From a virus, in the IMG/VR virus record IMGVR_UViG_3300013130_000036, positions 1 through 27,918 of that record: a stretch of DNA of 27,918 nucleotides. The stretch is one strand, 5' to 3'. The position numbers and the translations under genes are program-made. Below are positions 1-27,918 of the stretch, one piece after another. The notes under the pieces are model-generated. The model was not told the DNA's origin. It worked only from the letters and a program-made list of their open reading frames with translations, and did no database searches. The stretch's first letter is position 1. Each line of letters opens with the position of its first letter.

Positions 1-226
1 CAGACACAGTGAATGTACTGTTAGCACCTGCGTTAATTACTTCTAGAATAAAATATGTAGTACCTGCTACTAAACCACCTACGCTGCTTGCTGGAATGAA
101 TGGCATACCTGCAATAATACCTAATGTGTCTAGATTTGCTGAAGTAGTTACTACTTCTGTTGAGGCATTTGTAGCAGTTAATGTAATAACGGCTTGTGCC
201 TTTGCGATTTTAAGTGGACGACCCAT
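1..226 (-). CDS. small virion-type protein, partial (C-terminus outside window)
   Basis: The reading frame opens at an ATG (226-224) and runs off the left edge. The visible N-terminus starts MGRPLKIAKAQAVITL and continues in a Thr/Ser/Val/Ala-rich, low-charge sequence, as in small beta-rich phage structural proteins; I do not recognise a named family. The start is well supported by an AGGAGA Shine-Dalgarno about 8 nt upstream. Transcription probably begins at the late-type octamer GATAAATA at 310-317, giving an unusually structured leader (see 247-303). A strong ribosome site plus a hairpin leader suggests high expression, as expected for a virion component. The structural role is inferred from composition and regulation only. 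Confidence 0.6.
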   Translation of the reverse strand, partial: MGRPLKIAKAQAVITLTATNASTEVVTTSANLDTLGIIAGMPFIPASSVGGLVAGTTYFILEVINAGANSTFTVS

Positions 227-246
227 TGTTTTGTTCTCCTGTATAG

Positions 247-303
247 CCGGGTTCTATCCGGTACGCGGCGGGAACCGCGTAAGTCACTAAAACTGATTAG
301 TGA
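247..303 (-). promoter_or_regulatory. structured 5' leader: two 7-bp hairpins plus a 4-bp one
   Basis: Three inverted repeats sit between the late box at 310-317 and the ATG at 226. They are TCACTAA/TTAGTGA (284-290/297-303, loop 6), TACGCGG/CCGCGTA (262-268/275-281, loop 6) and CCGG/CCGG (247-250/258-261). The two 7-bp hairpins are separated by 2 nt. The segment is strikingly GC-rich compared with its surroundings. It would form the very 5' end of the mRNA of the gene at 1-226. An mRNA-stabilising or translation-enhancing role is inferred. Confidence 0.65.
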
Positions 304-309
304 GCAATG

Positions 310-317
310 TATTTATC
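310..317 (-). promoter_or_regulatory. late-type promoter octamer GATAAATA
   Basis: On the minus strand this reads GATAAATAC, one mismatch from the T4 late consensus TATAAATA. It lies 83 nt upstream of the ATG at 226. The same GATAAATA occurs upstream of the genes starting at 4476, 6337, 9301 and 13605. Confidence 0.6.
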
Positions 318-351
318 GTTTTTACGTAATAATTACCTAGTTAATCTATTT

Positions 352-359
352 TATAAATA
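352..359 (+). promoter_or_regulatory. late promoter TATAAATA, perfect consensus
   Basis: An exact T4-type late octamer directly abuts the first ATG (360) of the plus-strand gene. Late transcription normally starts about 6 nt after the octamer, which places +1 at or next to the second ATG (366). The message would then be leaderless. Confidence 0.65.
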
Positions 360-1604
360 ATGCACATGTCGTTATTAAATGCTGATAATTATCCATATAT
401 TTTAACTTGGAATTGGGACGATTTAAATACTCCCAACCCTAATGAAAATAAAATAGAATATAGAAATAATTCTTTATTATTTCACATAAGAGACTGGACT
501 GATAAAGATTATTTTTATATAGAATTTTTGCACGGTGATGCATTTGTATATTATCCTATAAACACATTGATGGATGATAATACTTTTACTAAGTTAAAAC
601 AAGGAGAAATCACATTAGCTTTATGTAATAGCCACGAATGTTATCACACTGTAGTTCAATGGATATTCAAAGAAGTAATAAAGAAGCATGATATACCTAG
701 TAAAAATGTTTTATTAATAACAGAATCTGCAGACATATCTAGAGAAATAATATACGTATCTACTAAACTAGATTTAGAACCTTTTTTACATGAGACAGTA
801 TTTGAATTTGAAAAGAGTTCTCAGTGGGATGCAGAAGCTAATAAAATAAAACCTAAAACATTAGAATTTAAAACTTATGATAAAAAATTTCTATCATTTA
901 ATGGTTTCTATAGACCTCATAGAGCATCTTTATTGTTAATGTTATATGCAAAAAATCTAGAAAATAAAGGGTACTTAAGTTATAATTCATCTTCTATATT
1001 AAAGCCGACACCAGAAGAAAGCATATACTTTTTAAGTGAGATGGGTCAATCTAGCTCAGAATTTTTAGAATTGATAGAAAAAGGAAAAGAAAAATTTTTA
1101 AATACAGATATAATTAGATTAGATGATCCTAATTGGAACGCTAAGTACAGCATAGATAACCAAGTATATCAGTTTTATGAAAATACTTATTTCAGTGTAA
1201 TAACAGAAACTAATTGCACCCTACGATCATTGACTAATTATTTTTTAACTTGGGGCGGTGACACAGGAGTGGGCCGAGTAATCAGCGAAAAAACTTTTAG
1301 AACTATAGGTCTTAAGCATCCGTTTATATTATTAGCAGTACCTAAAACATTAGAATTATTAAGATCATTAGGTTATAAAACTTTTAATCCATTTATAGAT
1401 GAAAGTTATGATGATGAATTTGATGATGCTAAACGATTCGTTAAAATAATTGATGAGATAGAAAAACTTTGTAATTTAAATCATCAACAATTAGAAGAAT
1501 TTTTAATTAATTGTAAAAGTATTTGTGACTATAATTACAATGTTTTATTATCAAAAAAGAAATTTAATCACGTTATTCCATTAGAAAGGACATATTGGTT
1601 ATGA
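360..1604 (+). CDS. glycosyltransferase-like protein (hypothetical)
   Basis: This is a 414-aa protein, one of only two sizeable plus-strand genes. The C-terminal third has the layout YFSVITETN (about residue 280), then ISEKTFRTIGLKHPFILLAV (308-327), then LRSLGYKTFNPFIDESYD. The pattern 'S-E-K-x-h...h-x-P-h-h', followed by a segment ending in a conserved acidic 'DESYD', resembles the donor-binding end of GT-B glycosyltransferases such as exostosin and GT10 types. From memory, similar proteins are common and unannotated in aquatic T4-like phages. The neighbouring sugar epimerase, methyltransferase and DUF6165-like gene fit a surface-glycan role. Two starts are possible, 360 (MHMSLL) and 366 (MSLL); the late box at 352-359 favours 366. 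No Shine-Dalgarno is visible. The glycosyltransferase function is inference. Confidence 0.6.
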   Translation: MHMSLLNADNYPYILTWNWDDLNTPNPNENKIEYRNNSLLFHIRDWTDKDYFYIEFLHGDAFVYYPINTLMDDNTFTKLKQGEITLALCNSHECYHTVVQWIFKEVIKKHDIPSKNVLLITESADISREIIYVSTKLDLEPFLHETVFEFEKSSQWDAEANKIKPKTLEFKTYDKKFLSFNGFYRPHRASLLLMLYAKNLENKGYLSYNSSSILKPTPEESIYFLSEMGQSSSEFLELIEKGKEKFLNTDIIRLDDPNWNAKYSIDNQVYQFYENTYFSVITETNCTLRSLTNYFLTWGGDTGVGRVISEKTFRTIGLKHPFILLAVPKTLELLRSLGYKTFNPFIDESYDDEFDDAKRFVKIIDEIEKLCNLNHQQLEEFLINCKSICDYNYNVLLSKKKFNHVIPLERTYWL

Positions 1605-1717
1605 AAACACTTATAATATGCGGCGATTATCCCTTTCACACTAATAAACAAGATCAGATAGATTATTTTTTTACTACACTAGAAAATCATCTACTAAAAT
1701 ATAATTATATTTTATAA
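1601..1717 (+). CDS. 38-aa ORF, possible truncated gene remnant
   Basis: The ATG overlaps the stop of the preceding gene as ATGA, the usual sign of translational coupling. The product begins MKTLIICGDYPFHTNKQDQI and ends after 38 residues, inside the 3' end of the oppositely oriented gene at 1705-2070. The start resembles the first beta-strand and loop of a Rossmann- or SGNH-like protein (hydrophobic strand followed by CGDYPF), so it may be the stump of a once longer gene. No function can be assigned. Confidence 0.3.
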   Translation: MKTLIICGDYPFHTNKQDQIDYFFTTLENHLLKYNYIL

Positions 1718-2070
1718 ACGTCCCCATAATTCTTTTTTTCTTTTACAGGATCATTTAATATATCGGCCATCTTATTTTTAAGATGATATCGTTCTTCCAT
1801 TATGTCACGGACATATAATGCCCTGCGACCTATCTCTTCTAGTTCATATTTAGTATCAGCTTTCTTTTTCTTGAATTCGTCTTCAACTTCCCACACCTGT
1901 CTATGTACTTCATAAAGTCTGTCTAGATCGGATTGTATTAGATATAGGGGTAATTCTTTTATTTGGTCAGTATAAAAATCTAATTCTTCTTTATTATTAC
2001 CAATCTTATCAAATTTTAATTTGGCTATGCACCAACGATCTACAAGTTCTATTACAGGAAATTTATACAT
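1705..2070 (-). CDS. DUF6165-like protein
   Basis: A 121-aa, highly charged and mostly helical protein. Its pattern follows the DUF6165 family as I remember it. An N-terminal 'E-L-V-D-R..I..L K..K I' block (residues 8-23) is followed by 'LDRLYEVHRQVWEVEDEFKK' near residues 49-68 and a C-terminal 'R..Y..R..R..LKNKM..I....VKEKKNY' block. Members of that family often sit beside glycosyltransferase or LPS genes; their biochemical role is unknown. The ATG overlaps the end of the methyltransferase gene by 8 nt, so the two are probably co-translated. Family assignment is from pattern only. Confidence 0.5.
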   Translation of the reverse strand: MYKFPVIELVDRWCIAKLKFDKIGNNKEELDFYTDQIKELPLYLIQSDLDRLYEVHRQVWEVEDEFKKKKADTKYELEEIGRRALYVRDIMEERYHLKNKMADILNDPVKEKKNYGDVYKI

Positions 2071-3274
2071 GTATGACCTCTACTTTCGGAAAATATCTTA
2101 TAAACACATCATTCTTATTCTTACGTTTTTTCATAATATTGTCTTTTATCTCATTAAAAAAATTCCAAGCTAGTGGTATAAACATTACTTTATCATTATA
2201 TTTTAATGTATCTAACATTTCACTACCCATTACAGGTATGTCTGTGCCCGGAGTAAATAAATTTTGTTTTAATGGATTATCATCTATTATTACATCTAAT
2301 TTTATATCAGCGAAATTCAAGAGCGTATTACCTTTAGCTGCAGCCCCATAACCTATCAATTCATACCTTTCATTTTTGTAAAATTGAATAGTATTTTTAA
2401 GGTTTTTCATATTAATAATTATATTATTTTCCCAACTCTTATAGGTTTCTAATTGTAATAATTTATTTTCCATAGTTATTAGATTTTGTATGTAATATGG
2501 ATGTGCTATAGTTTTGCTTATAGCAAATACATAACTAGTACCGTGTATGGGCGTTTTGAATACATCGACTAGATTTAAACCAGCTCTTTTACATAACTCA
2601 TTCATACTATTGATATTAAAGAAATTGATATGTTCATGATATATCGTATCAAACTCGTTATTTAAAACCATGTCTGCTTGGCTAGTTTGTATCAATAACA
2701 ATGTATGGTCACTCATTATGTTTTTACAAGTTTCTAAAAATTGCAATGGATTAGGATTATGCGCAAAAACGTTTTGTGCTATAATAGAATCGAATATCAC
2801 ATTGAAAGATTCAGCAGAATTTTTGTTGAAATAATCACAAACTACCTTATGATTTTTGCTGCTTAACAAGTGTATATTTTCTGCAGGATCTATACCATAA
2901 GTATTATAACCTAATGATTTAAAACTATCAAGCTGCGTACCATCATTACAACCTATATCTAAAATATTATATGACTGTCTATCTATGACTTCATCTACCA
3001 ATCCAGCAAACCAATTGCTGTAATCTTTTAATGTTTTGCTTGTACCGCTCACATAAAGATAATTTTTATAAATGATTTTTGGATCTACTGTAGTGGTTAA
3101 TTGTAAATGAAAGCAATCAGTGCATAAATTTAATCCTAGGTCATATTTGTATTCATCTGACCCCAACGATTCTTTAAAGCTATTAGCTAAAGGCTGTTTC
3201 CCTAACTGTAATGATTTAGTAAGTTTTTTACTTCCGCAAGCTAGACAGTTATTATTAATATGTGTGTTATTCAT
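2063..3274 (-). CDS. SAM-dependent sugar C-methyltransferase (NovU/TylC3-like)
   Basis: A 403-aa protein with the three-part layout of nucleotide-sugar C-methyltransferases. The N-terminal zinc-binding domain (Methyltransf_13 type) has C10-x2-C13 and C51-x2-C54 and the typical 'LGKQPLANSF' segment. The central Rossmann domain has SAM motif I ILDIGCNDG (104-112), followed by 'QNVFAHN' and 'YHEHINFFN'. The C-terminal domain (Methyltransf_14 type) has GYGAAAKGNT and 'DDNPLKQNLFTPGTDIPV'. The length is normal for the family. These enzymes methylate keto-sugar nucleotides. The ATG overlaps the stop of the epimerase gene by 8 nt, so a shared pathway making a branched or methylated sugar is likely. 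The exact substrate cannot be read from sequence. Confidence 0.88.
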   Translation of the reverse strand: MNNTHINNNCLACGSKKLTKSLQLGKQPLANSFKESLGSDEYKYDLGLNLCTDCFHLQLTTTVDPKIIYKNYLYVSGTSKTLKDYSNWFAGLVDEVIDRQSYNILDIGCNDGTQLDSFKSLGYNTYGIDPAENIHLLSSKNHKVVCDYFNKNSAESFNVIFDSIIAQNVFAHNPNPLQFLETCKNIMSDHTLLLIQTSQADMVLNNEFDTIYHEHINFFNINSMNELCKRAGLNLVDVFKTPIHGTSYVFAISKTIAHPYYIQNLITMENKLLQLETYKSWENNIIINMKNLKNTIQFYKNERYELIGYGAAAKGNTLLNFADIKLDVIIDDNPLKQNLFTPGTDIPVMGSEMLDTLKYNDKVMFIPLAWNFFNEIKDNIMKKRKNKNDVFIRYFPKVEVIHV

Positions 3275-4169
3275 AATCTATAAATTTGTTTCTATTGGTA
3301 AAACTCGTATCTTCTACTTTGCTAGATAATTCCTGCACAATACTATCTATCGTCTGTGTAAATCTAAAATTAAAAGTTTCTATAAATTTAGTAGTATCCA
3401 TATCGAAGTCATATATTCCTTTTTGTTTTGGAGTTTCTACTACTTCTGTTCCAAAATAATTTGCCACGTAAGAACTAATATGACCTACACTATCTACAAA
3501 ACTAGCAAGATTATATATTCCGGCAACTGGATTTTGTATGATCTTATCTATAGCTAATGATATATCTGTTATACCCAATATTGGTCTTTTAATATCAGGG
3601 TTATTGACAAATAATTCACCTTCTAGTATGCTTTTTTTAGCCATACTATTAATCATTAATTCTTCTCTTGTGTTTGGGCTCCAGCCGTTCACTGTTCCAA
3701 AACGTAGACCTACTATATTATAATTGTTTTTAATAAAATTAGATGCATGTGTATCTAAAGTATATTTTGTGAGGTCGTAATTATTAATAGGCTTGAATAA
3801 TATCTGCTGATCTTCTTTAGCTCTTGAGCTAGTCAAACCATATACACTACCTGAGCTAGCGTAAATCAACAATTGTTTTTTATCTATTTTATTGACAAGA
3901 TTTATAAAATTATTAACATTGTTGTTCCAGCTTGAGAATACTGGACCATCACACATTTTTACTGAGGTATGCCCAGCCAATAATATAATTACATCATATT
4001 TTTTAATATCATCTATAGTCAAATCTCTATAATCTTTAATTTGATTAATTGTATGAGGTTTGTTAAACCAGCATATATCTATGCTATCAATATTGTATTT
4101 GGTATGGAGATCGTAGATTAATCGTGAGCCGATATACCCATTTCCCCCGATTACGAGGATATTTTTCAT
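3267..4169 (-). CDS. NAD-dependent epimerase/dehydratase (extended SDR)
   Basis: A 300-aa protein with the nucleotide-binding glycine motif GGNGYIG (residues 8-14), a conserved 'LLAGHTSV' strand end, the serine block YASSGSVYG (103-111) and catalytic YxxxK (Y131, K135). This is the extended short-chain dehydrogenase fold that acts on nucleotide sugars (epimerases, 4,6-dehydratases, reductases). It is slightly short for the family. It is first in a three-gene overlapping set with the C-methyltransferase and the DUF6165-like gene. The start has no Shine-Dalgarno. A weak late-like octamer, ATTAAATA (4176-4183), ends 6 nt before the ATG, so initiation may be leaderless. Substrate is unknown. Confidence 0.85.
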   Translation of the reverse strand: MKNILVIGGNGYIGSRLIYDLHTKYNIDSIDICWFNKPHTINQIKDYRDLTIDDIKKYDVIILLAGHTSVKMCDGPVFSSWNNNVNNFINLVNKIDKKQLLIYASSGSVYGLTSSRAKEDQQILFKPINNYDLTKYTLDTHASNFIKNNYNIVGLRFGTVNGWSPNTREELMINSMAKKSILEGELFVNNPDIKRPILGITDISLAIDKIIQNPVAGIYNLASFVDSVGHISSYVANYFGTEVVETPKQKGIYDFDMDTTKFIETFNFRFTQTIDSIVQELSSKVEDTSFTNRNKFIDYE

Positions 4170-4203
4170 ATCGGGTATTTAATATGTAAAAAGATTCTCT
4201 AAA

Positions 4204-4476
4204 TTATTCGCCAATTGGCATGCCGAGTTCAGTGACCGAAAATATGCCGGTACCACTGACAGCAATATATGCTATGTAATTTCCTTCGCCTACGATGAAA
4301 CTGTTATTAACTGTGTTTGCTGGAATAATCTCACAGGCTGTGAGATTTGCTGTGACCGTACTATTACCTACTGCTACAGCAATGGCGCTAGTAGTAGTTG
4401 AAATACGGACCTTATCAGTAGTTGCTACTGTTGTACGTTGACTTGATCCGCTAGGTGTGTAGATTGCTGCTGCCAT
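4204..4476 (-). CDS. small virion-type protein
   Basis: A 90-aa protein starting MAAAIYTPSGSSQRTTVATT, rich in Thr, Ser, Ala and Val and poor in charge, with a pattern of short beta strands. This resembles head-decoration or fibre-tip proteins, but I recognise no family. I chose the ATG at 4476 over an upstream in-frame TTG at 4503. The TTG lies inside the tail-fibre gene, whereas the ATG lies 5 nt after a GATAAATA late box (4482-4489). No Shine-Dalgarno is present. It is immediately downstream of the tail fibre, so a fibre-associated role is possible. Confidence 0.6.
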   Translation of the reverse strand: MAAAIYTPSGSSQRTTVATTDKVRISTTTSAIAVAVGNSTVTANLTACEIIPANTVNNSFIVGEGNYIAYIAVSGTGIFSVTELGMPIGE

Positions 4477-4481
4477 AATAT

Positions 4482-4489
4482 TATTTATC
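4482..4489 (-). promoter_or_regulatory. late-type octamer GATAAATA, 5 nt before ATG
   Basis: The octamer is followed by ATATT and then the ATG at 4476. The expected transcription start coincides with the start codon. The octamer overlaps the last nucleotides of neither gene, lying in the 13-nt gap between 4476 and 4490. Confidence 0.55.
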
Positions 4490-6337
4490 TTATAATCTAC
4501 CAACTACTACTTCGACAATACCTTCTTCCCCATCAAAGTTAGTTAGTGATTTACCTATCACTGTTCCCATTTTAGGTTCTGATGTTGCTGCTTTAGCGAA
4601 TCCGTCACCGGAACTAACCATCATGTCACCCTTATGTACTTTGCCCTTCACTTTACATGGTACACGACCTTGTAATGCTATAGTGACAGGATGATCACAT
4701 TTTATCATACCGTTCATTACGTAAGCAGGGTCGGCTGATACCACACCAGCAATTTTATTTGATTCAATACCTGCTAATGTAACTTCACATTCGCCACCAA
4801 AATCTAATACAGTGCCGGCTGGATAATGTTTGTCTGATGCATAGTATTCTGCTAAGTCAGCATATGTTGCTTGCAATCTTGAACCTGATGTTAGAATCCA
4901 GTTACCAGTTAAATTTCCTGATGTTGTATTAGCCCCAGTAGAAATTGTTGTTGTATTAAGAGTACCTGACACACTTAGTGATGTTAAAGTACCTACTGAT
5001 GTGATATTTGGTTGTGCGTTAGTAGTTAGTGTTCCGGTCAATAAACTTGCACCAAATGTACCGCTATTGGCATACACATTGCCTGCAGTTACATTTCCGG
5101 CTACTGCTAAACTTGTTAATGTACCGACGCTAGTGATATTTGGTTGTGCAGATGTAGTCAATGTACCGGAAATAAAATTCGCTGATATCAAATTTGCTCC
5201 AGAAACATTACTGACAACTATATTACCGGAAACGTTCATATTACCGGTTATGTTCGCTAGACCTGTTAATTTGAATATACTGTTAGTGAAATCATATACA
5301 AAATTTGTGCTACCGTCTAATAAACTTTTATTATTAAACTGTATCGTAGTATTGCTGCCACCAGCTAATGTACCGTTACCTAATGATAACAATGATACTA
5401 CTCTACCTCCCGGGACATAAACGTTTGCTGTGATAGAAGTATCACCTAAGGGAACAATATCCCCGTCAGAATTTTTTAATGTGATCCAAGTATTACCGAA
5501 ATCTTTACTATCCACAAAATAAACAGTATTAGCAAAAATACCTGAGGTATTTGAATTTAGATTACCAACAAATTGCACGGGATCATCGACATTAAATTGC
5601 GCAGCATCTACAACTAATACACGATCATTTGCTGGCTGAGTAGCTGTTGCTGCTGTATATGGAAAAGGTGTTAATCCGTAACTTATAATAGGTATAGTTA
5701 GGTCTAAATCTAGAAATAATTGAAACGTGTTTGCCGATATTACTTTAACATAATAACTGCTACCAGATAATAATTCTCCTACTGTACCTGGAGTGCCTAC
5801 ACCAGGTATATCAGTAATAGTTATTTGTGCGCTGTTTGTTAATAGGTTATCTTCTGTGGTAACAACAGTTGTTGCATTTTCTAGATTGCTTATATTAGAG
5901 TCCGGACTTAGAATTATATTTTCTACTAAAGATAATAATGCACCTTTTGGTTGCCAGCTTACATTGCCGGTACCGTCTGTTTCAAGAACATATCCTATAG
6001 TTCCGCCGCTGATCTTGAGATTGCTGACATCACCTAGGTCTATAAATCCGCCGGCTTCGCCGCCGCGATTTATCCAATTATTTCCATCATAAACTAATAC
6101 TTGTCCATTAGCTACAGTGACAGGATCTATCTCTAGATTGCCTACTGCGCCCTCAAGCTGTCCAAAAGATATTTCTGAATATGAGGTTAATACTTCAATA
6201 TTTTCGTTAGGATCTTCTTTACCAATGAATAGACGTTTTTCGTCGCTGGCAAATCCAAATTCTGCTTCGTCTAATTGTGGTAGATCGACTAAATCGCCCG
6301 CGCGTTGCTGTATTTTAGAAATCTGTATAATAGCCAT
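4490..6337 (-). CDS. tail fibre / receptor-binding structural protein
   Basis: A 615-aa protein. The first ~55 residues (IQISKIQQRAGD... then EFGFASDEKRLFIGKED) match the N-terminal fibre module that places 'E-h-x-h-A-x-D-x-x-x-L-h-I-G' after an 'I-Q-h-R-G' start, as in many phage fibre and tropism-determinant proteins. The middle is Gly/Thr/Asn/Val-rich beta-repeat shaft. It contains two copies of the AQPNITSVGTLTSL motif 44 residues apart. The last ~125 residues begin 'YADLAEYYASDKHYPAGTVL' and end 'GTVIGKSL..FDGEEGIVEVVVGRL'. This is a C-terminal domain seen in aquatic phage fibres and similar to intramolecular chaperone or peptidase G2-like ends. A late box GATAAATA sits 25 nt upstream. 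Host-receptor role is inferred. Confidence 0.8.
   Translation of the reverse strand: MAIIQISKIQQRAGDLVDLPQLDEAEFGFASDEKRLFIGKEDPNENIEVLTSYSEISFGQLEGAVGNLEIDPVTVANGQVLVYDGNNWINRGGEAGGFIDLGDVSNLKISGGTIGYVLETDGTGNVSWQPKGALLSLVENIILSPDSNISNLENATTVVTTEDNLLTNSAQITITDIPGVGTPGTVGELLSGSSYYVKVISANTFQLFLDLDLTIPIISYGLTPFPYTAATATQPANDRVLVVDAAQFNVDDPVQFVGNLNSNTSGIFANTVYFVDSKDFGNTWITLKNSDGDIVPLGDTSITANVYVPGGRVVSLLSLGNGTLAGGSNTTIQFNNKSLLDGSTNFVYDFTNSIFKLTGLANITGNMNVSGNIVVSNVSGANLISANFISGTLTTSAQPNITSVGTLTSLAVAGNVTAGNVYANSGTFGASLLTGTLTTNAQPNITSVGTLTSLSVSGTLNTTTISTGANTTSGNLTGNWILTSGSRLQATYADLAEYYASDKHYPAGTVLDFGGECEVTLAGIESNKIAGVVSADPAYVMNGMIKCDHPVTIALQGRVPCKVKGKVHKGDMMVSSGDGFAKAATSEPKMGTVIGKSLTNFDGEEGIVEVVVGRL
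4977..5172 (-). repeat. two-copy 132-nt-period repeat in the fibre shaft
   Basis: The tail-fibre gene encodes GTLTTSAQPNITSVGTLTSL and, 44 residues later, GTLTTNAQPNITSVGTLTSL. The DNA copies (for example gtgatatttggttgtgc at 5133 and at 5001) are 132 nt apart. They look like duplicated shaft modules, a normal route of fibre lengthening. Confidence 0.7.
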
Positions 6338-6362
6338 ATTATAAACTTACCGGTAATATAGC

Positions 6363-6370
6363 TATTTATC
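6363..6370 (-). promoter_or_regulatory. late-type octamer GATAAATA
   Basis: The octamer lies 25 nt upstream of the tail-fibre ATG at 6337. The short leader between them contains the 10-bp palindrome TTACCGGTAA. Confidence 0.6.
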
Positions 6371-6378
6371 ACATTGGG

Positions 6379-7071
6379 CTATAGGAATTGTTTATAATAT
6401 TGCTCTAGCTTTTGATACCATAACTCTGTATATTTGTCAAATTCTATGCCTTCTACAATGAATTCTTGGTATTGATTATCGGCGGAACACATAAAAACGA
6501 CACCCTTTCGTATCTTAGTGCCCCATACTTCGTTGTGCGCTAATGCATATGCGGCTAACTGCAAGAAGTAATCATCAATCCATTCACGCTTTTTAGGCTT
6601 GTTTGTCTGTTTATGGTCCATGATCGCTTGACTATTATCATGTATACCAACTAAGTCAGTAGTTCCTGCATAAACTTCAGGAAAATAAAGACTGACTTCT
6701 GTGCCCCAGAACTCCTGGCACTTGCTCAATCCTTGATCTATGATAGTTCGTGCCATTTGATGACTTTGTATGCTATAAGGGTTACTTCCGGGTTGTCCCA
6801 TGTCACCTGTCTTGATATGATTTTCAAGCCATTTGTGCATACGGGTTCCTCGACCCGCGGCCTCAGTAGTGATTTCTTTAGCTTTTTGCTCGCCTACGCG
6901 CTTGCGCCATTCGTGCAATGCTTGTTTTTTTTCTTCTGATTTAGTTGCATCTAATATCGTGGTGACACTGGGAACTGCAAATCCATCGGGAGTTAGATAT
7001 TTTCTTGAACCATTGACTGTTTCTCGTTTTAGTTCCTGATATTTAAATTTGTCTGGAATATAAATCAACAT
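6379..7071 (-). CDS. PD-(D/E)XK exonuclease, RecB/MGME1-like
   Basis: A 230-aa protein with the RecB-family nuclease pattern. It has an N-terminal 'VPSVTTIL' motif (about 33-40), 'RGTRMHKWLE' with His79, the acidic residue Asp139 in 'YAGTTDLVG', then D152-x-K154 in 'IMDHKQTNK', and finally the QLAAYALA helix. This arrangement matches Cas4/RecB-like and mitochondrial MGME1-like single-strand exonucleases common in aquatic T4-like phages. The likely role is DNA processing during replication or recombination. I start at the ATG 7071 because AAGG lies 4 nt before it; an in-frame GTG directly upstream is too close to that site. It is one of only two genes here ending in TAG. Confidence 0.8.
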   Translation of the reverse strand: MLIYIPDKFKYQELKRETVNGSRKYLTPDGFAVPSVTTILDATKSEEKKQALHEWRKRVGEQKAKEITTEAAGRGTRMHKWLENHIKTGDMGQPGSNPYSIQSHQMARTIIDQGLSKCQEFWGTEVSLYFPEVYAGTTDLVGIHDNSQAIMDHKQTNKPKKREWIDDYFLQLAAYALAHNEVWGTKIRKGVVFMCSADNQYQEFIVEGIEFDKYTELWYQKLEQYYKQFL

Positions 7072-7077
7072 CACACC

Positions 7078-7884
7078 TTAAAAATTTTGTACCCATGTAT
7101 TATACGTATGAGTTCTACCTGAATGTTTTGGAAAATAATCTCTAGCTTTGACGAAGGGTTCATTAACTACCTCAGGTAGTCCATACTGCTCAATCATGTT
7201 TTTATAAAAATGATCAGATATTATAGACATAGACTCAAGATTATCATGACCGCAAGGTAGTTTAGGAATAGCGCGAGTCAAAGTTGCCAAATCGCCTACA
7301 AAATTTTTATTTTTAACATTATAATAATATAAATTACTATAACTTTCTTTTACAAATTTAACAGGGTCTTCATCATATGTAGGCATATAATCACCTATCA
7401 TATTATTAATATTATAACAAGAAAATAATTGATTTATAGAAGCCCAGTTAATATGCTTTTTTCTTTCTACTATATTGTAGTCTAGGTGGATAACATATGA
7501 TTTACTGAATGAATCTATGTTGTCAAACTTTTCTTTTGATGCGCTATCAACCAGATCGGCGGCGCTTGCGCCCATATCAAGCCCTACAAATTCATTTACT
7601 TCTATACCTTGATGATATTTAAACCATTCTTCTCGACGAGTGGCATGCGATAATGCTATTACATAAAAAGGATGATTGTTATTTGATAAATCTTTATAAA
7701 AATATTCTATGGTTCTTCGGTAGATGCTATCATTACCGCTTCCACCAATACCTAGATTAACTATAGGCACGCCCAACCTATCTGCTAATAATCTAGGCCA
7801 ACCTTGTTCGTGTGGTTTTTCTAATCCTTGACAGTAAGTAAAACTACAACCTACAGTAACTAAGTGTGAAATCTTAAAACTCAT
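7078..7884 (-). CDS. SGNH-hydrolase-like protein 1
   Basis: A 268-aa protein opening with hydrophobic strand VTVGCSFTYCQG, the 'G-x-S' nucleophile block of SGNH/GDSL hydrolases. 'NLGIGGSGNDSIYRRTIEY' follows, corresponding to the Gly-containing block II, then 'VIALSHATRREEW' at the third strand. A C-terminal 'SDHFYKNMI' may supply the catalytic Asp-His. SGNH-like proteins recur in phage genomes and may deacylate or acylate surface glycans; the substrate is unknown. Its ATG overlaps the stop of the IscA gene as ATGA, which decides the start at 7884 rather than an upstream in-frame codon. A second SGNH-like protein lies at 18600-19364. Confidence 0.6.
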   Translation of the reverse strand: MSFKISHLVTVGCSFTYCQGLEKPHEQGWPRLLADRLGVPIVNLGIGGSGNDSIYRRTIEYFYKDLSNNNHPFYVIALSHATRREEWFKYHQGIEVNEFVGLDMGASAADLVDSASKEKFDNIDSFSKSYVIHLDYNIVERKKHINWASINQLFSCYNINNMIGDYMPTYDEDPVKFVKESYSNLYYYNVKNKNFVGDLATLTRAIPKLPCGHDNLESMSIISDHFYKNMIEQYGLPEVVNEPFVKARDYFPKHSGRTHTYNTWVQNF

Positions 7885-8201
7885 ACTGTAAAACTTTCCC
7901 CGCAACCACAGCGACCTGTTTCATTTGGATTAATAAATTCAAATTGCTCATTTAATCCTTTACGAATATAATCTACTGTCATACCTTCAAGATATTTAAT
8001 GGCATCCTGAGTAACCCATATATAAATATCGTCGTGAATACTTAGGCGATCATCTGCGCGCCATTCGTCAGCAAAATCTATTTTATATGCGTAGCCGCTG
8101 CAACCGGTCATAGTAACGTCAAAACGTATTCCTATTCCTTTACCGCGGTCTTTTAACTGTTGTCTAAATCTATTTTTAGCGTTATCGGTTATAGTGATCA
8201 T
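7881..8201 (-). CDS. iscA: A-type iron-sulfur carrier protein (IscA/SufA/ErpA-like)
   Basis: A 106-aa protein of standard family length with all three cluster-binding cysteines: C34 in 'TGCSGYAY' and C98/C100 in the C-terminal 'GRCGCGESF'. A-type carriers deliver Fe-S clusters to apo-proteins in the host cytoplasm. Several aquatic phages encode one, presumably to keep Fe-S enzymes working during infection. I start at ATG 8201. A sigma70-like -10 TATAAT (8208-8213) ends exactly 6 nt before that ATG and no Shine-Dalgarno is present, so the mRNA appears leaderless. The downstream SGNH-like gene is translationally coupled. Confidence 0.9.
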   Translation of the reverse strand: MITITDNAKNRFRQQLKDRGKGIGIRFDVTMTGCSGYAYKIDFADEWRADDRLSIHDDIYIWVTQDAIKYLEGMTVDYIRKGLNEQFEFINPNETGRCGCGESFTV

Positions 8202-8207
8202 CAACTA

Positions 8208-8237
8208 ATTATACAAAAGATAGTTGTAAAAAATCAA
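8208..8237 (-). promoter_or_regulatory. sigma70-type promoter of iscA, leaderless arrangement
   Basis: On the minus strand, -35 TTGATT (8232-8237), an 18-nt spacer and a perfect -10 TATAAT (8208-8213). Six nucleotides (TAGTTG) separate the -10 from ATG 8201, so +1 should fall on the start codon. Confidence 0.6.
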
Positions 8238-8246
8238 CAGTTTTGG

Positions 8247-8582
8247 TTATTTCTTTTTCTTTAAAGCTTTTTTAGCCATTTGCTTGACTACTTTTTTATC
8301 ATCAGTAGCCGGCATATCTACGTTAGCGCCTTGCTCTTGGCCTTTAAAGGTTACTTTGTCACCTTGTATATTACTGATAACAGATTTTAATGGATGTTTT
8401 TGTATCATGCTATAAAGATCCGTGGGATCTAATATGATATCGAATTTTTGAAAGTAATCCAAAAGTTGATCTACATTCCAATTATTAATTTTCCCTCGGT
8501 CGAGATCATTTTTTAATTGTCCAGTAGCTGCAACTATTTTGCCGACCAACGGTTCGGTTTCATCAAATTCAAAGAGATACAT
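8247..8582 (-). CDS. conserved hypothetical protein, Lys-rich C-terminus
   Basis: An 111-aa protein. A mainly helical first half contains 'VDQLLDYFQKFDIILDPTDL', followed by 'HPLKSVISNIQGDKVTFKGQ' near residues 64-83 and a strongly basic tail ending KKALKKKK. From memory, the 'PLK.VIS.I.GDKV.F' block is shared with small genes next to virion genes in aquatic T4-like phages; no function is known to me. The start is 3 nt after the stop of the gene at 8585-9301, so it is co-transcribed with that probable assembly gene. The basic tail could bind nucleic acid, but that is speculation. Confidence 0.6.
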   Translation of the reverse strand: MYLFEFDETEPLVGKIVAATGQLKNDLDRGKINNWNVDQLLDYFQKFDIILDPTDLYSMIQKHPLKSVISNIQGDKVTFKGQEQGANVDMPATDDKKVVKQMAKKALKKKK

Positions 8583-8584
8583 GA

Positions 8585-9301
8585 TTATCTCTTTGCACGA
8601 CCTACCTTGCTAGGAGGCTCTGCTGGAAGTTCAGGAAGCTCTGGAGTTTCTGGTGGAAGACCCATATCCATTTCAGCATCAGCTTCGATTTCTTCACCGC
8701 CGGGACCTGCTTGAGCAGCAATGTCAGTTACTGCCATCTCTTCTCCGCCTGCAGGGCCTGCACCAAATGCCTCGCCGCCTACACCAGTCATCTGATTCAT
8801 TGCGTTTTGCAATGTAGTTTTGCTTTGACTCAATGTTGAACTTAATGAAGTTAAGGCTTCGGTAGCCGCTTGATTAAATGTAGAGCTTTCATTTACACCA
8901 ATCTCACTTTGAATGCTATCAGTTAATGCTGGCAATTCTTTTACAAGCATGTCATTGACTTGTTCAATCATCTTTTGGACATTATCAATAATATCCTGCG
9001 CTGCTAGGATAGTTTCTGACTTATCGACCTGTTCATTCTCGATAATGATCTTAGCATTCTTAAATGACTTATAATGTTCAGTCAATGCTTGAGCCATGAA
9101 TACTAGCTTCATATAGCTAGGATTGTTTTGATCATAATAGAATGTTGGCTTTGATTTAGCTTCCTGCATTAATCCCTTAAGTCTAGTAAGCATATTGCGT
9201 GTAGTTGCGCGGTCTAAGTTTGAAGTGTCAAATGACATATCAAATGATTCTTGCAATGCTTTAGAAGCTGTGTTTGAACGGTCTAAGTCTGTTAGTCTCA
9301 T
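8585..9301 (-). CDS. putative virion assembly / scaffold-like protein
   Basis: A 238-aa protein, almost wholly helical. Long stretches of Gln, Asn, Glu, Lys and Ser (for example 'IIDNVQKMIEQVNDMLVKEL' and 'TEALTSLSSTLSQSKTTLQ') suggest coiled coil, then a Gly/Ala/Glu/Pro-rich acidic tail (from about residue 170) ends in a basic VGRAKR. This composition suits an internal scaffold or prohead-core protein, and similar proteins occur in aquatic T4-like phages from memory. A late box GATAAATA (9326-9333) lies 24 nt upstream with TGGAA as a weak Shine-Dalgarno, supporting late expression. The specific role is inferred. Confidence 0.6.
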   Translation of the reverse strand: MRLTDLDRSNTASKALQESFDMSFDTSNLDRATTRNMLTRLKGLMQEAKSKPTFYYDQNNPSYMKLVFMAQALTEHYKSFKNAKIIIENEQVDKSETILAAQDIIDNVQKMIEQVNDMLVKELPALTDSIQSEIGVNESSTFNQAATEALTSLSSTLSQSKTTLQNAMNQMTGVGGEAFGAGPAGGEEMAVTDIAAQAGPGGEEIEADAEMDMGLPPETPELPELPAEPPSKVGRAKR

Positions 9302-9325
9302 ATGTTTAATTCCAGTATGTGTTAA

Positions 9326-9333
9326 TATTTATC
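9326..9333 (-). promoter_or_regulatory. late-type octamer GATAAATA
   Basis: The octamer lies 24 nt upstream of ATG 9301 and is followed by a short leader containing TGGAA (9310-9314). Confidence 0.6.
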
Positions 9334-9354
9334 TATTTTCTAGGATATTTAACC

Positions 9355-9777
9355 CTAATATTCGTTGAACTTTTTAGATTGCCAGTGCCTAGATATAGCA
9401 ATAAAATCCTTCATTTCTGAGATAAATTCTCTTTTTTTAAGTTTTTCTTCATATAGTTTGGCTAAAAAAATAGGTGAGTTTTCGTCTTTTTTCTTTACTA
9501 ATTTTTCATGTTGCTGTATAGCTACCTGCAACCCGCTTATAAGATTGTCTAATTCGTGAATTCTCTTTATTTCTTTATGTTTTTGATTTTTATCGAAGAC
9601 GCACCAAGTTACTGCATGTTGTAAAGTAGCAAAATCATATATTTGTTCTTCTTTTAATACTTCATAATATCCCTCTTTGGGTAATATAAAGTATTTTCCA
9701 AATAAAAAATAACTTCCATCGTCATTTTTAACGATTAATAAATCATTTATTTTATTTTTAAGATCCTTCTTGTTCAT
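9355..9777 (-). CDS. hypothetical protein with coiled-coil C-terminal half
   Basis: A 140-aa, Lys/Glu-rich protein. The N-terminal part (NDLLIVKNDDGSYFLFGKYF, about 11-30) looks like a small beta domain. The second half ('IHELDNLISGLQVAIQQHEK') is predicted coiled coil. No family is recognised. I start at ATG 9777, one nucleotide after the stop of the gene at 9779-10231, in preference to an upstream TTG inside that gene. The sequence GTTAAATA ends 5 nt before this ATG but overlaps the upstream coding end, so it may be chance. The gene ends in TAG. Confidence 0.55.
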   Translation of the reverse strand: MNKKDLKNKINDLLIVKNDDGSYFLFGKYFILPKEGYYEVLKEEQIYDFATLQHAVTWCVFDKNQKHKEIKRIHELDNLISGLQVAIQQHEKLVKKKDENSPIFLAKLYEEKLKKREFISEMKDFIAISRHWQSKKFNEY

Positions 9778-9778
9778 A

Positions 9779-10231
9779 TTAATATTTAACAAAATATACG
9801 TTTCTTAACTCAGGACTAGTATCTAAAAAGTTACCTAATTTGTTATATTCAGTTCCGCATTTAATCATGGGAATCTGTTCGCAATCTCTATATAAGTGAC
9901 CTAATTCTGATATTCCATCTTCAAACACACTTATACTGTGTATCTCAAAATCAAAAGCCCAGCATGGATATTTCTCGTCGCTATCATTTACGTATAAAAA
10001 ACCAAATTTGCTTTCCCCATCAAATTTAATAAATTCTTTTTTAGGAGTAGTTAATAGCTCAGGTAAGCTTCTTAAACTTATAACTTGCATTAAAGTATCA
10101 AAGTTACTTTGAGTATTACGCTGATATACCCATTCTGGTATATTTGTTACGTCATCTGCAGGCCTAGCACGATTGAGTACCCCGGTAACTGTAATATCAA
10201 ATAGAGTATAGCAGGTTATCCTATGGTTCAT
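9779..10231 (-). CDS. conserved hypothetical protein of T4-like phages
   Basis: A 150-aa protein beginning MNHRITCYTLFDITVTGVLN and containing 'QRNTQSNFDTLMQVISLRSL', 'YPCWAFDFEIHSISVFEDG' and 'CGTEYNKLGNFLDTSPELRN'. I recall this combination from uncharacterised proteins in aquatic T4-like phages but know no function. It is a single globular domain without signal or membrane segment. A late-like octamer TGTAAATA (10236-10243) ends 4 nt before the ATG, just downstream of a strong terminator, so the gene starts its own transcription unit. No Shine-Dalgarno is evident. Confidence 0.65.
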   Translation of the reverse strand: MNHRITCYTLFDITVTGVLNRARPADDVTNIPEWVYQRNTQSNFDTLMQVISLRSLPELLTTPKKEFIKFDGESKFGFLYVNDSDEKYPCWAFDFEIHSISVFEDGISELGHLYRDCEQIPMIKCGTEYNKLGNFLDTSPELRNVYFVKY

Positions 10232-10235
10232 TCTG

Positions 10236-10243
10236 TATTTACA
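10236..10243 (-). promoter_or_regulatory. late-like octamer TGTAAATA, 4 nt before ATG
   Basis: One mismatch to TATAAATA. It lies between the terminator hairpin (10255-10278) and ATG 10231 and is embedded in the near-palindrome CTGTAAATACAG. Confidence 0.4.
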
Positions 10244-10278
10244 GTAATAAAAAAGCCCGAGAATTTTACTTCTCGGGC
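10244..10278 (-). terminator. intrinsic terminator after the 10306-10677 gene
   Basis: Reading the minus strand, a perfect 9-bp stem GCCCGAGAA/TTCTCGGGC (10270-10278/10255-10263) with a 6-nt loop is followed by TTTTTTATTAC. This is a classical rho-independent terminator. It insulates the highly expressed virion gene from the next unit. Confidence 0.9.
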
Positions 10279-10305
10279 CTTATTCTGCTAGACTAAAACT
10301 AACTA

Positions 10306-10677
10306 TTAGTTAGTGAAAGTTGCTGTTGCTGCTGCTGTTACGTTTGCGCCAACATAAGCATTTGCTAATGCTGCGTCAAGTGTAGCAACTGACCATGCAC
10401 CTGTTGGGTAAAGTGCTAGAGCTAATCTGTCATCGGTAGCATCAGTATATTCATAGATATGAACAGTTGCTAATTGCTGAACAGTTTGGAAGATAGTCTG
10501 AATGTTATCAGCGACCTGCGAACTATTGCCTGTTAGAGTGAAAAAGTCTAACTTTGGGCCTTGTGGCTGAACTGTTAGGGCTGATTGTACAGCATTGACA
10601 CCTGTGTTTGTATATTCAGGGGCGTCTAACCATAGTACTTGTTTGTAGTCACCATTGACTCTTGTAAATTGTGCCAT
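10306..10677 (-). CDS. probable abundant small virion protein
   Basis: A 123-aa protein starting MAQFTRVNGDYKQVLWLDAP, with 'GPKLDFFTLTGNSS', 'QTIFQTVQQLATVHIYEY' and an Ala-rich end. Charge is low and Ala, Thr, Gln and Val are high, as in capsid-decoration or tail proteins. I recall similar uncharacterised proteins from aquatic phages. The gene stands alone. It has a late-like box ACTAAATA, a hairpin leader, a GGAGAT Shine-Dalgarno 7 nt before the ATG and a strong terminator behind it. That monocistronic, insulated design implies high expression. The virion role is inferred. Confidence 0.65.
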   Translation of the reverse strand: MAQFTRVNGDYKQVLWLDAPEYTNTGVNAVQSALTVQPQGPKLDFFTLTGNSSQVADNIQTIFQTVQQLATVHIYEYTDATDDRLALALYPTGAWSVATLDAALANAYVGANVTAAATATFTN

Positions 10678-10684
10678 TTTCTAA

Positions 10685-10730
10685 ATCTCCATATAAGTTT
10701 GAGACCTACTGTCTCATACTTTTATTTAGT
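10685..10730 (-). promoter_or_regulatory. late-like promoter and hairpin leader of the 10306-10677 gene
   Basis: ACTAAATA (10723-10730) is followed two nucleotides later by a stem AAGTATGAGAC/GTCTCAAACTT (10711-10721/10695-10705). The stem is 6 bp plus one A-A mismatch plus 4 bp, with a 5-nt loop. The GGAGAT Shine-Dalgarno is at 10685-10690. The hairpin would sit at the 5' end of the mRNA, as in the 247-303 leader. Confidence 0.6.
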
Positions 10731-10753
10731 CCAAATTAAAAAAAATGGTCTGA

Positions 10754-11950
10754 TTAGCGCTGGCCAGCGAGATTTTGACGGCTAAAGCCCATTCGATCTA
10801 CATATTTGTGACCATGAGCTACATAACCCTCTTGCCCTAGAGTTCCATCATCTAAATATCCTTTAACAGGACTTTGCTTTGCATTATCGTCTAGCTGTTT
10901 ATAAAGAATCATTTTTAATTTATAAATTTCTGACCAAATCTTTAATAGGGCTATCACCCCATCTTTATTTTTAGCTAAATGGTCTTCGACCTTTTTGCGC
11001 ATAGGAACAGTCATTTTCCTAGTTTTAAAAAATTTATAAAAGTCTCTTAATAAATTATTTAAATTACCGCTGCGTATTTTATTATTAAAGAAAACACCTA
11101 TATCATTTTTAAATTGAGATCCTGGTCCGGGTAGTAATTTATCAAGTGCAGGACCATATTGCTGTATTACTTTTTGTGTGTCTTTTATTTGCTGCGTTGG
11201 TATATCTACTTTAGGTATTACTGGCATAGCGCTGGGTAATATAGCTACATCTTTAGTTTTTCCTAATTTTCCAGTCGTGCCGTTTAAACTAATGGCTAAA
11301 TCCGTAGGGGCTACCTTTTTGCCTTTCTTGCTCATAGATTCTGCATTAGCAGGTGCATCAGCGTCTATAAATTGATGTATTCCTATACCAGCAATTTTAT
11401 CAGTCAGCATTTTTCCTATGTTACTATCAACATCAACTTCATAAGTTATACCATTTGGATTAGCCTTAAATTTATATTTACCGTTAATGTCTTGCAATGG
11501 TTGACTAAAAAGTAAATCTCCCCAGTAATAACCCTTCTGTCCTTTAGTAGCGTAGTCTAAGTGTGGCCATAATTTACCTACCACATCTGCCAATTGGGGT
11601 CTTGCTACTCCCCTCAATGCATCATATTGAATAAATTGTTCAGGATTAAAAATTTGTCTACCTGAACCATCACTTTTATTAAACATGTGTTTATCAGCTA
11701 TGATAAACTTTCCATCGTTTCCCCTGCCAAATATCAGTGCTGGATATCCGTCCCATTTAATAGTAGTAGCTTGTGGTTTTTTAAATGTTTTTAATATCGC
11801 ATCCATAGCTTCTAGAGAACCCTTGCTTCCTTTTAAATAAACGTCATCTTCGGGATGAGGGGCATGACCTCCTACAAAGGCTTCATTGATTTCTTTATCA
11901 ACTATCTCTGTGAGATTATTGTACAGGCTTCTTATTGATTCTACGAGCAT
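10754..11950 (-). CDS. KWDG-motif protein, DUF6267-like; possible nucleotidyltransferase fold
   Basis: A 398-aa protein. Residues 62-76 read TTIKWDGYPALIFGR, with K65-x-D67-G68 matching motif I (KxDG) of covalent nucleotidyltransferases such as DNA and RNA ligases. The later segments YYWGDLLF (141-148) and 'NPNGITYEVD' (164-173) lie where ligases carry motifs III and IV. From memory this is the DUF6267 family of aquatic T4-like phages, whose function is unknown. The C-terminal ~130 residues are basic and helical and end in '..MGFSRQNLAGQR'. The gene overlaps the PQ-rich gene by 35 nt, so the two are coupled. Family membership is fairly likely; ligase chemistry is a hypothesis, since the usual Arg after KxDG is replaced. 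Confidence 0.65.
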   Translation of the reverse strand: MLVESIRSLYNNLTEIVDKEINEAFVGGHAPHPEDDVYLKGSKGSLEAMDAILKTFKKPQATTIKWDGYPALIFGRGNDGKFIIADKHMFNKSDGSGRQIFNPEQFIQYDALRGVARPQLADVVGKLWPHLDYATKGQKGYYWGDLLFSQPLQDINGKYKFKANPNGITYEVDVDSNIGKMLTDKIAGIGIHQFIDADAPANAESMSKKGKKVAPTDLAISLNGTTGKLGKTKDVAILPSAMPVIPKVDIPTQQIKDTQKVIQQYGPALDKLLPGPGSQFKNDIGVFFNNKIRSGNLNNLLRDFYKFFKTRKMTVPMRKKVEDHLAKNKDGVIALLKIWSEIYKLKMILYKQLDDNAKQSPVKGYLDDGTLGQEGYVAHGHKYVDRMGFSRQNLAGQR

Positions 11951-13277
11951 TGGATTTAGATTCTAGTGCTGCTGCAGCTTTTTGCTGTGCCTGGTCTGTA
12001 GCTGAGGGGAATCTGCCCGTCATGTTTGTTACTGGAGTCCCGCTTGATTTTTTAGCAGGAGTTGCCTGCAGACCTTTACCCTTCATTATTTCATCATATC
12101 TAGGATCGGTAGGTTTTATAGTCTCTCCACCAGGTAATGTGATAGGTTCTTGTTTAGGCTGTTGAGTTTGTGTGGGCTGACTAGATTTAGTTTTATTTTT
12201 TGTTCCAGTACCCTGCAAATAATTTATAACCATTTGCTTATCTCTTCTTGTCTTGATCGATGCCTGTAATATATCAATAACTTTAGACATAGGCATCTGT
12301 AATGATGAAGAAGCAGACGCTGATCCGCTACTTGGTGATTGACTCCCAGACTGATTAGGAGCTGAAGTACTAGTAGCTGCTTGTTGTGCTTTTCCTGCTT
12401 GGCTTTGATCTTGGTCTGAAGCAGTAGTTGAAGCAGGCAATGTTCCTGATTTCGTAGCACCTTTACCTACTGCACCACCTAATTTATTAGCAGATAACGC
12501 GAAAGAAACCTGTGCTAGTTTGTTGAGCGCCGCCTTACCACGATCTTTAGAATATGTATTTTCTATCTCTTTCATAAGAGCATCAATTTTATCTTGTCCG
12601 GCACTATAATCTACACCTTGCATGAATCCCGGATACCATTGGGTACTTAAGTACTGACTTATACTCATAGGTTGTTTTGGATCAGCTTCGTTAATATAAT
12701 CTTCACCTACTAAGCTTTCAAATATCATATTAAGTTGATCATATTGTGATGCTTCGCGTGTAGGATATCTGATCGGCATAGATTGCCTTTGACTTGGATT
12801 TAGTGGTTGATTCTTTTTTCCTAATGCTTTTCTTTGACTTTGTTGCTGTTGATAAGCAGCTCCTTTTTGTGCGTAAGTCTGTCTAGGTTGTTGTGTAGAA
12901 GTTTGAGTCGCACTACTAGCTGCGCTAGCCGGTGTGGCTGTGGCTGTTGCAGCAGCAGGCGTTTGTGGTTGATTTTTAGCTGGTATAGTCGTAGAGTAAG
13001 ACATACCGGGCTGTTTGACCTCAGGTTTTTTAGCATTAGGCATTAAATTAGGTGCAGTATTTGCTACTGGTTTTCCTTGATAACTAATGTTCAACTGACT
13101 AGGAGTTTGATTTGATTGCGGCTGCTGTGCAGTCGGCTGCGCAGCGGCTGGCGTTTGGTTAGCAGGTTGTGCTACCTGTCCTGATTTCCCTGCTGCTACA
13201 AGACCACCCTTTATAGCAGTATCTAAATTTGATAATGCGTCACCTACAAAGTTGTCAATGAACTTTTGTTGCGCCAT
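11916..13277 (-). CDS. PQ-rich phage protein, probable main part of an amber-split gene
   Basis: From ATG 13277 this is 453 aa. An N-terminal helical segment (MAQQKFIDNFVGDALSNLDT) is followed by a long Pro/Gln/Ala/Ser/Thr linker, then a folded domain with 'FESLVGEDYINEADPKQPMS', 'YLSTQWYPGFMQGVDYS' and 'KGKAAL'-like helices. A second low-complexity stretch and a basic tail close it. The design suggests a virion-internal or tethering protein; no family is named. The ATG lacks a Shine-Dalgarno. Upstream, the same frame continues through 12 sense codons and an amber codon (13314-13316) into an 18-codon ORF that has a strong Shine-Dalgarno. The intact ancestor or a readthrough product would be 484 residues. 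Confidence 0.65.
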   Translation of the reverse strand: MAQQKFIDNFVGDALSNLDTAIKGGLVAAGKSGQVAQPANQTPAAAQPTAQQPQSNQTPSQLNISYQGKPVANTAPNLMPNAKKPEVKQPGMSYSTTIPAKNQPQTPAAATATATPASAASSATQTSTQQPRQTYAQKGAAYQQQQSQRKALGKKNQPLNPSQRQSMPIRYPTREASQYDQLNMIFESLVGEDYINEADPKQPMSISQYLSTQWYPGFMQGVDYSAGQDKIDALMKEIENTYSKDRGKAALNKLAQVSFALSANKLGGAVGKGATKSGTLPASTTASDQDQSQAGKAQQAATSTSAPNQSGSQSPSSGSASASSSLQMPMSKVIDILQASIKTRRDKQMVINYLQGTGTKNKTKSSQPTQTQQPKQEPITLPGGETIKPTDPRYDEIMKGKGLQATPAKKSSGTPVTNMTGRFPSATDQAQQKAAAALESKSNARRINKKPVQ

Positions 13278-13313
13278 TTTCTGCACTGTAGTAGCGCCGG
13301 AGGTTCCTTTAAG

Positions 13314-13370
13314 CTATGCTGCTCCCCAGCTTCCTAAAATGTCACTTAATCCAAACTCATTGATCTTCAT
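13314..13370 (-). CDS. 18-codon leader ORF in frame with the PQ-rich gene, ending in amber
   Basis: ATG 13370 is preceded by GAGGAAG at a good spacing, the best ribosome site in this region. The peptide MKINEFGLSDILGSWGAA stops at TAG (13316-13314). The frame then continues without another stop, LKGTSGATTVQK, straight into MAQQKFIDNF of the gene at 11916-13277. The ORF overlaps the end of the 13357-13605 gene by 14 nt. It is most simply the true 5' end of the PQ-rich gene, interrupted by a nonsense codon. Confidence 0.55.
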   Translation of the reverse strand: MKINEFGLSDILGSWGAA

Positions 13371-13605
13371 TTTTCTTCCTCAAGGACTTAGCAAACTTGT
13401 GATGATCCTTATTTTTTATAGCGCTAAGGAGCTTTTTCTCAAGTAATTCGGCCTTTTCGGAAGCATAATGTTTATTCATCAATTCAATGAGGTTTATAGC
13501 ACTAGAAATGATGTTATTGGCTCTATTTTCAATGACATGATTAATGTCACGATTATTCCCAATAGCTTGTAATTCCTCTAAAAGGCTTTTTGTGCGTTTT
13601 TGCAT
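13357..13605 (-). CDS. conserved small helical protein
   Basis: An 82-aa charged, helical protein: KRTKSLLEELQAIGNNRDIN, then 'NRANNIISSAINLIELMNK' and 'LLSAIKNKDHHKFAKSLRK'. From memory it resembles a small conserved gene near the helicase in aquatic T4-like phages; no function is known. I start at ATG 13605 instead of the adjacent upstream GTG, because the AAGGAA Shine-Dalgarno (13614-13619) is 8 nt before the ATG. A late box GATAAATA (13624-13631) lies 18 nt upstream, so it is expressed late, apart from the adjacent helicase gene, and probably together with the PQ-rich gene. Confidence 0.65.
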   Translation of the reverse strand: MQKRTKSLLEELQAIGNNRDINHVIENRANNIISSAINLIELMNKHYASEKAELLEKKLLSAIKNKDHHKFAKSLRKKNEDQ

Positions 13606-13623
13606 CACTTTTATTCCTTAAAG

Positions 13624-13631
13624 TATTTATC
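13624..13631 (-). promoter_or_regulatory. late-type octamer GATAAATA
   Basis: It lies 18 nt upstream of ATG 13605, with the AAGGAA Shine-Dalgarno in between. It sits between the replication gene at 13645 and the downstream virion-type genes, so it likely marks the switch to late transcription. Confidence 0.65.
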
Positions 13632-13644
13632 AGAATATTGGGAA

Positions 13645-15039
13645 TTATTTCTTAAGTTGATTCAATAAAGTTTTGAGTTTTGCGCTCTGTATATCTACTG
13701 CTATTTTAGGCTGAGGGTCCTCATTAACAGGTTCTAAATCGTCATTTATACGGCTAACTGCTTTAATTTGGCTTAATAATTGTGTTCCTGAAGGTTGAGC
13801 TTTCTTGTCTTCTATTCCATCATCTGTAATCCTTAGTGTTTCAACGTCAAACTTGAGTTCGATCTTTTGTCCTACACCCGAACTGCTACGTGTTTTCATC
13901 AACTGAATCTGATATAATCCACGCTCACGCATACTGCGACTTGTAAAGATACCGAATACATTATCAGCAGTATTGATCTTACTAATACCACCTGAGATGT
14001 GACTATGATCGAATTCGATTTCTTCAACTGCGCTACGATTTAACTGACTCGCTGTGACAAACAATACGTTTAGTTCCTTAGCCAAATTACGTAATTCTTC
14101 TGATACATACTTGTCTTTGACAAACAGATCGCTAGGACTGACCTTGGCGCTTACTGGCATGATCAAATCAAGATAGTCGATACACAAGAAATCAACACGC
14201 ATACCTGTCTGTATCTGTAATTCTTTGACATATGCTCTGATATCATTAACATTGCTTTGTGCAGGCATATACTTAATACGCAACTGTCCTGCTTTCTTTG
14301 CGACCATCTTGACTTTCATCTCGACATTATCGATGTCTTTGAAAATCTCACGGCTACTTGTGTCAGTCATCATGCTATCGATACGCATCGAACACAAGCC
14401 CTCGCTCAATTCAAGAGTGATATATACACCGCTCAATCCATTTTGAACCCAATTAACTGCCAAGTTCTGCATGATCAAACTCTTACCAGAACCTGATCCA
14501 CCTGCAAAGATTTGTAGTTCACCTCTGTTGAAACCACCATATAATTTCTGATCAAGTGTTGGCCAGCCTGTACTGTTTTGTCCATTGCTCGACTTCAATG
14601 CCATGAGTCTTGCTCTTGGATCAGCAAAATAATCTGTACCCATGTCCTTCTGTAGAGAAATCTGAACAGCATCTTTGATCAGTTTCTCTACAGGTCCATA
14701 CTCGCCCTTCTCAAGATGATCAGCACTCTTAAGAATAGCCCTCTCAAGTTCTTGTCGTTTAGTAAATGCCTCGAATTCTTCAAGGAACCACTCATAATGA
14801 CCTTCATCTAATTCGTCCAATCTATCAATGCTCACATCAGTTGTAGCCTTGATTTGTACTGGATCTGGCATTACATTATATTTCTTTGTATGTTCTACAA
14901 CGAATTCAGCAACTGGACGCAATCTCCTATCAAAGTTTTCGCTATTCATAATATTCATGACACGGGTATAGAGTTCCGCGTTAGTAACCATCATTCGTAA
15001 GAATAACGTTTGTACATCAATGTTGTAGTCGTTTATCAA
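13645..15039 (-). CDS. 41: replicative DNA helicase, gp41-like (DnaB family)
   Basis: A 464-aa hexameric helicase of the RecA-like SF4 family. Walker A is GGSGSGKS (180-187), Walker B is the aspartate in FLCIDYLD (284-291), and 'ISGGISKINTADNVFGI' is the conserved H4-like region. The N-terminal helical domain ('LRPVAEFVVEHTKKYNVMPD') matches T4 gp41 layout, and the length is close to T4 gp41. It unwinds DNA at the fork and recruits the primase, whose gene lies directly upstream and overlaps it. The start is a TTG (15039-15037) backed by AGAGGA 8 nt upstream; the first internal ATG would remove part of the N-terminal domain. Confidence 0.92.
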   Translation of the reverse strand: MINDYNIDVQTLFLRMMVTNAELYTRVMNIMNSENFDRRLRPVAEFVVEHTKKYNVMPDPVQIKATTDVSIDRLDELDEGHYEWFLEEFEAFTKRQELERAILKSADHLEKGEYGPVEKLIKDAVQISLQKDMGTDYFADPRARLMALKSSNGQNSTGWPTLDQKLYGGFNRGELQIFAGGSGSGKSLIMQNLAVNWVQNGLSGVYITLELSEGLCSMRIDSMMTDTSSREIFKDIDNVEMKVKMVAKKAGQLRIKYMPAQSNVNDIRAYVKELQIQTGMRVDFLCIDYLDLIMPVSAKVSPSDLFVKDKYVSEELRNLAKELNVLFVTASQLNRSAVEEIEFDHSHISGGISKINTADNVFGIFTSRSMRERGLYQIQLMKTRSSSGVGQKIELKFDVETLRITDDGIEDKKAQPSGTQLLSQIKAVSRINDDLEPVNEDPQPKIAVDIQSAKLKTLLNQLKK

Positions 15040-15994
15040 GTTGCTTCCTCTTTATTTCTATTTTGATCTTACTATTTATTGCCGACTGCAAGATACTTAG
15101 TAATGTAGCTAGTTTCCCATATTTTATTACGCTATCATTTATATCTTTTACATCATTTTCCCAATTAGGTATGCTGACATAAAAACCCAGATCAAGTGCG
15201 CGGTCGCAAATCTGCAATCCTGTTTTATCTTGATCTGGAACAACAATAATCTTTTTGTTTAAATTTTTTAATATTTCCGCTTGTTCTTCACTGATTGTAT
15301 TATGTGTTAATGCGCAACCATTTATACTGAGCGCATCAAATATACCTTCTGATACAATACATACCTCATATTCGGGTTTTTGTAGATCATATCCAAACAC
15401 ATAACCTTGTTGCTGCTCATTGATAAATTTAGGAGTACGACCATCTAAGTATCTACTAGTATGACCCACTATTTTATTTTCATATGTATAGGGTACAATA
15501 ATACGGTCAGCCTGTCTGCCTTCCATATCAGGAGAACACATAAAAGGATAATCTTCTACATTAATTTTTCGTTTATTCAAGTATGAAACATATGTTTCAT
15601 GTTTTGGATTATTGACATCGATAAGTTCAGCATCAGGCAAATGCATCTCTTTAAATTTTATCTTTTTCTTTTCTCGTTTTGTTTTTACAAAGTCTAGCAA
15701 ATCTTTATGCTGTAAGCTTTCAAGATTATATTTGTTAATATCATCTTTATCTATTCCACAATAAGATAATAGCTGTCTTGTATTACGAGTAAGGGTTCTT
15801 CCTAATGTGAATGTACATTTAAATCCACAATTAAAACAATGATAGCTCCAGTTATCTCCATCAAACTTTATACCACCTCTTCCTCTACGATCAGATTTGT
15901 GGCCATGGTATTGGCAGCACACAGCGTTGAAACTATGCCAACCGCTTTGCGTTAATTTCTTTTTGCCTGGAACTATTTGAAGAATATCAAACAC
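15017..15994 (-). CDS. 61: DNA primase, gp61-like
   Basis: A 325-aa DnaG-type primase. The N-terminal zinc ribbon uses C26/C27, H30, C53 and C56 ('CCQYHGH' and 'YHCFNCGFKC'). The TOPRIM domain has the catalytic Glu216 in VSEGIFDALS and the metal-binding VVPDQDKTG (D254, D256). It makes RNA primers for lagging-strand synthesis with the gp41-like helicase, whose gene overlaps its 3' end by 23 nt. The start is GTG 15994; the zinc ribbon begins by residue 26, and no ATG lies between. An extended -10 (TGTTATAAT) ends exactly 6 nt before this GTG, so the transcript would be leaderless. Confidence 0.92.
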   Translation of the reverse strand: MFDILQIVPGKKKLTQSGWHSFNAVCCQYHGHKSDRRGRGGIKFDGDNWSYHCFNCGFKCTFTLGRTLTRNTRQLLSYCGIDKDDINKYNLESLQHKDLLDFVKTKREKKKIKFKEMHLPDAELIDVNNPKHETYVSYLNKRKINVEDYPFMCSPDMEGRQADRIIVPYTYENKIVGHTSRYLDGRTPKFINEQQQGYVFGYDLQKPEYEVCIVSEGIFDALSINGCALTHNTISEEQAEILKNLNKKIIVVPDQDKTGLQICDRALDLGFYVSIPNWENDVKDINDSVIKYGKLATLLSILQSAINSKIKIEIKRKQLDKRLQH

Positions 15995-16000
15995 TCTGTA

Positions 16001-16009
16001 ATTATAACA
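16001..16009 (-). promoter_or_regulatory. extended -10 promoter of the helicase-primase unit
   Basis: TGTTATAAT on the minus strand (TATAAT at 16001-16006) is followed by TACAGA and then GTG 15994. The TG extension can substitute for a good -35; only a weak TTGTTT lies about 16 nt upstream. Confidence 0.6.
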
Positions 16010-16042
16010 AAGTGTTGCGAAAAAACAAAGACTATTGGTAAC

Positions 16043-16747
16043 TTACCTTGCCAAAATATTTGTTACTGCACCAGTATTACTAGTGAATACCATTCTCACA
16101 AATGGATGATATCCTCTTATAGTATATCCTTTTGTTTCTGTTACGTTACTGTATTCTACTGTAGTGATAGGATACCAATCTGTACCTTGTTGATTGGTGG
16201 TACCTTCAATTGATACGTCCCCATTAAATTCTGTATAGTGTGCTTGTATCGTCAATACTGGATTATTTTCAGTATTGATAATGCTTGTATAATAAGTGTT
16301 GGCATTCGGTAAAGCATTTTCTATGTTATTGTTAGCATCTAGATTAGGAAATGGTTGACCTGTTGGTATAGTAACAACTTGGCTCGGAACAAAGCTAGGC
16401 AATACGCTATCTACAATATTTATATCTCCCCTCGCTCCCGCTGCCGGATCTACGAATACAGGATAATCAAACTCGCCTACAGGAATTTCTAAGCTATAGT
16501 GGCAACGTTGAGGATCTATATTTTCAAGATCGACTGCTTCTAGTATCAAAGCAGCTATTCCGGTAGCCGGAAGTTGAAGAGTCAATGCCTTATTAATCAA
16601 TACTTCAGTACCGTCGTAATTTATGATACGACAGGTAATATTTTTACCAGTAATATCTACCGGTTTCTGTTCTTGATTTAAAAATTGAAACTGTATTTGA
16701 TTATCTACACCCCTGTGCAGCATCAATGTTTTAGCATAAACTGGCAT
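16043..16747 (-). CDS. virion structural protein, baseplate or fibre type
   Basis: A 234-aa protein beginning MPVYAKTLMLHRGVDNQIQF. The first half reads like a BppU-type immunoglobulin-like baseplate module: 'FQFLNQEQKPVDITGKNITC', 'INYDGTEVLINKALTLQLPA' and 'CHYSLEIPVGEFDYPVFVD'. The second half is beta-rich, with 'IQAHYTEFNGDVSIEGTTNQ' and 'GYHPFVRMVFTSN', suggesting a distal carbohydrate-facing domain. I chose ATG 16747 because GAGGAGAT lies immediately before it. An upstream in-frame ATG would add residues encoded by the hairpin leader and lacks a ribosome site. Function is inferred from sequence style. Confidence 0.65.
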   Translation of the reverse strand: MPVYAKTLMLHRGVDNQIQFQFLNQEQKPVDITGKNITCRIINYDGTEVLINKALTLQLPATGIAALILEAVDLENIDPQRCHYSLEIPVGEFDYPVFVDPAAGARGDINIVDSVLPSFVPSQVVTIPTGQPFPNLDANNNIENALPNANTYYTSIINTENNPVLTIQAHYTEFNGDVSIEGTTNQQGTDWYPITTVEYSNVTETKGYTIRGYHPFVRMVFTSNTGAVTNILAR

Positions 16748-16749
16748 AT

Positions 16750-16787
16750 ATCTCCTCGGCGAGTTACCCGATAGTAAAACTACTATC
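16750..16787 (-). promoter_or_regulatory. hairpin leader and strong Shine-Dalgarno of the 16043-16747 gene
   Basis: On the minus strand the perfect 7-bp stem GATAGTA/TACTATC with loop GTTT (16770-16787) precedes GAGGAGAT (16750-16757). The gene-free stretch 16748-16842 is this leader; I saw no convincing promoter box in it. Confidence 0.55.
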
Positions 16788-16842
16788 TGTCTCTGTATAA
16801 AATAAAATACTGCTGTGCTATACACGATCCCTCTCCTGACAA

Positions 16843-17127
16843 TTAATAATCGTCATCAAGCTTATCCTGCAAATTTAATGCTACAGAATGTGCTTTAGCC
16901 GGATCATTATATACCCCGTATTTTTCATTTCCTATAAAAACAACAAATCCATCATCTGTTTTTAAAACTCTTATTTGATTAGAATACTTGGGCTCGCCCA
17001 CGGGTCTGCTTTTCCAACCTACGAATGAGCCGTTCTTAAATAATGGTCTATGTTTGGGCCTGTCGGTCTTAAATGGTAAGACTTCGCCTTCAGTAATAAT
17101 ATCCATATATTTTCTAATATCTGACAT
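16843..17127 (-). CDS. small hypothetical protein
   Basis: A 94-aa charged protein. 'MSDIRKYMDIITEGEVLPFK' is followed by a basic stretch and 'NQIRVLKTDDGFVVFIGNEK', ending 'ALNLQDKLDDDY'. The N-terminal 'I.KYMDII.E' helix is like the start of several proteins in aquatic phages, but no family is identified. An AATAAATA late-like octamer (17133-17140) ends 5 nt before the ATG and no Shine-Dalgarno is seen, so it is a candidate leaderless late gene. The downstream virion gene may be read from the same transcript. Confidence 0.55.
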   Translation of the reverse strand: MSDIRKYMDIITEGEVLPFKTDRPKHRPLFKNGSFVGWKSRPVGEPKYSNQIRVLKTDDGFVVFIGNEKYGVYNDPAKAHSVALNLQDKLDDDY

Positions 17128-17132
17128 AAATG

Positions 17133-17140
17133 TATTTATT
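17133..17140 (-). promoter_or_regulatory. late-type octamer AATAAATA, 5 nt before ATG
   Basis: The octamer is followed by CATTT and ATG 17127, the same 5-nt spacing as at 4476. Confidence 0.5.
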
Positions 17141-17199
17141 CGCTAGAAAATTAATTTTAATTTCGGGCATTGTTGAGTAAATAATACAGATTTATTGCG

Positions 17200-17580
17200 A
17201 TGATTAAACCAGATTTTTTTAAAAAACTTAACGAAAACCACCCATTCATAACGGTCGTTTCCTTTGCCAATCAAGATTATGTAGGAATAATGCAGAACCG
17301 TGACGACCAATGTACTAGCATCTACGATTATGGTAGTATAATAGATACTAAAGTAAAAGAGTTATTCCTGCAATTGGGTGATATTTGGTGGTGGGAAAGT
17401 AACCGTCAGATACCTATAAACATTTTTCTAAAAGAAGAATGGAGTCCTTTTAAGCCTTATCTTAGAACGTTTAATAATAAAAATCTTACTATACTTCATG
17501 GTCCTATAGTAAGTATCAGCGAATTTAATACGCGCAGGTCTAAGCGTAAAAGCATAACTCTTGTTAAACGCTTAAGTTAA
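17200..17580 (+). CDS. hypothetical protein, isolated plus-strand gene
   Basis: A 126-aa protein. It contains 'HPFITVVSFANQDYVGIMQN', a Trp-rich segment 'LGDIWWWESNRQIPI' near residues 65-79, 'FLKEEWSPFKPYLRTF' and a basic end. It is a small globular cytosolic protein with no recognised family. From memory, comparable short proteins with 'GD.WWWESNR.IPI' occur in aquatic phages. It is the only gene on the plus strand within 26 kb of minus-strand genes, and its end overlaps the deformylase gene by 9 nt in convergent orientation. A weak AGTAAATA lies 16 nt upstream of its ATG. Confidence 0.65.
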   Translation: MIKPDFFKKLNENHPFITVVSFANQDYVGIMQNRDDQCTSIYDYGSIIDTKVKELFLQLGDIWWWESNRQIPINIFLKEEWSPFKPYLRTFNNKNLTILHGPIVSISEFNTRRSKRKSITLVKRLS

Positions 17581-18054
17581 TTTTTTCTTTCTGCGTTTTT
17601 TTGCGAAATCTAGGCTTACTGGACCTACCCTAGTATCAAAACACACACCATTTAGGTGATCTAATTCGTGTTGATATACGCGCCCTATCAAACCTGAATA
17701 GGTAGCTTCTATTGTATTACCGGCTATATCTTGGTATTTTACTTTAATAGATTTATATCTTTTCACTTGAAGCCAGAGATCAGGGAAACTCAAGCAGCCC
17801 TCAGTGTCTCTATATTCTTCTAATCCTTCAATGATTTGAGGATTTATGCAAACAACAAGTTTGTCACTATTGCCCATTATAAACAATCTTTTGAGAATTC
17901 CGACTTGGGGTGCGGCGAGTCCTATACCATTATTTTCAAACATGATCTTAGTCATTTGCCTAACTAATTCCGTAGGATCACCGTCTGCTGCAAAGTCATA
18001 TTGTGTTGCAGTCTGTCTAAGTAATGGGTCGTTTTCTTTAAGTAATTGTACCAT
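17572..18054 (-). CDS. def: peptide deformylase
   Basis: A 160-aa protein with all three deformylase motifs: GIGLAAPQ (43-50), EGCLS (85-89) and QHELDH (128-133). The metal ligands are Cys87, His129 and His133, and the catalytic Glu is 130. It removes the N-formyl group from nascent proteins. Several marine phages carry a deformylase, thought to speed processing of host or phage proteins during infection. The C-terminus after 'DTRVGPVSLDFAKK' ends in a short basic tail. The start overlaps the DnaE-like gene by 17 nt, so it belongs to the long 17572-22573 operon. Confidence 0.95.
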   Translation of the reverse strand: MVQLLKENDPLLRQTATQYDFAADGDPTELVRQMTKIMFENNGIGLAAPQVGILKRLFIMGNSDKLVVCINPQIIEGLEEYRDTEGCLSFPDLWLQVKRYKSIKVKYQDIAGNTIEATYSGLIGRVYQHELDHLNGVCFDTRVGPVSLDFAKKRRKKKLT

Positions 18055-18613
18055 CTTTGATTAAATTCATATTAACTACTACAAGATTTGCATAAGCAAC
18101 TGCGTGTGATTTTTTAAAACTGTAACTGTCTTCTTCTTTGTCCCATATAGTTTTATTGATCTCTGTCCAAGTTTTTCCTATCAAATGTTTTTTTGCAGGA
18201 CGTATAACAGCCAAAAACATTGATAGCCTAGGTATAGTATTTACAGGTTCAGGCATCTTACAGAGTGTATTATAATGATTTCCTATATGTATCAATTTCT
18301 CTACTATATTTTTATCTTTCAACATAGTCCAGTCTGGTTCTCGCATCAACTCTATAAGATGTTGTTCATTCTTCACATAATTATATAGATTAACATTGAG
18401 TATATCTAATTTAAAATATCCACGTTGCTCTGCTAATTCATAGTTTAAATTACTAGATTTATATATGGGATTATAAGGTATATCTGTGACATAGATTCCT
18501 GTAGGATGTTTTTTAAAGTTATCATTTTTAATGATGCTGGCAGTATTATGCTGTATTTTTGATAGCAACTTATCTCTGTCAGCAAGGTCTATGTCAATGT
18601 CAGTAGCAATCAT
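18038..18613 (-). CDS. miniature DnaE-like protein (bacterial Pol III alpha palm motifs)
   Basis: A 191-aa protein holding, in the same order as bacterial DnaE, four signature blocks. DIDIDLADRDKLL (5-17) corresponds to 'PDxDxDF...R', which carries two catalytic Asp. YFKLDILNVNLY (66-77) corresponds to 'KxDFLGLxxL', which carries the third. LSMFLAVIRPAKKHLIGK (130-147) corresponds to 'dLiAlxALyRPGP'. FKKSHAVAYANL (166-177) corresponds to 'FNKSHAxAYA'. DnaE itself is over 1100 aa, so PHP, fingers and tau-binding parts are absent. It may be a minimal polymerase-like or regulatory protein. It overlaps both neighbours (deformylase and SGNH-like gene). The motif match is visible; polymerase activity is unproven. 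Confidence 0.7.
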   Translation of the reverse strand: MIATDIDIDLADRDKLLSKIQHNTASIIKNDNFKKHPTGIYVTDIPYNPIYKSSNLNYELAEQRGYFKLDILNVNLYNYVKNEQHLIELMREPDWTMLKDKNIVEKLIHIGNHYNTLCKMPEPVNTIPRLSMFLAVIRPAKKHLIGKTWTEINKTIWDKEEDSYSFKKSHAVAYANLVVVNMNLIKDGTIT

Positions 18614-19364
18614 AATTAAACTCTAACAAGTTATCACTATAATCAAGCCCTTCATATTTACTGAAATCTACTATGTAATTAGTATTAAAATTATTTTCTA
18701 CACAATCTGCAAGTCTCATATTGTTGATTTGATTAAGATGATGAAATCTAGGATCATGGGTTTTTCCATTGATTAGATTAAAAGCTAATTTTTCAGCAAA
18801 GTGTTTTCCTGTGGTGCTTTCTTTTAAAGACACTACATGTAATGAAGTTATGCAAGATCCTGCTCTAAATGATAAGTCTATAAGATGTTCATTAGTTTCG
18901 AATGGCATTATATTACAGAGTTGTATTTTATTTTCTTTACATATTCTATTCACATCATTGAATATTTTTTGATATACATAAAGCTGTAAATTTTCATCAA
19001 AAATGTAATCATAAACTTCTGCAAAATGTGTGCCCACTCTTTTTGCTTCATCTGTCCAACCCTGCATATTAGGTATCACATATTTGCCCTGAGTACCTAT
19101 ATTACTAAGCCATTTGAAATCAGGTTTGAAATAAAACCATCTTAAGTGGCTTGAATAGCAAAAAATAATCTTATCATATTTTTGATAATTTTCTATAAAG
19201 TTAGTATAGCTATACCAAATAGAAGTAGCACTCATACTATAATTTTTGCTATGGATATTAAGTTTGTTGTTTAATATTTCAAGATAAGATAGATCCTTGC
19301 GACTTTTATCACGTAATCTATGTTCTGGTATATGTGTAAAACTGTCTCCGAATATTCCTAACAT
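18600..19364 (-). CDS. SGNH-hydrolase-like protein 2
   Basis: A 254-aa protein opening MLGIFGDSFTHIPEHR; the GDSFT block carries the probable nucleophile Ser8. 'NYSMSATSIWYSYTNFIENY' follows as block II and 'IIFCYSSHLRWFYF' as the third strand. Near the C-terminus 'DPRFHHLNQINNMRLAD' could give the catalytic Asp/His pair. It shares layout, but little direct sequence, with the protein at 7078-7884. A role in modifying glycans or lipids is possible; the substrate is unknown. It starts one nucleotide after the previous stop and overlaps the DnaE-like gene by 14 nt. Confidence 0.6.
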   Translation of the reverse strand: MLGIFGDSFTHIPEHRLRDKSRKDLSYLEILNNKLNIHSKNYSMSATSIWYSYTNFIENYQKYDKIIFCYSSHLRWFYFKPDFKWLSNIGTQGKYVIPNMQGWTDEAKRVGTHFAEVYDYIFDENLQLYVYQKIFNDVNRICKENKIQLCNIMPFETNEHLIDLSFRAGSCITSLHVVSLKESTTGKHFAEKLAFNLINGKTHDPRFHHLNQINNMRLADCVENNFNTNYIVDFSKYEGLDYSDNLLEFNYDCY

Positions 19365-19365
19365 T

Positions 19366-19617
19366 TTAATTCCATATTAATAAAAATAAAATCTCTTTTT
19401 GTTCGTCTTTTATCTCAACATAGACTTTAGGAGGATTACCTGCTAAGCGTAATATCCAACTTTCTTTATCTGCACTCCGCCATTCTATAAATTGGCTGAC
19501 TGAACTGCTAGCAAATTGATCTCTAGTTTTATTATGATAATTAGGCTGTACATTTTCTTCTAACCATAATAGCATCTCTTTATAACGCTTATATGGCATT
19601 ACGTGTCGCCTAGTCAC
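19366..19617 (-). CDS. hypothetical protein
   Basis: An 83-aa protein with 'YKRYKEMLLWLEENVQPNYH', 'SQFIEWRSADKESWILRLAG' and 'KVYVEIKDEQKEILFLLIW', a mixed alpha/beta pattern without recognised family. I start at GTG 19617, because it forms a 4-nt GTGA overlap with the DexA-like gene's stop. An internal ATG six codons later is the alternative. It is part of the long overlapping operon. Confidence 0.6.
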   Translation of the reverse strand: MTRRHVMPYKRYKEMLLWLEENVQPNYHNKTRDQFASSSVSQFIEWRSADKESWILRLAGNPPKVYVEIKDEQKEILFLLIWN

Positions 19618-20162
19618 TTCACTAAACCCAATTTCTTATAAGCCTGCTGTACTACGATGGCCTGACGTTCAGCATCATCTACAGCACGGTGACTTGTTAC
19701 ATGTCCCCCGTCTTTTAATTTAACACCTGCGATTTCGTAAAGTGTGCGAGTATCACGCACAGTATAAAACGGCCATGGTATAGGATTTGGTTTGTCTGTA
19801 AATACCTGGCGGAAAGCTGTTTCAGCAACAACTATGTCGAAGGCCGCACCGTTGCTCCATACTGCTCTACGGTTCCATCCAAACCTATAAAGTTTTTCTA
19901 AACAGTCATTAAACGAAATTCTATCTCTATCGCTCATGGCTTCTTCTAATGCAGCTGGATTTTGTTCGCTCCACCAACGTAGTGTGTCTTCATTAATGAC
20001 ACGATTATATTTTTCAGTTTGCTCTTCAATAGTAGGACGTAATTCTAATCTTTCTGCTACCCCTTCTCCATATGGATCGAACCTTACTACCCCAATAGTG
20101 AGGATGACACAATAAGGACTTGTGTCTAATGTTTCCATATCGATCATTATATCATTTGCCAT
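19614..20162 (-). CDS. dexA: DexA-like 3'-5' exonuclease (DEDDh, Rv2179c-like)
   Basis: A 182-aa exonuclease. Motif I is IDMETLDT (D8, E10), motif II is WSNGAAFDIVV (D109), and motif III is SHRAVDDAERQA (H158 with D162/D163), giving a DEDDh two-metal active site. The early 'TSPYCVILTIGVVRFDP' strand is typical of the Rv2179c-like/DexA group. T4 DexA, at about 227 aa, is slightly longer. The enzyme should degrade single-stranded DNA or RNA from the 3' end, perhaps host nucleic acid turnover. It overlaps its upstream neighbour by 11 nt. Confidence 0.85.
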   Translation of the reverse strand: MANDIMIDMETLDTSPYCVILTIGVVRFDPYGEGVAERLELRPTIEEQTEKYNRVINEDTLRWWSEQNPAALEEAMSDRDRISFNDCLEKLYRFGWNRRAVWSNGAAFDIVVAETAFRQVFTDKPNPIPWPFYTVRDTRTLYEIAGVKLKDGGHVTSHRAVDDAERQAIVVQQAYKKLGLVK

Positions 20163-20427
20163 ACTTTAAAATATACACTATAAATTTCTTTTCGTCAATG
20201 ACTTTATAATCATCAGTCATCATACCTTCATGAGTTTCGATTGGTCTAAACCCATATTTGTTTTCAAGCCATATTGTGTATTCTCTGTGATCTCTACTTT
20301 GAGTTTCATTATAAAACTCTAGTTTGAGATTCTTTAGGTTTGTCCAGTACTTGAAACGCGACAGTCTTTTCTCTAGATCACTATCATCGTCATCATAGTC
20401 TTGAAAATCTTTAGGGACGTTTACCAT
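20152..20427 (-). CDS. hypothetical acidic/charged small protein
   Basis: A 91-aa protein with an acidic N-terminus (KDFQDYDDDDSDLEKRL), a middle basic helix and a C-terminal 'EKKFIVYILKYGK' strand. The block 'YTIWLENKYGFRPIETHEGM' looks like an alpha/beta unit. I know no family. It overlaps the oxygenase gene upstream by 17 nt and the exonuclease gene downstream by 11 nt, so it is co-translated in the operon. Confidence 0.6.
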   Translation of the reverse strand: MVNVPKDFQDYDDDDSDLEKRLSRFKYWTNLKNLKLEFYNETQSRDHREYTIWLENKYGFRPIETHEGMMTDDYKVIDEKKFIVYILKYGK

Positions 20428-21124
20428 TGCTTGTCCAGACGTTATCCACTTTCTTCACATCGTCTATTATACTTTTATCTAGGTAATTTAGCAATAATGC
20501 TGGGCGACTTTTATCTGTATAATTGGGCATACTGCTATGTAATACTCTACAGTTGTACATTAATAAACTTCCTTTAGGCATATCGTGTTGCTTACAATTT
20601 TCTAAGAACCAGCGATCATATACGCCGGTATAGCATTTATCAATCTCAAAATCGCGTTTTTGGCTGAAAGGAACTAATCCAGTGCTAGCACTATCTTTAT
20701 CTATATCATCCAAGCTCACTATACATTGTATGCCCAATAGTCGTTTATCAAAGTTATATTTGCTAAATCTATGTGGAGTATCTACATGCGGGCTTACCCA
20801 ATTACTGCCGCTAAGTATAGTTACGACATCACTAGCATAAAAAGTCAGATTAGTGAAATTAGTTTTTATAAGTGGATCAATGAGTTTCAGTATCTTCTGT
20901 GTCTCAGGGAATTCATGCACAGTCTGGCTCCACCATACGCTGATGTTCTCTAAGTTTTTGATGTCTTCTTTTTCAGCATATGCTTTTTTACTACTGCTAG
21001 CACGTACAGGATATAATTCAGACAATCTGTTCTTGAAGTCGGCTATAAGCAATGAAGGAATAAAGCCGTGAAGTATTACATATCCTTCCTCTTCAGCTAA
21101 TATTTTTTTAAAATCAGTAGACAT
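20411..21124 (-). CDS. 2-oxoglutarate/Fe(II) oxygenase, PhyH-like
   Basis: A 237-aa protein with the double-stranded beta-helix metal triad: H113-x-D115 in 'SPHVDTPHRF' and distal H196 in 'CRVLHSSMPN'. R207 in 'DKSRPALLLNYL' is placed to bind 2-oxoglutarate. The N-terminal 'EEEGYVILHGFIPSLLI' is the usual start of phytanoyl-CoA dioxygenase-like enzymes. Such oxygenases are frequent in aquatic T4-like phages, and their substrates are mostly unknown (nucleobase, glycan or metabolite hydroxylation are options). The gene starts 4 nt after its upstream neighbour's stop in the long operon. Confidence 0.88.
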   Translation of the reverse strand: MSTDFKKILAEEEGYVILHGFIPSLLIADFKNRLSELYPVRASSSKKAYAEKEDIKNLENISVWWSQTVHEFPETQKILKLIDPLIKTNFTNLTFYASDVVTILSGSNWVSPHVDTPHRFSKYNFDKRLLGIQCIVSLDDIDKDSASTGLVPFSQKRDFEIDKCYTGVYDRWFLENCKQHDMPKGSLLMYNCRVLHSSMPNYTDKSRPALLLNYLDKSIIDDVKKVDNVWTSNGKRP

Positions 21125-21128
21125 AAAG

Positions 21129-21818
21129 TTAGTAGCCGCCTACATTTAAAAATTCTTTAATTTCATTGATAACATTTTTATTTTTATTGAACTTTATAGC
21201 CCAACGTTCTGGATTTATATAGTCTATTATAGTTTTTTGCTGTGTGTTATCTAGAGTTTCTAAAAATTGAAGACCGCTTTTGCTTTGATATAATATCCAT
21301 GGGCTAATTTTACCTTTTACTATCTCAAAACAAATTTTATTTTTATTACCATATCGAAACACATCTTTTGTTTGTATCTTATCGTGTTGAGATAAGACTA
21401 CCGTAGTTTCTATGCTACGTGCTATAGCATCGAATGGGTCTTCAGCAAGATTATAATCAATGATGAATTTAGTATAAACAGAATCTCTATTCCAATGATC
21501 TATACTTACCTTTTCTTTTAAAAGCCAATCAATATATCTTGGAACATTCATGACCTGTGCATCTAAACAATAGTTACCAAATTTAACAAATGCGCTATAA
21601 TAAGCATTCTTTATAAAATCTTCATATTCTTTTTTCTTCTTGCTAGAATGTTTAGTATAAAACTGTATCCAAGCTTGAAAACCTATCTGGTTGCCACGCT
21701 TATCTTTGTCTTGCCACCTACGTTTAGGCTCACATAGATGTTTAATGATAGTAGTTTCGCGCAAGAAATCTCTACCGCAAAACTCGCAATTTAAATTAGA
21801 AGGTTCTTTCTTCTTCAT
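21129..21818 (-). CDS. C2HC zinc-finger protein of unknown function
   Basis: A 229-aa protein with an N-terminal zinc finger C11-x2-C14-x12-H27-x-C29 ('NCEFCGRDF', 'KHLCEPKRRW'). 'GFQAWIQFYTKHS' and a long alpha-helical body follow, including 'YYSAFVKFGNYC' and 'VPRYIDWLL'. Toward the end are 'ISPWILYQSKSGLQFLETL' and 'INPERWAIKF'. From memory this layout recurs, unannotated, in aquatic T4-like phages near replication genes. A nucleic-acid role in replication or transcription is plausible from the finger and location but unproven. It overlaps the gp62-like gene by 23 nt. Confidence 0.65.
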   Translation of the reverse strand: MKKKEPSNLNCEFCGRDFLRETTIIKHLCEPKRRWQDKDKRGNQIGFQAWIQFYTKHSSKKKKEYEDFIKNAYYSAFVKFGNYCLDAQVMNVPRYIDWLLKEKVSIDHWNRDSVYTKFIIDYNLAEDPFDAIARSIETTVVLSQHDKIQTKDVFRYGNKNKICFEIVKGKISPWILYQSKSGLQFLETLDNTQQKTIIDYINPERWAIKFNKNKNVINEIKEFLNVGGY

Positions 21819-22395
21819 ACTTATCTAATTCTTCTTCTGTGACCGACTCTGATAGAATTTCTATGTCTGATATTTTCATAGTAGGAAATATCTGCGCTAG
21901 TCGATATCTTTTGTTCTGCTGACTGGTATATGCTTGACTAATCTCAGTGATTATTTGATCATCGGATTTAGGATAAACTTTTTTATAAAAATCTTTCACT
22001 TCTTTTAATGTAATCTTATCTTTAAATTTAGTGCAGCGTTCTTTCAATGAAGGAATCCAAGGATGAAACTGACTTCCTAATCCGGGACTTGATGCACATA
22101 ACATAAGCCATTGTAGTTTAGGGTGAGCAGAATCTTTCTTATTGAGTGTGCTATCTAGTATATATTTGTTACTGTGATAATCTACACTTTGTAGATAGTA
22201 AGTTTGCAGATCCTTGCTACCCTTAACAGAACTTAGATATTGTATTAGCACATAAGGACTAAACTTTTTCTTTTGTTCGTCTGTCAGTCTATCGTAATAC
22301 CCATAATCTTTTTTATCGATGGCGGTCAAGGCTTCAAATAGATTGAAGTCTTGCTTATCAAATTTTTCCTCAGTTGGTGTCTTTGTTTTCGCCAT
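21796..22395 (-). CDS. 62: putative clamp-loader small subunit (gp62-like)
   Basis: A 199-aa protein. The pattern FNLFEALTAIDKKDYGYYDR, 'FSPYVLIQYLSSVKGSKDLQ', 'NKYILDSTLNKKDSAHPKLQ' and 'WLMLCASSPG' follows the layout of T4-like gp62 proteins ('PYV.N..LS......YA.EMN......K.LQ...'), as I recall them, with similar length to T4 gp62 (187 aa). gp62 partners gp44 to load the sliding clamp. The gp44 gene is not in this window. The assignment is from pattern only. It overlaps the zinc-finger gene and the small gene at 22370-22573. Confidence 0.45.
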   Translation of the reverse strand: MAKTKTPTEEKFDKQDFNLFEALTAIDKKDYGYYDRLTDEQKKKFSPYVLIQYLSSVKGSKDLQTYYLQSVDYHSNKYILDSTLNKKDSAHPKLQWLMLCASSPGLGSQFHPWIPSLKERCTKFKDKITLKEVKDFYKKVYPKSDDQIITEISQAYTSQQNKRYRLAQIFPTMKISDIEILSESVTEEELDKYEEERTF

Positions 22396-22573
22396 ACTCT
22401 TCTACTTTAGCAGTTTCTCCCCATACACTCAAGGCATATTGTTCCGCTTCATTCTTAGTTTCAAATAATAGCGGTGCTAGATGAAATTTACTATCACCTT
22501 GTGTGACCCACAACCAATCATTATACTCACCATGATGATCTAGTGCTAGTGGAACTTTGATACCGTATTTCAT
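22370..22573 (-). CDS. small hypothetical protein
   Basis: A 67-aa protein beginning MKYGIKVPLALDHHGEYNDW with 'WVTQGDSKFHLAPLLFETKN' and an acidic end. It is a short alpha/beta protein with no recognised family. It starts on the same nucleotide as the stop of its upstream neighbour ends (22573) and overlaps the gp62-like gene by 26 nt, so it is translationally coupled to replication genes. Confidence 0.6.
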   Translation of the reverse strand: MKYGIKVPLALDHHGEYNDWLWVTQGDSKFHLAPLLFETKNEAEQYALSVWGETAKVEEYGENKDTN

Positions 22574-23073
22574 TAAAACACCTGATTGTAATCTACGATC
22601 TCACAATTGCGGCTAATCTCTTTAACGAAATATACACAACGTGGCTTCTCACCATCATCAATAGGCACACATAAGAACTGACCATTACGCAATCTAGGGG
22701 CGTACCATGTGACATCGTTATAGATATCTACGATTTCTATTGGTAAAAATGTAGGATTAAAACTAGTGAGGGGATTAAATTCAAACGCACTGAAGCCGCG
22801 ATCATTTAGGCTACTCAATGGCAACGTTTCTAAATCCCCGTGTTCTTTTTCGCCGATCAATACTTGCCAGTCTAATGGCATCTTTACCATACGGTTGCCA
22901 ATTTTTAATACTAATGCAGGAGCGTTGAATGACTCAAGAAATATTAATGGGATATAATGATAATCTACGTTTTGTGGGTTGCTATTATCCAGTATAGCAA
23001 ATCTAAGATCATCAATTTCTTCCGGAAGAGTTTCTAAGTTGTAATATTTGTTTTCTAATGTTAATATACGCAT
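22573..23073 (-). CDS. conserved hypothetical protein, first gene of the long operon
   Basis: A 166-aa beta-rich protein with 'VDYHYIPLIFLESFNAPALV', 'RMVKMPLDWQVLIGEKEHGD', 'FNPLTSFNPTFLPIEIVDIY' and 'FLCVPIDDGEKPRCVYFVKE'. From memory, this block order is conserved in T4-like phages of aquatic hosts next to clamp-loader genes; no function is known to me. It is preceded by a good sigma70 promoter whose -10 ends 6 nt before the ATG, with no Shine-Dalgarno, so it opens the operon as a leaderless message. Confidence 0.7.
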   Translation of the reverse strand: MRILTLENKYYNLETLPEEIDDLRFAILDNSNPQNVDYHYIPLIFLESFNAPALVLKIGNRMVKMPLDWQVLIGEKEHGDLETLPLSSLNDRGFSAFEFNPLTSFNPTFLPIEIVDIYNDVTWYAPRLRNGQFLCVPIDDGEKPRCVYFVKEISRNCEIVDYNQVF

Positions 23074-23079
23074 GTTGTA

Positions 23080-23108
23080 ATTTTACTACAGTACATCTCA
23101 ATAGTCAA
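23080..23108 (-). promoter_or_regulatory. sigma70-type promoter, leaderless arrangement
   Basis: TTGACT (23103-23108), a 17-nt spacer and TAAAAT (23080-23085) on the minus strand, then TACAAC and ATG 23073. The -35 overlaps the last codons of the uvsW-like gene. Confidence 0.65.
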
Positions 23109-24552
23109 GCTTTTCAAGTGTAAATGGATACTTTGCTTCCTTGTAATATGCTTTACGTTGTGTCAAGTGACGTTTGGCAAACTTACAATCGCTTGTAATA
23201 TCCCAAATCTCTACGTGATCTTTATCTTCTGCTTTACGAATACCGCGCCCGATACTCTGAATGACTCTGACAAATGATTTGCCAGGTTCAATCAATACAA
23301 GATTAAAGATACGTGGAATATTAATACCTACAGCAGCGACCCCATATGTTGCAACGATAACTTTGGTATCACTAGTCTTTACTTCGTCATATTCTTCTTT
23401 GCGCTCCGTGAGTTTTGTTTCGCCCGAAATGAATACGCTATCTTTCAAACGTGATACTAATTCGCGCCCCGCATTGACACGATCAACAAGTACTAGAGTG
23501 TTTCCGCTATCTTTTACTTTATCAATAAGTTGGGCAATTTTATCTAAACGTTTTTCATCTTCTAATAAATGTTTGAGTTCACTTTGATAGTTTGTAAATT
23601 CAACCCCGTCTTTTAATTGCACGATATTGACATGGCACTGTGCCAATACACCCTTCTCTTGTAGTTCTGCTGCGCTAAGTTTTCCTATCACTGGACCAAG
23701 ACTTACCAATAAGCTTACTTGCTCATATACTGACTTAGGTATAGTACCAGTCAGTCCCCAGCGTATAGGTATTTGACTAAATGGTCCGGTTAGCAATGAC
23801 TTTAATGCATCAGCCTTAGCCATATGTACTTCATCGACCATTACGCATACAACATCTTCAATGAACTCTTTGATATTGATTTCTGCTTCACCTGACTTGG
23901 TGTTCTTCAATAAGTTGTTTAGGCTCTGCCAAGTACATATTGTATGCTGTTTGTTGTATTCTTTACGATCACCGAAATATACACCAACATCTAGTCCAAG
24001 ATTGATATAGTCTGCCTCAGTCTGTACGACTAAACTTTTATTGGGCACGATCACGATACTGCGACCATATTGTTCTACAGATTTACTCAATGCCGCAGTC
24101 ATGATAGTCTTACCAGCACCCGTGGCTACTTCTTGAATACATTGCGGATTACTCAAAAAGTTATTGATGATCTCTACCTGATAATCACGCAATGTGATAG
24201 GCTGACCTTCTTGCGTATGTCCTTTTGGCCATATCTTATCACTAAAACTGTCTTCTTTAATCTCATCAAAACTATATGAAGTTTGATACTCGCGCAGGTC
24301 AACTAAATCGATATCGTAATCATATTCTTGTAATATAGGAACGATATCTGGAATTAAGTTGATGTACGTGCTACCTGCCAAACTACAATAACTAACTTTA
24401 CCGTTCCATCTACCAAGACGGACTGCAGGTAGATAACGCGCCCCGGGAACTTCATGTTCAAACTTGCGCACTAGTGCTTTGCGACAATCGAGGTCTAATC
24501 CCTCGATTTTACAATTGACTTCATCTTTAATTATTATCTTTGCTTCTTTCAT
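23098..24552 (-). CDS. uvsW: UvsW-like DNA/RNA helicase (SF2)
   Basis: A 484-aa protein, close to T4 UvsW (about 500 aa). An N-terminal accessory domain (1-95, with 'VPGARYLPAVRLGRWNGKVS') precedes the SF2 motor. The motor shows LRDYQ, Walker A ATGAGKT (143-149), DEVH (240-243), GLTGT (266-270), 'VIVATYGVAAVGINIPR' (motif V) and 'QSIGRGIRKA' (motif VI). UvsW unwinds branched DNA and R-loops, helping switch from origin-dependent to recombination-dependent replication. The ATG lies inside the upstream small Cys-rich gene (26-nt overlap), so it is coupled to that gene and the one at 24703. Confidence 0.92.
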   Translation of the reverse strand: MKEAKIIIKDEVNCKIEGLDLDCRKALVRKFEHEVPGARYLPAVRLGRWNGKVSYCSLAGSTYINLIPDIVPILQEYDYDIDLVDLREYQTSYSFDEIKEDSFSDKIWPKGHTQEGQPITLRDYQVEIINNFLSNPQCIQEVATGAGKTIMTAALSKSVEQYGRSIVIVPNKSLVVQTEADYINLGLDVGVYFGDRKEYNKQHTICTWQSLNNLLKNTKSGEAEINIKEFIEDVVCVMVDEVHMAKADALKSLLTGPFSQIPIRWGLTGTIPKSVYEQVSLLVSLGPVIGKLSAAELQEKGVLAQCHVNIVQLKDGVEFTNYQSELKHLLEDEKRLDKIAQLIDKVKDSGNTLVLVDRVNAGRELVSRLKDSVFISGETKLTERKEEYDEVKTSDTKVIVATYGVAAVGINIPRIFNLVLIEPGKSFVRVIQSIGRGIRKAEDKDHVEIWDITSDCKFAKRHLTQRKAYYKEAKYPFTLEKLDY

Positions 24553-24706
24553 TATGTAATTCTATTAAACATTTTTCGCATAAACAATCGTTGTATTTTT
24601 CTGTACTATCTAGCCTCACGTGAGGAAATTTATAGCACCAGCATTCTATATCATTCCTATTACACACGAATTCATTAGCACAGCGCTCACACTTTATTGA
24701 TCTCAT
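24527..24706 (-). CDS. 59-aa cysteine-rich CWC-type small protein
   Basis: This short gene sits wholly between two longer ones. It starts MRSIKCERCANEFVCNRNDI and continues ECWCYKFPHV, then a 'CLCEKCLIEL' end. The C-x2-C, C-x6-CWC and CLC-x2-C array resembles the cysteine-rich CWC family (Pfam Cys_rich_CWC), a small likely zinc-binding protein of unknown role. Its ATG overlaps the upstream stop as ATGA, and it overlaps the uvsW-like start by 26 nt, which strongly supports it being translated. A nucleic-acid adaptor role beside UvsW is speculation. Confidence 0.75.
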   Translation of the reverse strand: MRSIKCERCANEFVCNRNDIECWCYKFPHVRLDSTEKYNDCLCEKCLIELHNERSKDNN

Positions 24707-25692
24707 CTTATCTTTACTGGTCTGCTATTAGTAAGATGTATTATCTTATCATAATTCATATGAGAAAATAAAGTATAATTTGCATGTGTTTTTAATAGCA
24801 CACTATTTTTATGCATATTCAAATTAACTGGCCTACAAGCTATTCCTTTTTCAAGTAATGCCAACTTTAGATCATTACTCAACTCTTTATTATATACTAT
24901 ATCTCTAGATGTAAAAACATACTTTACATTGAGAGTATTCAACCAATCACACATTTCTATTAGGTCGATAGTATCAACCGATGTAATATATTCGCTAGCA
25001 AACTTAGATTTTTTATCTATGATTAAATCTTCATGAACTGTTACACCATATTGGCTCAATATATAAAACGTTTTAAGGTCGTCATTCAATTCAATGTGTT
25101 TAGTCGATTCATCTAAGTAACTATTACTTGCTAAGATATAGTATTGATCATGTATCTTTACTAATGTAGGTTTCCAATATTTTACATCAACATATTCGCT
25201 TACCCCGACTAATAATTGATTAACCTTGGCACAATATTTCACAGATTCATAACAATTATTCACATTATCAATAGCGATCTTTAATTGATATGTAGAAAAA
25301 GACGCTTCATAAATTTTTTTATTCTTATTCCAAACGAACTTATTTAATGGTATCTTACGAAACGCTTGAATAAACTTATTATTGAATGGTGCCCTTATAC
25401 TAATAGTAGTATCATGGATACTTATATATGCATCTAGATATTCTTGTTTGCTTTCTAGTATATCATGTTTCCAAGATAGTTTAGTTAGTTTTTGTACTTC
25501 ATGACCTAACTTATTTAACTGACGTTGATATTTGATCAATAACTTATTGAATAGTTTATCTTGATTGCTAGTTATAGGTTTCTTATCAGTAGTAAGAATT
25601 TTCATATTATTGAAAAATCCATAATCTTTCTTACTAAGATGTACATGACCACTTATTAAGTAGTTAGCTAATTGGTCCTTATTCTTAAACAT
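24703..25692 (-). CDS. hypothetical protein with possible HARP-like segment
   Basis: A 329-aa basic protein. The N-terminus has 'KKDYGFFNNM' and 'TSNQDKLFNKLLIKYQRQLN'. Residues 97-137 read 'ISIRAPFNNKFIQAFRKIPL' then 'FVWNKNKKIYEASFSTYQL', resembling the HARP substrate-recognition module of SMARCAL1-type helicases ('...F+.IP....+....+.W.....'). The remainder has Rossmann-like strands such as 'VKYVFTSRDIVYN', but no Walker A or DEAH box. It may therefore be a motor-less DNA-structure-binding partner of the UvsW helicase encoded in the same operon. This is inference. A -10 TATAAT ends 6 nt before the ATG. Confidence 0.6.
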   Translation of the reverse strand: MFKNKDQLANYLISGHVHLSKKDYGFFNNMKILTTDKKPITSNQDKLFNKLLIKYQRQLNKLGHEVQKLTKLSWKHDILESKQEYLDAYISIHDTTISIRAPFNNKFIQAFRKIPLNKFVWNKNKKIYEASFSTYQLKIAIDNVNNCYESVKYCAKVNQLLVGVSEYVDVKYWKPTLVKIHDQYYILASNSYLDESTKHIELNDDLKTFYILSQYGVTVHEDLIIDKKSKFASEYITSVDTIDLIEMCDWLNTLNVKYVFTSRDIVYNKELSNDLKLALLEKGIACRPVNLNMHKNSVLLKTHANYTLFSHMNYDKIIHLTNSRPVKIR

Positions 25693-25698
25693 AGAAAT

Positions 25699-25726
25699 AT
25701 TATAACACCTCGTCTAGATATTGCAA
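25699..25726 (-). promoter_or_regulatory. sigma70-type promoter, leaderless arrangement
   Basis: TTGCAA (25721-25726), a 16-nt spacer and extended -10 TGTTATAAT (TATAAT at 25699-25704), then ATTTCT and ATG 25692. It begins immediately after the T-tract of the terminator at 25729-25759. Confidence 0.65.
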
Positions 25727-25728
25727 CC

Positions 25729-25759
25729 TAAAAAGGAAAGAGGACCTTTATGGTCCTCT
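25729..25759 (-). terminator. intrinsic terminator after the AAA+ ATPase gene
   Basis: On the minus strand a perfect 8-bp stem AGAGGACC/GGTCCTCT (25752-25759/25739-25746) with a 5-nt loop is followed by TTCCTTTTT. It is a typical rho-independent terminator 23 nt past the stop codon. Confidence 0.88.
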
Positions 25760-25781
25760 CGCCTCAGCGGGTAACGGAGTA

Positions 25782-26804
25782 TCAAGCCCGCTTCATCACG
25801 GTACTCTCAGCAAGCAACTTCCAATTGTCGCTGATCTTGACCAAATCAGCAATCTTGAGGGCCATACGCATCGACAACTCGCGCAGTCGAGCCTTGTTGT
25901 CAAACATGAACTGCAACACCTGCTCACCCTGATCACCATCAAAGTGATAGTCACGGAACAGTCCGCCTTCAGTATCACGATGCACCTGCTTGATACGCAA
26001 CATTTTGTCACGCTCGGTGTCAATCGTCAAGTCAAGAAAGTGACAGCGCGACTGAAGTGCCTCAAGATGGTCCTGCAACTTCTTGCTACGCAGGTTCTCA
26101 AACTTGATGTTAGTGATGAAGATGCATGACCCGTTGAAGTCGAACGCATCGGGAATACCCTCTCGACGCAACATGCTGCTATCAGAGTTCCAATAGATGC
26201 GCCGCTTCTTGCCGCTGTCAAGTGCAGCCTTGAGAATATTGAGCGACAAATCGTCCATGAGAACAGAGTCGTAATCGTCAAACACCAGCACATGATTCTT
26301 GTCGCTATGCTTGAACAGTGTAGCATAGAGACCCAAAGCAGTCATAGCACCTTTGACGACCTCATACTTGAGTGTTTTACCTGCGAGACGATCAAACATT
26401 GACGCCTTCTTTAACTGCTGCTCAACACCAAACGACTTACCAACGCCCGGGGGACCTGACACGATCATAGCACGAATGCCACCGTTAGTAGTCGCTTTAG
26501 CCATCTCGTCAAGAATCGCAAAACGGGTAGCAATGCGATTCATTGCCTCTTCATCTGTTTCGACAACAGCAGGTGCCTTATTGACGACCTGTTCAACAGG
26601 TGCTGAACCCTCAACAAATTCAAAATCACTCATATCTTCTACCTTTACCTTGATGTTGTCGATAGCAATCGGGAAGATACCATCGTTACGAACAGTAATA
26701 TAATTACCCTTCTTACCAGTTTGAAAACCTTTCACCAACTTGAATTCAGTATTGATGATCGGGATGTTACGATAAGAACCATTACGAACAAGAACCGTCG
26801 ACAT
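25782..26804 (-). CDS. AAA+ ATPase with N-terminal beta domain
   Basis: A 340-aa protein. Residues 1-65 form a charged beta-type domain ('VLVRNGSYRNIPIINTEFKL'). The AAA+ core follows with Walker A SGPPGVGKS (116-124), Walker B VLVFDDYDS (172-180), sensor-type 'SCIFITNIKF' (226-235) and an arginine-bearing 'EALQSRCHFLDL' (248-259). The C-terminal part is the helical lid ('RLRELSMRMALKIADLV'). Its partner and substrate are unknown. The gene is visibly richer in G+C and in C/G-ending codons than the genes at 18-25 kb, and is isolated by its own consensus promoter and terminator, suggesting strong early expression. Confidence 0.85.
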   Translation of the reverse strand: MSTVLVRNGSYRNIPIINTEFKLVKGFQTGKKGNYITVRNDGIFPIAIDNIKVKVEDMSDFEFVEGSAPVEQVVNKAPAVVETDEEAMNRIATRFAILDEMAKATTNGGIRAMIVSGPPGVGKSFGVEQQLKKASMFDRLAGKTLKYEVVKGAMTALGLYATLFKHSDKNHVLVFDDYDSVLMDDLSLNILKAALDSGKKRRIYWNSDSSMLRREGIPDAFDFNGSCIFITNIKFENLRSKKLQDHLEALQSRCHFLDLTIDTERDKMLRIKQVHRDTEGGLFRDYHFDGDQGEQVLQFMFDNKARLRELSMRMALKIADLVKISDNWKLLAESTVMKRA

Positions 26805-26834
26805 AGTTAAACTCCGTTAATCAACTATATGAAT

Positions 26835-26863
26835 ATTATAGTCCCTTGATACCCTGAGGTCAA
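26835..26863 (-). promoter_or_regulatory. consensus sigma70 promoter of the AAA+ ATPase gene
   Basis: TTGACC (26858-26863), a 17-nt spacer and perfect TATAAT (26835-26840). The roughly 30-nt leader carries CGGAG ahead of ATG 26804. Confidence 0.8.
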
Positions 26864-26898
26864 CAACTATAAACCTTTAAAAATCAATAACTTACGAT
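26857..26898 (-). repeat. early-promoter upstream module, copy A
   Basis: This 42-nt segment, covering the -35 and upstream AT-rich DNA, matches 27153-27194 at 34 of 42 positions. Shared cores are aggtcaa, aactataaa and aaatcaat on the plus strand. Its distal end touches the stop codon of the neighbouring gene. Confidence 0.7.
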
Positions 26899-27119
26899 CA
26901 GCCCCAATCCTTGAAGTTACCAGATGCTTGATTGTCTCTATAGCCCCTAGCATATTCCTCACATTCCTGAAGGGTCATGCGATCCTGACCGATCTCCTCA
27001 GAATTGTAAGTATCGCCTACAAAGTAGTGGGGACGAAAACCACGCTGATAATAACTATCAGCACTACCGCGATCATAAGGACCGCCGTGACGTTTGTTCA
27101 TTTCTTTCTCCGTACTCAT
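26898..27119 (-). CDS. conserved small phage protein (HGGPYDRGSADSYY motif)
   Basis: A 73-aa protein with the strongly patterned MNKRHGGPYDRGSADSYYQR and 'FRPHYFVGDTYNSEEI', followed by a helix 'LQECEEYARGYRDNQ'. From memory this combination is widespread among small proteins of phages with many hosts and remains of unknown function. The invariant-looking Tyr, Gly and Asp residues suggest a ligand- or nucleic-acid-binding patch, but no activity is known. A promoter of the same type as the AAA+ gene's lies upstream, and the leader would be only a few nucleotides long, without Shine-Dalgarno. Confidence 0.75.
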   Translation of the reverse strand: MSTEKEMNKRHGGPYDRGSADSYYQRGFRPHYFVGDTYNSEEIGQDRMTLQECEEYARGYRDNQASGNFKDWG

Positions 27120-27130
27120 ATTGTATAGAT

Positions 27131-27159
27131 ATTATGAACCCAAACTACTTCTAGGTCAA
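27131..27159 (-). promoter_or_regulatory. sigma70 promoter of the 26898-27119 gene
   Basis: TTGACC (27154-27159), a 17-nt spacer and CATAAT (27131-27136). The -10 ends 11 nt before ATG 27119, so the leader is at most about 5 nt. Confidence 0.7.
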
Positions 27160-27194
27160 GAACTATAAATCCATATAAATCAATGACTTATAAT
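27153..27194 (-). repeat. early-promoter upstream module, copy B
   Basis: This is the partner of 26857-26898 (34/42 identical). It contains the -35 TTGACC and a conserved AT-rich upstream tract, TTTATAGTT next to the -35 and TTGATTT further up, like an UP element. Confidence 0.7.
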
Positions 27195-27199
27195 AAGTA

Positions 27200-27412
27200 T
27201 TATTCCTTAAGGATATCAACTATCTTGTCCTGCTCACGCTCCAGCATACTGACGCGCAGATTATACATGATCCACATCAGGTAAATTAACAAACCCGACA
27301 TGAAAATCACTAATCCGTATTTGGGAGTTATGAAGTCCAAAAGTATGACAGTTCCTGCCCCACCAGTAACGGCACCAATAGTCTGAAAAAAAGCCTTAGT
27401 ACGAACTTTCAT
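27200..27412 (-). CDS. small inner-membrane protein
   Basis: A 70-aa protein with two probable membrane helices: TIGAVTGGAGTVILLDFI (about 11-28) and GLVIFMSGLLIYLMWIMYNL (about 33-52). A charged amphipathic tail (RVSMLEREQDKIVDILKE) and a basic N-terminus (MKVRTK) flank them. It could be an early membrane-acting factor, such as superinfection exclusion or lysis timing, but there is no specific evidence. AAGGAG lies 8 nt before the ATG, and a TTGACA -35 lies upstream. Confidence 0.65.
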   Translation of the reverse strand: MKVRTKAFFQTIGAVTGGAGTVILLDFITPKYGLVIFMSGLLIYLMWIMYNLRVSMLEREQDKIVDILKE

Positions 27413-27441
27413 AAATTACTCCTTTAGATAACACAATACAT

Positions 27442-27470
27442 AGATTACACTATACTATAGTTTGTGTCAA
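27442..27470 (-). promoter_or_regulatory. candidate sigma70 promoter of the membrane-protein gene
   Basis: A perfect TTGACA (27465-27470) is followed after 17 nt by TAATCT (27442-27447), a weak -10. The 29-nt leader carries the AAGGAG Shine-Dalgarno. Confidence 0.5.
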
Positions 27471-27486
27471 GAGGATATTTGTCCAA

Positions 27487-27741
27487 TCATTGATAACGTA
27501 ATATATGTAATCTATCTATTTCGCTACGAAATGTTTTGATATTATCACAAATAGCATGCGGAATATTATCTACCTTAAGTTTAATAAAATTATCGTTATA
27601 TATGCAAACTTCTATATTGTAACCAAGATAGATAAAATTTATACAAGTATGTTTAGTATTTGTTACAATTTGTGGTTTATTATCTAGGTAATTCTTTTGT
27701 GTGTTAAGGTAAGAAGTAATAAGATGAATTATTTGTGCCAT
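27487..27741 (-). CDS. hypothetical protein
   Basis: An 84-aa protein from ATG 27741: MAQIIHLITSYLNTQKNYLD, then beta-type 'TCINFIYLGYNIEVCIYND' and 'KTFRSEIDRLHILRYQ'. No family is recognised. I reject an in-frame ATG at 27804 because it lies inside the upstream coding region. The chosen ATG shares one nucleotide with the upstream TAA (TAATG), a coupling arrangement. It is AT-rich, unlike the gene before it. Confidence 0.55.
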   Translation of the reverse strand: MAQIIHLITSYLNTQKNYLDNKPQIVTNTKHTCINFIYLGYNIEVCIYNDNFIKLKVDNIPHAICDNIKTFRSEIDRLHILRYQ

Positions 27742-27918
27742 TAGCTGACCGTCACATCTTCCATGCCAGCAGTACGCAGGCGAACGATATGGCCAAGTTG
27801 CCATTGCTTGCTATCAAGACCCTTCATAATACCCAACCACTTGTTACGCAAAAGTGCTACCTCGTTGATTAGTACTTCAAAGTCAATAACTTCATCTTCG
27901 CCGTCAACATACTTTTCA
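27741..27918 (-). CDS. unknown protein, partial (N-terminus outside window)
   Basis: The C-terminal 58 codons are visible, entering from the right edge: 'EKYVDGEDEVIDFEVLINEV', 'LRNKWLGIMKGLDSKQWQLG' and 'HIVRLRTAGMEDVTVS', then TAA. Codon use is GC-richer, as in the AAA+ ATPase gene. No family is recognised from this fragment. Confidence 0.6.
   Translation of the reverse strand, partial: EKYVDGEDEVIDFEVLINEVALLRNKWLGIMKGLDSKQWQLGHIVRLRTAGMEDVTVS

Follow-up and report, generated by a model that had tools for sequence, protein, structure and literature searches.

Split minimal catalytic alpha subunits of DNA polymerase III (Pol III) have been described from the genomes of group 2.2 jumbo phages (Iyer, Anantharaman and Aravind 2021, PMC7824862). 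In these phages, a C-terminal protein carries the Mg-binding Asp residues and a template-binding subdomain, and a separate N-terminal protein, encoded far away in the same genome, carries the NTP-binding (GS) region; the same phages also encode a B-family polymerase and a T4-type replication set. A short Pol III alpha is mentioned in the genome papers of CBB (CBB_328, 172 aa) and Atu_ph07 (gp316) and corresponds, by size and location, to the N-terminal protein. No functional study of a split mini Pol III was found in the open literature searched. Since this split enzyme has already been reported in jumbo phages, the protein analyzed here belongs to an already described family.

The gene under study is carried by an environmental fragment of 27,918 nucleotides (IMG/VR record IMGVR_UViG_3300013130_000036, hereafter called the window, at its full length). 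Its product is a homologue of Pol III alpha (DnaE) that covers the palm and a portion of the fingers, and we estimate at about 90% the probability that this gene encodes one half (the C-half) of a split catalytic C-family enzyme. The kinship with DnaE is visible only by profiles, PHROGs and predicted fold, the single sequence having given nothing useful against PDB and Pfam. In the PHROG search, phrog_11778 ("DNA polymerase") matches residues 4-188 (E = 1.7e-60), and phrog_405 and phrog_12219 also match the protein at its FKKSH motif. A profile-profile comparison of 72 C-half relatives with eight DnaE gave a probability of 95.8% (E = 7.7e-9) and paired K68-D70 with K553-D555, H36 with H511 and R138-P139 with R639-P640. 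The search of PDB by hmmsearch with a profile of 14 C-halves was weak (best E = 0.08), yet its top entry was DnaE. The AlphaFold2 model of the C-half (mean pLDDT 93) was aligned to 14 entries of C-family polymerases over 181-188 residues (Z 6.4-9.7), ahead of the first unrelated protein, which reached only Z 3.3; it aligns with residues 398-783 of E. coli DnaE (2hnh) over 187 residues (Z 8.6) and with residues 459-840 of the Taq enzyme (3e0d) over 188 residues (Z 9.7). The top eight Foldseek hits are all C-family polymerases, with modest E-values (best 4.6e-3).

Table 1. Positions in the window of the C-half gene, of its conserved motifs and of its neighbours
Feature	Position	Strand	Evidence or remarks
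C-half of split minimal Pol III alpha (palm core and part of fingers)	18038..18613	-	ORF from ATG to TAA, 191 aa; phrog_11778
D5-I-D7-I-D9 (E. coli DnaE D401, D403, D405)	18587..18601	-	alignment; invariance
H36 (DnaE H511)	18506..18508	-	profile alignment; invariant
K68-L-D70 (DnaE K553 and D555, third catalytic Asp)	18404..18412	-	alignment; invariance
R138-P139-A-K141 (fingers RPGP motif, R639-P640)	18191..18202	-	alignment; invariance partly from retrieval pattern
F166-K-K-S-H170 (fingers FNKSH motif, F756-H760)	18104..18118	-	invariance partly from retrieval pattern
phrog_11637, convergent, 126 aa	17200..17580	+	neighbour of C-half in 88/90 loci, very diverse phages
Peptide deformylase, overlaps 3' end of C-half gene	17572..18054	-	24/90 loci; neighbour, no part of the enzyme
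DNA primase, same module	15017..15994	-	70/90 loci (flanks examined short)
DnaB/gp41-like helicase, same module	13645..15039	-	52/90 loci (flanks examined short)
DexA-like 3'-5' exonuclease, Rv2179c-like, DnaQ fold	19614..20162	-	48/90 loci

The earlier note on this DNA had recognized in the protein four DnaE-like motifs arranged as in DnaE; all four are present and in that order. Eleven positions (D5, D7, D9, H36, K68, D70, R138, P139, K141, F166 and H170) are invariant among 72 C-halves, and the Asp matching D5, D7 and D9 are also invariant in the eight DnaE. Since the retrieval patterns used for environmental relatives included R138-K141 and F166-H170, these two motifs owe some of their invariance to the selection of sequences; the patterns did not contain D5-D9, H36, K68 or D70. 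The catalytic residues D401, D403 and D555 of DnaE, whose retention had been proposed, correspond to D5, D7 and D70, the metal-binding triad; within D5-I-D7-I-D9, the first two Asp are those that bind metal. D9, grouped with them by the note, is equally conserved and corresponds to a further invariant Asp, D405, which lies outside the D401/D403/D555 set. A fold unrelated to C-family polymerases or the loss of the Asp in most homologues would have spoken against the proposal; the fold is related and the Asp are kept in all aligned homologues.

The same note held that everything else of DnaE is gone, which proved only partly right. PHP, thumb and the C-terminal clamp- and tau-binding domains are indeed absent from the 191 aa, according to length and alignment. 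Only 26 residues separate D9 from H36, compared to 105 in E. coli DnaE, and therefore the thumb is gone; likewise, P139 and F166 are 26 residues apart, compared to 115 in E. coli, and therefore a part of the fingers including Q687-Q689 (YQEQ) and R709 is gone, the boundaries of thumb and fingers being those generally known for the E. coli DnaE structure. Nevertheless, the loss of the fingers is only partial, as they include the RPGP- and FNKSHA-like motifs. A third fragment carrying the remaining fingers was sought with the DNA_pol3_finger profile (PF17657) and none was found above the cut-off: 8 of 12 phage genomes have a weak match inside the C-half gene, which is the only match of the genome in seven of them, and overall a single weak match lies outside this gene. 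The GS motif, located upstream of PDIDID in DnaE, is also absent from the 191-aa protein; contrary to the note, related genomes carry it in a second, distant gene.

This second small gene, which matches the GS region, was detected in all nine isolate genomes by a search with PF07733. Its products (N-halves) are about 170-190 aa long, belong to phrog_11127 and contain GxGRGS, a motif whose GRGS is invariant in 66 N-halves, partly as a result of the search patterns. An N-half profile matches residues 320-393 of E. coli DnaE (E = 3e-6, hmmsearch of PDB) and the DnaE alignment (E = 2.2e-8, profile-profile), and the N-half model (pLDDT 91) aligns to residues 280-395; the DnaE matches leave the first ~80 residues of the N-half uncovered. 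The isolate N-halves stop within a few residues of the equivalent of the DnaE "..ERFLN", just before PDIDID, and so do all 80 environmental copies, a few of them with a short tail. As the N-half corresponds to DnaE 280-395 and the C-half to 398-783, the two halves tile DnaE without overlap. No natural fusion of both halves was found among 78 C-half and 80 N-half frames; one N-half frame of 310 aa was considered and rejected, being merely an open stretch upstream.

By tblastn, near-full-length C-half homologues were retrieved from 63 isolate phage records (35-49% identity among the matches listed). They include RaK2-like, PA5oct-like, Atu_ph07, Phosso, SCTP-2, GAP32 and Vibrio 2.275 phages, as well as Alishewanella Slicko01 and Slickus01, whose genomes are only 141 kb. 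Environmental viral contigs provided at least 597 confirmed relatives. In the first search for relatives, two of four loci (L003 and L004) shared only a short KTWTEINK-like peptide, belonging to an unrelated gene, and were discarded. Among 84,980 species genomes of cellular organisms, 11 matches were found, all in metagenome-assembled bins of scattered taxa, and these are probably viral contigs. Several records annotate the C-half as a "putative membrane protein", for example GAP32_282 (L012:5950-6600), and the segment predicted to span the membrane probably corresponds to the final helix (168-186), i.e. the FKKSH helix of the fingers. In NC_042013, the annotated start of FDI40_gp074 (L005:7986-8561) is 27 codons late (8067 in the locus) and omits the catalytic DIDID.

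Carriers of the split mini-polymerase are mostly giant phages that have a normal polymerase alongside. Both halves are encoded by 9/9 isolates and 17/27 large contigs, a proportion that reaches 10/11 for contigs of at least 244 kb. Among relatives, 26 phage genomes or large contigs have the N-half as a separate gene of ~175 codons located 11-281 kb from the C-half gene (11 kb in Slicko01, 30-281 kb elsewhere). One observation stands against our interpretation: an IMG/VR record of 359 kb (G017, L177) carries the N-half and no C-half, even at E = 10, which reflects either an incomplete contig or a loss or replacement. A B-family polymerase is encoded by all nine isolates tested. Neither this polymerase nor the N-half was found within the 28 kb of the window, which is probably a fragment of a much larger genome, and both absences are uninformative at this fragment size. 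In four records (NC_042013, OR805292, OQ508956 and OP617745), the B-family matches lie in two different open frames, and therefore gp43 looks split or interrupted there. Purifying selection is strong: dN/dS ranges from 0.04 to 0.18 across the pairs of relatives listed and from 0.06 to 0.17 where dS is unsaturated (below about 0.8), dS being saturated in pairs including the window protein itself.

The start of the C-half gene overlaps the end of the preceding gene and its end overlaps the deformylase gene; it therefore belongs to a tightly packed run of genes on the same strand. The DexA-like exonuclease and the peptide deformylase named as neighbours by the earlier note were confirmed in our analysis, but its "gp62-like" assignment was not. 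The convergent phrog_11637 gene could possibly encode a partner or a regulator of the C-half. Between the DexA-like and C-half genes, a gene on the minus strand (18600-19364) encodes a protein of 254 aa that starts with MLGIFGDSFTH and looks, by eye, like an SGNH hydrolase; it has no PHROG or Pfam match and, as it is present in only 2 of the 90 loci, it is considered a recent insertion into the conserved run. The N-half gene is accompanied by a GroES-like gene (Cpn10 match) in 78/80 loci and by a gp44-like clamp loader gene in 66/80. Directly after it lies a gene of ~115-134 codons (PBECO4 gp448, L213:7508-7852; Atu_ph07 gp315, L214:6428-6832), for which no Pfam match was found; its PBECO4 gp448 version was found in 76 of the 80 N-half loci, and it possibly encodes a third subunit. 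With primase and helicase genes beside the C-half and a clamp loader gene beside the N-half, both halves are thus encoded in or beside replication genes.

The invariance of the catalytic residues and of GRGS, the fold and profile matches of both halves to DnaE, the fixed end of the N-halves, the co-occurrence of the two halves, their replication neighbours, the accompanying B-family polymerase and the purifying selection all speak for a minimal C-family nucleotidyltransferase (Pol III alpha-type) made of two subunits. We consider it somewhat probable that this enzyme is a templated auxiliary polymerase. The N- and C-half polypeptides would associate without splicing, because both ORFs are too short to accommodate an intein, and would rebuild one active site. 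The rebuilt enzyme would make short, distributive additions of DNA at the phage fork. Working alongside the B-family replicase, it would most likely extend primers or fill gaps, similar to DnaE of Bacillus, which extends primers for PolC. A more specific proposal, which we regard as tentative and rather doubtful, is that the active heterodimer elongates RNA primers before passing them on to the B-family replicase, gene order tying each half to a different machine of the replisome (primase/helicase for one, clamp loader for the other). By analogy, and just as tentatively, such a hand-off could correspond in the phage to the step performed by Pol alpha or by DnaE of Bacillus.

It should be emphasized that templated polymerization is not assured, because the duplex-gripping thumb and the parts of the fingers with YQEQ and R709 are missing. 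The loss of the thumb is the main ground for doubt and keeps a non-templated nucleotidyltransferase as the leading rival, although we judge it unlikely; such an enzyme, acting in repair, recombination or modification, would extend the ends of DNA or RNA or add nucleotides to a different acceptor. It would explain why catalytic and nucleotide-contact residues are kept while the thumb is lost, and the Pol beta-like fold serves many non-templated transferases; however, a part of the fingers including FKKSH is retained and both genes lie in replication modules. A replisome scaffold or regulatory subunit of polymerase descent, whose active site would serve only for nucleotide binding, would also agree with the small size, the missing DNA-binding domains and the regular proximity of genes for primase, helicase and clamp loader. 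This is less likely still, since binding-only descendants usually lose some of the metal-binding Asp, whereas 72 diverse sequences all retain these Asp and the neighbouring Lys. The option of a dominant-negative decoy of host Pol III, put forward in the earlier note and in keeping with the homology to host DnaE, appears very improbable because the protein retains no region for binding partners in the host replisome: the PHP (epsilon-binding), beta-clamp- and tau-binding regions are absent. Furthermore, identity to DnaE is only about 13-17% in structure alignments, the same genomes also preserve the complementary N-half, and the genes are inside phage replication modules. Finally, a functionless decaying remnant of a captured host dnaE, which the shortness of the protein could suggest, is refuted by the low dN/dS (0.04-0.18), the invariant catalytic residues, the constant length and split point, and the large number of confirmed environmental homologues.

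If the split polymerase works, its about 370 residues in two chains would make it a very small C-family polymerase, far below DnaE in size, from which one could learn what portions of Pol III catalysis can do without. It would also bear on the reason why T4-type phages, despite having a B-family replicase of their own, retain an additional, bacterial-type polymerase. The conserved residues, the constant split and the availability of cultured carriers of both genes (PBECO4, RaK2, the PA5oct group, Atu_ph07 and Slicko01) make this directly testable.

Compared to DnaE from E. coli and Taq, the C-half shares the fold of the palm core, the Asp triad and the equivalents of K553, H511, R639-P640 and F756/H760, which follow each other in the same order. 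However, it has one sixth of the length (191 versus 1160 aa), is devoid of PHP, thumb, OB, beta- and tau-binding parts and part of the fingers, and its GS motif is on another polypeptide. It shares the palm fold of PolC from Geobacillus (3f2b, Z 9.3), but resembles DnaE in its RP and FKKSH motifs and lacks the exonuclease and other domains of PolC. In cyanobacteria, DnaE is encoded by two distant genes and split just before FNKSH, and inteins rejoin the full-length protein. The phage genes are likewise two and distant, but the split is before PDIDID and there is no room for an intein. The closest system is the split Pol III of jumbo phages (PMC7824862): the C-terminal family is the same and, in genomes related to the window as in the jumbo phages, a distant gene encodes the same N-terminal protein and the two halves occur together with a B-family polymerase within a T4-type replication set. 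By contrast, the window is an environmental fragment in which the C-half alone is visible, and the family delineated here extends to phages of 141 kb, too small to count as jumbo, and to hundreds of environmental contigs. Overall, this work adds to that description the abundance of the family in environmental viruses (at least 597 relatives), its occurrence in a 141-kb phage, the fixed split point (the same in 80/80 environmental N-halves examined) and the conserved neighbours of each half.
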